Shown one piece after another: positions 1-64,000 of a stretch of DNA of 64,000 nucleotides. Every line of letters begins with the position of its first letter. Positions within the stretch are counted from its first letter, which is position 1. The translations under genes were made by a program, and so were the position numbers. Source of the stretch: Nitrospira sp. (GTDB lineage Bacteria; Nitrospirota; Nitrospiria; Nitrospirales; Nitrospiraceae). The notes below the pieces were generated by a model. The model did not search any database. It saw nothing but the letters and a program-made list of their open reading frames with translations, and was not told where the DNA came from. Where the stretch lies: the NCBI GenBank assembly GCA_024998565.1, contig JACOEM010000001.1, forward strand, positions 580,485-644,484. Direction: 5' to 3'.

Positions 1-509
1 AGTGGCGTCAACATCGGAAGAGAGAAAGACAGAAAGGCGTCGAAGCGGGCGGCTAGGGTGGAAGCGGCGCCGGCTGTAATGCCTGCGAGCACAAAGGCCA
101 GAAAGACCTGGTGGGCCGGTGAGGATTCCGGAAACAGCAACAGGGCTGAGGCGCCCCAGCCGAGACCCGCGAGTGTCGTGCCGACCAGAAACGCCCGGTC
201 CCAGCGTTCGATGTTGACGAGCCCCGGCCTGTTGGCCGTGAACGATCGGGCGAGCCCGTATCGGCCTGCCGCGAGGATCAGATGGTACATCAGCCAGACG
301 AGCAGCCGGTCGTGCGGGACGACATGCCAATTGACCGCGATCAGGGCGAGTGCGCAGCCGAGTCCGGCCACCAGCGCGGCCGGCATCGCCTCATAAAGGA
401 GCGTCACCCGTTGCAAGGCGATGCTGCTGTCCCGGGCTAAATCTATGGGTTTGAATAATGGAGAGGTCGACGGAGGCTTTCTGTCGGGGAACGACTGCGA
501 GGAGGACAT
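1..509 (-). CDS. Membrane sensor protein, N-terminal part (3' end outside window)
   Basis: An open minus-strand frame starts at ATG 507-509 (MSSSQSFP...) and runs off the left edge; about 169 codons are visible. A GGGAG lies about 9 bases before the ATG. After a polar N-terminus of about 30 residues comes LQRVTLLYEAMPAAL and then at least four hydrophobic segments near residues 42-60, 68-88, 115-132 and 140-160. This LLYEAMP plus multi-helix layout is typical of the membrane input domains of sensor histidine kinases and GGDEF/EAL proteins. The output domain is not in the window, so kinase versus cyclase cannot be decided. The plus-strand ORF in the same place is its shadow. Confidence 0.65.
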   Translation of the reverse strand, partial: MSSSQSFPDRKPPSTSPLFKPIDLARDSSIALQRVTLLYEAMPAALVAGLGCALALIAVNWHVVPHDRLLVWLMYHLILAAGRYGLARSFTANRPGLVNIERWDRAFLVGTTLAGLGWGASALLLFPESSPAHQVFLAFVLAGITAGAASTLAARFDAFLSFSLPMLTP

Positions 510-554
510 CCGGGTCACTCCCGTCTGCTGCATGGACGAATGCGGCGATCGTGC

Positions 555-583
555 ATTATACGGTGCAGTCTACAAAATTGCCG
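555..583 (-). promoter_or_regulatory. Candidate promoter of the membrane sensor gene
   Basis: Read on the minus strand, a perfect TATAAT (555-560) is preceded at 17 bases by a weak -35 (CGGCAA, 578-583). The expected transcription start would be about 40 bases before the ATG at 509. The -10 is strong and the -35 poor, so this is a candidate only. Confidence 0.35.
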
Positions 584-667
584 ATAGGGATACAATTTTC
601 CTGTTTCATGTCGTCGCTGCTTCGGCTGGTTCTGAACGCGGTGCCAGGCCAAGGTCGTGAGGAGGGG

Positions 668-1324
668 TCAGGTGTCGAGGCTGGAAGGCAGGGATGATTG
701 TCCGTTGACGCGGGCGGTGCCGCGATACATTTCCCCGCCGATTCTTGGGACGCCGGGGAGACAGTAGCGATCAAGCTGTTCCAGCCGCAGGCCTGCGTCG
801 AGTATCAGTCGATCGATGCGGCGATTGAGATTGCAGCCGCAGGCCAGGACGTGTTGCAGCGGGTTGAGTCGGTCCTGCCACCGGGCGATGAGGGGATCGT
901 CGCTGCGGCCATGCTCCAGGAATAGGAAGTGGCCGTCCGGCTTCAGCACCCGGCGAATGTCGCGTAGCGCCCTCGCCGGATCCGGAATGGTGCAGAGGGT
1001 GAAGGTGCTGACGGCGTAGTCGAAGCTGGCAGCGTCATAGGGCAATCGTTCGGCACTGACATGCTGAATGTGAACGGGGAACGAAGCCTGTGCCACCCGC
1101 ACGGCGACTCGATCCGGCAAGAGTGGGGCGGGATCGACGGTGTGCAGAGCGGTCACGGTCGGGGGGTAGTGCGGCAGGTTCAATCCGGTTCCGAACCCGA
1201 TTTCCAGGACGAGTCCATGTACCGGAGTCAGCAGGAGCCGGCGTTCGGTCTGAAACCGTTCGCCCCGGAGCACCCAGTCCATGAGTCGCGGAAAGATGTA
1301 GGTAGCGTACATCGGCGTTGGCAA
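668..1324 (-). CDS. Class I SAM-dependent methyltransferase
   Basis: A 218-residue protein with a Rossmann-type methyltransferase domain. Motif I is VLEIGFGTG at residues 39-47, followed by an acidic residue after the second strand (TVDPAP) and a motif resembling post-I/II (SFDYAVSTFTLCTIPDP, then VLKPDGHFLFLEHG). This belongs to the UbiE/COQ5-like Methyltransf_11 group; the substrate cannot be read from sequence. The PDPARALRDIRRVLKPDG stretch is typical for small-molecule or lipid methyltransferases. It is divergent from leuS and lies in the same direction as the upstream sensor gene, separated from it by about 160 bases with a promoter, so probably its own unit. Confidence 0.8.
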   Translation of the reverse strand: MPTPMYATYIFPRLMDWVLRGERFQTERRLLLTPVHGLVLEIGFGTGLNLPHYPPTVTALHTVDPAPLLPDRVAVRVAQASFPVHIQHVSAERLPYDAASFDYAVSTFTLCTIPDPARALRDIRRVLKPDGHFLFLEHGRSDDPLIARWQDRLNPLQHVLACGCNLNRRIDRLILDAGLRLEQLDRYCLPGVPRIGGEMYRGTARVNGQSSLPSSLDT

Positions 1325-1457
1325 AAGTCTGTGAGGTCGTGCGCGGTCGATATTCGGCGACCGGTTGTTCCGGCATTTGAACAGGACTCGATTCCGGGAT
1401 CAAGAAATAGGGGGACTCTTCACGGTCGAATCGGTCCCTGTTTGTCCCCTCTCGTCC

Positions 1458-1486
1458 TTGTCGCTCCGTGCGGCGTGTGCTAGAGT
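1458..1486 (+). promoter_or_regulatory. Candidate sigma-70 promoter for leuS-lptE-holA
   Basis: TTGTCG (1458-1463), a 17-base spacer and TAGAGT (1481-1486), with TGC just before the -10 (extended -10 type). It lies about 54 bases before the leuS ATG. The same TGC-TAGAGT -10 occurs upstream of the mlaA gene near 30633. Confidence 0.5.
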
Positions 1487-1539
1487 CGTCCGTTCTTTCA
1501 TCGAACACGAACGATTGCCCCGCATATGACGATACCACA

Positions 1540-3975
1540 ATGAGCAAGACATACGATCATCAGGCCCTCGAATCGAAGTGGCAGACCTATTGGGAGACGC
1601 ATCGCCCGTTTCGGGCGCTGGACGATCAGTCGAAGCCCAAATTCTATTGCCTCGACATGTTTCCTTACCCGTCGGGGTCGGGTCTGCACGTCGGGCACTT
1701 GGAAGGGTATACCGCCACGGATATCGTATCCCGCTATAAGCGGATGCGCGGCTTCAACGTGTTGCACCCCATGGGGTGGGATGCGTTCGGATTGCCCGCG
1801 GAACAGTATGCCGTGAAAACCGGTGTGCATCCTGCCATCACCACGGCGCAGAACATTGCGACCTTTAAACGGCAAATGAAGCGAGTCGGGCTTTCCTACG
1901 ATTGGGAACGCGAGCTCAGCACGACCGACCAGGACTACTATCGTTGGACCCAGTGGATCTTTTTGAAGCTGTTCGAACGGGGTCTTGCCTACGTGGCCGA
2001 GGTGCCGGTGAACTGGTGTCCTGCCTTGGGAACTGTGCTGGCCAATGAAGAAATCGTGGACGGCAAAAGCGAGGTCGGCGGGTTCGACGTCATTCGCAAG
2101 CCGATGCGGCAGTGGGTCTTGAAGATCACCGCCTATGCGGAGCGATTGCTGGAGGACCTGACCCTGGTCGAATGGCCGACCAGCACGCTCGAGATGCAGA
2201 AGAATTGGATCGGCCGGTCGATCGGCGCGGAAGTCGATTTTCCCTTGGCCGACAGGACGGGCAATCTGCGCGTGTTTACGACCCGCCCCGACACGCTCTT
2301 CGGTGCGACCTATATGGTTTTGGCGCCGGAACATCCGCTCGTCGACGTGGTGACGACGCCGGAGCAGCGTGAGCAGGTGACGGCCTACTGCGAGGCGGCG
2401 TCCCGCAAGAGCGATCTGCAGCGTCAGGAGCTGGATAAGGCCAAGACCGGTGTGTTCACCGGCGGGTATGCCGTCAATCCCGTGAACCAGGAGCGGCTGC
2501 CGATCTGGATTGCCGACTATGTGCTGATGAGTTACGGCACCGGCGCGATTATGGCGGTGCCGGCGCATGACGAACGCGACTGGGCTTTTGCCACGCAATA
2601 CCATCTGCCGATTCGGGAAGTCATTCACGGTGGGCAGGTCGACAAGGCGGCCTTCACCGACACGGACCGGGGACGTGTCATCAACTCGACCACGCCGGAT
2701 GGATCCTGCTCTCTCGATGGATTATTGCCCAGCGAGGCGATTCCAACAATGACTGCCTGGCTCGAAACCAAGGGCAGGGGCAAGAAGACGATCAATTACA
2801 AGCTCCGTGACTGGCTCTTCGCCCGGCAGCGGTATTGGGGCGAGCCCTTTCCGATTGTGTGGGTCGACGGCGAGCCACGTCCCTTGCCTGAGGAGCAATT
2901 GCCGCTCCCCTTGCCTGAAACCAAGAATTTCAAACCGTCCGGCAGCGGCGAAAGCCCCTTGGCGAATCTCCACGACTGGCTGGAGACGACGGATCCTGTC
3001 ACCGGCAAACCGGCGCGACGGGAGACGAATACCATGCCGCAGTGGGCCGGGTCCTGCTGGTATTACTTGCGGTTCATCGATCCGAAGAATGCCATGCAGA
3101 TGGTCGATCCGGCGAAGGAGCGCTATTGGATGCCGGTGGACCTCTACATCGGGGGCAGCGAACATGCGGTGCTGCATCTGTTGTATAGCCGGTTCTGGCA
3201 CAAGGTCTTGTTCGACGCCGGGGTGGTCAGCACGCCGGAACCGTTCAAGAAGCTCGTGCACCAGGGCATTGTGTTGGGCGAAGACAATCAGAAGATGTCC
3301 AAGTCGCGCGGCAATGTGGTGAACCCGGACGAGATGATCGACCAGTTCGGGGCCGACGCGGTGCGGCTCTATGAAATGTTCATGGGTCCGCTCGAATCGA
3401 TGAAGCCCTGGAGTACCCGCGGTGTGGAGGGGATCACGCGCTTTCTCGATCGGGTCTGGCGGCTGATGATCGGCGACGAGGGCGCATTGAGTCCCGCGGT
3501 CACGGATACCGAGCCGACGCCTGAACAGCTGCGGCTGCTCCATTACACCATCAAGAAAGTCACCGACGATATCGACGCCTTACGCTTCAATACGGCGATC
3601 TCGCAGATGATGGTATTCACGAACGAGATGACGAAACTGGAGCAGCGGCCGCGCCGCCTGCTGGAACCGTTTGTGTTGTTGCTCTTGCCGTTTGCGCCGC
3701 ATCTGAGCGAGGAGTTGTGGGAACGTCTCGGTCAGCAACCGAGCGCCGGTCAGCAGCCATGGCCGCAGTTCGATCCCGCGTTGGTGGTCAGCGACCGGCT
3801 GACGATCCCGATTCAGGTGAACGGAAAGCTCCGGGGAAAACTCGAGGTCGATGCCGGGGCTTCACGCGGGCAGGTGGAACCTCTAGCGAAAAAAGAAGTG
3901 GCTGAATGGCTGCAGGGGAAAGAGCCGAAGAAGGTCATTTACGTCGAAAAGAAACTGATCAACTTCGTGGTGTGA
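1540..3975 (+). CDS. leuS: Leucyl-tRNA synthetase
   Basis: Class I aminoacyl-tRNA synthetase that charges tRNA-Leu in the cytoplasm. I place the start at ATG 1540 ([14 protein letters not shown]), giving 811 residues; the open frame continues upstream to 1468 but without family similarity. The HIGH-type signature is [12 protein letters not shown] (HVGH at residues 50-53) and the KMSKS loop is intact (residues 585-589). The editing CP1 domain is present between them ([12 protein letters not shown] and the [15 protein letters not shown] motif, which carries the conserved editing aspartate region). The C-terminal anticodon-binding and VNGKLRGK segments are present. Length matches bacterial LeuRS. 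lptE begins 4 bases after the stop, holA follows, so this is an operon. Confidence 0.97.
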
Positions 3976-3979
3976 TGCC

Positions 3980-4669
3980 GTGGGCCAGGGTGAACGTCAC
4001 AGGAACAACGCAGCACGTGTCGGCCCGGAGGTTCCTGGTCGCGTGGTGTGGCTGATTATGTTCTTTGCGCTGAGTGTCTCGCTCCCCGGCTGTGGCTATC
4101 AGTTTCGTGTGCAGGGCGCCGGTCCCACGGTCGGCGGCGCGCCGGAGACGGCGACGAAGCGGCCGCAGGCGCCACGCCTGGCCATCCTTCCTATTGCCAA
4201 CAGTACCTACGAGGCGAATTTCGAGGTCAAGCTCGCCAATTACCTGCGTCGGGAGTTCTCGGCTGGGGCTGGGGCGGAAATCGTGGGCCCTTCGGCCGGG
4301 GCCGATCTCTATCTGTCCGGACAGATCATGCAGATCACGTTGCCGACCTTGAGTTTCGACCAGACCACAACATTTGAGAGCCGGGTGGAAATGCTCGTGA
4401 GCGTGAGGATCGAAGAGGCCAAAACGAAAAAGGTCGTCTGGTACCAGGTCGCGAAGGGAACCTCTGAGTTTTTTCTGACCCAGGATCTGCAATTCAATCG
4501 GGTGCTGCAAAATCGGGCGTTGGAGCAAGCCGGCCGGTTCGTCGCGGAAGATCTGGCCTCCCGATTCCTGCTCTTTCTGGATACGGGCGAGTTGGACAAG
4601 GCGTTGAAGCGACCGGTGAAAGTCGAGGCTGTTCCGTACGGTGGGGTACAGCCCGGTGTGCCTCGATAA
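3980..4669 (+). CDS. lptE: LPS-assembly outer-membrane lipoprotein LptE
   Basis: 229 residues from the GTG at 3980. The signal peptide is VVWLIMFFALSVSLPGC, with lipobox LPGC, followed by GYQF, the usual start of mature LptE/RlpB. LptE plugs the LptD barrel and helps deliver lipopolysaccharide to the outer surface. The body has the LptE pattern (RLAILPIANSTYEANFEVKLANYLRREF, then repeated strands). A better translational start may be the GTG at 4043, which has GGAGG at 4027-4031 and would put the signal peptide at the very N-terminus. Position between leuS and holA matches the common bacterial gene order leuS-lptE-holA. Confidence 0.9.
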   Translation: MGQGERHRNNAARVGPEVPGRVVWLIMFFALSVSLPGCGYQFRVQGAGPTVGGAPETATKRPQAPRLAILPIANSTYEANFEVKLANYLRREFSAGAGAEIVGPSAGADLYLSGQIMQITLPTLSFDQTTTFESRVEMLVSVRIEEAKTKKVVWYQVAKGTSEFFLTQDLQFNRVLQNRALEQAGRFVAEDLASRFLLFLDTGELDKALKRPVKVEAVPYGGVQPGVPR

Positions 4670-4689
4670 CCAATGGAAAGTTTCTGCGG

Positions 4690-5799
4690 ATGAGCGCTTC
4701 AGTGATGAGTCTGGAACTGCCTCAATCCTTCGCGCGTAGCGGGGTGATGCCGCTGTATGCCGTGGTCGGCGAAGAAGACTATCTCCGGGACCAGTCTGTG
4801 GCCGCATTGCGGGCCGCAGCCTTGGGACCGGCGGCGGATACCGGATTCAATTACGATATTTTCCACGGAGACGACTGCTCGGTTGAGGATGTGCTGGCCT
4901 GCGCGTCGGAGATTCCCGTATTCGCCGAACGCCGCGTGGTGGTCTATAAGTCGGTGGAAAAACTCCCGGCCCGAGAAGGGGAAAAACTCCTCTCCTATTT
5001 CTCCGCTCCGAATGACACCACGACGTTGATCGTGGTGGCCGTCAAGCTGGATGGACGGATGAAATGGACCCAAGCCTTGACGAAAGGCGCGGTGACGGTC
5101 AATTGTGCCCCTCTGCGCGAGGCGCAGCTGTCGGCGTGGATTCGCCAGGAAGCGGCGGCGCTGGGTGTGCGCATCCACGAAGAGGCGACGCAGCTGCTCA
5201 AGGAAGCGGGGAGTGAGTCCCTCTATGCGGTGAAGCGGGAGCTAGAGAAGCTCGCCGCCTATGTGCCGCCTGACCGTACCGTGCAATCGGCGGATGTCGA
5301 GGCGTTGAGAGGGACGGAGTCCGGTGCATCCGTCTTCGATCTCATGAACGCCATCGGGGCGCACGATCATGGGCGGGCATTACGGATCCTTGCGCGAAAT
5401 CTTGAGAATGGAGAGGCTCCGCTCCGGATTCTCGGTGCCTTGATCTGGCAATACCGACGGTTGTGGAAAATGAAGGAGCAGCTCAAATCCGGCGGTCGGG
5501 AAGGGGAGGCGGCCAGGACGTTACGGATGGATCCATCCCGGGTACGCGGGTTTCTAGCGCAATTCGCAGACGCGCAATTGACGCAGACGTTTCACTGGTT
5601 TCTGGAAACTGACTCGAAGCTCAAAGGCGGGAGTGGAAGTGCCCCTGTTCGCGTGATGGAAGACCTCTTGTTCCGACTCTGTGGCCAGCCGTCGAAATCA
5701 GCATCATCCGGAGCGCGGGTGCAACCAGCACCACCGGTCCCGCGCCCGACGGGTTCGAGACCGGTGTCGAATGTCAGAACCGTTACGCGGAAGCGGTGA
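4690..5799 (+). CDS. holA: DNA polymerase III subunit delta
   Basis: 369 residues, full length. The delta subunit of the clamp loader opens the beta clamp. The typical opening is seen (PLYAVVGEEDYLRDQSVAAL), an N-terminal nucleotide-fold without a functional Walker A, then FAERRVVVYKSVEKLP and a C-terminal helical collar domain (RILGALIWQYRRLWKMKEQ). The last 60 residues are a Pro/Ser/Arg-rich tail. It follows lptE by 20 bases, the third gene of the leuS operon, and its 3' end overlaps the convergent rpsT by 17 bases. Confidence 0.95.
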   Translation: MSASVMSLELPQSFARSGVMPLYAVVGEEDYLRDQSVAALRAAALGPAADTGFNYDIFHGDDCSVEDVLACASEIPVFAERRVVVYKSVEKLPAREGEKLLSYFSAPNDTTTLIVVAVKLDGRMKWTQALTKGAVTVNCAPLREAQLSAWIRQEAAALGVRIHEEATQLLKEAGSESLYAVKRELEKLAAYVPPDRTVQSADVEALRGTESGASVFDLMNAIGAHDHGRALRILARNLENGEAPLRILGALIWQYRRLWKMKEQLKSGGREGEAARTLRMDPSRVRGFLAQFADAQLTQTFHWFLETDSKLKGGSGSAPVRVMEDLLFRLCGQPSKSASSGARVQPAPPVPRPTGSRPVSNVRTVTRKR

Positions 5800-6058
5800 G
5801 CGCGTTCACACGCACAGTCAGCCGGGACACGCGGCGCGAGGCCGTATTCGGCTTCAAGACCCCTTTAGTGACCGCTTTGCCAAGAGCTGACGTGGCTTCC
5901 CGCAGGGTGGCCTTGGCTTCATCCGGTTTCTTGGCCGCGATCGCATCCTGAACCTTGCGGAGGATACTACGGACCGAGCTGATAGTGGCGCGGTTACGCA
6001 AACGGCGCTTCTCAGATTGACGGGCACGGCGAATCGTGGATTTGTGGACAACAGGCAT
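5783..6058 (-). CDS. rpsT: 30S ribosomal protein S20
   Basis: 91 residues, basic and helical, with the S20 signature KSTIRRARQSEKRRLRNRA at the N-terminus and KGVLKPNTASRRVSRLTVRVN at the C-terminus. It binds 16S rRNA in the small subunit body. The start ATG (6056-6058) is preceded by AGGAG at a good distance. It converges on holA with a 17-base overlap and is divergent from pyrF. Confidence 0.97.
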   Translation of the reverse strand: MPVVHKSTIRRARQSEKRRLRNRATISSVRSILRKVQDAIAAKKPDEAKATLREATSALGKAVTKGVLKPNTASRRVSRLTVRVNALTASA

Positions 6059-6087
6059 ACGGATTCTCCTACGTTCAAAGCTTGAGC

Positions 6088-6116
6088 TTGTAACATAGGA
6101 TGAGAAGAGAGGTCAA
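6088..6116 (-). promoter_or_regulatory. Candidate rpsT promoter
   Basis: On the minus strand, TTGACC (6111-6116) is followed after 17 bases by TTACAA (6088-6093), about 30 bases before the rpsT ATG. The -35 is close to consensus and the -10 weak. Confidence 0.35.
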
Positions 6117-6173
6117 GGATACTGAAAGGAGTCAGCCGGGCCACGAGGCAACCTCGAGGGCAACGGCGTACAC

Positions 6174-6893
6174 ATGATGACACGGATTGATGCACGAGAT
6201 CGGTTGATTGTCGCGCTGGATGTCCCTTCCGCGGCGGAAGCGGATGCGCTGGTGGCTCGCTTGGGAGACCAGGTGCGATTTGTGAAAGTCGGCCTGGAGT
6301 TGTACACGGTGGCGGGGCCGGACATCGTCCGGAAGCTGGTGGACCGCGGGAAGCGGGTGTTCCTTGATCTCAAGTTCCTCGATATTGAAGAAACCGTCCG
6401 GCGTGCGACGGCCCGGGTCGCCGCGATGGGTGCCACCTTTCTGACCGTCCATGCGAATCGAAAAGCGTTGATGGCGGCGGTGCAGGGACGGGGATCGTCC
6501 GATCTCAAACTGCTGGCGGTGACGGTGCTGACCAATTTCGACGGGGAAGATTTGCGGGAGATGGGCATTCAGCGAAGTGTTCAGGATTTGGTGACGGCGC
6601 GGGCCATGCTCGCGGCCGAAGTGGGCTGCGACGGCGTGGTGGCGTCGGGAGAGGAGCCGCAGGCGATTCGTGCCAAGGTGGGACCGAATCTGGTTATCGT
6701 GACCCCCGGGGTCAGGCCGGCGGGAAAAGGCACGGATGATCATGCGCGAGTGACGACGCCGACCCAGACCATTGCCGCCGGCGCCGACTATTTGGTGATC
6801 GGTCGCCCGATTCGCGATGCCCAGGATCCTCCTGCCGCCACGGCGGCCATCCTGGAGGAAATGCAAGCAGCCTTCGATCGCCGGGGACATTGA
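6174..6893 (+). CDS. pyrF: Orotidine 5'-phosphate decarboxylase
   Basis: 239 residues, TIM barrel, final step of UMP synthesis (OMP to UMP plus CO2). First-strand substrate Asp is at LIVALDVPS (D16). The catalytic D-x-K-x-x-D tetrad is intact at residues 65-70 (DLKFLDIEET; D65, K67, D70). The phosphate-binding region is VTPGVRPAGKGTDDHARV and the final strand DYLVIGRPI. Start ATG-ATG at 6174/6177. Length matches the short bacterial class I enzyme. Confidence 0.97.
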   Translation: MMTRIDARDRLIVALDVPSAAEADALVARLGDQVRFVKVGLELYTVAGPDIVRKLVDRGKRVFLDLKFLDIEETVRRATARVAAMGATFLTVHANRKALMAAVQGRGSSDLKLLAVTVLTNFDGEDLREMGIQRSVQDLVTARAMLAAEVGCDGVVASGEEPQAIRAKVGPNLVIVTPGVRPAGKGTDDHARVTTPTQTIAAGADYLVIGRPIRDAQDPPAATAAILEEMQAAFDRRGH

Positions 6894-7006
6894 CGGTCAG
6901 GTCCCAAGTCGATTCCGTGCATATGATCGGGAATACGGAATGCGTCGCGACTTCGCCCGGCCATTCTACGCAGCAAACGCTGAGTCAGGGTGAGGTCTCG
7001 GGGCGG

Positions 7007-7036
7007 TTGCGACTGTTCTTCTGGGTTTGTTAAGAT
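7007..7036 (+). promoter_or_regulatory. Candidate tRNA-His promoter
   Basis: TTGCGA (7007-7012), an 18-base spacer and TAAGAT (7031-7036), about 25 bases before the 5' end of the tRNA. Spacing and position fit; a GC-rich discriminator follows. Confidence 0.45.
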
Positions 7037-7060
7037 GCGCGTTCCTCGTTGACCTTGTGT

Positions 7061-7138
7061 GGTGGGTGTAGCTCAGCTGGTTAGAGCGCCGGATTGTGGA
7101 TCCGGAGGTCGCGGGTTCGAAACCCGTCACTCACCCCA
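7061..7138 (+). tRNA. tRNA-His (GTG)
   Basis: A complete cloverleaf. Acceptor stem GTGGGTG (7062-7068) pairs with CACTCAC (7128-7134) with one G-U. The anticodon arm is CCGGA / TCCGG with loop TTGTGGA, giving anticodon GTG (7096-7098). The T arm is GCGGGTTCGAAACCCGT. The extra G at 7061 (G-1) can pair with C73 at 7135, the identity element of tRNA-His, and CCA is encoded (7136-7138). Confidence 0.97.
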
Positions 7139-7175
7139 ATGGCTGCGGATACGGATCACTTGAGCGGGTAGCCAA

Positions 7176-7550
7176 ATGACCGGTGGCAACAAACAGGTCG
7201 CTCCATTGGCCCCGCGCTCCTCGCCGGCTACGGTCGCCACTACTTTTCACTTGCGGTCGTTTCGTCGTTTCCCCGTTCAGTGTTCGGTGTATTACTCCAG
7301 CGATGCGCTCCAGGGATCCGGCGTCGCCTGGAACCTCTCCCTCAATGGGTGGCGTATCGACGGGACGCATCCGGTCGAGCCCGGTACGGTCGTGACTCTC
7401 TGCGTGTTTCTTCCCGACCAGCATCCGACCGTGTTTATAGACCGCGCGGTCGTGCGGTGGTCGCGTGGGCAGGAATTCGGAATTGAGGTGAATGAGATCA
7501 AGGCCGATGAGCATGCTCGCCTTGAACAGTTCGTCACAGCTTTAGTCTGA
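7176..7550 (+). CDS. PilZ-domain protein (copy 1)
   Basis: 124 residues, one PilZ domain. Both c-di-GMP-binding motifs are present: RxxxR as RSFRR and the (D/N)xSxxG motif as NLSLNG, followed by strands ending in VRWSRGQEFGIEV. PilZ proteins bind cyclic di-GMP and pass the signal on by protein contacts. No other domain and no signal peptide, so a stand-alone cytoplasmic adaptor is likely. It is the first of three consecutive small genes of this type downstream of tRNA-His. Confidence 0.85.
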   Translation: MTGGNKQVAPLAPRSSPATVATTFHLRSFRRFPVQCSVYYSSDALQGSGVAWNLSLNGWRIDGTHPVEPGTVVTLCVFLPDQHPTVFIDRAVVRWSRGQEFGIEVNEIKADEHARLEQFVTALV

Positions 7551-7711
7551 CCGCTGCCCTTCTCCATTTTTTCTTCCCGATCGGTGAATCCCGAAACGGG
7601 ACTGCCTGCCCTGACGAGAAACTGAATATGCTTGGCCATCCCCAGCGAGTTGAGTAGACTGGGTCCTAGCGAAACTGAGGCGGCGTAGAGCCCTCTCCCT
7701 TGCCGGAAATC

Positions 7712-8056
7712 ATGGCTAAGTCACAGACATCTCGATCCCATTCCCGTGTGCCCGTCAGCTGCTTTCTCTATTATCTTGGGGAGGGCCTGGTTGGAACCGG
7801 CAAGGTCTGCGATCTTTCGGTCAAGGGTTGGCGGATCGACGGGGATAAGCCGGTCACGGTCGGTATGAAACTCACGTTGCGCGTCTTCTTGCCGGACCAG
7901 CCGAAAGCGATTGATGTGGATGGGGTGACGGTGCAGTGGGTGCAAGACCGTGTTTTTGGGCTTGAAACCGTCCGGATGAGCGCCACCGCCCAAGCACGCA
8001 TTCACAAATTTGTGGAGTCAGTGCTCAAGGAGTCGGGATCTTCGCGAGTTGCCTGA
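7712..8056 (+). CDS. PilZ-domain protein (copy 2)
   Basis: 114 residues from ATG 7712 (a TTG at 7700 would add four). RxxxR appears as RSHSR and the second motif as DLSVKG. The segment GWRIDG plus FLPDQ is nearly the same in copy 1, so the two are probable tandem duplicates; the C-terminal half has diverged. Stand-alone PilZ adaptor, probably cytoplasmic c-di-GMP receptor. Confidence 0.82.
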   Translation: MAKSQTSRSHSRVPVSCFLYYLGEGLVGTGKVCDLSVKGWRIDGDKPVTVGMKLTLRVFLPDQPKAIDVDGVTVQWVQDRVFGLETVRMSATAQARIHKFVESVLKESGSSRVA

Positions 8057-8283
8057 TCCTTTGATCCTTCATCGGTTAGTCGTTCGGCTCTCCGCCCTAC
8101 TCTGAGTCCGGTTTGCGGCAAGCCGCTCTCGTTTCCTTGCCCTCTTCCTTCCGTTTCGCCGGCGATACCACGAATTTCCCTGAACAGGATAAGGAGCCTT
8201 GTTCGGAGCGCCCCACCTTTCGGGGACTATCAGGCTATTCGTTGTTTTTCATATTCTGCCGAGGCGTTTGCTTGGAGGAATGG

Positions 8284-8649
8284 ATGGAACAACAGAATCG
8301 CCCGCGTTTTATCGTCGAGTGTACCGGATCCCGTTCCGAAGACGGTTTGTTAGTGTGGAACGGCCGGATGCTCGATCTCTCGATTCCGGGATGGTCACGG
8401 ACCGGCCTCAAAGGTTTACAAGCGGGAGACTTACTCCAATTGCATTTGCATATTCCGGGGCAGCCCAGGCCCCTCTCGGTGAGGCTGGCGACGATCCGTT
8501 GGGCCAGCGAGTCGAAGCTGGGGGTCGATCCCATTCTTATGGATGCCGATGACCAACTTCGTTTAAACGACTTCGTCAGTGCCCACGACACGTCTCTTCC
8601 GTTCAGTACGGATCGGAAAGAACAGATCGTGATTTCCGACGCTGGATAG
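8284..8649 (+). CDS. PilZ-like protein lacking the RxxxR motif (copy 3)
   Basis: 121 residues from ATG 8284, which has GGAGGA a few bases upstream; the frame is open back to 8113 but that part shows no PilZ similarity. The second motif is retained (DLSIPG at the usual place before GW) and the strand pattern VRLATIRWASESKLGVDP matches copies 1 and 2. The N-terminal motif is changed: NRPRF replaces the RxxxR arginines. It may therefore bind c-di-GMP poorly or not at all. The C-terminal tail (STDRKEQIVISDAG) is not shared. Confidence 0.65.
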   Translation: MEQQNRPRFIVECTGSRSEDGLLVWNGRMLDLSIPGWSRTGLKGLQAGDLLQLHLHIPGQPRPLSVRLATIRWASESKLGVDPILMDADDQLRLNDFVSAHDTSLPFSTDRKEQIVISDAG

Positions 8650-8843
8650 CCACCTCGAATTATCTTCCGCTTGGCCTCGTTCTTCTTCCTCACCTGCCGG
8701 CCTGTAGTTCTGCGTACATACGCCTTGCGTCATCGAGGTCTGCTGCCTATCGAGCCGCTGTGTTGTTGGGATGTGTCAGCGAGATGCGGAAGGCGTTCGA
8801 GCGGCGTGGCGGTAGGATTGCTTGACATCATCGGGCAAGATGG

Positions 8844-8863
8844 TGTCTCTTAGCAAAGAGACA
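8844..8863. promoter_or_regulatory. Short perfect hairpin in the 8650-8948 gap
   Basis: TGTCTCTT, loop AGCA, AAGAGACA: an 8-bp perfect inverted repeat. There is no T-run after it, so it is not a canonical terminator. A TTGACA at 8822-8827 lies just upstream but has no convincing -10. The rest of the 299-base gap between the third PilZ gene and the glycosyltransferase shows nothing recognisable. Confidence 0.3.
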
Positions 8864-8948
8864 TTGTCACACACACCAGCCTTTCGCCGGTCCGGTTCGG
8901 TCATGTCATAGATGGTTTGCCAGGGCGGAGGCGTGCGAGATTTGACGT

Positions 8949-10250
8949 ATGACGCCTGGCCCCCAACTTCCCGATGCGACCCATACCACCCCGCTGACGC
9001 CTGAAACGGAGGCGCAGGTCGATCAATTCGCCCATACGGATATTTTGGTCGGTATTCCCAGCTTCAACAATGTCGAAACCATCGGGCATGTCGTCAAGGC
9101 GGTGAGCGCCGGCCTGGCCAAGTACTTTCCTGAAGCCCGCGCCGTCCTGGTGAATTCGGACGGCGGCTCGACCGACGGGACGCAGCAAGTGGTCTCGCAG
9201 GCCGTCGTCGATCTCAAGACCCTCTTCATCGGCGATCAGCAGAGCTCGCTCCACAAGATCATCACGCCGTATCACGGCATTCCGGGTAAAGGGAGCGCCT
9301 TTCGCACGATTTTTGAAATTGCGCGTCGCTTGAAAGCCAAGGCCTGTGCCGTCGTGGACTCGGATCTGCGGAGCATCACCCCGGAATGGATTGAGTTGCT
9401 GGTGAGTCCGGTATTCGAGCAGGGGTTCGACTACGTCGCGCCCTATTATCTGCGGCACAAGTATGACGGGACCATCACCAACAGCATTGTGTATCCGCTG
9501 ACACGAACCCTCTATGGGCATCGTATCAGACAGCCCATCGGCGGCGATTTCGGTTTTTCCGGCCAGTTGGCCCAGCACTATCTCGACAAGCATGTGTGGG
9601 AATCGGAAGTGGCCAAGTTCGGCATCGACATCTGGATGACGACGGAAGCGATCGCCAGCGGAGCGCGCGTCTGTCAAAGTTTTCTGGGTGCGAAGATCCA
9701 TAACCCCAAAGATCCGGCGGCGGACCTGTCGGCGATGCTGGTGCAGGTGCTCGGCGCCGTGTTCGCGTTGATGGAAGATCACTATGCGGTGTGGGGCAAG
9801 ACGGATGGCTCCAATGCGGTACCGCTGTTCGGGTTTCAATACGAGGTCGGGGTTGAGCCGGTCAACGTCAACGTCGATCGGATGATCAGCACCTTCCGGC
9901 AGGGCCTGAGCGATCTGGGGACGATTTGGGATCAGATTCTCGCCCCCGGTACCAGGCAGAGTCTGCGGCCGTTGGGAACCTGTTCAGCGCAAGACTTTCG
10001 GATTGCCGACAATCTGTGGGCGCGGGTCGTGTATGACGCCGCCGTGGCCTATCGCAATCGTGTGTTGCCGCGCGACCACGTCTTGAAGGCCTTCACTCCC
10101 TTGTACCTGGGGCGAACCGCTTCGTTTGTGTTGGATACCCAGGGGCTCACATCGAGCGAGGCCGAAGGCCGCATCGAAGCCTTGTGCCAAGCGTTTGAAA
10201 AGGATAAGTCTTATCTGGTGGCGCGCTGGAATGAGCCACATGCAGGATAA
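8949..10250 (+). CDS. GpgS-like glycosyltransferase (glucosyl/mannosyl-3-phosphoglycerate synthase type)
   Basis: 433 residues. GT-A fold transferase resembling the GT81 family: nucleotide-sugar start ILVGIPSFNNVETIGHVVKA, DGGSTDGT loop, the GIPGKGSAFRTI loop typical of glucosyl-3-phosphoglycerate synthases, and a DSD metal motif (residues 137-139). GpgS transfers a sugar from a nucleotide donor to 3-phosphoglycerate. The donor cannot be told from sequence. Context supports the assignment: an MPGP-family phosphatase, which would remove the phosphate, is encoded three genes on, with a channel-like membrane protein between. ATG 8949 is the first start after an in-frame stop; the GGAGG at 8927-8931 is rather far upstream. 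Confidence 0.75.
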   Translation: MTPGPQLPDATHTTPLTPETEAQVDQFAHTDILVGIPSFNNVETIGHVVKAVSAGLAKYFPEARAVLVNSDGGSTDGTQQVVSQAVVDLKTLFIGDQQSSLHKIITPYHGIPGKGSAFRTIFEIARRLKAKACAVVDSDLRSITPEWIELLVSPVFEQGFDYVAPYYLRHKYDGTITNSIVYPLTRTLYGHRIRQPIGGDFGFSGQLAQHYLDKHVWESEVAKFGIDIWMTTEAIASGARVCQSFLGAKIHNPKDPAADLSAMLVQVLGAVFALMEDHYAVWGKTDGSNAVPLFGFQYEVGVEPVNVNVDRMISTFRQGLSDLGTIWDQILAPGTRQSLRPLGTCSAQDFRIADNLWARVVYDAAVAYRNRVLPRDHVLKAFTPLYLGRTASFVLDTQGLTSSEAEGRIEALCQAFEKDKSYLVARWNEPHAG

Positions 10251-10307
10251 TGCGCGCGACTCGATCCATCTGAAGGCAGGCTGCAGTAGAGGCCGGAGGA
10301 GGGAAGT

Positions 10308-11015
10308 ATGAAAGAATTTTTTGAGAAGGGGCTACTCGATCCCCTGGAGTTGATGGCGCGGCAGGTCCTTGCGGTGCTGCCGAGCCTCTTGGCGATGTCG
10401 ATCATTTTCTTTGCGGGCCTGGTGGTCGCGTGGACCGCCAGTCAGGCGCTGGAGCGGTTGCTGCGGGTGGTTGGTCTGGATCGATTGTTCGATCGACTGG
10501 GAGTGACGGGCGCATTGTTGCGCGGCGGAGTGAAGACGGACCCGTCCCGGCTGGTAGGGCAGGCGGCCTATTGGCTGGTCATGATTTTCGCCACCGTCGC
10601 CGCCCTGGGCGCGCTCAATCTCCAGCCGATCAACGATTTTGCCAAGTCGTTCCTGGCGTATGTGCCGCATCTCGTGACGGCAGGTCTCATTCTCGTCGCC
10701 GGTTGGTTATTATCCAATTTTGTGTCCCAGGCGGTTCTGATTGCCGCGGTCAATGCGGGCCTGCCTCCGGCGCGACTGGTAGCGACCTGCTCGCGATGGG
10801 GGATTCAACTGTTGGCGGTCGCCATGGCGCTCGAGCAACTCGGGATCGCCCAGAATATCGTGGTGGTGGGATTCGGCATTACACTCGGTGGGCTCGTCAT
10901 GGCCGGGGCGATCGCATTCGGGCTAGGCGCCAAGGATCTGGCGAAAGACTATCTTGAGCGCGGGCTTTCGATTCGCACGCGGGATGGGGCGCCCGATGAT
11001 TTGCGCCATCTCTAA
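10308..11015 (+). CDS. MscS-like membrane protein with conserved TM-helix repeats
   Basis: 235 residues. An amphipathic N-terminus is followed by membrane segments at about residues 25-45, 85-105, 120-143, 165-185 and 185-205 with Gly/Ala-rich helices (VVGFGITLGGLVMAGAIAFGLGAKDLAKDYL). This end pattern is the conserved TM-helix module found in small-conductance mechanosensitive channels. The usual MscS beta domain is absent, so it is a short, pore-only type. It starts 57 bases after the glycosyltransferase stop, with GGAGG-rich sequence upstream. A role in solute release on hypo-osmotic shock is an inference from position. Confidence 0.72.
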   Translation: MKEFFEKGLLDPLELMARQVLAVLPSLLAMSIIFFAGLVVAWTASQALERLLRVVGLDRLFDRLGVTGALLRGGVKTDPSRLVGQAAYWLVMIFATVAALGALNLQPINDFAKSFLAYVPHLVTAGLILVAGWLLSNFVSQAVLIAAVNAGLPPARLVATCSRWGIQLLAVAMALEQLGIAQNIVVVGFGITLGGLVMAGAIAFGLGAKDLAKDYLERGLSIRTRDGAPDDLRHL

Positions 11016-11062
11016 GGCAACCGCTGTTTCGACCAATAACACATCGATGAGAAGGATCTGGC

Positions 11063-11290
11063 GTGACCGATAAAATTTCAGACGTTGATGCTGAGGCCAA
11101 GGCGCGTCGCTGGCTGGGCGGCGAAGCGGCCGTGCCCCGTTACCCCCACCGGCGTCAGAGCCCGTTCGTGTTCAACCGCTCGCTTGTGGGCCTTGTGGCG
11201 TTTGCGGTCGGACTAGGGTTTGCCGGTGGACTTCTGGCAGGTCTCCAGTGTCGGCGTCGTCCTCCTGTCTCTGCGAAGGAGTCACCATGA
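11063..11290 (+). CDS. Small single-helix membrane protein
   Basis: 75 residues from GTG 11063, with AGAAGGA about 8 bases upstream. The first 30 residues are polar and basic (AKARRWLGGEAAVPRYPHRRQ), then one hydrophobic segment (SLVGLVAFAVGLGFAGGLLAGL, roughly residues 40-61) and a basic tail (CRRRPP). No family recognised. It follows the channel-like gene by 47 bases on the same strand and could be an accessory subunit. Confidence 0.5.
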   Translation: MTDKISDVDAEAKARRWLGGEAAVPRYPHRRQSPFVFNRSLVGLVAFAVGLGFAGGLLAGLQCRRRPPVSAKESP

Positions 11291-11345
11291 ATCGACCATT
11301 GCAGCGTTGGTGCCGGGTGGTTCGTGAGTGCCGATCCGCTGATCG

Positions 11346-12182
11346 TCAAAGAGTCGGCAACAGATCCATGAGGCTTCGGTTCCATCCCACAGGCCCCACC
11401 CCTTCAGCGCGGGTGAGCTGGGGACACTGCACGTCCGGATCGTAGGAACCGTCCGGCTTCCGGACGAGAATGGGGTAGGTCACTGCTTCCAGCATGGGAA
11501 GGTCGTTCAGACTATCTCCAATGCCCACGGTGATCAGGGCGCGTCCCTCCTGCTGTGTGCGCCGCTCGTACCAGGCAATGAGTCGCCGGCTCGCAACCCC
11601 TTTATCGTTCTCTCCCATCAAATGATGGAACCGCCCCCCTCGGGTCCAGCGCAAGCCGCGGGTTGCCGCCGCTGCCGACAAGCGGCTCCAGACCATCCCA
11701 TTCGACTCCACCACAACCGGCTCATCGTATTCCCGTTGGGTGGCCAGTAGGGTCTCCGCAGGAGACAGCCCCGTGAGGGCTGACACCTCTTTGAGAGTGA
11801 GATCCCCGAACCCTCGCAAGTGACAGCCCAGATCCCGACCGATTTCTTTCAGCGCCGTCCTGAGCCGGACATAGGGGGTGCCGATTTCGACCACATCGTA
11901 GTCCCCGCGGGGTGCGGCCTGTCCCAAAGGAAATGGGAAATAGCCTTTGGGGATGAATAAGGCCCCGCCGTTTTCGACGATAAAGGGATGGTGATTGTCC
12001 AGGCGAAGTCGCAGTGGCTCCATTTCCGATCTGGTCTTGCTCGAAACCAGAATCAGGGACGCATCCAGGGCCCGAATAGCCGAGAGGGCCTCCCTGGCTG
12101 CCTCATAGGAATATGTGGTGGCGTCGAGGAGGGTTCCATCGAGGTCTGTAAGGATGAGGATGTGGGTCTTGGTCGATGGCAT
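11346..12182 (-). CDS. Mannosyl-3-phosphoglycerate phosphatase family HAD hydrolase
   Basis: 278 residues. HAD motif I is TDLDGTLL (nucleophile D13, D15), followed by the type IIB cap; motif II is in LILVSSKTRSEME; the VENGGALFIPKG segment and GENDKGVASRRL are typical of the MPGP/YedP subfamily; motif IV is GIGDSLNDLPML. These enzymes dephosphorylate mannosyl- or glucosyl-3-phosphoglycerate to the compatible solute. It is convergent with the GpgS-like operon, which supports a two-step pathway encoded within 3.3 kb. Confidence 0.82.
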   Translation of the reverse strand: MPSTKTHILILTDLDGTLLDATTYSYEAAREALSAIRALDASLILVSSKTRSEMEPLRLRLDNHHPFIVENGGALFIPKGYFPFPLGQAAPRGDYDVVEIGTPYVRLRTALKEIGRDLGCHLRGFGDLTLKEVSALTGLSPAETLLATQREYDEPVVVESNGMVWSRLSAAAATRGLRWTRGGRFHHLMGENDKGVASRRLIAWYERRTQQEGRALITVGIGDSLNDLPMLEAVTYPILVRKPDGSYDPDVQCPQLTRAEGVGPVGWNRSLMDLLPTL

Positions 12183-12583
12183 ACTCGTTGATCACAGTAT
12201 ACGAACCCCCGGTGACGGATCAAAGATCATTCTCGAGCGGTCCCCACACCTGCCGACGGTGGCGAATTCCAGGCCCTGTGTCAGAACCGGCACAGGAGAA
12301 TCCCTAATCAAGATCGTGTCCAGGAATGCCGAGAAGGATAGACACATAGCCGTGTCGGAGATCTGGGTGACCTTATCCGGGAGAACGGCACGCATTCCAT
12401 GGGTATCACCGCATCATGGCTCAGAAGAGGACCATGTAGTGGCCAAGGCACTTCCCTTGCTTTCCCCCCGAATGGTGCAGTTGTTCAAGGCGGTGGACTG
12501 CCCGGTTGGGATGGTCACAGCCGACATTTTAGTTGTGAAGTCATGCGACGTGAGAAATGTCTGTAACTTTATAGGTTTATACA
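12183..12583. other. 401-base intergenic region, no gene recognised
   Basis: Lies between the phosphatase start and the large TPR gene, so it must carry promoters for both directions. Open frames here (12115-12594 plus, 12192-12395 minus) show no family features and no good ribosome site. The 50 bases before 12584 are AT-rich (ACTTTATAGGTTTATACA) and probably include the -10 of the large gene, but I cannot fix a -35. Confidence 0.4.
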
Positions 12584-15500
12584 GTGCGATCTGATAAGAA
12601 ATCTCCTCTGAAGTCAGACAAAAAAGTCCTTCCGAAGGTCCAGAAAAAGGGGAGCATCGGCTTCAACAAGAAGTCGGCGCTGCTCGAAGATGCCATTACA
12701 CAAATGAACGCCGGCAAGTACGGCCGGGCGTCCTCCGCGTTAAAAGACCTGCTTGCGCTTGACCCGCTCAATGCGGAAGCCCGGCGCCTCTTCGCCACCC
12801 TCCATCTGCGGCTGGGCAGTCTCATGAGCGCCAGGACGGCGTTCGAATCGCTGGCTCGGGAAGCGATGGAGCGGCAGGACTACTGGTTGGCGGAGTCGCT
12901 CCTGCGGGAATATCTGACGGCGGGACCCCGCTATGTTCCGTTCCTGGAGATGCTCGGCCGTGTCTATGAGGAAAAGGGCGACGTGATGGCGGCGGTGGCT
13001 GAGTACGGCAAGGCGGTGGAGGTGTTGCTGGAGGATCCGGACACCGACCATCCGAACCGGGCCAGCGATCTCTTTGCCCGTATTCGTTCCCTGGCCCCGG
13101 GAAGTCCGGTGGCCTTTCGTTTCGCGGCCATGTTCGACACGGTTACGGGGCAGGTCCTGCAGGCTTCTCAGCCGTCCACGGTCGAGACGCTCAACGAGAC
13201 CACTCAAGCTTCGGCACTCACCGAGACTCCCCCTGATACAGACTCTGCGGTGGTCATGCCTTGGGAGCAGGTGGAGACGGCCTCCAGTGATGTCCCATGT
13301 CAACAGGAGATCCAGAGCTCGGCGGTCGAGCAGTCCCCTGAGGGGATCGCTGCAGCCACCTCCTCTTCGACCCTGGAGGCGGTGATGGAAGGTCTGCCGC
13401 AGGGTAGGCCAGAGGAGTCACTGTCGGTCACGCCGCCGGTCGATGGGCCACAGGAGTCGGAGGTTCCACTTCAATCTGAGTCCTCCGTTTCAGCCGTCAT
13501 CCCGGCGGTGGAGCCGGTGCAGGTTGCCGCTGAAAGTGATCTTCCTGTCAGAGATGTCGCGCCTGCTTCGACAGAGCCGGCCGAAATAGTGTCTGCACCG
13601 GTTGCTGAGGTGTCCCTTCCCACGATTGACGCCTCGGCGAAAACCGGTCCGGACTCGATCCCCACACCGTTGGCATCTTCTGCGCCGGTGCCCTGGGATC
13701 AGGTAGAAGAGGCCGCTGAGATCATTCCTCCGCAGCCTGAAGGAACGGCGGCGTCGCCGACGGACATTGCTCCTAGCCCTTCGGGAGAGACGACCCCCAC
13801 ACCATCAGTGGTCGAGTCGGCAGTCCCCACGATCGAGGTTCTCACGCAGTCCAGTGCGCACCCGATTGCCACCGCACCGGCGAGCCCCGCGCCGATGCCT
13901 TGGGACCAGATCGAAGAGGTTGCGGTCGTAATCCCCTCGCCGCCGCCGAGTCCGGAACCGTTCATGGTTGACCCCGAGTCATTGCCGCCCACGCAGAGCG
14001 AAGTGTCAACGCTGCCGTTGGACGGGGTGGCTCCAGTCCAACCTGTCGAACCTGGACCGCCGGCTGCTGCCGCTTCGATGCCGTCCGAAGAGATGGACCT
14101 CTGTACACCAGAGTCTGAGCCCATCACGCCGACGATCGAAGTGCTCACCCAGGCCAGTATCCACCCAATTGCCCAAGCGCCGACAAGTCCTGCGCCGATG
14201 CCCTGGGATCAGATCGAAGAAGCAACGGGTGCTGTGGAGGCGCGTACTAAGCCCCTGGTGGAGCCTGGAACAGATGAGGTTGAGCACACGATCGAGTCAC
14301 CTGTTACCAACCAGGCGGGCGAGGGCAGTCGGGCCGCGGAGCCGGTTCCCTCGTCGCGTCCTTCGGAACTCACCTCATCGGGACTCTCATGGGAGGAAAT
14401 TCTTGCGGCCGTGGCGGCCATGCAAGCGTCTCCTGCGCCCGCTCAGACGCCTTCGGCTGGTGAGCAACAGCCTGCTTCCGGTGCGGCGGCACAGGAGCGG
14501 ACGGACGGCGCGCTCACGGCTCCACCGGCTCCCGCAGAGGAAGAGTCCCCCTTGTTCGAGGCGACGGTACCGGACATCTCGGCTGATCAGCCCGCGGCAA
14601 CTCCATCCCTATCGGCACCCATGCCATGGGAACAGATTGAAGCGGACGATGTCACGATTCCGCGCCAGGAGCCTGAGCCGGAGTTTGGTTCGGCCTCTGC
14701 CGAGGATGCCGTGGTAGTGCAGGACGCCACGGTGGCCTTGCCTGTCGTGTCCGACGCGACTGAGGCACCGTTTGTCGGAGAGGCTTGTTCGGTTGAAGCC
14801 GTTGCTGATCGTCCTGTGGAGCCTGCCGCCACAGAGATTTCGGAGTTGCGGATTCTCTCCCCGGATGCTCCGATTGCGGTGCCTGAGGAATCTATTTGTA
14901 TTCCAGTCGAGACTTCCAAGGCGGTCGAGGGACCGATTCCGGACGCCGTGCCTGAAGCTGAGCAACCGGCCGAATCCACGATCGATCGAGCGGAGGAGCC
15001 TCCGTTGCGCCTGGCCGACAGTGAGTCGGTTATCGCCACGGTGCCGGAGGAACCGTCACCTGTTCCGGTCGAACCGGTGACGGAGTTTGCTATTGCCGTG
15101 AGCACTGACGTCCCGCCGACGGAACCGGAGTTGGTCATCGTCGAAGAGCCTCAGGCACCGGTCGGCGAGGCGAGTGCGGAACTGCCTTCGGAACCAGTCC
15201 TGCCGGTGGAGCGGCCCGCGGAGAGTCTTGGCTTACAGCATGTCATGGTCGAGCCAGCGCCGGAGGCGGTTGCCGAGGACCTCGTTCCTGCTGCCGCGTC
15301 GTCGCTAGTCGACGGGCAGCCGGTTGCGGGAGTGGAGCCGGTTGCACCCGATGCTCCCTTGCCGGCGGTTGTTCCGGAGGTGACACCTCAATCAGAGCCG
15401 GAGATGGTGGTGACCGAGCAGGAGCCATCTTCTCAATTGGCGTTGGAGGTTCGTGACGTTGACACGGTTTCCATAAGCGTACCCACTGAGCCCCCGGTGG

Positions 15501-17482
15501 AGGCATCGCGTACCTCGGTCGCGTCGGCTCCTGAGACAGTCTCACTGACACCTGTTCCTCAGCCGATTGTTGGAGAAGCGGAAGAAGCTGTTTTGCCTCC
15601 GGTCGAACTAACGCAAGAGTCGGTCGTCGCTCCATCACCAGAACTTGTGGAGGCTCCTGCGGAGTCTGTGGCTTCTTCGGATGAGCAGGCGCCGACTCCA
15701 ACGGCTCAGGCCGATTCTCCGACCGACACAGGTGAGGGGCTGCGGATTCTGTGGGATGACTCCTTGTCTAAGCCGATTCCGAGCGCCTCAACCGGAAACA
15801 TGCTGACGCGCTGGCTCAAGAAGCCTGCAGAGCCTGTGCCGAATAAAGTTGCTGAGGCTAATCCCCCTGCGACCGTTCCCGATGAAGCACCGACTCCTGT
15901 TCCTGCTGTGTCTGTCGAGCAACAGGAGCCCGCCGTCGTTACGGTGGAGCGCCTGCCCGACGAACAGGAAGCTGTGGCGCCTATGCACGTGTACGAGCCC
16001 GTCGCTCGACCCAAGCCGAGTCAGCCTGCCGGAGCCGGCACGTGGACTCGAATGGGCGAGCTGGTGGCCTCACTGGTTGGAGCCGGAGTCTCGACGACCC
16101 AGTCCTTAGTCGTCATGGCTCTTGCGCTGGTCGGACTCACGCTTGTACTGATCGGCGGAGTGGTCGGGGCGGTCGCTCTGACGTGGCTCGTTCTGGAGGA
16201 GCAGCCCAGTGCGGCCTATCGCACGATGACGTCGGTGCCGCAACATACATTGCAGGATTCCAGCAAGAACGGATACGTCCTGCTCCTTGGATTCGGCGTT
16301 GCGGCGTCCCAGGATCCAGTACAGGCCGGGATAGACCGGCGTGTGGAAGGGGCCGATCATGCCTATGCCCACACCTGCTTGACCGGTGAGGGAGCATTGT
16401 CCGGCGCGGATCAGGGGGCTTCTGCGGAGTCGGTGGGTAAGTGGATGAAGACTGCCGATCCGGCGGCGCAGATGCGCGCGGAGGCGACGGATGTGAAGGG
16501 ATGGGCATCCCGGGCCGAGGTCAGTCTGGGACGATACCGGCAGTGGCTGACAAAGCCCTTTGAAGATTGGGGATATGGACAATCAATGACCCCGAACTGC
16601 GGCCTCATTCTCTATGCTCATCAACTCTATATTGCCGAGGGGTTTGCGCAGGATGTTGAGGCCGGGGTTGCACGGCTTGAGACGGATTTGACGGCCTGGC
16701 GTACGGTCTTGGGGCAGGCCAGAACATTGCCGGTGAAAATGCTGGCCAGTGCCGCGATGAATGATGACGTCAGGGTCATGAGCGGACTCTTGCTCCGGCC
16801 TGAGCTTGACGACCGATTCGTCAGCCGATTGGCTAAACTCGCCCGGCCGCTTGAGCAGGCAGAGCAGTCGGTCCGATGGCCGATGCAGAGTCAGTTCGTG
16901 CTGGCCACCAAGACGCTGAACCAGGCGATGAACGAGGACCGGTCCGATGCTCGGCCGTTCTATGGCTCCATCGCGGCGGCGTTACCGCTCCCGAAGCAGC
17001 GCCGGTTCAATGCCTATGCGCAATATTATGAGGCCGCGGGCAAGGCTGCGGCAGAGGGGCGGTACATTGATTTGCCGAAACAGTCTCAGTTTGTGCACGC
17101 GCCTCCGTATGGGATCGGGGACATGGTGATGAATCCCATTGAAAGCCTCGTCGGGGTGGATACCCTTCCGACATGGGAGACCTATGCAGGTCGAGTGCTG
17201 GAAACGGATGCGCGCTTACGGCTGGCTTCCCTGCAGGCCTGGTTGCGCCGGACGCCACCGGAGCAAGACCTGCTCACCAGAATTGCCAAGGCGGGGCAAG
17301 GCGTGTACGACCCCTTCACCGGGTTCCCCATGCTGGTGAACATGAAGAAGGGTGTTCTCTATAGTGTCGGCCAGGACTTGAAGGACAATGAAGCACAGGA
17401 CCGGTTCGACCTGGTGGCGCCGATTCCCTCGGTCGCATGGGCCGGTGGAAAGCGGCCTGCAGACGCGGATAAATCCAAGTAA
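12584..17482 (+). CDS. Giant TPR / disordered / single-helix membrane protein with repeated PW(D/E)Q(I/V)E motif
   Basis: 1632 residues from GTG 12584. Four parts: (1) residues 1-35 lysine-rich; (2) about 35-200 helical TPR-like repeats (MNAGKYGRASSALKDLLALDP, then AESLLREYLTAGPRYVP); (3) about 205-1150 very long, low-complexity, acidic, rich in Pro, Glu, Val, Ala and Ser, surely disordered; (4) a transmembrane helix at about 1176-1204, then about 430 folded-looking residues. Within the disordered part a short motif recurs: MPWEQVE (225), VPWDQVEE (369), MPWDQIEE (438), MPWDQIEE (539), MPWEQIE (680), with weaker LSWEEI (603) and ILWDD (1057). Copies 438 and 539 sit in a longer duplicated block. 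No known family for the C-terminus. The motif looks like a docking site; the partner is unknown. Confidence 0.85.
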   Translation: MRSDKKSPLKSDKKVLPKVQKKGSIGFNKKSALLEDAITQMNAGKYGRASSALKDLLALDPLNAEARRLFATLHLRLGSLMSARTAFESLAREAMERQDYWLAESLLREYLTAGPRYVPFLEMLGRVYEEKGDVMAAVAEYGKAVEVLLEDPDTDHPNRASDLFARIRSLAPGSPVAFRFAAMFDTVTGQVLQASQPSTVETLNETTQASALTETPPDTDSAVVMPWEQVETASSDVPCQQEIQSSAVEQSPEGIAAATSSSTLEAVMEGLPQGRPEESLSVTPPVDGPQESEVPLQSESSVSAVIPAVEPVQVAAESDLPVRDVAPASTEPAEIVSAPVAEVSLPTIDASAKTGPDSIPTPLASSAPVPWDQVEEAAEIIPPQPEGTAASPTDIAPSPSGETTPTPSVVESAVPTIEVLTQSSAHPIATAPASPAPMPWDQIEEVAVVIPSPPPSPEPFMVDPESLPPTQSEVSTLPLDGVAPVQPVEPGPPAAAASMPSEEMDLCTPESEPITPTIEVLTQASIHPIAQAPTSPAPMPWDQIEEATGAVEARTKPLVEPGTDEVEHTIESPVTNQAGEGSRAAEPVPSSRPSELTSSGLSWEEILAAVAAMQASPAPAQTPSAGEQQPASGAAAQERTDGALTAPPAPAEEESPLFEATVPDISADQPAATPSLSAPMPWEQIEADDVTIPRQEPEPEFGSASAEDAVVVQDATVALPVVSDATEAPFVGEACSVEAVADRPVEPAATEISELRILSPDAPIAVPEESICIPVETSKAVEGPIPDAVPEAEQPAESTIDRAEEPPLRLADSESVIATVPEEPSPVPVEPVTEFAIAVSTDVPPTEPELVIVEEPQAPVGEASAELPSEPVLPVERPAESLGLQHVMVEPAPEAVAEDLVPAAASSLVDGQPVAGVEPVAPDAPLPAVVPEVTPQSEPEMVVTEQEPSSQLALEVRDVDTVSISVPTEPPVEASRTSVASAPETVSLTPVPQPIVGEAEEAVLPPVELTQESVVAPSPELVEAPAESVASSDEQAPTPTAQADSPTDTGEGLRILWDDSLSKPIPSASTGNMLTRWLKKPAEPVPNKVAEANPPATVPDEAPTPVPAVSVEQQEPAVVTVERLPDEQEAVAPMHVYEPVARPKPSQPAGAGTWTRMGELVASLVGAGVSTTQSLVVMALALVGLTLVLIGGVVGAVALTWLVLEEQPSAAYRTMTSVPQHTLQDSSKNGYVLLLGFGVAASQDPVQAGIDRRVEGADHAYAHTCLTGEGALSGADQGASAESVGKWMKTADPAAQMRAEATDVKGWASRAEVSLGRYRQWLTKPFEDWGYGQSMTPNCGLILYAHQLYIAEGFAQDVEAGVARLETDLTAWRTVLGQARTLPVKMLASAAMNDDVRVMSGLLLRPELDDRFVSRLAKLARPLEQAEQSVRWPMQSQFVLATKTLNQAMNEDRSDARPFYGSIAAALPLPKQRRFNAYAQYYEAAGKAAAEGRYIDLPKQSQFVHAPPYGIGDMVMNPIESLVGVDTLPTWETYAGRVLETDARLRLASLQAWLRRTPPEQDLLTRIAKAGQGVYDPFTGFPMLVNMKKGVLYSVGQDLKDNEAQDRFDLVAPIPSVAWAGGKRPADADKSK

Positions 17483-17861
17483 CCCGATCTCCTCAACCAC
17501 ATTCTGGTCTGCTGCCGACCCTCCCTCCCACCTTCCTTTTCAGCCCGGTCAACCGGAAGCATCCTAATGCGTTGTCCTCTCCTAGCACGCGGTCTAGGGG
17601 AGAGGGTGTGACTATCCAGAGACGGGAAGAGGGGATGGACGAGCGGATGGTCGGCGATGCCATGGTGCATTGCCTGCCTTTCCTTGATTTCACGGTCGTT
17701 CGAGTCGAGAATCTACCCGATCTCAGCTTCAGCCGGGCCACCAGTATCTGCGTTCGGAGAAGTGCTCACTATGGGACTTGCTCGCAGGAGGCGATCCTCG
17801 TGTCGGCAGGTATTGGAGATGGTGGTCCGGCAGGTTGTCGGGTGGAAGTGGATAGGCGGGA
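17483..17861. other. 379-base intergenic region with imperfect hairpin
   Basis: No convincing gene. At 17574-17606 an imperfect inverted repeat (CCTCTCCTAG against CTAGGGGAGAGG) follows the large gene but lacks a T-run. The ORFs at 17572-17865 and 17713-18225 have no family features. The region should hold the promoter of the sigma-factor operon. Confidence 0.35.
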
Positions 17862-18479
17862 ATGAACGGCTGTCATTCCCAGATTGCCGTCGATGGACAG
17901 CCAGGCAGCCTGTGCCTGGGTGAGAGGGTGGGATCACTGGATCGAACCCAGGCATTGGATCGGTTCCTGGCAGGGATTGAGCGGCGCGCATTCCGCATGG
18001 CCCATATCGCCACGGGGAATGAGGATGAGGCGCTCGATCTGGTGCAGGATGCCATGTTGAAGCTGGCGCACAAGTATGGCGAACGGGCCGAGGAGGAATG
18101 GGGCCCGCTGTTCCACTGTATTCTGCAGAGCCGCATTCGGGACTGGTATCGCCGCGAGAGGGTGCGCAATCGCCTGCGGGAATTTTTCCGCAGCCCTCAC
18201 GATGAAGAGGAGGGGGAGGATCCACTGGAGCAGATTGCGGATGCGACCGCCGTGGCGCCGGATGAGGACGTGCAGCGTAAACGTGCTTGTGCGGAGCTGG
18301 AGGTGGCGTTGCGAGCCCTTCCGCTGCGACAGCAGCAGGCGTTTCTGTTGCGCATTTGGGAAGAACTGGATGTCGCGCAAACGGCTCAAGCCATGGGCTG
18401 TTCGCAAGGCAGTGTCAAAACGCATTTGTTCCGGGCGTTGCAGGTGTTGCGAACGCGGTTGGGAGCGCATTGGCCATGA
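17862..18479 (+). CDS. Sigma-70 family (ECF-type) RNA polymerase sigma factor
   Basis: 205 residues. Region 2 spans about 35-110 (FLAGIERRAFRMAHIATGNEDEALDLVQDAMLKLA, then the W-GPLFHCILQSRIRDWYRR helix) and region 4 about 140-200 (ALPLRQQQAFLLRIWEELDVAQTAQAMGCSQGSVKTHLFRALQVLR), with the helix-turn-helix for -35 recognition. There is no region 1 or 3. Gene overlaps the next by 4 bases (ATGA), and that next product is a small membrane protein, the usual sigma/anti-sigma layout. The first 35 residues have no homology, so a later start is possible. Confidence 0.9.
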   Translation: MNGCHSQIAVDGQPGSLCLGERVGSLDRTQALDRFLAGIERRAFRMAHIATGNEDEALDLVQDAMLKLAHKYGERAEEEWGPLFHCILQSRIRDWYRRERVRNRLREFFRSPHDEEEGEDPLEQIADATAVAPDEDVQRKRACAELEVALRALPLRQQQAFLLRIWEELDVAQTAQAMGCSQGSVKTHLFRALQVLRTRLGAHWP

Positions 18480-18835
18480 ACGAACGATCGGATGAACAAC
18501 GGGATCCGCTCGCAGTTGCGGCGAAACACCTCCTCGATCGCAGTGTGCAGGATCTCGATCAGAAGACAGTGCTGTCGGTGCAGCGGGCCAGACTGGCTGC
18601 GCTGGACGCGGCTTCGCGGCGCCGGCAACCTTGGCTTCGGTGGGCCGGGGGTGTGGCGCTGGCATCGATGGCCACGCTGATTGTCACCATCTGGCTGTGG
18701 CAAGCCAACGGAGCGAATCACTCCCATCTTTTGCTCGAAGATCTCGAACTGATGCAATCCCCTGAAAATATCGAATTGTCGGAAGATCTTGAATTTTACA
18801 ACTGGCTGGCCGATGGCACCGCCACGACCGGCTAG
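18476..18835 (+). CDS. Small membrane anti-sigma candidate (DUF3619-like)
   Basis: 119 residues from ATG 18476, overlapping the sigma gene stop. N-terminal 50 residues are a charged helical cytoplasmic part (AAKHLLDRSVQDLDQKTVLSVQRARLAALDA), then a transmembrane helix at about 54-75 and an acidic periplasmic tail (LLLEDLELMQSPENIELSEDLEFYNWLA). This resembles DUF3619 proteins found next to sigma factors and DUF3106 proteins. Anti-sigma function is inferred from gene order and topology. Confidence 0.7.
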   Translation: MNERSDEQRDPLAVAAKHLLDRSVQDLDQKTVLSVQRARLAALDAASRRRQPWLRWAGGVALASMATLIVTIWLWQANGANHSHLLLEDLELMQSPENIELSEDLEFYNWLADGTATTG

Positions 18836-19139
18836 GTGTTGGCTGTGGCTCGGCTTTTGTCTGGTTGCCTCACTGGCTCAGGCAGCTCCGGAGCCGGCGC
18901 CGAAACCGGACGAGATCGATGCCGATTTTCTCGACTTCCTGGGGTCCTGGCAGAACGACTCAGGCCGCTGGGTGGATCCATTCGAAGTCACGGAGGATGT
19001 TCCTAGAGACGAACGTCTGACATCGAAGGACGATACGAGAGGCCCGGCGACAAGTCCCCGAAGACCGTCGAAGGGCGGCGAGCAGAAGCGTAATTCGAAC
19101 GTGCCACCTGATCCGATGAGGATGCAGACCGGACCATGA
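18813..19139 (+). CDS. Small exported proline-rich protein of the sigma operon
   Basis: 108 residues from ATG 18813, overlapping the end of the anti-sigma candidate by 23 bases. A clear signal peptide (RCWLWLGFCLVASLAQAA) is followed by a short conserved-looking acidic part (DEIDADFLDFLGSWQ) and a disordered tail rich in Lys, Asp and Pro. No family recognised. Translational coupling on both sides (ATGA with the next gene at 19136) says that it belongs to the four-gene unit. Confidence 0.6.
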   Translation: MAPPRPARCWLWLGFCLVASLAQAAPEPAPKPDEIDADFLDFLGSWQNDSGRWVDPFEVTEDVPRDERLTSKDDTRGPATSPRRPSKGGEQKRNSNVPPDPMRMQTGP

Positions 19140-19642
19140 GAGCGTTGCTGGTGTGTGTAATCGTGCTGGGATGCGGCGTGGCGTCTGCCTGGGCGCAGGG
19201 CGATGCGGCGGGCGTGCCGTGGAGCCAGTTGAGCCCCGGCGAGCAGCAACTGCTGCAACGGTTCAGCGACAACTGGGATCAGCTGCCTCCGCGTAAACAA
19301 CAACGGTTACGCAACGGGGCGCAGCAGTGGGGGACGATGACGCCGGAAGAGCGTCAGGAAGCCAAGCAACGGTTCAAACAATGGCGGACGCTTCCGCCGG
19401 AGCAACAGCAACAGCTGCGCGAACGGTATCAGCAGTTTCGCCAGCTTCCTCCTGAACAACGCGAGTCGGTGCGCGATGCCCGTCGGTGGTTCAGGTCCCT
19501 CCCGCCCGAACAGCGAAAAGAGCTGCGGGAAAAATTCAAAAGCATGTCTCCGGAGGAACGGCGCACGTACCGGCGGGAACTTCGTCGTCAGTATGGCGGG
19601 AACGGCGGCGGACAGGCTCCCGGCGGGTCATCGCCGCAGTAA
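19136..19642 (+). CDS. DUF3106 exported protein with LPPEQR repeats
   Basis: 168 residues. Signal peptide about 1-20 (cleavage after AWA). The mature part is almost entirely charged helix in 18-residue repeats: units begin MTPEERQEAK, LPPEQQQQLR, LPPEQRESVR, LPPEQRKELR and SPEERRTYRR. This is the DUF3106 pattern. A Gly-rich end follows. Fourth gene of the sigma operon (4-base overlap with the preceding gene). The repeat character resembles Spy/CpxP-like or RcnB-like periplasmic sensors with LTPEQ motifs, so a periplasmic sensing role for the sigma factor is plausible but unproven. Confidence 0.8.
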   Translation: MRALLVCVIVLGCGVASAWAQGDAAGVPWSQLSPGEQQLLQRFSDNWDQLPPRKQQRLRNGAQQWGTMTPEERQEAKQRFKQWRTLPPEQQQQLRERYQQFRQLPPEQRESVRDARRWFRSLPPEQRKELREKFKSMSPEERRTYRRELRRQYGGNGGGQAPGGSSPQ

Positions 19643-19692
19643 TCATTGGAATGTGTCGATCGGTCTCTCCCTATGACACTTTCCTCGTGCAC

Positions 19693-20667
19693 CTAGTGGG
19701 TCGATTCAGAAGCTGAATCAGAGGAATCTATTTTCCGGCTGTCCTTCACGTAGACGCTGCCGGGCCGGCCCTTGGCGACCTTCTTCAATTCCGAGGCAAT
19801 CTTACTGACATCTCCCGGATGGGAGATCACGCGATGTTCATTCGTCACCACGGCGATGGACAGACTCATGATGGGGAATCGTTCGTGGTTGCCGCGGCGG
19901 TCGACGGAGTCGATGAATCCAGCCTGTCGATCCTCCGGATCGTAAAAGTCCGGAATGACCAGATCGAACCGCTTGATGAGAGTCTGACAAATCGCATCGA
20001 TGGCGGAGGGGGCGCTCATAAACACAAAGTCGTCACCACCCACATGCCCGACGAATCCGTCGGTACCGGTTAGTTCACTGACCACAGTCGTAAGGATGCG
20101 GCAGGTGACGACCAGGACTTCGTCGCCGCGGGCATAGCCATACCGGTCGTTGAACGATTTGAAGTTGTCGATATCCAGGTAGGCCAGCGCGAAGGGCGCC
20201 CGGCTTTCGATGCGCGCGGTCGTTTCATGGAGAATTGTGCTGTTGCCGGGGAGTCTGGTCAGGGGATTCGCGTCCAGCGAGCGTTCAAGTCGGCTCAGGC
20301 AGAGGCGCACCCGCTGCGGCACTTCGTCGGGGCGGTAGGGGACGGCGATATAGTCGTCCACCCCCAGCGTCGCCCAATCCAAATCGTTGACCCGGATATC
20401 GCGTACCAGAATGATCAGGGGCAATCGTCCCAGGAAGGGGTCGGCGCGCAAGTCCCGGGCTAACGTATCTGCCGAACGGCCGTTGGTGCCTTCGGCCGCG
20501 AGCACGAGACAGGGCGGATCATGCACCAGCTCGTGCATCGCCAGGCGGCCGGCATCCGCTGACACCACCGTCAATCCTGACCGGTTCAATCCTGCTGTCA
20601 GGCGTTCGATTTCAAGCGGGTCGCTGTGCAGCAACAAAATGCGTCGGTTTTGTAGAGATCCGCTCAT
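19693..20667 (-). CDS. Pseudo-receiver plus GGDEF-domain protein
   Basis: 324 residues from ATG 20665-20667 (the longer frame upstream is out-of-frame sequence of the HDOD gene). Residues 8-125 are a receiver-like fold: ILLLHSDP keeps an acidic pocket, but the phospho-acceptor position reads LVLAAEG (no Asp) and the conserved Lys reads YIAVPYRP. Residues 130-310 are a GGDEF domain with LDIDNFKSFND and signature GGDDF (210-214) in place of GGDEF. No RxxD inhibition site is obvious. So the receiver is probably not phosphorylated and the cyclase activity is uncertain. Last gene of a three-gene operon, 4-base overlap with the HDOD gene. Confidence 0.82.
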   Translation of the reverse strand: MSGSLQNRRILLLHSDPLEIERLTAGLNRSGLTVVSADAGRLAMHELVHDPPCLVLAAEGTNGRSADTLARDLRADPFLGRLPLIILVRDIRVNDLDWATLGVDDYIAVPYRPDEVPQRVRLCLSRLERSLDANPLTRLPGNSTILHETTARIESRAPFALAYLDIDNFKSFNDRYGYARGDEVLVVTCRILTTVVSELTGTDGFVGHVGGDDFVFMSAPSAIDAICQTLIKRFDLVIPDFYDPEDRQAGFIDSVDRRGNHERFPIMSLSIAVVTNEHRVISHPGDVSKIASELKKVAKGRPGSVYVKDSRKIDSSDSASESTH

Positions 20668-21500
20668 AAGTAGTCGTCGATGGTCTGGAACTCTTCCGTG
20701 GCCTGAGCGAGGCTGTGGGCGAGGCTCTGCGCGTCCAGACCCACCAGATCCCAGGCTGACCGGGACAGCGGCGGGACCAGGTTGTCGCCGGGATTGCCGC
20801 AGGCCAGACCCTTCACCAATACATCGGCGACGTGCACGATGGCAGTTTGGAGCTTTGCGTCCTGAGCAGCCGCAGGAGTGTGGTGGTGGAGAATCGGCTC
20901 GCGCAGGCTGGTCGGAAGGTGCCAGGCGCTCGCGAGCCAGCCTCCGACATCGGCATGGGTCACCTCGAACAATTCCTGCTCCACGTCCATCAGGGGCTGG
21001 GACGTGTTGCGGGTCACGGCGGTGATCCGTTGGCCGACATCGGGCCATTTGACGTACAGCACGACTTTGCCGATATCGTGCAGGAGCCCGGCGACAAACA
21101 CTTCTTCGGGATTCTTCATGGCCGCCTTGGTGCCCAGAATATGCGCGGTCATCGCAACCCCGAGCGAGTGCCGCCAGAGTTCGTTCATGCCGGCGTTTCG
21201 CATCATGTCGAACGCCGTCGCGCAAAGGGTGAGGCCCTTCACCACGTTTAAGCCCAGGACCACTACGGCATGGGCGACCGACGCGATCCGCGAAGGAAAT
21301 CCGTAAAAGGGCGAATTGGCCAGCCGCAACACTTTGGCGGACAGTACTTGATCCTTTTCAATCAGAGCCCCGATTTCTTCCGCCGATACGTTGGGGCGGC
21401 CGATCATGGAAGCCAGTTTTTGGACGACATGCGGGAGAGTCGGTAACTCACCGACTTGCTCGATTCGCCGTCGAAGATCGATTTTCTCTGAAGGATTCAT
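20664..21500 (-). CDS. HDOD-domain signalling protein
   Basis: 278 residues from ATG 21498-21500. The HDOD domain covers about residues 12-210: LPTLPHVVQKLASMIG at the start, KVLRLANSPFYG, and GLLHDIGKVVLYVKWP. HDOD proteins are HD-related but mostly non-catalytic and act in signalling with GGDEF, chemotaxis or motility proteins. Here the HD pair (LLHDIG) is kept, though other HD-GYP residues are missing. Overlaps the neighbouring genes by 4 bases at both ends (ATGA), so translation is coupled. Confidence 0.88.
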   Translation of the reverse strand: MNPSEKIDLRRRIEQVGELPTLPHVVQKLASMIGRPNVSAEEIGALIEKDQVLSAKVLRLANSPFYGFPSRIASVAHAVVVLGLNVVKGLTLCATAFDMMRNAGMNELWRHSLGVAMTAHILGTKAAMKNPEEVFVAGLLHDIGKVVLYVKWPDVGQRITAVTRNTSQPLMDVEQELFEVTHADVGGWLASAWHLPTSLREPILHHHTPAAAQDAKLQTAIVHVADVLVKGLACGNPGDNLVPPLSRSAWDLVGLDAQSLAHSLAQATEEFQTIDDYL

Positions 21501-21832
21501 GCCGAGGGTGTCGCCTCCGGATGGTCGCTGATGCCATGGGTGGCTCGAAGGTGGAGTCGAATCGCCTCGCGCAGTTGGCATTGAATCGGATCCTGTGCCA
21601 CCAGTCGAAAGCGGTGGTCGAGCTCGGCCTCCAGTTCGTCGAGCGTCTTGCCACTCGCATCACCGGCCTCCCCCTCCACATAGACGGACGTCAGGCCGAG
21701 TCGCTGCAATCGCGAGAGGGTCGCTTCATCCAACTCGGCGCCGACAGGAAGCACTACCAGCCCGGCGTTGTTGGTGACCGGTTTGGCGAGAATCATGCCT
21801 GTCGTGAGTTCTTCGATGACGACTCGTTTCAT
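21497..21832 (-). CDS. Small conserved protein of the HDOD-GGDEF operon
   Basis: 111 residues. Opening MKRVVIEELTTGMILAKPVTNNAGLVVLPVGAELDEATLSRLQRLGLTSVYVEGE resembles the small N-terminal domain that precedes HD-GYP and HDOD modules in other bacteria (TGMILAKPV and LPVGAELDEATLSRL are its usual marks). The tail (LDELEAELDHRFRLVAQDPIQCQLREAIRLHLRAT) is a helical connector. Promoter-proximal gene; ATGA overlap with HDOD. Probable regulator or adaptor of the HDOD protein. Confidence 0.65.
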   Translation of the reverse strand: MKRVVIEELTTGMILAKPVTNNAGLVVLPVGAELDEATLSRLQRLGLTSVYVEGEAGDASGKTLDELEAELDHRFRLVAQDPIQCQLREAIRLHLRATHGISDHPEATPSA

Positions 21833-22078
21833 CGTTGCGCTCGTATACCGTCGATGTGTTCAGTCATACCGGTGCGTTGTCTGGATGGGCCGACCGTTCG
21901 AACATGAGGGTGCCCGTGTGGTCTCTATCGGAGTAAACTCTACCGATCTTGAGCAGGCTGCGTTGGTCGCGTAAGACGGTGCCTTGCTGGAAGTCGGGCG
22001 TGACTTGACAGGATGGGGGACATTCCACAGAATCGGCTGCATCGTCAGCGGGCTGTGGTTTCAAGAAGGGAGCGCGAG

Positions 22079-22762
22079 ATGAAGAGTGAGATTCTGTATC
22101 CCGGGGCATTTCCGATGGTGCGCGTCTATCTGAACGAGGGGGAGACGGTGAAAGCCGAGTCCGGCGCCATGGTGGCCGCCTCGCCGACGATCGATATCGA
22201 AAGCAAAATGGAAGGCGGTTTTCTGGGCGCGTTATCGCGGAAGATGCTGAGCGGCGAGAAATTTTTCTTCCAGACGTTGCGCGCCAGCCGCGGAGCGGGG
22301 GAAGTGCTCCTAGCCCCGACCGTGCCCGGTGAAATTGTCTTGCTGGATCTCGACGGCGTGAATGAATACATGGTGCAGAAGGATGGCTTTCTGGCCGGCG
22401 CGGAAGGTGTGAAGATCGAAAGCAAGATGCAAAGTCTCACGCGCGGTTTGCTGGGTGGCGAAGGGTTTTTTATTCTGAAGATCGGCGGGACCGGTCAGCT
22501 GATCCTGAACAGCTTCGGGGCGATCCACAAAATCGAGCTGAAGCCGAACGAAGAGTATATCGTCGATAACAGCCACCTCGTGGCCTGGACGTCCACCACC
22601 ACATACAATATCGAAAAGGCCTCCTCCGGCTGGATTGCCAGCCTGACGTCAGGTGAAGGGCTGGTGTGCCGCTTCCGTGGCCCCGGTGTGGTCTATATCC
22701 AAAGCCGCAATCCCGGCAGCTTCGGGAATTGGATTAGGCAATTCATCCCCGTCTCTGAGTAG
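22079..22762 (+). CDS. TIGR00266 / AIM24-like protein
   Basis: 227 residues from ATG 22079 with AAGGGAG upstream; the frame opens earlier at 22013 but lacks similarity there. Duplicated beta-strand pattern: VKAESGAMVAASPTIDIESKMEGG, and later EGVKIESKMQSLTRGLLGGEGFFILKIGG. This family is widespread, with a tunnel-like double beta-helix fold; its molecular role is unknown. A long cruciform element follows immediately and may serve as terminator. Confidence 0.88.
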   Translation: MKSEILYPGAFPMVRVYLNEGETVKAESGAMVAASPTIDIESKMEGGFLGALSRKMLSGEKFFFQTLRASRGAGEVLLAPTVPGEIVLLDLDGVNEYMVQKDGFLAGAEGVKIESKMQSLTRGLLGGEGFFILKIGGTGQLILNSFGAIHKIELKPNEEYIVDNSHLVAWTSTTTYNIEKASSGWIASLTSGEGLVCRFRGPGVVYIQSRNPGSFGNWIRQFIPVSE

Positions 22763-22772
22763 CGGCTGAATG

Positions 22773-22896
22773 GCGGGCGCTGAAAACGCCGGCCAACTTT
22801 GTACTCGGTTCGAAAAAATCCTCAACGTACCCCAGAGGGTACGCCTCCGGTTTTTTCTCGCCTGCGGCCGCGTTGGCCGCCGTTTTGAACGCCCGC
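22773..22896. repeat. Long nested inverted-repeat element 1
   Basis: Outer arms of 25 bases: 22773-22797 and 22872-22896, near-perfect complements (GCGGGCG...GGCCAAC against GTTGGCC...CGCCCGC). Inside, AAAAAA...TTTTTT flanks a perfect 7-bp palindrome CGTACCC-CAGA-GGGTACG (22826-22843). Lies 10 bases after the AIM24-like stop, and the inner hairpin plus TTTTTT could end transcription. Architecture (long arms, central CGTAC/GTACG hairpin) matches the element at 42184-42374. Confidence 0.75.
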
Positions 22897-22936
22897 TTCA
22901 CAGACGATAGTTTTTCATGAGGAAAGTCCAGGCCCG

Positions 22937-24070
22937 ATGAACTCTACTCCCAACGCGCTCTATTTCGCTGACGGACTGCCGGCGTCAGGTGCCCCTTGTG
23001 TGGTGGCAGTGTCGGCGGATGGTTTGCACATCAGGCCGACGGGCGATTCTCCGCTCGTCGAGCAGCTGGTCTCGTTCGCGGACATGTCGGTCGAGGCCGG
23101 AGGCTTGGATCATGATCAGTTGGTGGTGTCGTGGGGAGCCGGCGCATCGGTCCGGACGTTGTATCTCAAGGATCCGGCATTGATCATCGCGTTTCGTCGC
23201 GCCGCTCCGTCTGCATTGATGGCGCGTGTGGAACAGGCGGCTGAGCAAGTTCGTCGCGCGCGCCACAGTCATCGCGCCCTGTGGGGCAGTGCCGTGGGGG
23301 TGGTGGTCGGGCTGGGATTGATGGTGTGGTTCGGGTCGGATCTGATCGTCGAATGGGTGGTCGTTCGCATACCGGTCCAGTGGGAACAGAAGCTCGGCGA
23401 AACGGTCTACCAGGACTTCCTCTCAAAAGAAACGGTGCTCAAGGAAGGCCCGGCTGTCAGCGCGGTGCAGGAAATGACTCAGCGCATGACCGCCAAGATT
23501 CCCAACAACCCCTACACGTTTCAGGTGTCGGTGGTCCAGAGCCCCGTGGTGAACGCGTTTGCGTTGCCGGGGGGGTATGTGGTGGTGTTCACCGGCCTGA
23601 TGAAGAAGGCGGAGAGCGGCGAAGAAGTGGCCGGGGTATTGAGTCATGAGTTGAACCATGTGTTGCAGCGGCATGGGATGGAACGCCTCGTGAAGATGAT
23701 GGGGTTAGCCGCGGTGGTGAGTATTCTCGTCGGAGATCAGCAAGGCCTGATTGGGTTGGCCAGGCAACTGGGTTTGGAGTTGGCCACATTGAAGTTCGGC
23801 CGTGAGCAGGAGACGGAAGCGGATGTCACCGGCATTCGCCTCTTGTCCGATGCACGAATCGCCCCGGACGGCATGATCCGGTTTTTTGAACGTCTCTCGG
23901 AAAAAGACAAGGAACGTGTGGAGCTCTTCTCCACGCATCCCATGAGCGCGGCTCGCGCCGAGCGGTTGAAAGCAGAGCTGGCCGCCTTGCCCAAGCAGAC
24001 CCCCGAGCCGTTCACCTTTGAGTGGAAAGGCGTTCAGGATTCACTGGGCGCGTCCGAACCAAAAAAATAG
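22937..24070 (+). CDS. M48 family metallopeptidase, membrane-anchored
   Basis: 377 residues. An N-terminal cytoplasmic-looking domain of about 110 residues (ALYFADGLPASG...) comes first, then one transmembrane helix (LWGSAVGVVVGLGLMVWFG, about 116-134), then the M48 peptidase domain. Zinc motif HELNH at 237-241 and the third ligand in QETEADVTG. VNAFALPGGYVVVFTGLM is the usual M48 hydrophobic stretch. This is the short M48 architecture seen in BepA/LoiP-type quality-control proteases; substrate unknown. The extra N-terminal domain is unusual for LoiP. RBS AGGAAAG about 13 bases before the ATG. Confidence 0.9.
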   Translation: MNSTPNALYFADGLPASGAPCVVAVSADGLHIRPTGDSPLVEQLVSFADMSVEAGGLDHDQLVVSWGAGASVRTLYLKDPALIIAFRRAAPSALMARVEQAAEQVRRARHSHRALWGSAVGVVVGLGLMVWFGSDLIVEWVVVRIPVQWEQKLGETVYQDFLSKETVLKEGPAVSAVQEMTQRMTAKIPNNPYTFQVSVVQSPVVNAFALPGGYVVVFTGLMKKAESGEEVAGVLSHELNHVLQRHGMERLVKMMGLAAVVSILVGDQQGLIGLARQLGLELATLKFGREQETEADVTGIRLLSDARIAPDGMIRFFERLSEKDKERVELFSTHPMSAARAERLKAELAALPKQTPEPFTFEWKGVQDSLGASEPKK

Positions 24071-24084
24071 TTGCGGAGCTGCGG

Positions 24085-24570
24085 ATGCGGATTGGAGTGG
24101 TTTCGGATACGCACGGACTGTTCGATCGGGCGCTACTCCGTCACTTTTCCGGGGTCGACCATATCCTTCACGCCGGCGATATCGGTACGCGTGGCGTCAT
24201 CGAACTGCTGACACAGATTGCTCCGGTCACAGCCGTATCCGGCAACGTGGATGGGTTCGAGGCGAGCGGGTTTCCGGTGGAGCAGGTGCTCGATCTGGCG
24301 GGGCATCGGGTGGCCCTCTATCACCGGCTGTATGAAGGGGGGCGATTCACCCGCGACGGGACTGGATTCTTGACGCGGACACATCCGGCGATTTGTGTCT
24401 ACGGACATACCCATAAACCGAAGGTGGAATGGCAGGAGGGGGTGTTGTTGTTCAATCCCGGGTCGGCGGGACCGAAACGGTTTCACCTGCCTCGTGCAGT
24501 GGGCCTGCTCCTGCTCGATGCCGGGACCATCGACGCGCGGCACATTATGCTGGCCGATCGGGCGGAATGA
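24085..24570 (+). CDS. YfcE/MJ0936-type metallophosphoesterase
   Basis: 161 residues from ATG 24085. All calcineurin-like motifs are present in order: VVSDTHG (D8, H10), LHAGDIG, SGNVDG in place of GNCD, and VYGHTHKP near residue 113, followed by LFNPGSAGPKR. Single-domain phosphodiesterases of this group hydrolyse artificial phosphodiesters; the natural substrate is not known. It starts 15 bases after the M48 gene. Confidence 0.9.
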   Translation: MRIGVVSDTHGLFDRALLRHFSGVDHILHAGDIGTRGVIELLTQIAPVTAVSGNVDGFEASGFPVEQVLDLAGHRVALYHRLYEGGRFTRDGTGFLTRTHPAICVYGHTHKPKVEWQEGVLLFNPGSAGPKRFHLPRAVGLLLLDAGTIDARHIMLADRAE

Positions 24571-24623
24571 GATGCTCTGCCCGCTTGCAGGATTTTTTGC
24601 TCTACATGGTGGGGAGCGTTGGC

Positions 24624-24629
24624 TATAAT
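24624..24629 (+). promoter_or_regulatory. Candidate -10 for the DUF3015-lnb operon
   Basis: A perfect TATAAT preceded by TTGGC, 63 bases before the DUF3015 ATG. The -35 region at 17-18 bases (TCTACA/CTCTAC) is poor. Confidence 0.4.
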
Positions 24630-24691
24630 GAGCAGGTCATTTGTGGGGAGCATCGGGCGGAGTCATTCACTTGTGCAAAGGAGGAGGACCT

Positions 24692-25201
24692 ATGCTGAGA
24701 CAATTGATCGTTGCGTTGGGTGTGGTGGCGGTGGCGTCCCAGGCCGGCTTGGTCATGGCAGCGAATCCTGATACCGGACCGGGTTGTGGTCTCGGGAAGC
24801 TGGCGTGGGCGGACTATAAGAATCAGAAGAACATTGCGCCACAGGTCATGATGGCCACGACCAACGGCACCTTCGGCAGCGGCACGTTCGGGATCAGTTC
24901 GGGGACGTCGGGGTGCACGAACGACGGGCAGGTCATGGCGGATCAGAAGACCACCATGTTTGCGCTCCTGAATTTTGAGAATCTGACGCAGGAGATGGCG
25001 CAGGGAAAAGGTGAGCATTTGGCCTCCCTGGCGTCGCTCATGGGGATTCCGGATGAACAGCATCCGGCGTTTTTCGCGTTGACCCAGGAACGCTACACGG
25101 CGCTCGTGCAGGACGGTGAAACCTCGTCGGTGGCGTTGGTGAAGACGCTGAATGACGCGGTATCGAAGAGCCCTGTCCTCGCTCAAGCCGTCAGCCGCTA
25201 A
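24692..25201 (+). CDS. DUF3015 exported protein
   Basis: 169 residues from ATG 24692, with a strong GGAGGAGG RBS. Signal peptide of about 23 residues (VALGVVAVASQAGLVMAA). The mature start GPGCGLGKLAWADY and the following SGTSGCTNDG are the DUF3015 hallmarks, two cysteines probably disulfide-linked. A helical C-terminus follows. The stop overlaps the start of the Lnb-like gene by one base (TAATG), so co-translation is likely. Confidence 0.85.
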   Translation: MLRQLIVALGVVAVASQAGLVMAANPDTGPGCGLGKLAWADYKNQKNIAPQVMMATTNGTFGSGTFGISSGTSGCTNDGQVMADQKTTMFALLNFENLTQEMAQGKGEHLASLASLMGIPDEQHPAFFALTQERYTALVQDGETSSVALVKTLNDAVSKSPVLAQAVSR

Positions 25202-27159
25202 TGATGTCAGGGCTCCGGTCATCGGCCGGAGCCCTGTTCGCTTCTCGGCTTCCCATCGTGTTCATCCTGTTTTCTCTGTTGGTCATTTTTTTGCTCGCGA
25301 CTTCTGTTGCGGCGGAAGATCCGCCCGCGCCGTATTTCACACAACTCCTTCAACAGGCCCGCCAGGCGAGATTGGCGGATGCGCGCGAATGGCATCTCCT
25401 GTTGCACTATCGTGCCAATTTGTTCGGCGGTTACACGAGTGAGCAGGACGACCCCGGGTTCTTTCTCGCGCCGGAGGGGAAAACCGATCCCCAGGTGGAA
25501 CTCGAGGCGACGTTGAGACAGTTTTTTTCGCCGGAGCTGGTCGGTCGCTCCAAGCAACCGGCTCAATGCGCCTTTGTGGCGCGGTATGCATGGCTGCAAG
25601 AGCGTCTCGGCTTCGATCCGGTCCAGCTCCCACCCATGCGGTGCGAACGGTTCGAACGATGGCTGGAGGAGTTTCATGCTCGATCCATCACGCTCGTGTT
25701 TCCGTCGGCCTTTATGAACAATCCGGCTTCCATGTTCGGCCACACCTTCTTGCGCATCGATCAAGAAGGACAAACGGCTCAGACTCGTTTGCTGGCCTAT
25801 ACGATCAACTTTGCGGCCGACGTCCCTCCGGATGAAGGTCTCGCCTATCCGGTGCGCGGTATTTTGGGCGGCTACCGGGGGCAGTTCTCCACCGTCCCCT
25901 ATTACCTGAAGGTGCAGGAATATCGGGACATCGAAAATCGTGATATCTGGGAGTATCGACTGAATCTTAACGATCGGCAGATCCGCCGGCTCCTCATGCA
26001 CGCCTGGGAACTTGGGAACGCGTCGTTTGACTATTTTTTCTTCAAGGAAAATTGTTCGTACCACCTGTTGTCGTTGCTGGAGTATGCGGATCCCTCGCTG
26101 CACCTCATCGAACGGTTCCGTTTCTGGACTATTCCGGCCGACACGGTTCGAGTGCTTGCCGCCGAGGCGAGCCTCGTACAAGAGATTGCTTTTCGCCCGT
26201 CCCGTGTGACGCTCATTCGTCGTAAGCGAGAACAGCTGACGGATTCGGAGCATAGGCTGGTGAAACAATTGGTGGGCGATGCGTCGGCCGCTCAATCGGA
26301 GGCTGTTCGGAGTCTGTCGCTCTCCCGTCAGGCGTTCGTGCTGGATGTCGCGTCCGACTATGTGCGGTACAAGGCTGAGCGCGACGAGGCGCAGGCGGCG
26401 ACGGCTCGAGATCACAACCGGCAGATCCTGACCGCACGGAGTCTCTTGCGAATTCCGTCAGAGGATCTCTCGATTGCTCCCTTCGCCATGCAGCCGGAGC
26501 TGGGGCACAAGACATCTCGCGCAAGTCTGGGGGCAGGTTGGCGCAACGACGACAGCTACGAAGAGGTCGGTGTGCGGATGGCGTATCACGATCTGCTGGA
26601 TCCGGAACCTGGCTATACCCCGGATGCGCAGATCGAGGTGGGCTCGATCAGTGTCCGCCATTACAATCGAGCGGACCAGACAAGAATCGAACGGGCCACC
26701 CTGCTGAACGTGTTGTCGCTTTCGCCGATCGATAGTCTGTTTCATGCGCCGTCGTGGAAATTAAATATCGGCATGCAGACAATCAGCCATCGCGAATGCC
26801 AGTTGTGCAGTAACTGGAATTTCAACGGCGGGATCGGGGCGGCCGCGGAAACACATATGCTACGCCGTGAAGTATGGTTTGCGTTTGCCGAGGTGGAGGG
26901 AAATTACAGTCGAGCCTATGAGGAGAGGCATCGGGTCGGCGGGGGAGCGTCGGTCGGCTTTTATGCCGATCTGGCTGAGCGGTGGCGGCTGCTGGCCTCG
27001 ACCAGCTACTTGCGGTATGCGTTGGGTGAAAGGACCGACGATGTGCGCTGGTCGGTGGGCCAGCGGTATACACTCGCGCAGAATTGGGCGCTTCGCCTGG
27101 AGTACAGTCACCGCGATCACGACAATGATGTACTGTTCACCGTGCAGGCATTTTTCTAG
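25201..27159 (+). CDS. DUF4105 / Lnb-like lipoprotein N-acyltransferase candidate with C-terminal barrel-like part
   Basis: 652 residues. A signal/anchor helix lies near residues 17-37 (LPIVFILFSLLVIFLLAT). Then the DUF4105 core: PSAFMNNPASMFGHTFLRI with the candidate catalytic His, and FFKENCSYHLLSLLEY with the candidate catalytic Cys. These two motifs are those of Lnb, a lipoprotein N-acyltransferase. The last 230 residues alternate as beta strands and end in a phenylalanine (TVQAFF), which fits an outer-membrane barrel or periplasmic beta domain. Overlaps DUF3015. Lnb activity is inferred from motifs. Confidence 0.78.
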   Translation: MMSGLRSSAGALFASRLPIVFILFSLLVIFLLATSVAAEDPPAPYFTQLLQQARQARLADAREWHLLLHYRANLFGGYTSEQDDPGFFLAPEGKTDPQVELEATLRQFFSPELVGRSKQPAQCAFVARYAWLQERLGFDPVQLPPMRCERFERWLEEFHARSITLVFPSAFMNNPASMFGHTFLRIDQEGQTAQTRLLAYTINFAADVPPDEGLAYPVRGILGGYRGQFSTVPYYLKVQEYRDIENRDIWEYRLNLNDRQIRRLLMHAWELGNASFDYFFFKENCSYHLLSLLEYADPSLHLIERFRFWTIPADTVRVLAAEASLVQEIAFRPSRVTLIRRKREQLTDSEHRLVKQLVGDASAAQSEAVRSLSLSRQAFVLDVASDYVRYKAERDEAQAATARDHNRQILTARSLLRIPSEDLSIAPFAMQPELGHKTSRASLGAGWRNDDSYEEVGVRMAYHDLLDPEPGYTPDAQIEVGSISVRHYNRADQTRIERATLLNVLSLSPIDSLFHAPSWKLNIGMQTISHRECQLCSNWNFNGGIGAAAETHMLRREVWFAFAEVEGNYSRAYEERHRVGGGASVGFYADLAERWRLLASTSYLRYALGERTDDVRWSVGQRYTLAQNWALRLEYSHRDHDNDVLFTVQAFF

Positions 27160-27172
27160 CTTGCCTGCACGG
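27140..27172. terminator. Hairpin across the lnb-like stop codon, between convergent genes
   Basis: CCGTGCAGGCA (27140-27150) and TGCCTGCACGG (27162-27172) form a perfect 11-bp stem. The loop TTTTTCTAGCT contains the TAG stop of the DUF4105 gene. No T-run follows on either strand, but the convergent position suggests a bidirectional transcription end. Confidence 0.5.
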
Positions 27173-27192
27173 CGGACTGGAAATTTCGGAGA

Positions 27193-27645
27193 TTACGGAA
27201 CGGGCGGCGACTGGGTCAGGCTGGAGAGGGAGGGCGCTGCGGATGTGGCTACGCCTTCGATTGGCTTCAGCGTCACGGCCACCGCGTCGGGTTCGATCGT
27301 ATACCCGCCACCGCTCAAGACATCGACCAGAATTCCGACCACTCCCCCTAGAATCACATTTCCCGCTACCCACCAGGAGAGGTGGCTTTCGACTCTCGAC
27401 TGATTCTCCTCGAATCCTTCTTTGGTCAGCACCACCGCATGGTCTTTTTTGCGCTCGACCTTGGTGGCCAGAGGCGTGACGCCTCGTTCCGTCCCATCGA
27501 TGACGACGTTCGCGCCGGCCGGTTCCGAGGAAACGTTGAGTTCTTCGTTGCCACCCAGGTGAACGATCGTGGCGCAGCCGGATACGACGCTGCTCAGCGC
27601 CAGGATGAACATGGCCGGGATTGCTTGAATAAACCATATGCGCAT
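27193..27645 (-). CDS. PEGA-domain lipoprotein
   Basis: 150 residues. Lipobox VSGC with Cys24 after a hydrophobic signal. The PEGA-like part is LNVSSEPAGANVVIDGTERGVTPLATKVERKKDHAVVLTKEGFEE, followed by a hydrophobic glycine-rich segment (WWVAGNVILGGVVGILVDVLSGG) that could re-enter or anchor in the membrane. This resembles small lipoproteins of unknown function. Envelope localisation is inferred from the lipobox. Confidence 0.75.
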   Translation of the reverse strand: MRIWFIQAIPAMFILALSSVVSGCATIVHLGGNEELNVSSEPAGANVVIDGTERGVTPLATKVERKKDHAVVLTKEGFEENQSRVESHLSWWVAGNVILGGVVGILVDVLSGGGYTIEPDAVAVTLKPIEGVATSAAPSLSSLTQSPPVP

Positions 27646-27781
27646 GGGTAGTCCTCAGCTGGTGTGATGGCTCTCAGGCGGTCGTGTCTCGAAGCCGCTG
27701 AATTCCAGTTCCATCGGAAAGTCTAGCAGGTGATTGCCGGAGGTCAACGAAGCCGAGTGGTTTGAAAAGATGAATCGTTCT

Positions 27782-27829
27782 GGGGGGGGGATAGTTTGGC
27801 TGTGGTCGTGACCCTCAGCCAAACCACAG
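27782..27829. repeat. G9 tract and overlapping alternative hairpins
   Basis: Nine consecutive G (27782-27790), then GTTTGGCTG (27794-27802) pairing with CAGCCAAAC (27816-27824). CTGTGGT (27800-27806) can instead pair with ACCACAG (27823-27829), so two stems compete. The site is downstream of the 27864 lipoprotein gene and about 135 bases before the PEGA gene, both on the minus strand. It may be a terminator without T-run. Confidence 0.4.
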
Positions 27830-27863
27830 CTATTCTCTCAATGAGGAAGACGTGGGCGCCGTG

Positions 27864-28283
27864 CTAACCCTTGATCTTTTCGATTGAGGTCAATGTTCCC
27901 TGAGGAGAATATTGCAGATGGTAGGTGACCACTTTGTCGCGGACGGCAATTTCGTACGGGGTGCCGACAAACTCCCAGAGGCACAGCGTGAAAAAGTCTG
28001 CCCCGAGGTGACCGATCGCGGTAGCAACTTTTACCCATGTACGATGAGCATCTGGGTCGAGCACATACCGATCGTCAAATCCTCCCGTTTCAGTCTTGCT
28101 GAACGAATCCGGCTGACCCAGTTCGGCAAGCACCTCAGTGCGTGGCGCGCCCTCCTTAATCACTGCCACATCGCCGCGATAGCTAGATCGGCTGGCCGCC
28201 ATAACCACGGAGCAGCCTGATGTCATCATTGAAACCGCAATCAACGCCAAGAGGGTGTTTCTGGTCTTTCCCCAATGCCTCAT
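27864..28283 (-). CDS. Lipoprotein of unknown function (BamE/SmpA-like fold possible)
   Basis: 139 residues from ATG 28281-28283, with a perfect AGGAGG upstream. Signal peptide with TSGC lipobox (Cys24). Mature part includes VIKEGAPRTEVLAELGQPDSFSKTETGGFDDRYVLD, the pattern of small BamE/SmpA-type or DUF-type lipoproteins (turn after GxPxxxV-xxxLGxP). A tryptophan-rich hydrophobic stretch and a short beta pair (VVTYHLQYSPQGTLTSIEKIKG) follow. Function unknown. Confidence 0.7.
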   Translation of the reverse strand: MRHWGKTRNTLLALIAVSMMTSGCSVVMAASRSSYRGDVAVIKEGAPRTEVLAELGQPDSFSKTETGGFDDRYVLDPDAHRTWVKVATAIGHLGADFFTLCLWEFVGTPYEIAVRDKVVTYHLQYSPQGTLTSIEKIKG

Positions 28284-28657
28284 ATCCGCCTCCTTGAATT
28301 TCTGGTGAGTCGATCCGCGCAGGGGGAACATGGCCGTTCCGGTCTGCGAGGACTCGAAGGCTTTTATGAGGTAGGAGGAATACGTGCGGCTAACGTACAG
28401 AGGCACGAACAGAGACCTACAAACGGTGGGAGGCGACACATCGTTGCGCTGAGCCTCGATCTCAGCCTCGTGAGTCACCCCATCAACGGACCCTTCCGCA
28501 GTGGGGCCGTACGGCCCTAGGGTTTGTACGGTTCGGCGTAATCGTACGTGGTACTTCTGGCTTTGCGATTGACAAGCCTGGAGAGGTTACCTATACTCCC
28601 GCCACGTAGAGCCCCAACTTGGTGGGCGCCATCAACTAACCTCGAGAGGGAGGACTT
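28284..28657. promoter_or_regulatory. Divergent 374-base region with strong promoter and GTAC-rich palindromes
   Basis: Separates two divergent lipoprotein genes. A near-consensus sigma-70 promoter faces the TRL gene: TTGACA (28569-28574), exactly 17 bases, TATACT (28592-28597). Upstream, GGGCCGTACGGCCC (28504-28517) is a perfect 14-base palindrome, and three more GTAC sites follow up to 28554. These could be operator sites. Nothing else recognised. Confidence 0.65.
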
Positions 28658-28984
28658 ATGAAGAAGGTGACCGTCTTGTTTTCTCTGAGCTTGATCAGCG
28701 CAGCGTATCTCAGCCTCACGGGCTGTCAGATCGTGGCGTCTCCGATGGCGGGTGGAATCTACAATGAAACGAAATACGGCGATGTGGCCACGACCCACAA
28801 CAGCGCCACGAAGGAAGGCAAGGCCTGCGGCCAGTCGATCCTCGGCTGGGTTGCAACGGGTGATGCCAGCGTCTCGGCGGCGAAAGCGGCGGGCGGGATC
28901 ACCACGGTGGCGTCGGTTGATCACTCGGCGAAGAACATTCTCGGCATCCTTGGCGAATGGTGCACCATCGTTAAGGGCAGCTGA
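28658..28984 (+). CDS. TRL-family lipoprotein
   Basis: 108 residues. Lipobox LTGC with Cys23. The rest matches the TRL-like family: SPMAGGIYNETKYGDVATT, GKACGQSILGWVATGDASVSAAKAAGGITTVASVDH. Members are small periplasmic or outer-membrane lipoproteins of unknown role. A strong promoter precedes it and a strong terminator follows, so it is monocistronic and probably well expressed. Confidence 0.85.
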   Translation: MKKVTVLFSLSLISAAYLSLTGCQIVASPMAGGIYNETKYGDVATTHNSATKEGKACGQSILGWVATGDASVSAAKAAGGITTVASVDHSAKNILGILGEWCTIVKGS

Positions 28985-29007
28985 TCCGGTTTGTTATCCC
29001 TCTGAGA

Positions 29008-29046
29008 AAGGGTCTTCGGGATACTCTCCCGAAGACCCTTTTTTCT
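29008..29046 (+). terminator. Strong rho-independent terminator after the TRL gene
   Basis: A 14-bp perfect stem AAGGGTCTTCGGGA / TCCCGAAGACCCTT (29008-29021 and 29027-29040) with a five-base loop, followed by TTTTCTTTCT. Confidence 0.92.
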
Positions 29047-29088
29047 TTCTTCGTTCAGTGGCCTCCTACATGGTACGGTACGACGTGT

Positions 29089-29721
29089 ATGTGGCTTCCC
29101 ATCCTCCTGTGCCTTCTCGTGGGTTCCCTGTGGCATCCGCTCGCAGCCGGCAGCGCGGAATTCGGCGAAATCGATCTGGGCGGATATTTACTGGGGAGTT
29201 GGCCGAGGGACCAGAACCTCTTCAACCAGGGCGATACGGTGCCGGCTTCAGTGCAGCATGGCTTCGGCGCGGGGTTGAAAATCGGCCTCTTTCCCCATGC
29301 CACGCGCCGGATGTTCGGAATCGAGATTGATTCCTACGGGCATGGCGGCGCACTTTCCTTCCCGAATACAGCGAACGGACAGAATAACGGGACCGGACGC
29401 TCAAGCTTGCTGGTGTTGAATACGATGGTCAACCTGGTGCTCCGGTATCCGGGTGAGGTGGTGACACCGTATATCGGAATCGGTGGCGGCTGGTCGCATG
29501 GGACCTTGCTCAATCCCAATATCATCGGACGGGCCGACAAGGATTTCGAGTCTGCGCGCGCATTCGGTCATCAGTATCTGGCGGGGGCTCAGGTCATGGT
29601 GAGTCCGAAGGTCTATGTCTTCGGAGAGTATCGCCACTTTTCCGCCAACTACCATTGGGATGGGCTCGCGGTAGATTTTCGCGTTCATTATGGAGTGGTC
29701 GGCGTTGGACTGCGGTTCTAA
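29089..29721 (+). CDS. OmpW-like outer-membrane beta-barrel protein
   Basis: 210 residues. Signal peptide LPILLCLLVGSLWHPLAAGSA, then alternating amphipathic strands and Gly/aromatic turns (GFGAGLKIGLFPHATRRMFGIEIDS; VTPYIGIGGGWSHG; VYVFGEYRHFSANYHW) and a C-terminal VGVGLRF ending in Phe, the classic barrel-closing strand. An eight-strand barrel in the OmpW/OmpA-like range. Starts 43 bases after the TRL terminator. Confidence 0.82.
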   Translation: MWLPILLCLLVGSLWHPLAAGSAEFGEIDLGGYLLGSWPRDQNLFNQGDTVPASVQHGFGAGLKIGLFPHATRRMFGIEIDSYGHGGALSFPNTANGQNNGTGRSSLLVLNTMVNLVLRYPGEVVTPYIGIGGGWSHGTLLNPNIIGRADKDFESARAFGHQYLAGAQVMVSPKVYVFGEYRHFSANYHWDGLAVDFRVHYGVVGVGLRF

Positions 29722-29727
29722 GCTGCC

Positions 29728-30489
29728 ATGAGTCTGCTCGATCAATTCTTTGTCTATCATCCGGAACCGTGGAAAGAGGGCGATTGGTCCGCGGCCGGCG
29801 GCGTGCCGTTGGAGGATGTCTGGTTTCAAGCTTCCGATGGGACGAAGCTGTTCGGTTGGTATGCAGAGCAGTCTGCTGCGTCTCCGGTCCTGCTCTGGTG
29901 CCACGGGAATGCGGGCAATATGATCCACCGGTTGGACAATCTTCGCGCCCTGTATCGGTTGGGGCTGTCGGTGTTTCTGTTCGACTATCGAGGGTATGGA
30001 AGGAGCCAGGGGCGTCCCTCGGAAGACGGACTCTATCGGGATGCGATCGGGGCCTATGACTATCTCACACGCGTTCGCCGAATCAGGCCGGAACGTCTGA
30101 TGATTTTCGGGCGCTCATTGGGCGGCGCGGTGGCCGGGGAACTGGCGACGCAGCGGCCTGCCATGGGGCTGCTGCTGGAGTCCTGCTTCCCTTCGATCGA
30201 GGCCGTGGCCCGCCATCATTACATGGGTTTACCGGTGCACTGGTTGCTGGGAGCCTCGTTTCGACTGGAGGATCGGCTCCCACATTTGTCATTGCCCAAG
30301 CTGTTCGTGCACGGAGATCGTGACGACATTATCCCGATCGAACTGGGCCAACAGGCTTTTGCCGCCGCCAAAGAGCCGAAGGAGTTCTACATCGTGCGCG
30401 GGGCCGATCACAACGATGTGCCGTCGGTCGGCGGGCGGGCCTATTTTGCCAAACTGTCCGCCTTCATTGCCGCTGCGTTCGGTCGCTGA
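29728..30489 (+). CDS. Alpha/beta hydrolase, BEM46/YfhR type
   Basis: 253 residues. Nucleophile elbow GRSLGG after RLMIFG, oxyanion HGNAGN, the FDYRGYGRSQG segment, catalytic Asp in HGDRDDIIP and His in GADHNDV. It has no signal peptide, although the N-terminus (LLDQFFVYHPEP) is somewhat hydrophobic. The substrate is unknown; relatives act on esters or membrane-linked lipids. Gene follows the OmpW-like gene by 6 bases. Confidence 0.9.
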   Translation: MSLLDQFFVYHPEPWKEGDWSAAGGVPLEDVWFQASDGTKLFGWYAEQSAASPVLLWCHGNAGNMIHRLDNLRALYRLGLSVFLFDYRGYGRSQGRPSEDGLYRDAIGAYDYLTRVRRIRPERLMIFGRSLGGAVAGELATQRPAMGLLLESCFPSIEAVARHHYMGLPVHWLLGASFRLEDRLPHLSLPKLFVHGDRDDIIPIELGQQAFAAAKEPKEFYIVRGADHNDVPSVGGRAYFAKLSAFIAAAFGR

Positions 30490-30632
30490 GGTCGTGAGGG
30501 GCGCTCCGCACCTTCTGTGTTTTTTCTGGTCAGGATCGGTTCGCTTGGTAAGATGCGATGAAGCGATCGCGTGCTTGGCTGTGAGGTCGGCATGCGGCTC
30601 GTCATCATCTGGCAGCTGTCCGTATATTCTGC

Positions 30633-30638
30633 TAGAGT
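30633..30638 (+). promoter_or_regulatory. Candidate extended -10 of mlaA
   Basis: TGCTAGAGT resembles the element before leuS. The -35 region at 17 bases reads TGGCAG, a weak match. About 75 bases before the mlaA ATG. Confidence 0.3.
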
Positions 30639-30711
30639 GCGTCCGCTCGTCGCACCGGATAGGTGTGGTAGTTGAGTCGAATCGGGCATGATGAGCTCTC
30701 GGTGAGGAGGC

Positions 30712-31692
30712 ATGGTGCATCGGATAGGGGTGAACGCAAGAAGGTTCGTGAGGGTGGTGTGTGCAGGCGCGGTCTTGACGGTGGTGGGATGTGCCGGCGG
30801 GCCGTCTCAAACCGCGTTGAATACAAGTGCCGGGGCGGACCCCATTGCACGGGCGGAGTCTCGAGGCGAGGGGGTGAAAACAGTTCAGGTCGCTGCCGCC
30901 CCAGCCGTCTCGTCCAATGTGATTTTGGTGGCGAATAAGAACGCTCCCCCTGCGGCGACGGAACCGACTGTCGAACCGGCCGAAGATCCGTTTTACGATC
31001 CGTTTGCCAAAAGCGACGAGCCTGCGGGGGGGGAAGAATATGACCCGTGGGAGCCGCTCAATACGAAAGTGTTCGAATTCAATAGGCAAGTGGACCGCTG
31101 GGTCCTCAAGCCGGCTGCGCAGGGGTATAACGCGGTGGTGCCGAACCCGGTGCAGATCGGGATCAGTAACCTGTTTTATAACATCCGCTTTCCGTCCCGG
31201 CTGATCAACAATCTCGCCCAGGGCAAATTATCCGGTGCCGGCACCGAGGTCGGCCGGTTTCTCCTGAACAGCACCTTCGGGTTGGGCGGGCTGGTCGATG
31301 TCGCGAAGTATATGGACATCACGACGCCTGAAGAAGATACCGGGCAGACATTGGGGTATTACGGCATGAAGCCCGGGCCCTACGTAGTGCTGCCGTTTCT
31401 GCCTCCGTTTACCCTGCGGGATCTCATCGGGTATGTTGGAGATATCGCCCTGAACCCGATCAACTGGATGGTGTTCCCTATTATCGAGGTGAACGGTATT
31501 CCTTCCTTGGTCGCCCATCACAATCGGACGACCTCGTCCATCGCACAGATCGGCGGCCGGGTCGAAGAAATTCTGAACGATCGCTCGTTGAACCTGGAGA
31601 AGTTTCAGGGAGTCGAGGAAGCGACCCTTGATCTGTATACAGCAGTGAAGAACGCCTACATTCAGAAACGGCGAAACGCGATCAGGGAATAA
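30712..31692 (+). CDS. mlaA: MlaA (VacJ) family outer-membrane lipoprotein
   Basis: 326 residues. Lipobox VVGC (Cys27). After an Ala/Pro/Glu-rich linker to about residue 100 comes the VacJ domain: YDPWEPLNTKVFEFNRQVDRWVLKP, RFPSRLINNLAQGKLSGAGTEVGRFLLNSTFGLGGLVDVAKYM, and DTGQTLGYYGMKPGPYVVLPFLPPFTLRD. MlaA removes phospholipids from the outer leaflet for retrograde transport. The linker is longer than in E. coli. Other mla genes are not in this window. Convergent with kbl, 4 bases apart. Confidence 0.93.
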   Translation: MVHRIGVNARRFVRVVCAGAVLTVVGCAGGPSQTALNTSAGADPIARAESRGEGVKTVQVAAAPAVSSNVILVANKNAPPAATEPTVEPAEDPFYDPFAKSDEPAGGEEYDPWEPLNTKVFEFNRQVDRWVLKPAAQGYNAVVPNPVQIGISNLFYNIRFPSRLINNLAQGKLSGAGTEVGRFLLNSTFGLGGLVDVAKYMDITTPEEDTGQTLGYYGMKPGPYVVLPFLPPFTLRDLIGYVGDIALNPINWMVFPIIEVNGIPSLVAHHNRTTSSIAQIGGRVEEILNDRSLNLEKFQGVEEATLDLYTAVKNAYIQKRRNAIRE

Positions 31693-31696
31693 CCGG

Positions 31697-32887
31697 TTAC
31701 CCGATCACGTTGAGTTCGCGGCCTACCTTCGCGAAGGCCGCCACGGCCCGCTCAAGTTGCGGGCGGGTGTGGGCTGCAGACAGCTGCAAGCGAATGCGGG
31801 CCTGTCCTTTCGGCACGACCGGATAGCTGAATCCCACCACGTAGATTCCTTCTTGTAGCAGGCGGTCGGCCATCTGCGTTGCGACCGTTGCCTCCCCCAG
31901 CATGACCGGAATAATCGGATGGGTGCCCGGCACAAGGGTGAAGCCGAGAGCGGTCAGCTGCCCCCTGAGCCAGCGGGCCTGCTCCATCAAGGTATGGCGC
32001 AGGTCGTCGCCTCGTTCCACCAACTCGATGGCCTTCAGTGCCGCTGCGGCGATGACCGGCGGTAGACTATTTGAGAAGAGATAGGGCCGGGAACGTTGTC
32101 GTAACAGTTCGATCAGCTCTTTCCGGCCGGTGGTAAATCCTCCGGTTGCGCCGCCCAGCGCCTTGCCAAGGGTGCTCGTGACGAGGTCAATCCGCCCGGC
32201 GACTCCAAAATGGTCCGGGGTGCCGCGTCCGCCTTTCCCCAACACGCCGGTGGCATGACTGTCGTCCACGACCACGGCGGCATCGTATCCATCGGCCAGC
32301 TCCACAATGCGGTCCAGCTTCGCCAGATCGCCGTCCATTGAAAATACCCCGTCGGTCACGATCATGCGCACGCGGCTTGAGGTCGATTCCACCAGTCGTG
32401 TCTCCAACTCGGCCATGTCGGCATGGGCATAGCGCAGCCGGGCGGCTTTGCAGAGGCGAATGCCGTCGATCAGGCTCGCGTGGTTCAAGGCATCGCTGAT
32501 AATGGTATCCCGCTCGTCCAGCAGGGTTTCGAACAGTCCGCCGTTGGCGTCGAAGCAGGAGCTATAGAGGATGGTGTCTTCAGTGCCGAAGAAGGTGCTG
32601 ATCGCCGCTTCAAGGGTTTTGTGCAGTCGTTGCGTTCCGCAGATGAATCGCACGGACGCCATGCCATACCCGAATTCTCTGAGTCCGTCGATGGCCGCCT
32701 GCCTCACATCCGGATGATTCGCCAACCCGAGGTAATTGTTCGCGCAGAGATTGACGACGTCCCCCTGTGCCACCTGAATCTCGGTGCTCTGCGGGCTCAG
32801 GATCTGCCGTTCGGTCTTGTAGAGACCGGCGGCACGGATCTCCGCCAGTTGTTGTTCGGCGGCTGTTTTGAGCGAGGTATAGGCCAT
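31697..32887 (-). CDS. kbl: Glycine C-acetyltransferase (2-amino-3-ketobutyrate CoA ligase)
   Basis: 396 residues, full length, PLP alpha-oxoamine synthase. Conserved features: [17 protein letters not shown], the SCFDANGG loop, [14 protein letters not shown] before the PLP lysine, and [14 protein letters not shown] with the PLP lysine. It converts 2-amino-3-ketobutyrate plus CoA to glycine plus acetyl-CoA. Read in the same direction as tdh, which lies 90 bases upstream, so the pair forms the threonine-to-glycine pathway. Confidence 0.95.
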
Positions 32888-32977
32888 GATCCTCGTGAAA
32901 TGTAAAAGATGAAGCGTGAAACGGTTGAGGGAAGCTCCGATATCCGATCCGTTTCGTGGAACTCTGGCCCCGGTCGT

Positions 32978-34012
32978 TTATGGAAACAGGACTACTTTGC
33001 CGCATTGGCCGGATTTGATCAATTCAAATCCCTGGGCAAAGTCTTTAAGGGGGAATGTATGGGTGAGGACCGGACGGATATTGAGGCCGGCTTTGAAGAG
33101 ACCGGCCAGGCGATACCAGGTGCTGAACAGGCGACGACCGGTAATCCCATGGACACGGATGCCTTTGAAGATGACCTCGTTGGCGAGGTCGCAGGTGACG
33201 GGGCCGGTGGGAATGCCGAACAGCGTGACGCGACCGCCGTTTTTCACCGCGCGGAAGGCATGGTGCAAGGCCGTGGGGTGTCCGGACATTTCCAACGACG
33301 CATCGACGCCTTCTCCCTTGGTGATATCCAGAATCGCTGCGGCAATGGCCTCCGGGCCGTCGGTCTTGGCGTTGAATACGTGATCGACGCCCACTTGTTT
33401 GGCCAGGCTCAGGCGGTAATCACTGACGTCGGTGGCGATAATGGTGGCGGCTCCTGCGGTGCGGGCGACGGCCGCCGCGAACAGGCCGGTCGGGCCGCAG
33501 CCGGTGATCAGAACGGTGTGGCCGGTCAAGTCTTCCACGAGGGCCGCATCGACGGCATTGCCCAAAGGTTCTTGTAGGCAAGCCAGCTCCGGCGGAATGT
33601 CCGGAGACGTTTTCCAAAGCACGGTTTCAGGGAGTGCGACGTAGTCGGCAAACGAGCCGTCCAGATCGACGCCGAGAATCCGGTAGTTCTTGCACACGTG
33701 GGCCTGGCCCGTGCGGCATTGAAAGCAGGCGCCGCAGGTCAAGTGCGATTCAGCCGCGACATAGTCGCCCACGCGCACGAGCGTGACATCCGCCCCGACG
33801 GCCACCACCTCGCCGCACATTTCATGTCCGATCGTCCTGGGAGGATGGATGCGGCTGTGGGCCCAGGCATCCCAGTTATAGATGTGGGCATCGGTTCCAC
33901 ACAGCGACGTGGCTTTGACCCGGATGACGGCCTCAGATGGACCGGGTGTGGGATCGGGGCGATCGGAATAGGTCAGCCCCGGTTGAGCGGCGGTCTTCAC
34001 GAGTGCGCGCAT
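32978..34012 (-). CDS. tdh: L-threonine 3-dehydrogenase
   Basis: 344 residues, zinc-dependent medium-chain dehydrogenase. Catalytic zinc ligands in SLCGTDAHI and GHEMCGEV; structural zinc site CGACFQCRTGQAHVC with four Cys; Rossmann motif TGCGPTGLFAAAVAR. Ends with the PLKDFAQGFELIKSGQCGKVVLFP tail of Tdh. It oxidises threonine to 2-amino-3-ketobutyrate, the substrate of kbl encoded downstream. Confidence 0.95.
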   Translation of the reverse strand: MRALVKTAAQPGLTYSDRPDPTPGPSEAVIRVKATSLCGTDAHIYNWDAWAHSRIHPPRTIGHEMCGEVVAVGADVTLVRVGDYVAAESHLTCGACFQCRTGQAHVCKNYRILGVDLDGSFADYVALPETVLWKTSPDIPPELACLQEPLGNAVDAALVEDLTGHTVLITGCGPTGLFAAAVARTAGAATIIATDVSDYRLSLAKQVGVDHVFNAKTDGPEAIAAAILDITKGEGVDASLEMSGHPTALHHAFRAVKNGGRVTLFGIPTGPVTCDLANEVIFKGIRVHGITGRRLFSTWYRLAGLFKAGLNIRPVLTHTFPLKDFAQGFELIKSGQCGKVVLFP

Positions 34013-34164
34013 GGGCTCATTATAACAAGACCGCCGGAAATGCCTAGCCGAAGCGAGAACTTGCCCGACCAGGTGGTCTCTGGCCTGAATGTGAGCATGC
34101 GGTTCGCCCGAATCGCCGGGGCAAAATACGGGTTGAACTGGGTAGGGCTCATGGGTAGGATGCG

Positions 34165-35190
34165 ATGATGCGATACACCTTTGGTAGGGTTCCGGGCCTG
34201 GCTCTCGGCGGATTGTGGCTCGTACTAGGCCTTCTGATCATGGCTGCTCAGGCCGCAGCCGGTGCCTCTCCCGCCTCGACGCCGACACCCGCGAAGCGGT
34301 GGGCGCAATTCGAACTGGTCAGCACGGAGCCGGATGGATCGGTCCAGGTCGGCAAGGACGTCGTGCTCGGCATCACCCTTGGCGGGGTGCCCGCAGGAAC
34401 CGAGTCGGTCATGGCGATCATCGAGTCTCCCGGCTTTCAGAGTCAGACGGTATCGTTGAGCGAAGACGCCGCTCCCGCGGTCTTTCAGGGCACGGCGATT
34501 CTGGAGCCCAATTCCATCTTGAAGAGCCGGACCACCGTGCATCCGAAGGCCGTGCGGATTCGGGTGTCGTTCGCTCGCGCAAAAATCACGGGGCTCGAAG
34601 AGTTTCTCAAGCGGGATGTCTATGTCACGCTCGGCGACCGGCCGGTCGAAGAAGCCGAAGCCGAGGTGGTTCCCGGGCCGCCTGCCGAGAGTCCTGAAGC
34701 CGATGCCGAGGCGGTACAAAAGGCGACGGAGCAGGTGATGGCGGTGAATGCGACCATCGCCGAGGAAGACCTCTTGCCCTTGCCGCCCCCCGGAGAATCC
34801 AAAGCCTATTGGAAGCAGGTCAGCGATTTGATCAGCCGGAACTGGAGCCGGCAGATACGCTCGATACGCCGGGCTCCCAGCAGCGAGACAGTGCGTGTGC
34901 ATTTCAAGATGTATGCAAGCGGTGTGGCGCAGTTGATTCAGTTGGAGAAAGGCTCGGGAGCGCGGGATGTCAACGACGCCGGGTTGCAAACGATCATCCA
35001 CGCCCATCCGTTCCCTCCGATACCGCCGGATATCAGCAGCGATGTCGTCGATGTGCATGTGCGCATGCGAACGGGGGCGAAAGTCGCGACCCGCGATGTG
35101 CAAATGACGGTCGAGAAAAAACCGTCCAAGCCTGTCGTGCCCCCATCACCGAAGGAAGGCACCGCCGGAAGCGGTCCTGCAAAGGAGTAG
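34165..35190 (+). CDS. TonB C-terminal-like exported protein
   Basis: 341 residues. N-terminal signal/anchor (GLALGGLWLVLGLLIMAAQAAAG). A beta-rich domain follows (FELVSTEPDGSVQVGKDVVLGITLGG to about residue 150), then a Pro/Glu/Ala-rich linker, then a TonB-C-like domain at about 210-310 (KAYWKQVSDLISRNWSR, VRVHFKMYASGVAQLIQLEKGSGARDVNDAGLQTI). The end is Lys/Pro-rich. A TolA/TonB-like envelope function is possible, but no ExbBD neighbours are present. YceI follows directly. Confidence 0.72.
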   Translation: MMRYTFGRVPGLALGGLWLVLGLLIMAAQAAAGASPASTPTPAKRWAQFELVSTEPDGSVQVGKDVVLGITLGGVPAGTESVMAIIESPGFQSQTVSLSEDAAPAVFQGTAILEPNSILKSRTTVHPKAVRIRVSFARAKITGLEEFLKRDVYVTLGDRPVEEAEAEVVPGPPAESPEADAEAVQKATEQVMAVNATIAEEDLLPLPPPGESKAYWKQVSDLISRNWSRQIRSIRRAPSSETVRVHFKMYASGVAQLIQLEKGSGARDVNDAGLQTIIHAHPFPPIPPDISSDVVDVHVRMRTGAKVATRDVQMTVEKKPSKPVVPPSPKEGTAGSGPAKE

Positions 35191-35192
35191 CT

Positions 35193-35804
35193 ATGACGAA
35201 TCGGATCGGTCGTGCGATGGCCATGTGGTGTATGGGCGCAACGGTGCTGTTCGGCGCGACGTTCGGGCATGCCGAGACGGCGCGATACGATGTGGATCTG
35301 GATCATTCGATCGTGGAGTTCAAAGTCGCCCATATGGTGATTTCAAAAACCACCGGGCATTTCAAAGACTACACCGGATTTATCGAAATGGACCCCGACG
35401 CCGGGACGGTCAAGGGGCTTGAAGCGACGATCAAGACGGCCTCGGTGACGACCAACCATGAAAAGCGCGACGCGCATCTGCGCAATCCCGATTTCTTCGA
35501 TGTCGAGAAATACCCGACGATCACGTACAAAATGAAGAGCTACAAAAAGACGGGCGACGGCTATACCGCCGTCGGTGATCTGACGCTGCATGGCGTGACG
35601 AAAGAGGTGACGCTCACGGGCAATTTCAACGGGGTCACCAAGGATCCGTGGGGGAATATCCGGGCCGGATTTACGGCCGAAGGCAAAGTGAACCGGAAAG
35701 ACTTCGGCATGGTGTGGAACAAGGCCCTTGATAGCGGAGGGCTGGTGGTGGGAGACGAGGTCTTCATCAAGCTGGACATCGAGTGTATTAAAGCCAAGTC
35801 GTAA
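35193..35804 (+). CDS. YceI family periplasmic lipid-binding protein
   Basis: 203 residues from ATG 35193, with AAAGGAG 8 bases upstream. Signal peptide ends at AETA (residue about 28). The lipocalin-like YceI pattern is complete: YDVDLDHSIVEFKVAHMVISKTTGHF, DPDAGTVKGLEATIKTASVTT, RDAHLRNPDFFDVEKYPTITYK, GDLTLHGVTKEVTLTG and KVNRKDFGMVWNKALDSGG. These proteins bind isoprenoid or amide lipids in the periplasm. It begins 2 bases after the TonB-C-like gene, so they form one operon. Confidence 0.95.
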   Translation: MTNRIGRAMAMWCMGATVLFGATFGHAETARYDVDLDHSIVEFKVAHMVISKTTGHFKDYTGFIEMDPDAGTVKGLEATIKTASVTTNHEKRDAHLRNPDFFDVEKYPTITYKMKSYKKTGDGYTAVGDLTLHGVTKEVTLTGNFNGVTKDPWGNIRAGFTAEGKVNRKDFGMVWNKALDSGGLVVGDEVFIKLDIECIKAKS

Positions 35805-36109
35805 GTCGAATACCCCCTCTCTCAGAAGCCGCACGCCTGCCCGGTCACCATGCCGGGCAGGCGGATCCAGCCGCGGCGCATGCAGCGAGGTCTCTCTGAA
35901 TCAGCGCTGCGGGCCGCCCTCTCCGTGATGCCGGTTGTAACCGACACAGCAGCTGGTTGAGGCGCAGGGAGGATGTCCCCGGGCATCCGGTTCTTGTTCG
36001 GGCTGGTCCCTTGGCCGCGTTACGGGCGACTCGGTGCTGTGGGCCGATGGGTGGTGTGGGGTGATGGATCAACAAGGGGCATTCGGAGGCCGAGAGTAGG
36101 AGCATCGTC
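35805..36109. other. 305-base gap with 10-bp hairpin
   Basis: At 35835-35862, GCCTGCCCGG / CCGGGCAGGC forms a 10-bp stem with an 8-base loop 30 bases after the yceI stop; there is no T-run. It is a possible transcription end for the TonB-C/yceI unit. The remainder shows no gene; AGGAGC before 36110 is the RBS of the next gene. Confidence 0.45.
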
Positions 36110-36760
36110 ATGTGTCGCAAGCGGGCTGGAAAAATCGGATCGGGCATCGGTGACATACGCGGGATGTGGATGGGCCGGCTGGTGACAGTGCTGGCGTTAC
36201 TGTGGAGCCTGGCTGCCGTGGAAGCCGGGGCGCTGGAGTTTACAGCCGATCAGATCACCAAGATCAATGGTCGAACCCAGAAGTCCAACATTTTCTATCG
36301 GGACAACATGTGGCGGATCGAACATCACACGATGGGGCCCGTCAACATCAGCATTGTGCGCAAAGACAAGAAGGTAGTCTGGCTCCTGCTGTCGCGTATG
36401 AAGCACTTCAAGACCGTGCCGTACCTGGCGGAGCAGGATCTGAAGGTCACGGAGCGGCTGGAAGGGGAGGTGTCGCGCGAAGAGATCGGGACGGAAACGC
36501 GCGAGGGGCATCCGACCACGCTCTATGAAGTGACGGTGAAGGAAGGCGAGCGGACGGAAGTCTACTATCAATGGCTCGCGACCGATATCCACTTTCCGAT
36601 GAAACTGGCCAAGAAAGACGGGAGCTGGATTGTCGAGTACCAGCACGTCAAATTCAGGCCCCTGATCGACTATCTGTTTCAGTTGCCGCTCAATTTCGAG
36701 CCATTGGAAGAGTTCGATCACCAGCCGGCTGCCGCGGAACCGAGCCAGCAGCCGATGTAA
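36110..36760 (+). CDS. DUF4412-like exported protein
   Basis: 216 residues from ATG 36110 (RBS AGGAGC). Signal peptide at about 20-42 (MGRLVTVLALLWSLAAVEAGA). Beta-strand body: FTADQITKINGRTQKSNIFYRDNMWRIEH, VNISIVRKDKKVVWLLLSRMKHFKTVPYL. This pattern is like LolA/DUF4412 proteins that hold hydrophobic ligands. Exact role unknown. The SUMF1-like gene starts 29 bases after. Confidence 0.65.
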   Translation: MCRKRAGKIGSGIGDIRGMWMGRLVTVLALLWSLAAVEAGALEFTADQITKINGRTQKSNIFYRDNMWRIEHHTMGPVNISIVRKDKKVVWLLLSRMKHFKTVPYLAEQDLKVTERLEGEVSREEIGTETREGHPTTLYEVTVKEGERTEVYYQWLATDIHFPMKLAKKDGSWIVEYQHVKFRPLIDYLFQLPLNFEPLEEFDHQPAAAEPSQQPM

Positions 36761-36789
36761 TGCGTGTTCGAAGATAAAGGAGTCTCATC

Positions 36790-37716
36790 GTGCGTAAGCT
36801 AGGAACGGCCCTGTGGGCTATGAGTGCGGTGGTCTTGGGAATGAGCGGGTCCCTCTATGCGCTGGATGTTGCCGATGTCGTTCGTGAATGGACGCCGGAA
36901 GGCAAGAAGCTGGCGATGGAGCGCGCCAAGTTGCCGGCGCATGACGAGATGATCCGTATCCCGGCGGGCGAGTTCCTCATGGGGAGCGATAGAAAAGTCG
37001 ACAAGAATTCTTACCTGGCCGAATTTCCTCAGCGGAAGATCTATCTCGATGCCTATGAGATCGACAAGTACGAAGTCACCACGGTGCAGTTCTTGAAGTT
37101 TGTCCTGGCGTCGAACCGCGACCCCCTCATCGATTGGCAGTATGACGGCGGGAATTTTCAGGAGACGATGGTCAGTCACCCGGTCATGCACGTGTCCTGG
37201 TTCGACGCAGAGGCGTACTGCAAGTGGGCGGGGAAACGGTTGCCGACCGAGGCGGAATGGGAAAAGGCCGCGCGCGGTGAGGATGGGCGCATTTATCCAT
37301 GGGGCAATCAGATGGCCGGACTCTCCAGGGCGAATTTTGGCCGTACGGGCCTGTCAGGACCGGTGCGAGACCGCCCCGAGCGGCTGTTGCTCTATCCGCC
37401 GATCATTTCTGTCGACAAGTACGACAATGCCGCCAGCCCCTATGGCGTGTTTCAGATGGCGGGAAATGTGGCCGAGTGGGTCGCAGACTGGTACGACCCG
37501 AAATACTACACCACCGGACCGGATAAGAATCCGAAAGGCCCGGAGACGGGGAGTCAGCGGAGCTTTCGCGGCGGAGGCTGGATCGACAGCACCCCCAGCG
37601 TGCGTGTCGCGCAGCGCAATGGCACGGATCCTAATACCAAAATGAACTGGATGGGTTTCCGCTGTGCGCGGGATGTGAACGAAGGGGCCTCAGGACAGCC
37701 GACCGAAGCGAAGTAG
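36790..37716 (+). CDS. SUMF1/FGE-sulfatase-fold exported protein 1 (lacks FGE cysteines)
   Basis: 308 residues from GTG 36790, with AAAGGAG upstream. Signal peptide, about 1-25. The domain is the FGE/SUMF1 fold: MIRIPAGEFLMGSD, DAYEIDKYEVTTVQF, HVSWFDAEAYCKWAGKRLPTEAEWEKAARG, GNVAEWVADWYDP, RSFRGGGWIDS and MGFRCARD. The two cysteines that follow RGGS in real formylglycine-generating enzymes are absent (GGWIDSTPSVRV). It may be a structural or ligand-binding member, as in many secreted SUMF1 paralogues. Similar to the product at 39106. Confidence 0.88.
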   Translation: MRKLGTALWAMSAVVLGMSGSLYALDVADVVREWTPEGKKLAMERAKLPAHDEMIRIPAGEFLMGSDRKVDKNSYLAEFPQRKIYLDAYEIDKYEVTTVQFLKFVLASNRDPLIDWQYDGGNFQETMVSHPVMHVSWFDAEAYCKWAGKRLPTEAEWEKAARGEDGRIYPWGNQMAGLSRANFGRTGLSGPVRDRPERLLLYPPIISVDKYDNAASPYGVFQMAGNVAEWVADWYDPKYYTTGPDKNPKGPETGSQRSFRGGGWIDSTPSVRVAQRNGTDPNTKMNWMGFRCARDVNEGASGQPTEAK

Positions 37717-37722
37717 TCGGAG

Positions 37723-38247
37723 GTGCCTCACCTGGCAATTCCCACACAGCGAAGGACCAATCAGCTCGTCTCAGGCCTGATGAGCCTTGTTCTGCTGCTC
37801 GCGGCCTGTCAGATTGAGGATCTCAACATTGAGATTCTGAATGAAGACGGATCAGTTCTATTCATCGTTCACGAAAACGATGCACCGGATCCCACACCTC
37901 TAAGCCGGTTCGGCGTCGTCTCTCACTACTCCGGCGCGAGATGGGAGGTTGCGACCTACGAAGAGTCATCGCTGTACAGGATGCAAGACGGCAAGAAGCT
38001 GCTCAAACCGCTGGATGAGTTGCCGGAGATCAATGCTCTCGCAGTGGGAGCGATTCGGTTCGGGGAGGTGCCGAGCGGGTTTTTCATCCAGGGCTCCTCA
38101 GGCAATCACCTCGTCGCGTTGGAGGAAGGCAGAGTCTACGAAGCCTATGCCAACCGAGGCGCACAGCGAGGGCACATATCATTCACGATTGAGCATGGGG
38201 TAGCCGTCAAGCTTCCTCCCGTCACGCACCCGCTTTCCTCGCCATAA
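37723..38247 (+). CDS. Hypothetical lipoprotein
   Basis: 174 residues from GTG 37723. Lipobox LAAC after a hydrophobic stretch (LMSLVLLLAAC), mature part rich in Asp/Glu (IEDLNIEILNEDGSVLFIVHENDA). No family recognised. The RBS is unusual: GGAGG sits directly before the GTG, so ATG 37780 may be the true start. It starts 6 bases after the SUMF1-like gene, and converges on hemD with a 26-base overlap. Confidence 0.55.
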   Translation: MPHLAIPTQRRTNQLVSGLMSLVLLLAACQIEDLNIEILNEDGSVLFIVHENDAPDPTPLSRFGVVSHYSGARWEVATYEESSLYRMQDGKKLLKPLDELPEINALAVGAIRFGEVPSGFFIQGSSGNHLVALEEGRVYEAYANRGAQRGHISFTIEHGVAVKLPPVTHPLSSP

Positions 38248-39064
38248 GCGAGTGGGCCTGTTCGCTCGTCTCTTTCACCAGAATCCCCATCTTTCCGTGT
38301 GAGGGCTCGAAATCCACCGGCAAGCCGTGGCTGCGGATGCGCTCGCTGGCGGTGGGACCGATGGAGGCGACGACCAGTTGCCGGCAGATCGTTTTGAACT
38401 GCGCCGTGTTTCCTTCCTGCTCCACGACCTGCATCACGTGATCGATCTGGGCGGCATTGGTCACCAGCATCACCTGCACCTGCCCAGCCAGAATCTGGTT
38501 GATGACCAGTTTCAGTGGAGCCGTGTCTTCCGGGAGTGCCCAGCGGTAGACGGGCACCTGAACCACATTGGCTCCACGCTGCTTCAACGCCTCCAGCAAG
38601 TCGCGGTTCGGTAACCCGTATTCTTGCACCGCCACGCGTAACCCTGTGACCGGCCGGTAGGCATCCAGTGTCGAGACGACATCCACCCAGGTGTTGGGCT
38701 CCGGGACCGTCAACGTCGGTTGGAATCCCAGAGCTTTGAGTGCGGCCACCGGTTTGGGGCCGCGCGCAATGAGCACCGTCTCTTTTAAAGCATTCTTGAT
38801 CGTGTCTTTGGCGTGACGGCTGTGCAGGATTTCGAAGAGGGTGGTCGTGCCGGCCCCGGTCAGCAGGACCAGCACGTCGAGGCCTTCAGTCAACAGCAGC
38901 TCGCCGAATTGCAGCGCGGCAGAGTTGTCTTCCAACGGAATTTCCCGCAGGGCCGGTGCCACCAGCGGTTTGCCGCCGTGGCGCTCGATCAGCCGCGTCA
39001 TTTCCGCCGCCATGCGCGATTCAAACGCAGCGACGGTCAACCCGTTAAACCCCGCACTGGCCAT
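38222..39064 (-). CDS. hemD: Uroporphyrinogen-III synthase
   Basis: 280 residues from ATG 39062-39064 (a GTG at 39085 would add seven). HemD closes and inverts ring D to uroporphyrinogen III. Two-lobed fold with TVAAFESRMAAEMTRLIERHGGKPLVAPALREIPL, VLVLLTGAGT, TVPEPNTW, YGLPNRDLLEALKQRGANVVQVPVYRW and VTNAAQIDHVM. HemD is poorly conserved, so this assignment rests on overall pattern. SUMF1-like protein 2 is encoded 41 bases upstream on the same strand. Confidence 0.85.
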   Translation of the reverse strand: MASAGFNGLTVAAFESRMAAEMTRLIERHGGKPLVAPALREIPLEDNSAALQFGELLLTEGLDVLVLLTGAGTTTLFEILHSRHAKDTIKNALKETVLIARGPKPVAALKALGFQPTLTVPEPNTWVDVVSTLDAYRPVTGLRVAVQEYGLPNRDLLEALKQRGANVVQVPVYRWALPEDTAPLKLVINQILAGQVQVMLVTNAAQIDHVMQVVEQEGNTAQFKTICRQLVVASIGPTASERIRSHGLPVDFEPSHGKMGILVKETSEQAHSLMARKAGA

Positions 39065-39105
39065 CGTACTCCGTGATTCAACCACCGGTTACCCCGCCGG
39101 CTGAG

Positions 39106-39945
39106 TTACTTCGCATCTATCGCGCACCGGAACCCGGTCGATTCATTTCTGATCGTCGGATCGCTGTCTACGCGAGTGAAGATACGGACCGTGGGGGTCT
39201 CATTTTGCCAGCCGGCGCCTCGAATGACCTTCTTCTCGCCGCTGTCCGGTCCCGGAGGATTCTTGTCGGGGCTCTTTTCGTAGTACCTCGCATCGTACCA
39301 GTCGTTGACCCACTCCCAGACATTGCCGGCCATGTCATAGACACCGTACGGACTTTTTCCGCTCTCGTAGCTGCCCACCGGCATGAGCGTCTTCTCGCCG
39401 ATCCACTTCTGGTTGAAGTTGAGATGTTTGTCGGTCGGTTCGACGTTGCCCCAGGGGAAGCGCCAGTCGTTGTTGCCCTTGGCGGCCTTCTCCCATTCGG
39501 CCTCTCGCGGCAATCGCCTGCCGGCCCACTTGCAGTAGGCGTCGGCATCGGCCCAATCGACATTGATCACCGGACGGTCGGCCAGGGAGGCTGGAATGCC
39601 GATGCCCTCCCAGAGATTGCGGGTCGGGTTTTTGGGATTTTGCGGAACGCGGTGGTTCGTGGCCTTCACGAATTCCAGGTAGCGCGCGTTCGTGACTTCA
39701 TACTTGTCGATATAGAAGTCGGTAATCTCCACGACGTGGCGTGGGTATTCATCGCGTCCGCCGTCGCGGTCTCCGGTCGGCACGCCCATCGGGTACGACC
39801 CTGATGGAATCAGGATCAACGGCGCGCCATCCTTCCCTGTGATCTCTTTGGGGAGAGCCGTCTGTTGCGCTGCGAATACGTGCGAACTCACATCGTTCAG
39901 TCCGATGAGCGCCACCACTATTGCGAGGACGGATCGTGCCACCAT
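39106..39945 (-). CDS. SUMF1/FGE-fold exported protein 2 (lacks FGE cysteines)
   Basis: 279 residues. Signal peptide (VLAIVVALIGLNDVSSHVFAA). The motifs follow those of the product at 36790: LILIPSGSYPMG, DFYIDKYEVTNARYLEF, VDWADADAYCKWAGRRLPREAEWEKAAKG, GNVWEWVNDWYDARYY, KKVIRGAGWQNETPTVRI and TGFRCAIDAK. Again there is no CxxxxC after the RGAG loop. The two paralogues lie within 3 kb on opposite strands. Confidence 0.88.
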   Translation of the reverse strand: MVARSVLAIVVALIGLNDVSSHVFAAQQTALPKEITGKDGAPLILIPSGSYPMGVPTGDRDGGRDEYPRHVVEITDFYIDKYEVTNARYLEFVKATNHRVPQNPKNPTRNLWEGIGIPASLADRPVINVDWADADAYCKWAGRRLPREAEWEKAAKGNNDWRFPWGNVEPTDKHLNFNQKWIGEKTLMPVGSYESGKSPYGVYDMAGNVWEWVNDWYDARYYEKSPDKNPPGPDSGEKKVIRGAGWQNETPTVRIFTRVDSDPTIRNESTGFRCAIDAK

Positions 39946-40117
39946 AGCTCAACACTCCTTTGGTTCAAAAAAGTCGATGGCAGATCGTACCACAGCGGCG
40001 GAGAATTCAGACACGGCTTGGGCGGAGAATGTGTTCGCCGGGGGTGGCCGAGGCCGGAGAATGAGGATTGACGGGGTGACGGGCCCCCACCTACTATACG
40101 GCCAAGGAGACTCCGAC

Positions 40118-40549
40118 GTGCCGACTCATCGAGGCTTGCGACATCTGGCCCTGCGTGTGACCGACCTTGCCCGGTCCCGTTCGTTCTATGAGCGATTTCT
40201 GGGCATGAAAGTGGTGTGGGAGCCCGACCCGGACAATGTGTACTTCAGTTCGGGATCTGACAACCTGGCCCTGCATCAAATCGCGTCTGCCGAGTTGGCT
40301 CACTACCAGCCGTTGGGTGGGCAGTTACTCGATCACGTCGGTGTGATTCTGGAAAGCCCGGCGCACGTGGATGAGATGTTCCGCGATGTCCAGCAGGATG
40401 CGGCTCAGTATGGGGCCACCATCGCCAAGCCTCCCAAGCAACATCGCGACGGCAGCTACTCCTTCTACTTTACTGATCCGGACGGGAATGTCATCCAGGC
40501 GTTATACGAACCGACGATCAGCCGGATGGAATTCTTGCCTCCCGCCTGA
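40118..40549 (+). CDS. VOC (glyoxalase/dioxygenase) family protein
   Basis: 143 residues from GTG 40118 with AAGGAG at the right distance (40104-40109); the open frame further upstream is not coding. VOC pattern: LRHLALRVTDLARSRSFYERFLGM with the first metal His, LLDHVGVILESPAHVDEM with the second, and YSFYFTDPDGNVIQALYE with the acidic ligand. The reaction is not known. MBL hydrolase begins 5 bases after. Confidence 0.85.
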   Translation: MPTHRGLRHLALRVTDLARSRSFYERFLGMKVVWEPDPDNVYFSSGSDNLALHQIASAELAHYQPLGGQLLDHVGVILESPAHVDEMFRDVQQDAAQYGATIAKPPKQHRDGSYSFYFTDPDGNVIQALYEPTISRMEFLPPA

Positions 40550-40554
40550 CCACC

Positions 40555-42177
40555 ATGGGTATTTGGGACACATTGCCGCGCGATCAGTATGTAGGGCTGG
40601 CGCCCTGGGTGTGGGTGCAGCTCGAAAGTAATCAGCCCCCGGGGCCGTTTCCATTCATCGGCGGTGTGGCCCCGGAGGTGGTGGCGAGTTTGCACGAAGC
40701 CCACAGCCTCTTTCTCGCCTGTGTGGAAACCGCCATCAGCGATGTGTTCTCCCGTCGCGCGACACTCGGCGACCCACAGACCAGGGTACGGCTGGAAGAC
40801 GCCTATGCCGAGCTGGTCAATTCCCGACAACAGCTGAGTCAGCACATCACGGCCCGGCGTCAGCCGGATGGGCAGTTTCACTGGTCGCATCCCTTCGATG
40901 CCACGAAATCCGCCACCGTGGTCAACAGCGGCCTGCGCATCTTCAATGCCGTGAAACGTCAGGCGATTCCTGTGCCGTTTGAGCGTCCTATGGGACCGGT
41001 GGTCGGAAAACTGCTGGGGATGTTAGATGGCACGCAGCAGGCCGGGGCGATTCAGACGATCGTGGCGACGGCCGGTCGGGACGGCGAGCGGCTGTTGACC
41101 AAGTTGATGGAGTTGTTGGTCCAATACGAATGCCTCACGACGACGAAGCACGCCTCGATTCGAGACCAGTGGTTGGCCAATACCAAGGATCGGGACACGA
41201 TTCATCTGGGCCATGCCGCGTTGATGTACCGGCAGCAGGACCGGTTCCTGTTGTTTGATCCTTGGCTGTTGCCCTGGTTCGCAGAGTCGAATGTGCCGAG
41301 CCTCTGGGTCTCGATGTTGCCGAAACCGGCCGCGATCTTTTTGACCCATGACCACGATGACCACGTGGATCCCCGGACCCTGCTGCATGTGCCGAAAGAC
41401 GTGCCGATCGTGATTCCCAGCCGGCGCAATAGGAAGAAGTTTTTCTACGACTACCTACCGCTGCTTCGGGAGCTGGGATTTACTCACATCGTCGAACTGG
41501 CGCACGGGGAGACTTGGAACTTCGACGGCGGCGCCGTGGTCTCCGTCCCGTTTTACGGCGAAGATCCTTGCGATTTGGAGATGCCGAGAAACTGCTACCT
41601 CGTGACCGATCGCGGGCAGAATGTGCTGGTGCATGCGGACAGCGGTCCGACCAACAGCGGCCGGTCGGCCATCAAGGAAGGGGTGCTTCAGCAGCTCGTC
41701 CAGAAATATGGTCCCATCGCGCTGGTACTGGCCTCGCAGCAGCAGCTACAGGAAATCCGGAGTTATGCCGCCCATGCGCCCCTGTCCCACCCGGGCCTTT
41801 GGCTCGAAGTCGGAGAGAACGGGTACCTCACGAACGGGTATCTGGACGAGCTCTGCGCCGTCGCCCGGGCGAAGCTGTTTGTGTCGTATGCCACCGGCGG
41901 CGCCGACTGGTATCCCGATCACTTGTCCTTTATGTTCAGCCAGCGCAATCCGGCGCGCACGGCGCTTCTCACGGCGAACTGGGAGCAGCCGGAAAAATTG
42001 AAAGATCTTCTCGGAGTGCGAGGGTGCGGGTATCATCGCGCTCATGCGTTGGATCTGTTCCGGAGCAGCGGTGACGGGACGGTGCAGGTGTCATCTGCGG
42101 CCGAGGCCCTGGCGCCCTTGTCGCTCTATCGACTGGATCACGGGGATCCGGCATTCATGAAGCGCAGCGGACGGTAA
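40555..42177 (+). CDS. Metallo-beta-lactamase-fold hydrolase with extra N-terminal domain
   Basis: 540 residues. Residues about 1-220 form a helical N-terminal domain of unknown type (MLDGTQQAGAIQTIVATAGRDGERLLTKLMELLVQYE). The MBL domain runs from about 220: GHAALMYRQQDRFLLFDPWL, then the metal motif THDHDDHVDP, VPFYGEDPCD, LVHADSGPTNSGR. It resembles UlaG/RomA-like MBL proteins. Co-transcribed with the VOC gene. Function unknown; the N-terminus resembles a winged-helix or effector binding module. Confidence 0.8.
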   Translation: MGIWDTLPRDQYVGLAPWVWVQLESNQPPGPFPFIGGVAPEVVASLHEAHSLFLACVETAISDVFSRRATLGDPQTRVRLEDAYAELVNSRQQLSQHITARRQPDGQFHWSHPFDATKSATVVNSGLRIFNAVKRQAIPVPFERPMGPVVGKLLGMLDGTQQAGAIQTIVATAGRDGERLLTKLMELLVQYECLTTTKHASIRDQWLANTKDRDTIHLGHAALMYRQQDRFLLFDPWLLPWFAESNVPSLWVSMLPKPAAIFLTHDHDDHVDPRTLLHVPKDVPIVIPSRRNRKKFFYDYLPLLRELGFTHIVELAHGETWNFDGGAVVSVPFYGEDPCDLEMPRNCYLVTDRGQNVLVHADSGPTNSGRSAIKEGVLQQLVQKYGPIALVLASQQQLQEIRSYAAHAPLSHPGLWLEVGENGYLTNGYLDELCAVARAKLFVSYATGGADWYPDHLSFMFSQRNPARTALLTANWEQPEKLKDLLGVRGCGYHRAHALDLFRSSGDGTVQVSSAAEALAPLSLYRLDHGDPAFMKRSGR

Positions 42178-42183
42178 TCGGTT

Positions 42184-42374
42184 AACAGGCTGTTCAAAAA
42201 AGTCGTCCAGCCAGGCCACAGCAAGCGAAGAGGCTCATCGTACTCGTGCAGTACGGTGAGCTTCTGAGGTTCACGACGCTGAATACAGCGCGTCACGTTT
42301 GTGAACGCCGCCGAGACGGTGAGGCGGCCGTGTCTTGCCGGAACGATGCTGGCGAGCTTTTTGAGCAGCCTGTT
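42184..42374. repeat. Dispersed inverted-repeat element 2 (MITE-like)
   Basis: The ends are inverted: AACAGGCTGTTCAAAAAAG at 42184 and CTTTTTGAGCAGCCTGTT ending at 42374. A central hairpin CGTAC-TCGTGCA-GTACG lies at 42239-42255. No ORF of its own. It sits between the MBL gene and the epimerase, 20 bases before the epimerase ATG, and may contribute a spurious 31-codon N-terminal extension to that ORF. In size and layout it matches a REP/MITE-type repeat. Confidence 0.75.
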
Positions 42375-42393
42375 GGGAAAGGAAGGGAGCGAT

Positions 42394-43416
42394 ATGGGGT
42401 CTGGGAAAGGATTAGTGCTTGTCACCGGCGCCGCCGGATTTATCGGGTCTCATGTGAGCCGGCGATTGCTCGATCGTGGCGACACCGTGCTCGGTCTGGA
42501 CAATCTGAATGACTACTACGACGTGCGCCTCAAAGAGGCGCGGCTCGCGCGCCTGAGTTCTCATCCCCAATTTCAGTTCGTCAAACTGGATCTGTCCGAT
42601 CGTGCGGGGATGGCGGCGCTTTTTGAGCAGCATGCCATTCGGCGCGTGGTGCATCTGGCGGCGCAGGCCGGCGTCCGGTACTCCCTGGTCAATCCGCATG
42701 CCTACACCGCCAGTAACATTGACGGGTTTCTGAACATTCTCGAAGGCTGTCGGCATCACAAGGCCGAGCACTTGGTCTATGCCTCCACGAGTTCGGTGTA
42801 CGGCGGCCACACGAAGATGCCGTTCTCAGTGCACGACAATGTCGATCATCCCGTGTCGCTCTACGCCGCGACCAAGAAGGCGAACGAACTCATGGCGCAT
42901 TGTTATGCGCACCTGTATCGCTTCCCGATTACGGGATTACGGTTCTTTACTGTCTACGGGCCCTGGGGCCGTCCGGATATGGCATTGTTTCTCTTTACGA
43001 AGGCGATTCTGGAAGGAAAGCCCATCGACGTGTTCAACCACGGGAAGATGCAGCGTGACTTTACCTATGTCGACGATATCGCCGAAGGAGTGTTGCGCAC
43101 GCTTGATCGGCCCGCTCAAGCCGACCCGGCCTGGGCGAGTGACAACCCCGACCCCGGCAGCAGCTCCGCACCCTATCGGCTGTACAACATCGGCAATCAC
43201 CAGCCGGTCGAACTGCTGCGATTTATCGAGGTTCTGGAACAGACGCTGGGCATGAAAGCCCAAAAGAACTTCCTCCCTCTCCAGGCCGGCGACGTGCCTG
43301 CGACCTATGCCGATGTCGCGGATCTCATGCGTGATACGGGCTTCAAGCCCGCGACCTCTATCGAGACCGGCATCGCCCGCTTCGTCCAGTGGTATCGGGA
43401 GTACTACAAAGTGTGA
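42394..43416 (+). CDS. UDP-glucuronate 4-epimerase type NAD-dependent epimerase
   Basis: 340 residues from ATG 42394, AAAGGAAGGGAG RBS. Rossmann motif [19 protein letters not shown] after strand 2, catalytic SSVYG with Y-x-x-x-K as YAATKKANE, and the CapI/UDP-GlcA epimerase signatures [19 protein letters not shown] and [13 protein letters not shown]. Makes UDP-galacturonate for capsule or LPS sugars. No glycosyltransferase neighbours. The repeat element lies just upstream. Confidence 0.92.
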
Positions 43417-43878
43417 TGGCATGCGGAGCGCGTGCTCCTGCAGCGGTTCTCCAGGGAGGTGGTTGAGGAACTCGTCAGGCCCACTCGGCCACCTCCGACA
43501 CCCACCTGATCGCGTATTGCGACAACAGCCAGTAGAGTTCCTTGAACCCGTGCACGCGTTTGACGCTATCCATGCAGAGGGATGCGTGACGACGGGTGCA
43601 ATGGCCTCTGGTTACTCGGTCGTGTGAATGTGATGTTCCGGGGTTCCCGCCAGTGGCGGATCGTTCCTCCTCCTTGCAGTTCTGCGACGCGGTTCCATTC
43701 TGCTGTCGATAGGCGCAATCAATCCGTCCCGGCCAATTAAGATGAGTCGCGCGGCGCGGCGTCTCGAGCCGTTGCGAGCCGACTTGTCCGGGATGCTGAG
43801 TCGGGACTTGTTGTGGCTGAGAGTATGGAGTAAATTGGAAATAAAGCTCCCCTCTCTATGCAAAGGGCGTCAGTGGAC
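43417..43878. other. 462-base intergenic region
   Basis: Between the epimerase and a small exported protein. The plus ORF at 43307-43627 and minus ORFs lack family features and RBS. AT-rich sequence near 43835 (GAGTAAATTGGAAATAAAG) probably holds the promoter of the next gene. Nothing else recognised. Confidence 0.3.
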
Positions 43879-44280
43879 ATGAGCAGAAATGGAATGATTC
43901 TGTCGTTAGTCGCAGCAGGATGGCTGGTGCTGGCCGGGCAAGGTCTTGCACTGGCTGAAGCGCCTTCGACTGAGACAGCGGCCTGGAGTGAGTTGCGCAG
44001 CCAATCATCGAACGTCTTGTCCCAGGCCCCTGCAACGGGCGAGAGGCAAGTCGATCTCTTTCGGCAGACGCCCACCTTGAGTGGTCGTGTGCAGGTCAGC
44101 GAACAGACCCTGATCCCGTATGTGGGGGCCGGATTCGGCGGGGGATACGTGACGGAGCGGGATCGAGCCCTCGGTCCCATGCCGGGAGTTCCACAGCAAA
44201 ACCTCTTGGGCGATTCGTTAGGCTTGGGCAAGGGCATGATGCCGAACGAGTTTCAGATGGGTATTCGCATTCCGTTTTAA
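43879..44280 (+). CDS. Small exported protein, outer-membrane-like
   Basis: 133 residues from ATG 43879 (an ATG at 43858 adds seven). Signal peptide MILSLVAAGWLVLAGQGLALAEA. Mature part starts PSTETAAWSELRSQ; ends IPYVGAGFGGGYVTERDRALGPMPGVPQQNLLGDSLGLGKGMMPNEFQMGIRIPF, with a terminal Phe as in barrel strands, but too short for a barrel. Unknown function. Confidence 0.55.
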   Translation: MSRNGMILSLVAAGWLVLAGQGLALAEAPSTETAAWSELRSQSSNVLSQAPATGERQVDLFRQTPTLSGRVQVSEQTLIPYVGAGFGGGYVTERDRALGPMPGVPQQNLLGDSLGLGKGMMPNEFQMGIRIPF

Positions 44281-44337
44281 GTCCTGCCGGTTGCGTCGCT
44301 GCACTACAGCCTGAATCATCCATTCCGGTTTAAGTGA

Positions 44338-45009
44338 CTAAAAGAGCCGACGGGCGAGGTCTGCCGGGTCGACTCCATCCAGCGTTGAAAAGACCAGGTG
44401 CGCCTCCGCTAGTTGGGATGCCGGGTAGGTCGTCGCAACGGCGAGGACGCGCATGCCCGCCTTCAGGCCTGCCAGAACTCCCGCCCGAGAATCTTCGATC
44501 ACCAGACATTCGCTCGCCTTGAGCAAGGGTGGGCGGGGCATGCGTGCGTTCAGCTGCCTGAGGGTGAACTCATAGATCGCCGGGTCCGGTTTGCCGACGG
44601 CGCAGTCATCCGCGGACACAATCACCTCAAACGCCTGTTCGATGGGTGTGCCGGTGAGCGCGGCAAGGATCTGCTCTCGTCGGCCGCCGGATGCCACTGC
44701 CAGACGGTACGCTGTGGCTGCGCGCTGCACGAACCCGGTGACCCAGGGAAACAATGCCGGTTTATGCAGGGCGGTATGTTGGCGGAACAAGCCGGCCTTT
44801 CGTTCGATAATCCCGGCGTGAATCGCCGGGTCGCACATTCCGTCCCGTTTTTCGAGTAATGCGGCTGCACAGGTTCGTTCATCCATCCCCAGGTAGGTCC
44901 CGTAGTATTCCTCCTTGCTCAGGCTGAGTCCCGCTTCGGCCAACGCCTGCTGAAAGCAACGCAGGTGGGGCGTTTCATCGTCGGCGATCACGCCGTTGAA
45001 GTCGAACAT
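44338..45009 (-). CDS. HAD-superfamily hydrolase (beta-phosphoglucomutase/phosphatase type)
   Basis: 223 residues from ATG 45007-45009. Motif I MFDFNGVIADDE (nucleophile Asp and the second Asp replaced by Asn: DFN), motif II LAVASGGRREQI, motif III VGKPDPAIYEF, motif IV VIEDSRAGVLAGLKAG. The family usually begins LRAIIFDFNG. A CTG at 45019-45021 with AGGGAGG 5 bases upstream would restore that start (MRAIMFDFNG). The in-frame ATG at 45009 has the RBS 17 bases away. Diverges from the antiporter gene. Confidence 0.85.
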   Translation of the reverse strand: MFDFNGVIADDETPHLRCFQQALAEAGLSLSKEEYYGTYLGMDERTCAAALLEKRDGMCDPAIHAGIIERKAGLFRQHTALHKPALFPWVTGFVQRAATAYRLAVASGGRREQILAALTGTPIEQAFEVIVSADDCAVGKPDPAIYEFTLRQLNARMPRPPLLKASECLVIEDSRAGVLAGLKAGMRVLAVATTYPASQLAEAHLVFSTLDGVDPADLARRLF

Positions 45010-45187
45010 GATGGCGCGCAGAGCGGCCTCCCTGGTTCATGTTGTCCTACGCGGTGCGCGCTACTCTACCCGAGCGCGGGTGGTCGGACAAGCGGAACTC
45101 CTTGTCCCGCCGAGGTCCCTACGGTATGCTGCGTCACGACAACGTGTCGAGACCCGTTCGCAACCACAATCCCATTCACATGACACA

Positions 45188-47212
45188 ATGAGTGACTACG
45201 CAGTTCTCGGCGATCTCTTGGTGATCTATGCGGTGTCCACTGCGGTGGTCTTCGTGTTTCATCAATTTCGCCTGCCGTCGATCGCCGGATTCCTGGTGGC
45301 CGGTGCCCTGATCGGTCCCCATGGGTTGCATCTGATTCCCGATGTGTCGCAGGTGCAGGTCCTGGCTGAGATCGGGATCGTGTTGCTGCTGTTTACGATC
45401 GGGATGGAATTTTCCTCCGCGCACTTTGCGGCTGCCCGGCGCATTCTCATGGTTGCCGCGCCGGTTCAAACGGGGGGCGTCCTGGTCCTGGCATTGCTCG
45501 GAGCTCTGGCGGTGGGTCTCTCGTATCAACAGGGGATTTTCTGGGGCTTTCTCCTCTCATTAAGCAGCACGGCCATCGTGCTGAAAGCCCTTTCAGAACA
45601 GGGGGAGAGTGATTCGTTTCACGGTCGCGCCACCGTTGCGATTCTGATCTTTCAGGACCTTGCCGTCGTTCCGATGATGCTGGTCACGCCGATCCTGGGT
45701 ACTCCGAGCGGGAGTGCGATGGGGACGGTACTGATGACTTTGGTCAAGGCGGCGATTGTGGTCGGGTTGATCGTTGCGGCCGCTTGGTATCTCGTGCCGC
45801 GGCTCCTGCGTCATATCGTGCGGAGTCGAAGCCGTGAGCTGTTTCTGCTCTCGATCATCGTGCTCTGCCTCGGGATTGCCTGGCTGACGTCGCTGGGCGG
45901 ACTTTCCCTCGCGCTCGGTGCGTTTATCGCCGGGTTGGTCATTTCTGAATCCGAGTACAGCCATCAGGCGCTTGCCGAGGTCCTGCCCTTCCGTGACAGT
46001 TTCAATAGCCTGTTCTTCGTGTCGATCGGCGTCTTGATGGACATGCGGGTGGTGCTGGAGCATCCCTTCATTGTGCTGGGCCTCTTGCTGGCGGTCCTTG
46101 TCGGAAAACTGATCACCGGGAGCGGGGCGATGGTGGCGGCCGGGGCTCCGCCCAGATCGTCGGTGTTGGTCGGGGTGGCGCTCGCGCAGGTCGGCGAATT
46201 CAGTTTCATCCTGGCGCAACAGGGGCAGGATGCCGGTTTGTTCACCGGCGATCAGTATCAGTTATTTCTGGCGGTGTCGGTGTTGACCATGGTGGTGACG
46301 CCGTTCTTGATGCAATGGTCGCCCGATCTGGGGCGACGGATCGAAGCGATGCAGCGCGTCCGGGGCTGGATGCCGACCCGTACCGCCGCGCATGTCGAGC
46401 AGCTGGAAGGTTCCCAGATCCGGATCAAAGACCATGTCATTATTGTGGGCTACGGGCTCAACGGTCGAAACCTCGCCCGCGTATTGAGCGAAACCGAAAT
46501 CCCGCATGTGGCCCTGGACCTGGACGGCGAAACGGTGCGCCGCGAGGCGCGTCATGGCGTGCCGATCTACTACGGCGACGGCTCGAATGCCAACGTGCTT
46601 CGGCATATGAAGATCGATGACGCCAAAGTGCTGGTCGTGGCCTTGTCCGATCCGTTCACGGCCCGGAGAACGGTGAAGGTGGCCAAAGGATTAAATCCGA
46701 AGCTCCACATCGTCGTGCGGACGCGCTATTTGAGAGAGTTGGAAGAGTTGCATCAACTGGGTGCGGACGATGTGGTGCCGGAAGAGTTCGAAACGTCGAT
46801 CGAAATCTTTGCCCTGGTGCTGCGCACCTACAGTTTGCCGCAGGAATTCGTGGCACGAAAAGCGGAGCAAATCAGGCGAGAAGGGTATGCGTTGTTGCGG
46901 CGGAGCGAGATGCCGGAGCTGGCTCATCATCTCCGCGGGGGGACGTTGACCGATGTCGAAGTGGAAACCTGCCGGATCGATGACGAGGCTCCGGCAGTAG
47001 GAAAGTCGCTGACAGAACTCTCCATTCGCCCACGGACCGGCGCATCGGTGATCGCCTGGACTCGCAGCCAGGTCACCCAATCAAATCCGTCTGAAACCGT
47101 GCGCCTGCAGGCCGGCGACGTCGTCACATTGCTCGGCTCCCGCGACCAGATTCGTCGGGCCATGGCGCTCTTGAACGAGCCTAACCACGGCACGAGTCAC
47201 CAACTCACATAA
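45188..47212 (+). CDS. CPA2 monovalent cation:proton antiporter (KefB/YbaL-type)
   Basis: 674 residues from ATG 45188. About 12 membrane helices (residues 8-400) with the Na_H_Exchanger pattern: GFLVAGALIGPHGLHLI, LLLFTIGMEFSSAH, LSSTAIVLKALSE, GRATVAILIFQDLAVVPMM. Then TrkA-N (RCK) about 415-540 (DHVIIVGYGLNGRNLARVL) and TrkA-C (about 560-660). K+ efflux antiporter controlled by nucleotide binding. No ancillary KefG/F gene adjacent. Divergent from the HAD gene. Confidence 0.92.
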   Translation: MSDYAVLGDLLVIYAVSTAVVFVFHQFRLPSIAGFLVAGALIGPHGLHLIPDVSQVQVLAEIGIVLLLFTIGMEFSSAHFAAARRILMVAAPVQTGGVLVLALLGALAVGLSYQQGIFWGFLLSLSSTAIVLKALSEQGESDSFHGRATVAILIFQDLAVVPMMLVTPILGTPSGSAMGTVLMTLVKAAIVVGLIVAAAWYLVPRLLRHIVRSRSRELFLLSIIVLCLGIAWLTSLGGLSLALGAFIAGLVISESEYSHQALAEVLPFRDSFNSLFFVSIGVLMDMRVVLEHPFIVLGLLLAVLVGKLITGSGAMVAAGAPPRSSVLVGVALAQVGEFSFILAQQGQDAGLFTGDQYQLFLAVSVLTMVVTPFLMQWSPDLGRRIEAMQRVRGWMPTRTAAHVEQLEGSQIRIKDHVIIVGYGLNGRNLARVLSETEIPHVALDLDGETVRREARHGVPIYYGDGSNANVLRHMKIDDAKVLVVALSDPFTARRTVKVAKGLNPKLHIVVRTRYLRELEELHQLGADDVVPEEFETSIEIFALVLRTYSLPQEFVARKAEQIRREGYALLRRSEMPELAHHLRGGTLTDVEVETCRIDDEAPAVGKSLTELSIRPRTGASVIAWTRSQVTQSNPSETVRLQAGDVVTLLGSRDQIRRAMALLNEPNHGTSHQLT

Positions 47213-47221
47213 CCCGGTCGG

Positions 47222-48310
47222 TTAACTTCTCCAGCGAAGCGTCACGCGGTCTTTCAGCGGATGGTCTAAGGGACGTCCGGTTTGGACGGCGGTGAGATGG
47301 GCGGCTTTCAGTTTGTAGTACCACTTGGCGGGCGTATCGGCGTCATCGATCAGCATGAGCGCCGGTTTATATTTCAGCCCCACGGCTTGCCGCTCCATCG
47401 CCTGCTTGTCCTGCTTCATGAAGATGTTGGCGAAATAACGAAACAGCGGCTTGGCAAAGGGCAGCCAGGGAAGGATGTTCCAGGCCGCGGCAAAATCGAT
47501 CCGGCATTGTTGCTCGCCCACGGGCGTGACCGTGGCGCGCGAAGAGACGTACATCGAACCGCATTGTACGAACTCGAAGCGTTGATTGGGGAGCACAAAG
47601 TCGATGGTCGTCGTCAAGGGCCCGCCGTAGAGCCGGTTGAGGAGCTTATAGGGTCCGCTGTTCTTCGACGGCGCATGGGGAACCATGCGAAACCCGTTCG
47701 GGATGGGCTCGAAGGTTTTCGCTTTATCGTGCATGCTGGCTTTGGTTCGCCACCAGGAGCTCTGGTGCACAAAGGGACCGTGGGCCGGGTCCATGAGTCC
47801 GACGATGCCGTCGTCGATCGTGCAGTCCAGAATCGTCGAGATCTGGATCATGCGATAGGGTTCGGACGGGAGCGGGAGACGCGGGAGTTCCGGAACCGGT
47901 TGTTTCGGCTGTTGCGGATCAGGGAGAAACACCCAGACATATCCGTCCTGATCCTGGCAGGGATACGAGGTGATGCCGATCTTTTCCGGTTGAAGCGGGG
48001 ACCCTTCCACGAGTGCCGGAATATGGCGGCAGCGGCCGCAGGTATCGAACTGCCATCCGTGGTAGGCGCATTCGACGCGCTCTCCATCAAACTGTCCGAA
48101 CGAAAGCGGCATGCCGCGATGCGGGCAAATGTCGCGCATGGCCGCCACCTGGCCCTGCTTGTCACGGCAGACGAGAATCGGTTGTCCTAACATGACCTGG
48201 GTTTGCATCTGGCCGACTGACAGAGCCGTGCTTGTGGTGGCTGGATACCAGAAGCCGAAGAGCGGGGCGCTCTTACTCGGTTTGAGTTCGGTGATGAGGT
48301 CTGTGCTCAT
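47222..48310 (-). CDS. Rieske non-heme iron oxygenase (PaO/VanA-like)
   Basis: 362 residues from ATG 48308-48310. The Rieske [2Fe-2S] centre is CPHRG...CAYHGW: CxH at ICPHRGMPLSFGQFDG and CxxH at ECAYHGWQF. The catalytic domain has the DPAHGPFVHQSSWW iron-binding region (His/Asp). A hydrophobic C-terminal segment (NILPWLPFAKPLFRYFANIF) could anchor it. Substrate unknown; no reductase nearby. Divergent from the DsrE gene. Confidence 0.88.
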   Translation of the reverse strand: MSTDLITELKPSKSAPLFGFWYPATTSTALSVGQMQTQVMLGQPILVCRDKQGQVAAMRDICPHRGMPLSFGQFDGERVECAYHGWQFDTCGRCRHIPALVEGSPLQPEKIGITSYPCQDQDGYVWVFLPDPQQPKQPVPELPRLPLPSEPYRMIQISTILDCTIDDGIVGLMDPAHGPFVHQSSWWRTKASMHDKAKTFEPIPNGFRMVPHAPSKNSGPYKLLNRLYGGPLTTTIDFVLPNQRFEFVQCGSMYVSSRATVTPVGEQQCRIDFAAAWNILPWLPFAKPLFRYFANIFMKQDKQAMERQAVGLKYKPALMLIDDADTPAKWYYKLKAAHLTAVQTGRPLDHPLKDRVTLRWRS

Positions 48311-48547
48311 GAGTGATGCAGTCGCCGGGTTTGGCGCGGTGCGTGAGATGTTCGCCGCCGAATGGACTATAACGGCGGGCCCGCAACAGGTCAAGCAATC
48401 GGCAGTCTAGGGCGAAGGCGGCACGATCCTGACGGCCAAGCCGCGCTTCTGATCCCGCGTTTCTTGACAAGAAAAAGAAGCGGAGACTATAGTCAATTTC
48501 CATTGCACGCGACTCCATTTCCAGACTCCGAGAGGCGAGGTACCCGC

Positions 48548-49078
48548 ATGACAACCGCACAAATCGAGCCCACGGCTGCGCTGGCGGAACTCCGCGAGTC
48601 GAAGGCGGATCGTGTCACGATCGTGCTCCTCAGCGGAGACCTCGATAAAGCCATGGCCGCCTTCATCATCGCCACCGGCGCGGCAGCGATGGGCATGCAG
48701 GTCACGGTGTTCTTTACGTTCTGGGGCCTCAATACGATCCGTAAGAAAGGCGCGAGCAGCTCCGCGTCTGACTGGCTGCGTCGGATGTTCGGGTTCCTCA
48801 ACAAGGGCGGAGCCGATACGTTGCCCCTCTCGCGTTTTCATTTCTGGGGGTTGGGCACGAAGATGATGCAAGTGGTGATGAAGCAGAATCGTATGCCGGG
48901 CGTGCCGGAGCTCATGCAGATGGCGCTGGACCTCGGTGTCCGGTTCATCGCCTGCACGACGACGATGGGTCTGATGGGCATCACGAAAGATACGTTGATC
49001 GACGGGATCGACCAATTTGCCGGTGTGACCACCTACTTGGCCGAGGCCAAGCAGGGCAGCGTCAATCTGTTTATTTAA
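48548..49078 (+). CDS. DsrE/DsrF/DrsH-like family protein
   Basis: 176 residues from ATG 48548; the upstream open frame has no similarity. Opening VTIVLLSGDLDKAMAAFIIATGAAAMGMQVTVFFTFWGLN, later KQNRMPGVPELMQMALDLGVRFIACTTTMGLMG with the conserved cysteine. DsrE-type proteins act in sulfur transfer or as peroxiredoxin-like carriers. TusA-like gene follows 23 bases later and a terminator closes the unit. Confidence 0.88.
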   Translation: MTTAQIEPTAALAELRESKADRVTIVLLSGDLDKAMAAFIIATGAAAMGMQVTVFFTFWGLNTIRKKGASSSASDWLRRMFGFLNKGGADTLPLSRFHFWGLGTKMMQVVMKQNRMPGVPELMQMALDLGVRFIACTTTMGLMGITKDTLIDGIDQFAGVTTYLAEAKQGSVNLFI

Positions 49079-49101
49079 GCGAGGGGCTGAGGAGCGGCAC
49101 G

Positions 49102-49344
49102 ATGCAGGCTGATGTGAAACTCGATACGCTCGGGTATTTTTGCCCGATGCCGATTATTCTGACGTCCAAGAAAATCAAGGAACTGACGACCGGTCAGGTG
49201 CTGGAAATCGTGTCGGACGATGAAGGCATCAAGAAGGATATGCCGGCCTGGTGCGAGACGACCGGCCACGAAATGGTGGGGCTCGAAGAGGAGCAGAGTG
49301 CTTCCAAGCGGATCTATAAGGCCTTCGTCAAGAAAACCAAGTAG
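49102..49344 (+). CDS. TusA-like sulfur carrier protein
   Basis: 80 residues with the family core LDTLGYFCPMPIILTSKKIKEL: the CPxP sulfur-relay cysteine is present. Then LEIVSDDEGIKKDMPAWCETTGHE. TusA carries persulfide sulfur between desulfurase, DsrE-type proteins and acceptors. Partner is likely the preceding DsrE product. Confidence 0.92.
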   Translation: MQADVKLDTLGYFCPMPIILTSKKIKELTTGQVLEIVSDDEGIKKDMPAWCETTGHEMVGLEEEQSASKRIYKAFVKKTK

Positions 49345-49387
49345 GGGCAGCGACAGGCGCGCGAACGCGGGGCCGTCCAGTTCAGTA

Positions 49388-49424
49388 AAGCCGGAGGGCA
49401 TGATTACCAGCCTCCGGCTTTTTT
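49388..49424 (+). terminator. Rho-independent terminator after the DsrE-tusA unit
   Basis: AAGCCGGAGG and CCTCCGGCTT form a 10-bp stem (about 49388-49397 and 49411-49420), ending in TTTTTT. Confidence 0.88.
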
Positions 49425-49483
49425 GTTGTCTCGGACTTTCAGGGTAAGCGGGGCGGACCGGGTTGAGTGAGAGAGGGAACGTC

Positions 49484-51046
49484 GTGAGCCAGGTTGTTGA
49501 ATGCGTCCCGAATTTCAGCGAGGGACGGAACTCCGAGGTCGTCGATGCGTTAGCCGGAGTGGTCCGCTCAGTGCCCGGTGTCGTCCTGTTGGATGAAACG
49601 AAGGATCCGGACCACCACCGGGCCGTCGTGACCTTCGCCGGCCGGCCCTACGCGGTGGCCGAGGTGGCTTATCAGATGGCGCGGATGGCCTCCCAGTTGA
49701 TCGATCTCCAAAACCATCACGGCGAACATCCGCGCGTCGGGGCGACGGATGTGATGCCGTTTGTGCCGATTCGTGGCGTCAGTATGCAGGATTGTGTGCA
49801 ACTGGCTCGCATGGTCGGCCAGCGTATCGGAAATGAGTTGAAAATCCCGGTGTTTCTATACGAACAGGCGGCGACCAAGCCTGAACGGAGACAGCTGGAG
49901 TGGATTCGTAAGGGTGGCTTGAAGGGACTGGCGGATCGGATGGCAAGCGACCCTGCGTGGGTGCCGGACTTCGGCCCGAAGCAACTGCACCAGACGGCCG
50001 GGGCCACGGTGGTGGGAGCGCGATGGCCGCTGATCGCCTTCAACGTGAATCTGAAGAGCCGCGATCTGTCGGTTGCCAAGGCCATCGCCAAGGTGGTGCG
50101 CCAGTCTAGCGGCGGGCTCCCGTTCGTCAAAGCGATCGGCGTGGAACTGAAAAGCCAACAACTCGTACAGGTGTCGATGAACCTGACGAACCATGAAGAG
50201 ACCCCGCTCCATGTCGTGTTTGCGGCGGTGCAGCGGGAAGCGGCGGCTCGTGGTGTGGAGGTGGCGGGCACAGAGATCGTCGGGTTGGTGCCCGAACAGG
50301 CGCTCATGGAGACGGCGCAGCAGGCCCTCTGTCTCAACCAATTCGATGGACGGCAGGTGCTGGAATCGCGATTGGACCGTCCCGAATCGCGGGAGGCAAT
50401 CGGGCGGATGGCGGCGTCGCAGCCGATGAAGGAGCAGACGCCGTCGCCCACGAAGGTCGGGGCGCCGGACGGGAAGATGCCGGAGCATCAGGGACAAACC
50501 GGCGGCAGCGCGGGGGCCCAGTCGGCGGCGTTTGCGGCCGGGTTGGGGATGATGGTGGCAAAGCTGACTCGCGCGCGTGCGGTTGAAACGCGTTTATCCG
50601 AAATTTGCACCCGCTTTCATGAGTTGGCGCAAGCGGATCGAGATGCCTACGCACGGGTACTCCAGGCGAGAAAGCTTCCGATCACCCATCCTGACCGTCC
50701 GCTCCAACTCTCATCGAACTTGCTGGGGGCGATAGAGACGCCGTTGGAAATTGTGAAGTTGTCCTGTGAACTCATTCCATTGCTGCGGGGCCTCCTGACG
50801 CACACGAAACCGGAGCTTCAACCGGATCTGAAGATGGGCCTTCGTCTCGCCGATGCCGTCATCGACGGGTGCCTCGGAATGGTGGAGGAGAACATGAAAA
50901 TTCAACCAAATCAGCTACTTATTGCCTCGATTCGGGAGCGATTCTCCGTTGCGGAACAAATGCTTGTGGATGCGAAATCGCTATGCTACACTCCGCCCTT
51001 CGATTCGTGGGCCCAAAACATGTTGAATATTCTGAAACTTCGGTGA
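49484..51046 (+). CDS. ftcD: Bifunctional glutamate formiminotransferase / formimidoyl-THF cyclodeaminase
   Basis: 520 residues from GTG 49484 (AGAGGGA upstream; a TTG at 49463 adds seven). Residues 1-300 are the formiminotransferase: VECVPNFSEGRNSEVVDAL, DPDHHRAVVTFAG and HPRVGATDVMPFVP. Residues about 340-520 are the cyclodeaminase (FTCD_C), mostly helical, ending DAVIDGCLGMVEENMKI... A linker rich in Pro/Gln (about 305-335) joins them. Bacterial fused FTCD is less common than separate genes. No hut genes nearby. Confidence 0.93.
   Translation: MSQVVECVPNFSEGRNSEVVDALAGVVRSVPGVVLLDETKDPDHHRAVVTFAGRPYAVAEVAYQMARMASQLIDLQNHHGEHPRVGATDVMPFVPIRGVSMQDCVQLARMVGQRIGNELKIPVFLYEQAATKPERRQLEWIRKGGLKGLADRMASDPAWVPDFGPKQLHQTAGATVVGARWPLIAFNVNLKSRDLSVAKAIAKVVRQSSGGLPFVKAIGVELKSQQLVQVSMNLTNHEETPLHVVFAAVQREAAARGVEVAGTEIVGLVPEQALMETAQQALCLNQFDGRQVLESRLDRPESREAIGRMAASQPMKEQTPSPTKVGAPDGKMPEHQGQTGGSAGAQSAAFAAGLGMMVAKLTRARAVETRLSEICTRFHELAQADRDAYARVLQARKLPITHPDRPLQLSSNLLGAIETPLEIVKLSCELIPLLRGLLTHTKPELQPDLKMGLRLADAVIDGCLGMVEENMKIQPNQLLIASIRERFSVAEQMLVDAKSLCYTPPFDSWAQNMLNILKLR
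50964..50992 (+). promoter_or_regulatory. Internal promoter for rpsU within ftcD 3' end
   Basis: TTGTGG (50964-50969), a 17-base spacer, TACACT (50987-50992), with TGC before the -10 (extended -10). It lies inside ftcD about 80 bases before the rpsU ATG. Confidence 0.5.
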
Positions 51047-51069
51047 AAGAGAGTCGAAGGTAGCTGACA

Positions 51070-51264
51070 ATGGAAATTAAGGTTTTCAATAACAACGTCG
51101 AAAAAGCCCTGAAGGTCGCCAAGAAGAAATTGGCGGGCGAAGGATTGTTCCGCGAACTGAAGCGCCGCCGCTACTATGAAAAGCCGAGCGTTCGGAAGAA
51201 GGCGAAGGAGCGAGAAGCTCAGCGCCGCCGGCAGAAGTGGCTCGCGAAGAGACGGCCCGAATAG
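51070..51264 (+). CDS. rpsU: 30S ribosomal protein S21
   Basis: 64 residues, very basic. MEIKVFNNNVEKALKVAKKKL, then FRELKRRRYYEKPSVRKKAKEREAQRRRQKWLAKR: the S21 pattern. GAAGGTAG upstream. It starts 23 bases after ftcD; an internal promoter is likely. Confidence 0.96.
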   Translation: MEIKVFNNNVEKALKVAKKKLAGEGLFRELKRRRYYEKPSVRKKAKEREAQRRRQKWLAKRRPE

Positions 51265-51335
51265 ACGTCAGGCGTTCGTTCCCTCCGACGACTAGTTCGA
51301 CCATTCCCAGTTAAATTCCCCGCTCCGGCAGATTC

Positions 51336-51995
51336 ATGCAGGCGCAAGAGATCCACGCCGCCATCCGAACGGTCAAGCGGGAAATCGCCCGCTGGCCCGA
51401 TCCGGTTGTCGGCGTCGTCGCCAGACAGTCAGGCCGTGATCCGTTCCTGGTGTTGATCTCCTGCCTCCTGAGTCTGCGCACGAAAGACAAGACCACAGCC
51501 GAAGCCAGCGAGCGGCTCTTCGCCTTGGCGTCCACACCGGCGACCATGCAGGCGCTGACCATTCCGGTCATCGAGCGCGCCATCTATCCCGTCGGGTTCT
51601 ATCGGACAAAAGCCAAACAGATTCAGCAGATCTGTGCCCAGCTCCTTGAGCGGTACCATGGTCGGGTGCCGGACATGATCGATGAATTGCTGACGTTGCC
51701 GGGAGTCGGGAGAAAGACGGCCAATCTGGTGGTGACGGTCGGGTATGAAAAGCCGGGGATTTGCGTCGATATTCACGTCCACCGGATCAGCAATCGATGG
51801 GGGTACGTCAGGACCAAGAGTCCCGATGAAACGGAAACGGCCCTCCGCGAGAAACTTCCGCGCAAGTATTGGATCACATTCAACGATCTGCTTGTGCCCT
51901 ACGGACAGCACCTCTGCCAGCCGGTCTCGCCGTTGTGTAGCCAGTGCAAGATTGCGACGTATTGCGATCGTGTCGGCGTGACGAAAAGTCGTTAA
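51336..51995 (+). CDS. nth: Endonuclease III
   Basis: 219 residues. Helix-hairpin-helix LPGVGRKTANLVVT with catalytic Lys (GRKTA) and the downstream Asp in ICVDIHVHRISNRWG. The [4Fe-4S] cluster Cys set is near the end: C-x6-C-x2-C-x5-C (LCQPVSPLCSQCKIATYC). DNA glycosylase/AP lyase for oxidised pyrimidines. The N-terminus is slightly longer than in E. coli Nth. Confidence 0.95.
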   Translation: MQAQEIHAAIRTVKREIARWPDPVVGVVARQSGRDPFLVLISCLLSLRTKDKTTAEASERLFALASTPATMQALTIPVIERAIYPVGFYRTKAKQIQQICAQLLERYHGRVPDMIDELLTLPGVGRKTANLVVTVGYEKPGICVDIHVHRISNRWGYVRTKSPDETETALREKLPRKYWITFNDLLVPYGQHLCQPVSPLCSQCKIATYCDRVGVTKSR

Positions 51996-52068
51996 GCGTG
52001 GAGCGCCGATACGCCCCAAGCCACCACTTTCTCAGCGAGATACGAACAACGGGATACGAAGGACCTGG

Positions 52069-52488
52069 TCAAATGAACAGTTTGGTTTCCGCCTGCGCAG
52101 TGAGCGACAGGATGGAGGGGAGACCGAGCACTTCGTCCACGTTGCGTTCCACCGCGCCCGCTTCCACTCCCATATATTCGAGACCCGCGCTGCAGGCAAT
52201 GAGGCGGAAGTGCCCGACCAGACGTGCTTCCTGGAACATCTCGGAGATCTTCGGGACCTTCTTCTCCTTCAGAAGCCGGGCGACCTGTTCTGCCGAGGCG
52301 GCATATTCGGGTGGAAAGTCGATCTCGTCGATCTTTCCTTCTGAGAGTTTCTTAATCGTCCAGAACAGCAACACCACAATGACGTCCTTACCCATGGCGG
52401 CGGCGGTGAGGCCGAGGGTCGCGACCTGGTGCAGTTTGTCGTAGGTGGCGTTGTGGGCAAAGATGACGAACTTGGGTTTACCCGACAT
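52069..52488 (-). CDS. DsrE family protein 2
   Basis: 139 residues. KFVIFAHNATYDKLHQVATLGLTAAAMGKDVIVVLLFWTIKKL is the DsrE/DsrF pattern; conserved cysteine in RLIACSAGLEYMG. A second DsrE type protein within 4 kb of the DsrE-TusA pair. Same-strand gene at 52494 lies 5 bases upstream, so co-transcribed. Its cysteine neighbourhood differs from the first protein (ACSAG versus ACTTT). Confidence 0.85.
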   Translation of the reverse strand: MSGKPKFVIFAHNATYDKLHQVATLGLTAAAMGKDVIVVLLFWTIKKLSEGKIDEIDFPPEYAASAEQVARLLKEKKVPKISEMFQEARLVGHFRLIACSAGLEYMGVEAGAVERNVDEVLGLPSILSLTAQAETKLFI

Positions 52489-52493
52489 GGCGG

Positions 52494-52889
52494 CTACTGA
52501 ACCTTCTGTCTGGTTTTGACGCTATTCACAAAGTCGGTGATGGCCGCATCCACTTCGGCGGGTGTCATGGCGCGATCGTGCATCTCGCTCTCGTCGAGGA
52601 GATAGCGCTCCCCTTCTTTTTCCTGTCGCACCACCACGGAGTTTTCCGGTGTGACCTCGACCCGCATAAACCATTCTTTCCGGCCCTTGGTAATCACCAC
52701 TTCTTTGCCGAGTCCGATCCGGGTGATGTCGATCTGAAGTTCCGACTCAGTGGTGCCATCAGCTGCCCAAGCTGCGTGGCTGCTGAGCGCAACGGGGCAC
52801 AAGGAGAGGGCGAATCCGAGAACGGCTAAGCCGGAGGCCTGAAGCCAGGCTCTCAACGGTCGTGCGCTGCAGGGTCGCATCGGCGGCAT
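52494..52889 (-). CDS. Exported protein of unknown function
   Basis: 131 residues. Signal peptide of about 43 residues (LAVLGFALSLCPVALSSHAAWA) then a small mixed domain: LQIDITRIGLGKEVVITKGRKEWFMRVEVTPENSVVVRQ and a helical C-terminus with MTPAEVDAAITDFVNSVKTR. No family recognised. Operon with DsrE 2. Confidence 0.6.
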   Translation of the reverse strand: MPPMRPCSARPLRAWLQASGLAVLGFALSLCPVALSSHAAWAADGTTESELQIDITRIGLGKEVVITKGRKEWFMRVEVTPENSVVVRQEKEGERYLLDESEMHDRAMTPAEVDAAITDFVNSVKTRQKVQ

Positions 52890-52982
52890 GGTGCGGAATT
52901 ATAACCGGCGGAGCAGGCAAGGTAAACCGGCTTGGCTTCGTCACCCTTTCCGCCATGCAAAGCCCCATGCTAGGATGCGCCG

Positions 52983-53414
52983 GTGATAAGCGAACTCCTG
53001 ACGCAGATCGAATCCTACGTGCCGGCGAATGTGCTGATCTGGTTTGCCGTTTCCTCCGTGTTCATGTTCGTGGGGACCTTGATCGCGATTCCCATCATTT
53101 TGATGCGATTGCCGGCGGACTATTTTGATGTCCGCACTCCGCGCCCCTGGATGGAGAACCATCATCCGATCCTTCGCGTGATTGGTCATGTGGTGAAGAA
53201 TGTCGTGGGCGCGATTTTTCTGTTCGCCGGTTTTCTCATGCTGTTTCTGCCCGGACAGGGCGTCCTGACGATGTTGATCGGCCTCTCCTTGATTGAATTC
53301 CCAGGCAAGCGGCGGGTGGAGGCCAAGATCGTGGGGCAGTCCACCGTTCTCAGCACCATCAACGCCATGCGGGCCAAGTTCGACAAACCGCCGCTCATCA
53401 TTGCACCGGATTGA
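52983..53414 (+). CDS. PGPGW-type small membrane protein
   Basis: 143 residues from GTG 52983, with AGGA upstream. Two membrane helices (about 20-40 and 70-95) around LPADYFDVRTPRPWMENHHPI, then the family motif FLPGQGVLTMLIGLSLIEFPGKR. Matches small membrane proteins of the PGPGW group; function unknown. Divergent from the DsrE2 operon. Confidence 0.82.
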   Translation: MISELLTQIESYVPANVLIWFAVSSVFMFVGTLIAIPIILMRLPADYFDVRTPRPWMENHHPILRVIGHVVKNVVGAIFLFAGFLMLFLPGQGVLTMLIGLSLIEFPGKRRVEAKIVGQSTVLSTINAMRAKFDKPPLIIAPD

Positions 53415-53472
53415 GAGCGCTGCGGTAAGTTCGACTCCTGCGTGTTGCTCCACCGGTTACAGTATCTCAGCT

Positions 53473-56118
53473 ATGCCCACACTCTATCTCATCGACGGCA
53501 GCGCCTACATCTATCGGGCGTTTTTTGCCCTGCCGCCCCTGGCCAATTCCAAGGGTCTGCAGACCAATGCGGTGTATGGCTTCACGACGATGTTGCTGAA
53601 GGTCTTGCGGGACCATCGGCCGGACTATGTGGCTGTGGTGTTCGATGAAAAGGGCCCGACCCACCGCCATGAAGCGTTCAAAGACTATAAGGCGCAACGG
53701 CCACCTATGCCGCAAGGCATGAGCGCGCAGATTCCCTACATCCATCGTGTGGTGGAGGCCCTGTCTCTACCGGTCATCAGGCAAGCGGGGTACGAGGCCG
53801 ACGATCTGATCGGCACCCTGGCGAGAAAAGGCGAAGTCGAAGGCCTCGACGTCGTGATCGTCACCAGCGACAAAGACATGTTCCAACTGCTCACCCCCAA
53901 GACGCGTATTTACGATCCGGTGAAAGACAAATGGTTCGGTGAAGCGGATTCGCAGGTGCGCTTCGGCGTGGAGCCGGCACGTGTGGTCGAAATTATGGGC
54001 CTCATGGGTGACACCAGCGACAACATTCCCGGCGTCAAAGGGATCGGCGAAAAGACTGCGGTCAAATTGATTACGCAGTTCGGCACGATCGAAGAACTAC
54101 TGAGGCGAGTCGAAGAAGTCACGCCGGCAAAAACCAAGAATTTGTTATTGGAGCAGGGCGAGCAGGCCCGGATGAGCAAGCAGCTCGCGACGATTCAGCT
54201 GGACTGCCCGCTGGAATTTGTCCCGGCCCATTTTCAGGCGAAGGCGCCGCAGACTGAGACGCTGGTGAGCCTGTTGCGCGAGCTGGAGTTCATGACGCTG
54301 GCGAAGGCCTTTCAGGGAGAGACGCCTGAGCACAATCGATTGGGGGCTGATGTCGAACAGATTCATGATGCTGTCGCGGCAGACGCGTTTCTGAAGGAGC
54401 AGCCGGCAGTTGCGATGTTGGGCATAGCCTGCGTCCTGACCGGTGAGCCGGGGGTGCGCGCCGATATTCAAGGCTGCGCGTTGGGTCGGTCTGATGGAAA
54501 CGCGGCCTTCGTGCAGGGCGAGGCGCGTGACTGGCCGCAGCCACTCGTTGAGTATCTGCGAGACGGGAACAAACTGAAAGCCGTTCAGGATCTCAAACCG
54601 CTGTTGCTCGCGCTTCATCGGCAGGGTGTCGAGATGCCGGGGCCCTATTTCGACACGATGGTGGCAGACTATCTGTTGAACCCGAATCGCCGGGCCCATA
54701 CCTTGGAAGCGATTTCCATGGACCTGCTGAGTTATCAGCTGGGTGCGGGTGAACATAAAGATTCAGGCAAGGGCCCGCAATCCCTGTTCGATGTGGATGA
54801 GAATCTGGTTCGTCGAACCGGGGAGGCGGCAGCCGTGACCGCCAAGGTGGCTCCGATGCTCCGCGAGCGGCTGCGAGAGCAGGGAAGCCTGTCACTCTTT
54901 CAAGATGTGGAGATGCCGCTGGTGCCGGTACTGGCCGAAATCGAACGCAATGGCTTCCTGCTCGATGTCGAGGGCCTGGAGGCTTTGAGCAAAGAGCTAG
55001 AGCGTGAGCTGGAGCAGATGGTGGGCAGCATTTACCGTCTGGCCGGCGGTGAGTTCAACATCGGCTCACCGAAGCAGCTGGCGACCGTGCTCTTCGAAAC
55101 GCTCGGCCTGAAGCCGCTGCGAAAAACAAAAACCGGCTACTCCACGGATGAAGACACCCTCACGCAACTCGCTTCGCAGCATGACCTGCCGGCGCAAATT
55201 TTGAACTATCGAACGTTGACGAAACTCAAATCGACCTATGTGGATGCCTTGCCGCAACTGATCAACCCCGAGACCAAGCGGCTCCACACCTCGCTGAACC
55301 AAACAGTGGCGGCCACGGGGCGGCTATCCTCGACCGATCCCAACCTGCAGAACATTCCGGTGAAAGGTGACTACGGTTTGCGTATCCGCGAAGCCTTTAT
55401 CGCTCCGCCGGGTCATCAACTGCTCTGCGCCGATTACAGTCAGGTCGAGCCCCGTATTCTGGCGCACCTCTCGCAAGACCCTCGCCTGCTGCAGGTCTTC
55501 GAGAAGGGCGAAGATATTCACATGGCCACGGCCATGGAGATTTTTAACCTGCCTGCCGGAGAGGTCACGCGTGACATGCGGCGCGCGGCGAAGAGCGTGG
55601 TGTTCGGGATTGTCTATGGCATCAGCCCGTTCGGTCTTGCGTCGAACATCGGGGTCTCCCAAGCCGATGCCAAGAAATACATCGAAACGTTCTTTGAGAA
55701 ATTCGCCGCGGTGCGGGCGCTGATGGACCGCAACATCGATGACGGCAAGACCAAGGGCTATACGACGACGATTCTCGGCCGCCGCCGTCCGATTCCGGAA
55801 TTGCAGGGCGGCGATCCCTCGCAGCGCGGCATCGGTGAGCGCATGGCGGTCAATAGTCCGATTCAAGGATCGGCCGCCGATCTGATCAAAGTGGCCATGA
55901 TCAAGGTCCATCAACGCCTGCAACACGAACTGCCTCGCTGCAAGATGATCCTCCAGGTCCATGATGAGTTGATCTTCGAAGTGCCGGACCAGGAATTGGA
56001 ACAGGCGAAACAGCTTGTGAAAGCCGAAATGGAAGCCACCGGCGCGACGTTGGGTCTCTCGGTTCCGCTGAAGGTCGATCTGGGAGTGGGGTTAAACTGG
56101 CGAGTCGCCCACCCGTAA
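53473..56118 (+). CDS. polA: DNA polymerase I (proofreading site degenerate)
   Basis: 881 residues from ATG 53473 (the frame extends upstream to 53293 without homology). The 5'-3' exonuclease is complete (YLIDGSAYIYRAFFAL; YEADDLIGTLA; VTSDKDMFQLL; GDTSDNIPGVKGIGEKTA). The 3'-5' exonuclease domain is present in size, but its motifs are lost: no DxE in PAVAMLGIACVL, no Asp in AVQDLKPLLLALHRQG, and no YxxxD in RRTGEAAAVTAK. The polymerase motifs are intact: ADYSQVEPRILAH, RRAAKSVVFGIVYG, and QVHDELIFEVP. So probably no proofreading, as in Thermus Pol I. Confidence 0.97.
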   Translation: MPTLYLIDGSAYIYRAFFALPPLANSKGLQTNAVYGFTTMLLKVLRDHRPDYVAVVFDEKGPTHRHEAFKDYKAQRPPMPQGMSAQIPYIHRVVEALSLPVIRQAGYEADDLIGTLARKGEVEGLDVVIVTSDKDMFQLLTPKTRIYDPVKDKWFGEADSQVRFGVEPARVVEIMGLMGDTSDNIPGVKGIGEKTAVKLITQFGTIEELLRRVEEVTPAKTKNLLLEQGEQARMSKQLATIQLDCPLEFVPAHFQAKAPQTETLVSLLRELEFMTLAKAFQGETPEHNRLGADVEQIHDAVAADAFLKEQPAVAMLGIACVLTGEPGVRADIQGCALGRSDGNAAFVQGEARDWPQPLVEYLRDGNKLKAVQDLKPLLLALHRQGVEMPGPYFDTMVADYLLNPNRRAHTLEAISMDLLSYQLGAGEHKDSGKGPQSLFDVDENLVRRTGEAAAVTAKVAPMLRERLREQGSLSLFQDVEMPLVPVLAEIERNGFLLDVEGLEALSKELERELEQMVGSIYRLAGGEFNIGSPKQLATVLFETLGLKPLRKTKTGYSTDEDTLTQLASQHDLPAQILNYRTLTKLKSTYVDALPQLINPETKRLHTSLNQTVAATGRLSSTDPNLQNIPVKGDYGLRIREAFIAPPGHQLLCADYSQVEPRILAHLSQDPRLLQVFEKGEDIHMATAMEIFNLPAGEVTRDMRRAAKSVVFGIVYGISPFGLASNIGVSQADAKKYIETFFEKFAAVRALMDRNIDDGKTKGYTTTILGRRRPIPELQGGDPSQRGIGERMAVNSPIQGSAADLIKVAMIKVHQRLQHELPRCKMILQVHDELIFEVPDQELEQAKQLVKAEMEATGATLGLSVPLKVDLGVGLNWRVAHP

Positions 56119-56155
56119 AGCGGGAGTCGAGTGGGGAGTTCCAGAGCGCATCATT

Positions 56156-56542
56156 ATGGGACGGAGGCGAGCATCGCTGTCAGTCACTGAGCCTGAGTTC
56201 CAGACCTTAGTGCAGGAAGCGCTGGACGGCCTGCCCGACGAATATGCCAAGCTCATCACCAACGTCGCCGTGGTGGTGGAGGAAGAACCCTCTCCCGAAG
56301 TGCGCGCCGACCTGGAGATGGAGGAGGACGAAGATCTCCTCGGCCTCTATCAAGGGCTCTCTCTCGACAAGGAATCCTTCTTCCAGGCGGGCGGGCAACT
56401 GCCGGCCAAAATCTCCATCTATCGCGGACCGATCCTCCGCCTCTGTCGAACCAAGGAAGAAGTCGTGCAGGAAGTGCGCGATACGGTCGTGCACGAAATC
56501 GGGCATCATTTCGGGTTCGATGACGACGAGATGCCGTATTAG
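56156..56542 (+). CDS. Zincin-like metallopeptidase (PF06262 type)
   Basis: 128 residues. Zinc motif HEIGHHFG near residue 114, ending FDDDEMPY. The domain opens with LSVTEPEFQTLVQEALDGLPDEYAKLITNVAVVVEEEP, the usual small zincin pattern (MPN-unrelated, proteobacterial Possible-zinc-peptidase family). Gene follows polA by 37 bases. Confidence 0.88.
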   Translation: MGRRRASLSVTEPEFQTLVQEALDGLPDEYAKLITNVAVVVEEEPSPEVRADLEMEEDEDLLGLYQGLSLDKESFFQAGGQLPAKISIYRGPILRLCRTKEEVVQEVRDTVVHEIGHHFGFDDDEMPY

Positions 56543-56670
56543 CAGGATGGTGAAAAGACGACAATCTTACCCGCCCGACCCCAGCGCACCAAGATGCGCT
56601 TCTCCTCGGCATCGTTCTCGTTCGCACGCCTCCCCTGCGGCGTTGCTGGACAGCCTTTTTGACCATCATG
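56543..56670. repeat. Dispersed inverted-repeat element 3 (degenerate)
   Basis: The left end CAGGATGGTGAAAAG (56543-56557) is the inverted partner of CTTTTTGACCATCATG ending at 56670. The interior (CGTTGCTGGACAGCC, CTTCTCC..., CACGCCTCCCC) resembles the core of the other elements. It starts one base after the zincin stop and ends about 40 bases before the promoter of the toxin-antitoxin pair. Confidence 0.55.
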
Positions 56671-56706
56671 TTTGAAATTTCCGATGTTCTGTCCTAGGTC
56701 ATATCC

Positions 56707-56735
56707 TTGACAGCTAAAAACGCCGCGCCTAGACT
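56707..56735 (+). promoter_or_regulatory. Strong promoter of the broken toxin-antitoxin pair
   Basis: TTGACA (56707-56712), exactly 17 bases, TAGACT (56730-56735), about 33 bases before the antitoxin ATG (56769). GGGAG-type RBS follows. Confidence 0.65.
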
Positions 56736-56768
56736 CGAATCAGAACCTTTGGGTAGGGAGAGAGTGTT

Positions 56769-56947
56769 ATGCCGACAACCAAGAAACAGGCCCTTCAAAT
56801 GATCAAGAGTTTACCGGAGAAGGCCACCTGGGATGACATCATGTATGAGATCTATGTCAGGAAAAAATCGAGGCAGGGGTGGTGGCCGCCGAGGAGGGCA
56901 AGGTCATGAGTCATGAGGATGTGAAAAAGCGCTTCCTGCAAAGATGA
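56769..56947 (+). pseudogene. Frame-broken antitoxin (ParD/RelB-like addiction module component)
   Basis: Frame 0 reads MPTTKKQALQMIKSLPEKATWDDIMYEIYVRKKS and ends at 56907-56909 after 46 codons. A -1 shift at the A6 run 56862-56867 instead reads on as IEAGVVAAEEGKVMSHEDVKKRF and stops at 56945-56947. The continuation matches the usual tail of this antitoxin family, and its stop overlaps the toxin ATG (ATGA). So one base has been lost, or the A-run is a programmed/slippage frameshift. Homopolymer sequencing error is also possible. Confidence 0.75.
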
Positions 56948-57254
56948 TCCGACTTGAATGGACCGATCCTGCCGTTGCAGATTTGGAAAATATTCAGGCG
57001 TACGTTGCTCGAGACTCTCCCGAGTACGCCCAGGCCTTGATAGACCGTCTCATCATGTCCGTCGAACAACTTGCCCCATTCCCAACCAGCGGGCGTCGTG
57101 TGCCTGAAGCCAGCGATCCAAGATCCGTGAATTATTAGTGGAAGGCTATCGCCTGATTTATCGCGTCAGGCGAGGGAACATTCAGGTTCTCGCCGTAGTT
57201 CATGGCGCACGCAGTCTTTCGAGAATAAAACCCAGACCGTGGGCGGGTCGGTAG
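56944..57254 (+). pseudogene. Frame-broken RelE/ParE-type toxin
   Basis: Frame 0 gives 64 residues (IRLEWTDPAVADLENIQAYVA, then SVEQLAPFPTSGRRVPEA) and ends at 57136-57138. A -1 shift near 57121-57123 continues as IRELLVEGYRLIYRVRRGNIQVLAVVHGARSL, the typical C-terminus of ParE/RelE toxins, ending at TAG 57252-57254. A missing base in CCAAGATCC would explain it. Both genes of the pair carry the same kind of one-base loss. Confidence 0.75.
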
Positions 57255-57283
57255 GTCGTTGATGAGGTCTGAGAACGCTCGGA

Positions 57284-57487
57284 CTAGGATTGGCTCTGCT
57301 GCCATGCTTGCTCTTTGGCCAGTCGAATTTCGTGCATGACCTGTGCGATTCCCTCACTCGCGCCCGGCACATTCCGCTGCTCGATCACGGCTTGACGCAA
57401 GGCCAGCCCCAACTCCGTCAGTTCGACCGTGCGGCGCAAATTATCGGCAATACGTATGCTGTCAGGGAATGGAGGTGATGGTGACAT
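57284..57487 (-). CDS. Small protein of unknown function
   Basis: 67 residues from ATG 57485-57487 (73 from 57505). Sequence SIRIADNLRRTVELTELGLALRQAVIEQRN and a helical IAQVMHEIRLAKEQ. It looks like a soluble helical protein; no family recognised. Codon use is in line with the neighbours. It stands alone between the toxin remnant and the gene at 57651. Confidence 0.45.
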   Translation of the reverse strand: MSPSPPFPDSIRIADNLRRTVELTELGLALRQAVIEQRNVPGASEGIAQVMHEIRLAKEQAWQQSQS

Positions 57488-57650
57488 AACCGGGGCTCCG
57501 AGCAAAAACGGACTCTGAAGGAGAGTCTACTTGACGACTTGGTGGGGAGCAAGCAGGAAGGCGCGCTCTGCCGCGGTTCTCTCTCATCGAAAGGGTGGCA
57601 CCAGGCATCGATGTGAAGTTACCACGGACAGGCGAGGTCAGCGTTCAGGC

Positions 57651-58904
57651 TTATGGGTACAGCCGACTGACGATCTGAGTGAAGTTGAAGAGCATCGCGT
57701 TGGTGCGGGTGTAAGCGGCGTGGCCGTAGTAGTGGTCGCGGACATTGGTTGAGCTGGTGCAGTCTTTGTAGTCCACGAGCAGGCACTGACCTTCGCTCGG
57801 GAACCGTCCGGCGCGTCTGGCGCATTCCACCCAGCGTTCGAATCCATCGTAGGGTTCCAGCAATTCCCACACGGCTTTATTGGCGGCTTTGGCATTCTCA
57901 GCGGGCAGGGCATCGCTGCCTGCCACGGCCAGTTCCTGCACATAGTCGCCGCCCCAGGCGATCGGCATTTCAACGGTGATCTGCGGTAGATCCATTTTGG
58001 AGAGCCAGGTTTTTCCGTCGGTGCGCAGATTGCGATGGTTCACGACGTGGAGCAGTTTGCCGATGCCGGACGGATCCCAGCCGTACCGCACCGGTGTGCC
58101 GAAGGTGACGATGTCGAGGGCCACGCCATTGAGCAAGGTGCCATTGGTCAATAACGGGTCGATGCGCTGAATGGCCTGCGCATCTTGACCTTGTGGGTTC
58201 GCGGCGAGGAGAAGATCGAAGAGGGTCTTTCGTCCCGTGATCGGCGAAGGGCAGAGGAGATTTGATGCCAGCGCAAGGACGAGTCCGGCCTGGCCATGGG
58301 CTTGAATCAGGATGCGGTCGCCGGGGCCCAGATGCTGCTCGCCGACGAGCACGCGCAGGCGGTCCAACAGTCGGCAGGCAGCCAGAGCGCGGCCCAGGTG
58401 ATGGTGTTCGCCGGACCAGAGCTCCCGGATGCAGGTGATGGGTGTAGTCAGTTTCTGATTCAGGGCTTTCCGGCAATGTTCGACCGTGGTGGTCGTAAAG
58501 TTTCCCGCGTCGCCGATCTGACTGTCGAGCAGGGTCTTCGTGGTCTCATCGTTGGACAGCGGTGGCTTCATGCCGCCCGGCAGCGGGGTGATGCCATTCG
58601 TGCCTTCCCGCATGAAGGAGAGGAGCGAATCCAGGCCTGAGATGCCGCGTGAATAGCCTCGCTTGAGCCCGCCCACTTCATCGAGCCGTCCTAAGCCGAA
58701 GACATCGGTTCCGGGGATGGCACCATGCAGGAACATGATCAGCCGCACACCGGCTTGTGACAGTTTCTGGCCGAGCTGGCTCATCGCCTCCTGCCAGGCC
58801 GGAGAGTCGGCGTCGGGCGGCGTCGTCCAGTCCGCGTAGGTCAGCCGGTCGCCCGGATTTTTGCGGGAGAGCTCGTCGTGCTGAAAATTGTTTTCGATCG
58901 GCAT
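57651..58904 (-). CDS. Alpha/beta-hydrolase-like protein without serine nucleophile
   Basis: 417 residues. The order of elements fits an alpha/beta hydrolase: RLIMFLHGAIPGTDVFGL (oxyanion-type HG loop), DRILIQAHGQAGLVLALAS where the lipase GxSxG elbow would be (here AHGQAG, no Ser), TFGTPVRYGW, and a late LLHVVNHRNL with a candidate His. So the fold may be kept with the nucleophile lost. No signal peptide. No homologue recognised. Confidence 0.55.
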   Translation of the reverse strand: MPIENNFQHDELSRKNPGDRLTYADWTTPPDADSPAWQEAMSQLGQKLSQAGVRLIMFLHGAIPGTDVFGLGRLDEVGGLKRGYSRGISGLDSLLSFMREGTNGITPLPGGMKPPLSNDETTKTLLDSQIGDAGNFTTTTVEHCRKALNQKLTTPITCIRELWSGEHHHLGRALAACRLLDRLRVLVGEQHLGPGDRILIQAHGQAGLVLALASNLLCPSPITGRKTLFDLLLAANPQGQDAQAIQRIDPLLTNGTLLNGVALDIVTFGTPVRYGWDPSGIGKLLHVVNHRNLRTDGKTWLSKMDLPQITVEMPIAWGGDYVQELAVAGSDALPAENAKAANKAVWELLEPYDGFERWVECARRAGRFPSEGQCLLVDYKDCTSSTNVRDHYYGHAAYTRTNAMLFNFTQIVSRLYP

Positions 58905-58976
58905 GGGAAGATTGTCTTACCCGAAACGGAGCGCGAAGTTCAATGGAGGAACCTCGGATTCGACCTGGAAGGTGGT

Positions 58977-59534
58977 TCAGCGATGCGCTGCCGACTCGCG
59001 GCCGTTCGATTCCGTGGATGCTGGTGCGGACAGGCGAGGCTTCGGCATGACGGCCGTCGCTGAGCAGGTCTTGGCTTCTTCGTCCGTGTGGCGTTCGACG
59101 ATTCGGACACCCTGCAAATATTCCTGAACGATTTCCTCTCGCACGACTTCAATGTCCTGCTCGGCCTCACGACCGGTGCGTTCCCGCAGGCGGTCGGTGG
59201 CATGTTCCTTCACCAGCACGCGGATTTGTTTGGCAATGTCGGCCCTGGCTGCCAGTTCAGAGACCCGCTGACAGACGAGTTTCCCTTTGCCCAGGTCGCC
59301 CTGCCCCTGGCCGGTCAGCAACTCCTCTGAGCTGGATGCCGCCTGCGCGGGTGTTGGTTGGGCTACATTGGTCGGCGATTCCGCTCGCCCTTGCAGGTGG
59401 AGATGCTGGAAGGTCCGGTCTGCGTGATCGCGCACGGCCGGTGGTGTCAGGTCTGCAGCCGGTGCGGGCGATGCGACCAGCAGCGCGTAGAGAGGCCACC
59501 ATCCCGCTCGAATGGGTCCAGCCGTCAACCTCAT
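58977..59534 (-). CDS. Exported LPP20-like helical protein
   Basis: 185 residues. Signal peptide LYALLVASPAPAA. The region LVCQRVSELAARADIAKQIRVLVKEHATDRLRERTGREAEQDIEVVREEIVQEYLQGVRIVERHTDEE resembles the LPP20/FlgT-associated domain. No lipobox is visible. Its start overlaps the stop of the next upstream gene by one base. Confidence 0.6.
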   Translation of the reverse strand: MRLTAGPIRAGWWPLYALLVASPAPAADLTPPAVRDHADRTFQHLHLQGRAESPTNVAQPTPAQAASSSEELLTGQGQGDLGKGKLVCQRVSELAARADIAKQIRVLVKEHATDRLRERTGREAEQDIEVVREEIVQEYLQGVRIVERHTDEEAKTCSATAVMPKPRLSAPASTESNGRESAAHR

Positions 59535-60715
59535 TACTGCGTTCCTCCCTGATGGGTTTCGTTCCCGTGGACCTGTTGCGAAGGGGGCATCGGGATGGGC
59601 ACCGGTTTCTTCGGTACCTGATAGATAATCGCCGGCGGGGTTCCGCGAGGTGCATTGATCGATGGTTGTTCCGCAGCAGGAGCGGCCTGGTCGACTCCCG
59701 ATCGATAGGTATGGAGCGTGCGCGCTGCCGGTCGGCCGGTTGGCGGAGGGACTTGTCGATAGGTCGGCATCGTGCCGCGGCTCCCCTGCGGCAGCGGTGC
59801 TCCAGGCTGCGCCGGTACTTGAATTGCGCCTGGTTGAGCCGGTTGTTGCGGGACGACCGCGTAGCCCGGCAAAAACGGAACGGTATGTGGCACGGGCGGC
59901 CGCCGGGGTTGCGGCGGCGCCGGGGGCGCGTTCGTTCCCACGGTCTGCTGCGCGATGGCCAGGTGGGGATTGTCGGGATTCAGCCGACTCGCTAGCCCAA
60001 GGAGGGCGTGAATTTGCGCGAGGCCGGCGGATGGAGCGGGTTGTGCGAACGGAGCGAGTAGCACCCAGTCGGTCCAGGCTTGGGCGACCATTGCGTCGGA
60101 CTCCGCGCGATTGAGCAACTCGTTCCGTTCGTGGCTCAGTTTTTGGACCTGTTCGGGCGAAGGGGCTGCGGCGAGGGCGTCGTTGGCTGCGTCGAGTTCC
60201 TGATGCAACGATTCCACATCCCGTCGGAGCGCAAGCAACTGCTCGCGCGCGTCCTCGTTCCGCCGTAAGGCGGCAATGGCCTGGGCGACTTCGTCGGTGT
60301 CTACTTGTGCAGTGAGCTCGACGCGGACCACAACGAATTCTCCGTCCAAGGTGGTCGTCACTTGGTGATCGAGGACGAGCACCATCCCGGCGGTGTAACT
60401 GCGGAGTTCATCCCGGGTGACATCTAGATTCTTCACAACCGTAACGCTTTCAAGATACGAGGCGACCTGTTCCAACGCCTGCTTCTTCGCCTGCTCGGTG
60501 GCGAATCTGATCCCGTCTGTTTTGGATTCGTGATCGTTCATTCGATGTTCGCCGGTTCCGGTGACGGCTCGAACCTCAGCTTGGCTTGGACTCGGGCAGG
60601 TGAGGAGCAGGGACAGGGCGATAGAAAGCAGGCCGATAAAACGGTGGATCGATCGAGCCCGCGGGGACGTGTGGGGGATGAAGCGGGAGCCGCTGTTGAA
60701 CCGGTTTGGGGGCAT
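59534..60715 (-). CDS. Exported protein with FlgT-N-like domain and Pro/Gln-rich tail
   Basis: 393 residues. Signal peptide at about 25-46 (LLSIALSLLLTCPSPSQA). Residues 47-150 resemble FlgT N-terminal/LPP20 domains (FATEQAKKQALEQVASYLESVTVVKNLDVTRDELRSYTAG). Then a coiled-coil helix (about 150-205) and a long Pro/Gln-rich tail. It precedes the LPP20-like gene, one base overlap, so one operon. The pair could form an envelope or flagellar-type complex, but no flagellar genes are in view. Confidence 0.62.
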   Translation of the reverse strand: MPPNRFNSGSRFIPHTSPRARSIHRFIGLLSIALSLLLTCPSPSQAEVRAVTGTGEHRMNDHESKTDGIRFATEQAKKQALEQVASYLESVTVVKNLDVTRDELRSYTAGMVLVLDHQVTTTLDGEFVVVRVELTAQVDTDEVAQAIAALRRNEDAREQLLALRRDVESLHQELDAANDALAAAPSPEQVQKLSHERNELLNRAESDAMVAQAWTDWVLLAPFAQPAPSAGLAQIHALLGLASRLNPDNPHLAIAQQTVGTNAPPAPPQPRRPPVPHTVPFLPGYAVVPQQPAQPGAIQVPAQPGAPLPQGSRGTMPTYRQVPPPTGRPAARTLHTYRSGVDQAAPAAEQPSINAPRGTPPAIIYQVPKKPVPIPMPPSQQVHGNETHQGGTQ

Positions 60716-60900
60716 CGCCTCACCACCGCGGAGCGCCTGATTGAGCGTGGTTGTCGAGCGAGTGGACCTGACCGGATCAGGATACCATCGATCCCGATAA
60801 GACGCTATGAGAGGCGGGGTTCGCGCCTTGCCTTCGCGGAAAACAGCATGCTAAGGTACTTTCTCTTCGCTTCTCAAAAGATCGTATGGTGGGGCAGGTT

Positions 60901-61950
60901 ATGAGTCGTATTCGCAGCATGATGACAGTCGCGGCGGCCCTCTGCATGGTCGTCGGTCTGGGGCTGGCACTCGTGGCGCCCTCGTCCCAATCCGTTGCCT
61001 TTGCGGCACGCGGCGGGGGCGAAGCGGCTACTCCCGCTCAGACAGGTGTCACAGAACATGTGATTCTCTTCGTATTGGAAGGATTTGGCCAGGAATCGCT
61101 CAAGAGTGGCGCGATGCCGGTGTTGTCGTCCCTTGTGAAGGACGGGGCCGTGACCTGGTCTGCTACTGCAGTGGCCCCTGCGCGCCGGTTGCCGACGATG
61201 GCCTCGCTCGTGACGGGCATGCCGGTCGCCAAACATGGGATCACCTGGAACGTCTTTGAATTCAGTCGTGGCTATCCTCGCGCGCCGACGGTGTTTGATT
61301 ATCTGGATCTGAGCGGCGGCCGGGACAGTGCCATTTTCTATATGGATGAGTCGTTGTATCAGCTCGCGAAGCCGGAGCCCTATACGGATTATCAAATGTG
61401 TGGTCCGTTGCGGGCCGAATGTAATCCTGATCGTCTCGTCGGCTACGTTCGCGATTATTTCAAAAAGGCGACGAGTGGTTCCGGGTACGGTCATGCCATT
61501 CCGGCCTTGCCGCATCTCCTGGTGGTCCATCTGCCGGCTCCCGGGCGTGTCGGAGAGGCGCAGGGCTGGAAATCTGTTGCCTACAAAGACGCGTTGAAGG
61601 CGGTCGATAAGGCAATGGGGACTGTACTCGATCTGTATCGGGAACATGGTTTGATCAAGCGGACCACCGTGTTTGCCACCTCGCTGAGTGCCTTCGGGGA
61701 GACGCAATTCTCGGCCGGTGAGGTCTCCGGTGAGCAGGCCGGCAATGTTCCGGTGGTGCCATGGATTGCCTCAGGCGTCGGCATCAAGGCTGGGCATTCG
61801 ATTCGCCAGCCGGTGTCGATTATCGATACGGGCGCGACGGTGATGCGCGCGCTCGGACTCACGACGTATACCGAATGGGAGAGCCACCCGGTCGAAGAAA
61901 TCTTCAAGACCGCATTCGCTGCTGCTCCCGTCAGCCCACTCCTGCAATAG
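60901..61950 (+). CDS. Alkaline-phosphatase-fold protein with altered metal ligands
   Basis: 349 residues from ATG 60901. Signal peptide MMTVAAALCMVVGLGLALVAPSSQSVAFA. The type I phosphodiesterase/nucleotide-pyrophosphatase pattern is recognisable: HVILFVLEGFGQES where the first Asp is Glu, and RLPTMASLVTGMPVAKHGI with the Thr nucleophile. The later ligands are missing: VVHLPAPGRVGEAQG replaces a D..GH pattern and VFATSLSAFGET replaces SDHG. Probably not an active metal-dependent phosphodiesterase. Confidence 0.7.
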   Translation: MSRIRSMMTVAAALCMVVGLGLALVAPSSQSVAFAARGGGEAATPAQTGVTEHVILFVLEGFGQESLKSGAMPVLSSLVKDGAVTWSATAVAPARRLPTMASLVTGMPVAKHGITWNVFEFSRGYPRAPTVFDYLDLSGGRDSAIFYMDESLYQLAKPEPYTDYQMCGPLRAECNPDRLVGYVRDYFKKATSGSGYGHAIPALPHLLVVHLPAPGRVGEAQGWKSVAYKDALKAVDKAMGTVLDLYREHGLIKRTTVFATSLSAFGETQFSAGEVSGEQAGNVPVVPWIASGVGIKAGHSIRQPVSIIDTGATVMRALGLTTYTEWESHPVEEIFKTAFAAAPVSPLLQ

Positions 61951-61957
61951 AGGACCG

Positions 61958-62449
61958 ATGCGTTCATCATCGCACACAGCATTCGCCGGGCCGCAGGTGT
62001 TTTTCTGGATCGTAGCCGTGACGTGTGGATTGGTTCTGGGGCCATCCGGGCGGCTCCAGGCGGCCGGTCCGCCCCCTGCCTACGGCAAAGAACATACGAT
62101 TACGATCGATCCGACTCCATTGGTGCCGCAATCCTGGTGGCAGGTGCCCGGTGTGACGCCCCCGCTCTGGGTTTTAGACCCGGAGACCTCGGATGCCTAC
62201 CGGACAACCGAAACGCGCGAGCTGAAGCTCAAGCCGGGACAATACAAGTTCATCAGTTTTACCTTCGACTTCCCCTTCACGGTGAGTTTGGACGGGAAAC
62301 TGGAATACTCCAAGTCACTCGATCAATGTGTGGAGGGCCGCGGGACTCAGACCCTGGTGGTACGGTGCAAACGCACCTATCCCCATGGCGGTCAACGTGA
62401 TGCCTATTACGGGAATAGTGAGGTGGGTGATGGCACAGGCACTCGATGA
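61958..62449 (+). CDS. Small exported protein of unknown function
   Basis: 163 residues. Signal peptide (VFFWIVAVTCGLVLG). The mature part has a beta-rich look (HTITIDPTPLVPQSWWQVPG, YKFISFTFDFPFTVSLDGKLEYSKSLDQCVEGRGTQTLVVRC). The two cysteines may be bridged. It follows the AP-fold gene by 7 bases and its end overlaps the HEAT gene start by 20 bases. Confidence 0.6.
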   Translation: MRSSSHTAFAGPQVFFWIVAVTCGLVLGPSGRLQAAGPPPAYGKEHTITIDPTPLVPQSWWQVPGVTPPLWVLDPETSDAYRTTETRELKLKPGQYKFISFTFDFPFTVSLDGKLEYSKSLDQCVEGRGTQTLVVRCKRTYPHGGQRDAYYGNSEVGDGTGTR

Positions 62450-63800
62450 TCTGCTGGATTCCCTCGAAGATGCGGACGACGCAACACGTGAAGAGGCGGC
62501 GAAAGCCCTCGCCGAGTTAGCGAACCCGGCCACGCTGGATGCGCTCATCGGCGCCTGTAGCGATGAGTTTTGGTCTGTGCGGACTCGTGCCGGATGGGGC
62601 GTGGCTAGGATCGGCGGCCCGAAGGCGATCGAAGCGCTGATCGTGCTCTTCAACGACCCGATCATGGAAGTTCGCAATGAAGCAGTTGCGGCCGTGGTCT
62701 CGCTTGGCGCGGGCCAGCTGGATCGGCTGCTTGCCGCGATGAAGGATGAGCGGTGGCGGGTTCGGGAGCATGCGGCCAAGGCCTGCGGGGATCTCCATGA
62801 TTCGCGCGCCGTCGATGCGCTGATCTTTGCCTGTCGGGATCGCGACGGTGCCGTGAAGAGTGCCGCCGCGGAAGCGCTGGGAAAAATCGGCGATCCGAAA
62901 GCCATTCCCGCGTTGGTGAAATTATTCCGTGATTCATCCAAGATCGTCCGTGAAACCGCCGGTATTGCCCTGGTGGCGATCGGACAGCCCTCCGTCGATT
63001 TGTTGCTCGAGACGTTGAAGGACAAAGATTTCGTCGTGCGTTGTCATGCGGCTCGTGCATTGGGAGGGATGACGACAGACTATCAAATCGGCCGGAGCTG
63101 GGTGCGGGAGCCGCGTGTCGTCGATGCCTTGATCGAGGCGTTGAAAGATCCGGACCGGGCCGTGCGGGAAGATGCCACGATTGCATTGGGTATGATCGGC
63201 GATCCACGCGCCATCGACGGGCTATTGGAAGCAATGAAAGACGGTGCCGTGAAGCGCCATGCCATCGCCTCGCTGGGTATGATCGGCGATCCGCGAGCCC
63301 TTCCTGCCGTCTTGGCGGCGCTCAAGGGAAAAGGTGTGCGTCAGGACGGCACTCCGACCCCAGGGTGCATCGTCAGTGAAGACGCCTTTATCAAGGAGGC
63401 GGCGGCCACTGCGCTCGGTCATTTCCGCGATCCGCGCGTCATTCCCGACCTCATCATGCTGCTGAAGGACGGGGTCTTGCGTGAGAAGGCAGCAGCCGCG
63501 CTGGTGCTGATCGGCGACTCGGCCATCGAACCGCTGATCTCCTTTCTCTATGATCCCAAAGCGTCGGAAGTTGAAGCCGAGGGCGAACGCGTCCTGTCCT
63601 ACGCCTCCGTGCGGCTGACGGCTAAAGATTCTCTGCGGTTACTCGTTGTTGAGACACTGGAACATCTTGGGTGGACGCCTCCGGATGAAGAGACGTCGGT
63701 GGACTCCAGCCAGGCCGACAATCTTCGTGTCGATCGACCGCTGGGCGACATCGGCCGATTCGGTCCGAGCGGAGATTTTGCAAAAGGATCGGTGCGGTAA
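62430..63800 (+). CDS. HEAT-repeat protein (PBS lyase type)
   Basis: 456 residues from ATG 62430. About ten HEAT repeats: units such as DDATREEAAKALAELANPATLDALI, FRDSSKIVRETAGIALVAIGQPSVDLLLETLKDKDFVVRCHAARALG, DPDRAVREDATIALGMIGDPRAIDGLLEAMKD. These fit phycobilisome-lyase-type HEAT repeats; in other bacteria such proteins are assembly or docking factors. Overlaps the secreted-protein gene by 20 bases, so translationally coupled. A cytoplasmic scaffold in an operon of exported proteins. Confidence 0.88.
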   Translation: MAQALDDLLDSLEDADDATREEAAKALAELANPATLDALIGACSDEFWSVRTRAGWGVARIGGPKAIEALIVLFNDPIMEVRNEAVAAVVSLGAGQLDRLLAAMKDERWRVREHAAKACGDLHDSRAVDALIFACRDRDGAVKSAAAEALGKIGDPKAIPALVKLFRDSSKIVRETAGIALVAIGQPSVDLLLETLKDKDFVVRCHAARALGGMTTDYQIGRSWVREPRVVDALIEALKDPDRAVREDATIALGMIGDPRAIDGLLEAMKDGAVKRHAIASLGMIGDPRALPAVLAALKGKGVRQDGTPTPGCIVSEDAFIKEAAATALGHFRDPRVIPDLIMLLKDGVLREKAAAALVLIGDSAIEPLISFLYDPKASEVEAEGERVLSYASVRLTAKDSLRLLVVETLEHLGWTPPDEETSVDSSQADNLRVDRPLGDIGRFGPSGDFAKGSVR

Positions 63801-64000
63801 TCACTGGGCTTCCTCCTCTTGGGATTCGTTCCCCGGGATGAACAGATCCGGCGCTCCTACCGGCTACTCTCCTCTGTCTAGACCAGATGCGCGGGGACGG
63901 TTCGATGCCAGGTCGCATGGCCGACCCTGCGTTGACCCCTCAAAAAATCCTGTGTTAAGGTCGATGGCCTCACCAGGGGCCGAGGTACCATGGCCGACAC
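63801..64000. other. End of window, no gene resolved
   Basis: After the HEAT gene there is a 200-base stretch without clear coding. An ATG at 63990 (ATGGCCGAC) with GAGG upstream could begin the next gene, but only three codons are in view. Confidence 0.25.

What the first reader, a model, noticed from the sequence alone, without database searches (positions are those of the whole stretch)
12584..17482. Giant protein with a recurring PW(D/E)Q(I/V)E motif in a ~950-residue disordered belt
The sequence shows at least five near-identical copies of (M/V)PW(D/E)Q(I/V)E at residues 225, 369, 438, 539 and 680, with weaker W-acid copies near 603 and 1057, spread through a long Pro/Glu-rich segment. 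It is framed by TPR-like repeats at one end and a transmembrane helix plus about 430 unassigned residues at the other. Short linear motifs held in disorder while the rest drifts are the mark of a multivalent docking platform. That the protein tethers many copies of a partner at the membrane is inference; I know no named system of this type.
Basis: partly seen in the sequence, partly recalled or inferred. Interest (0 to 1): 0.7.

Follow-up and report, generated by a model that had tools for sequence, protein, structure and literature searches.

The report
Nitrospira membrane scaffold with repeated docking motif
Nitrite-oxidising Nitrospira and their relatives make a very long membrane protein whose floppy cytoplasmic arm carries several copies of one short tryptophan motif that evolution keeps nearly unchanged while the surrounding arm drifts, so it looks like a real, still unnamed docking scaffold whose partner is unknown.

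Summary
ORF 12584-17482 (1632 aa) has PW[DE]Q[IV]E five times, at residues 225, 369, 438, 539 and 680, where shuffled composition gives 0.00025. In the whole genome an equivalent DNA pattern occurs only in this gene.
Orthologues occur throughout the genus and in most related Nitrospiraceae genera. Motif codons change almost only synonymously (anchor copy omega 0.017; linkers 0.49; TPR 0.031). The consensus is [AS]-P-M-P-W-[DE]-Q-[VI]-E-x5-I-P. Copy number varies; some related lineages have one copy or none. Tandem duplication of a ~70-residue unit is seen directly in one relative. It explains the shared flanks of the middle copies, not the outer copies.
Anatomy: cytoplasmic TPR domain, ~975-residue Pro/Glu-rich arm with several conserved tryptophan motifs, one TM helix, and a ~420-residue periplasmic helical domain. 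That last domain was found only in Nitrospirota and has no Pfam or PDB relative.
Best reading: a membrane-anchored multivalent scaffold, analogous in logic to FimV/HubP polar hubs but in reversed order and not homologous. In related genera the gene often lies beside gspD, hinting at secretion or pilus machinery. The partner is unknown.

The parts
12584..17482 (+). Whole gene: TPR - disordered motif arm - TM - periplasmic domain protein, 1632 aa
   Evidence: ORF; orthologues over the whole length
12656..13153 (+). N-terminal TPR domain, residues about 25-190, cytoplasmic
   Evidence: Pfam TPR_16/TPR_19; AF2 pLDDT about 95; omega 0.031
13169..16093 (+). Disordered Pro/Glu/Ala/Val-rich arm, residues about 196-1170 (16% P, 12.7% E)
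   Evidence: composition; AF2 pLDDT mostly 33-45 in the part folded; omega of linkers 0.49
13256..13279 (+). Motif copy 1 MPWEQVET (res 225-232)
   Evidence: aligned in orthologues
13688..13711 (+). Motif copy 2 VPWDQVEE (res 369-376)
13895..13918 (+). Motif copy 3 MPWDQIEE (res 438-445)
14198..14221 (+). Motif copy 4 MPWDQIEE (res 539-546)
14372..14425 (+). Second class of linear motif, TSSGLSWEEILAAVAAMQ (res 597-614), predicted short helix
   Evidence: conserved, omega 0.068, AF2 helix 603-614 with pLDDT about 84
14621..14644 (+). Motif copy 5, anchor copy MPWEQIEA (res 680-687)
   Evidence: most conserved 9-mer of the arm, 1.00 identity; 676-687 omega 0.017
15737..15826 (+). Third conserved patch, GLRILWDDS...STGNMLTRWLKKP (res 1052-1081)
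16127..16204 (+). Single transmembrane helix (res about 1182-1207), N-in/C-out by charge bias (inference)
   Evidence: direct reading of the sequence; acidic EE on the C-terminal side, basic residues before it
16214..17479 (+). Periplasmic C-terminal helical domain (res 1211-1632) with Cys1265/Cys1339
   Evidence: AF2 pLDDT 85, pTM 0.86; no Pfam/NCBIfam/PDB relative; a Cys pair at or next to these positions in the fused copies and absent at those positions in the standalone copies

Best explanation
The gene encodes a Nitrospiraceae-specific, membrane-anchored multivalent scaffold. The C-terminal domain anchors the protein on the periplasmic side and a single helix crosses the inner membrane. 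A ~975-residue flexible arm runs into the cytoplasm and ends in a TPR domain. The arm presents several copies of a short linear motif, [AS]PMPW[DE]Q[VI]E-x5-IP, plus other tryptophan motifs, as independent docking sites for one or more cytoplasmic partners; the TPR head is a further binding module. Shown: the anatomy, the number of motifs and their strong purifying selection, and drifting linkers. Inferred: orientation in the membrane, that the motifs bind a partner, and that avidity sets copy number. Weakly supported: that the clients belong to envelope type II secretion or type IV pilus machinery, organised much as FimV/HubP organise a pole.
For: Motif count against shuffles and near-uniqueness to this gene. 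At motif columns pN is 0.077 with pS 0.80, and the anchor has omega 0.017, against 0.49 for linkers. The motif is kept in other genera, including N. moscoviensis. Within the AF2 model of residues 1-700, islands of pLDDT above 50 fall at motif copies 2-5 and at the 597-614 helix, amid linkers mostly at 33-45, as expected for segments that fold on binding. A Cys pair (1265, 1339) is kept in the fused copies and not at those positions in the standalone copies, consistent with a periplasmic disulfide. Tandem duplication of a motif-bearing 213-bp unit in L122 shows a way to change copy number. A classical gspD secretin gene lies close by, usually divergent and adjacent, in more than 20 loci of related genera, among them G029 and G033.
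Against: No partner has been identified. Some relatives keep one motif or none: G029 (L057) shows none, and L118, L125 and L128 show none, so multivalency is not essential to the whole family. The window's own genome has no classical gspD among its two secretins, only PilQ and a different secretin. G024 has three secretins but no detected orthologue, so the secretion link is not strict. AF2 does not place the motifs confidently on the TPR domain.
Confidence: 0.6

Rival explanations
1. The motifs are intramolecular: they dock on the protein's own TPR domain (or a neighbour's), giving a self-assembling condensate or an autoinhibited coil rather than binding a separate client.
For: The TPR domain is almost invariant (omega 0.031) and accompanies the motif in the full-length orthologues examined. 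No other gene in the genome bears the motif.
Against: AF2 of residues 1-700 keeps the motifs below confident pLDDT. The TPR domain stays conserved in G029 (71% identity), which shows no motif.
Confidence: 0.2
2. It is a dedicated organiser of a type II secretion or type IV pilus machine: the periplasmic domain contacts the secretin or inner-membrane platform and the arm collects cytoplasmic factors.
For: gspD close by on the opposite strand in more than 20 loci of related genera, with the N0 and secretin domains of GspD. A PilZ gene and GGDEF and HDOD genes lie around it in the window's genus. The reduced genome G034 lacks secretin, T2SSE and this gene together.
Against: The window's genome lacks a classical gspD, and the neighbourhood between pyrF and the target differs between clades. 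G024 has secretins and T2SSE but no detected target, although a close gpgS orthologue is also missing there, so loss of the region or an assembly gap is possible.
Confidence: 0.25
3. The repeats are only remnants of tandem duplication in a low-complexity linker, with no function of their own.
For: Copies 3 and 4 share 67% of the preceding 30 residues. L122 carries a fresh 213-bp x 2.9 tandem array.
Against: Copies 1 and 5 share little or no flank with the rest. Motif codons are full of synonymous changes but keep their residues, and the motif persists in other genera.
Confidence: 0.05

Closest known systems
FimV / HubP polar organiser proteins (gammaproteobacteria)
   Same: One TM helix, a periplasmic anchor domain, a long unstructured acidic cytoplasmic region of variable length and repeat number, and a TPR module at the far cytoplasmic end (features from PMC12918733)
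   Different: Reversed order along the chain (TPR first, periplasmic domain last). No LysM hit in Pfam, no FimV hit in NCBIfam. The repeat is a sharp tryptophan motif, not an acidic repeat. No homology detected.
Standalone ~490-aa TM + C-domain proteins of Nitrospirota (L060, L061, L062)
   Same: Homologous C-terminal domain, 31-36% identity
   Different: No TPR and no motif arm; lack the two conserved Cys; in these three genomes encoded beside btuF-btuC-btuD-like genes
TPR paralogue in the same genome (L063 10331-12250, 639 aa)
   Same: About 40% identity over the TPR domain
   Different: No TM segment seen, no PWDQ motif, no C-terminal domain; lies near lptF/lptG-like genes
Repeat linker proteins such as EPYC1 (recalled, not tested)
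   Same: Short tryptophan-containing binding motif repeated about every 60-70 residues in a disordered chain
   Different: Soluble, eukaryotic, Rubisco-binding; analogy of logic only

Membership tests
FimV/HubP | Periplasmic LysM-like domain | tested here: not met
   No LysM hit in the Pfam scans at E up to 1; the periplasmic part is modelled as helical with a small sheet
FimV/HubP | FimV core/C-terminal family models | tested here: not met
   NCBIfam scan at E up to 1 lists no FimV model for this protein; the genome-level search with TIGR03505 had no positive control and says nothing
FimV/HubP | Order SP-LysM-TM-acidic region-TPR | tested here: not met
   Order here is TPR-arm-TM-periplasmic domain
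FimV/HubP | Long, variable, acidic unstructured cytoplasmic region with TPR module | tested here: met
   975-residue arm with D+E 17% and K+R 2.7%; low AF2 confidence to residue 700; cytoplasmic side is inferred
FimV/HubP | Polar localisation, peptidoglycan binding | not testable with these tools
   needs microscopy and sacculus binding
TPR proteins | Tandem TPR helix pairs above curated cut-off | tested here: met
   TPR_16 36 bits against cut-off 32.7; TPR_19 28.6 against 25
Type II secretion component | Known Gsp/Pil family domain | tested here: not met
   No T2SS or pilus domain above cut-off in Pfam or NCBIfam scans
Type II secretion component | Genetic linkage to T2SS genes | tested here: inconclusive
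   gspD close by in related genera, not in the window's genus
Short linear motif (SLiM) scaffold | Motif conserved in fast-evolving disordered linkers | tested here: met
Short linear motif (SLiM) scaffold | Physical binding of motif to a partner domain | not testable with these tools
   co-folding with candidates was not available; no partner known

The most novel reading that the evidence does not exclude
A lineage-specific bacterial docking code: the PMPW[DE]Q[VI]E motif is read by an unidentified cytoplasmic protein, and the scaffold is an independently evolved, order-reversed counterpart of FimV/HubP that organises envelope machines (T2SS or pili) in Nitrospira.
Probability: 0.25. Interest if true: 0.75.

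Novelty: new variant of a known kind. Interest (0 to 1): 0.55.

Why it matters
Multivalent linear-motif scaffolds are well documented in eukaryotes and less often in bacteria. Here a bacterial one can be read from codon statistics across related genera of a globally important nitrifier, and it makes a direct prediction: one domain in the Nitrospira proteome should bind PMPWDQVE. Finding it would name the function of a conserved 1200-1640-residue protein, and of a periplasmic domain family with no known relatives.

Tried and rejected
Motif as remnant of duplication only: rejected by codon data. Motif carried by other proteins that could reveal the system: none in the own genome and three isolated hits, not examined, among 14 genomes. 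Known domain in the C-terminal 420 residues: none in Pfam, NCBIfam or PDB sequences. Foldseek gave no E at or below 0.001, and VIA best Z was 7.0 to designed helical proteins, which is background for helical models. The conserved DPFTGxPM...YSVGxD ending recalls the end of GspG-type pseudopilins, but no Pfam hit supports it, so it was dropped. Anti-phage defence: no PADLOC hit. Literature on Nitrospira TPR/disordered scaffolds: nothing found in the library.

Full report
Check of the observation. The ORF 12584-17482 encodes 1632 residues. PW[DE]Q[IV]E is present at the five places named, and the tryptophan-acid variants at 603 and 1057 are there too. Twenty thousand composition shuffles of the 975-residue arm give a mean of 0.00025 motifs and never two or more. 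The DNA pattern for the motif hits this genome five times, all in this gene, with no control hit. In 14 related genomes the same kind of pattern finds the orthologue in 13, plus three isolated hits elsewhere.

Where it comes from. The window lies in a Nitrospira genome close to N. defluvii; the orthologue from FP929003 (L078) has 94% identity in the C-terminal domain. Orthologues were found in nearly all members of the genus and in most other genera of the family sampled, and not in the sampled genomes of other families of the order, apart from one marginal hit to the TPR part. The C-terminal domain was found only in records of Nitrospirota.

Conservation. Within the genus the TPR blocks are 83-99% conserved, the C-terminal domain 71-93% and the arm mostly 26-64%. 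The most conserved nine-residue window of the arm is LSAPMPWEQ (1.00). Pairwise codon counts over 15 genus sequences give pS 0.80 and pN 0.077 in four motif copies, omega 0.017 for the anchor copy, 0.031 for the TPR, 0.116 for the C-terminal domain and 0.49 for linkers. Over 68 occurrences of PW[DE], the residue before is M in 66, the residue after is Q in 67, the next is V or I in 59 and then E in 59. Position +11 (counting the motif P as 0) is mostly I and +12 mostly P; PW[DE] itself was the search key, so its invariance is by construction. In other genera the motif persists: N. moscoviensis (L129) has two copies and many others one to three. Some have none, for example G029, L118, L125 and L128. 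The arm also carries other conserved tryptophan patches: TSSGLSWEEILAAVAAMQ and ILWDDS...LTRWLKKP in the window's genus; FSWNTVFDGAWKF, HWSTGEV, NWDKEKG and RPEWVRASE in the sister genera.

Origin of the copies. Copies 3 and 4 share 67% of the 30 residues before the motif, while copies 1 and 5 share little or no flank with the others. L122 carries a 213-bp unit repeated 2.9 times with 93% match, bearing three motif copies 71 residues apart; no such array remains in the window. Copies therefore arise by tandem duplication, after which linkers drift and motifs stay (inference from these cases).

Structure. AF2 with 51 sequences models the C-terminal 422 residues confidently (pLDDT 85, pTM 0.86) as helices with a small sheet near the end. 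Neither Foldseek nor VIA-align gives a convincing relative; this does not prove a new fold. AF2 of residues 1-700 gives a confident TPR domain. The linkers sit mostly at pLDDT 33-45, with rises at motif copies 2-5 and a helix at 603-614. No confident docking of the motifs on the TPR is indicated. Two cysteines, 1265 and 1339, have counterparts in the TPR-fused C-terminal domains of the alignment and at neither position in the standalone copies. This fits a disulfide on the periplasmic side (inference).

Neighbourhood. In the window's genus the gene lies between gpgS-mscS-mpgP-like genes and a sigma factor gene, with a DUF3106 gene, GGDEF, HDOD, AIM24 and M48 genes beyond. AIM24 and M48 remain downstream in most genera. 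In sister genera a classical gspD (N0, Secretin_N and Secretin domains) lies close upstream on the opposite strand in more than 20 loci. In the window's genus that interval holds other genes, including a PilZ gene, and the own genome keeps only PilQ and a secretin with TPR-like N-terminal repeats. The link with secretion or pili is thus suggestive, not established.

Mechanism. The most economical reading is a membrane-anchored arm with repeated docking sites and a TPR head. The architecture is that of FimV/HubP read backwards (PMC12918733). Membership in that family fails on order, LysM and family models; working like it remains possible. The partner is the missing piece.

Noticed in passing
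L060 6075-7544 (-); L061 6295-7845; L062 6511-7983: Standalone TM + C-domain proteins lie next to btuF-btuC-btuD-like (B12 uptake) genes in three other Nitrospirota genera; function of the pairing unknown.
   Followed up: partly
L160 8702-11095: In the window's genome a secretin with TPR-like N-terminal repeats and a possible cohesin-like C-terminal region heads a T2SS/T4P-like cluster (pseudopilin, LysM, GspF, GspE, PilM/N/O-like), read by eye.
   Followed up: no
L122 4198-4808: Fresh 213-bp x 2.9 tandem array carrying PMPWDEVQ motif copies: copy-number change caught in progress.
   Followed up: yes
L095-L134 (sister genera), disordered arm: Several further conserved tryptophan patches (FSWNxxFDGAWKF, HWSTGEV, NWDKEKG, RPEWVRASE) specific to the sister clade.
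   Followed up: partly
window 8949-12182: gpgS-like glycosyltransferase, MscS-like channel and HAD phosphatase genes beside the target look like a compatible-solute (glucosyl/mannosylglycerate) and osmotic set; the link to the target is unknown.
   Followed up: no
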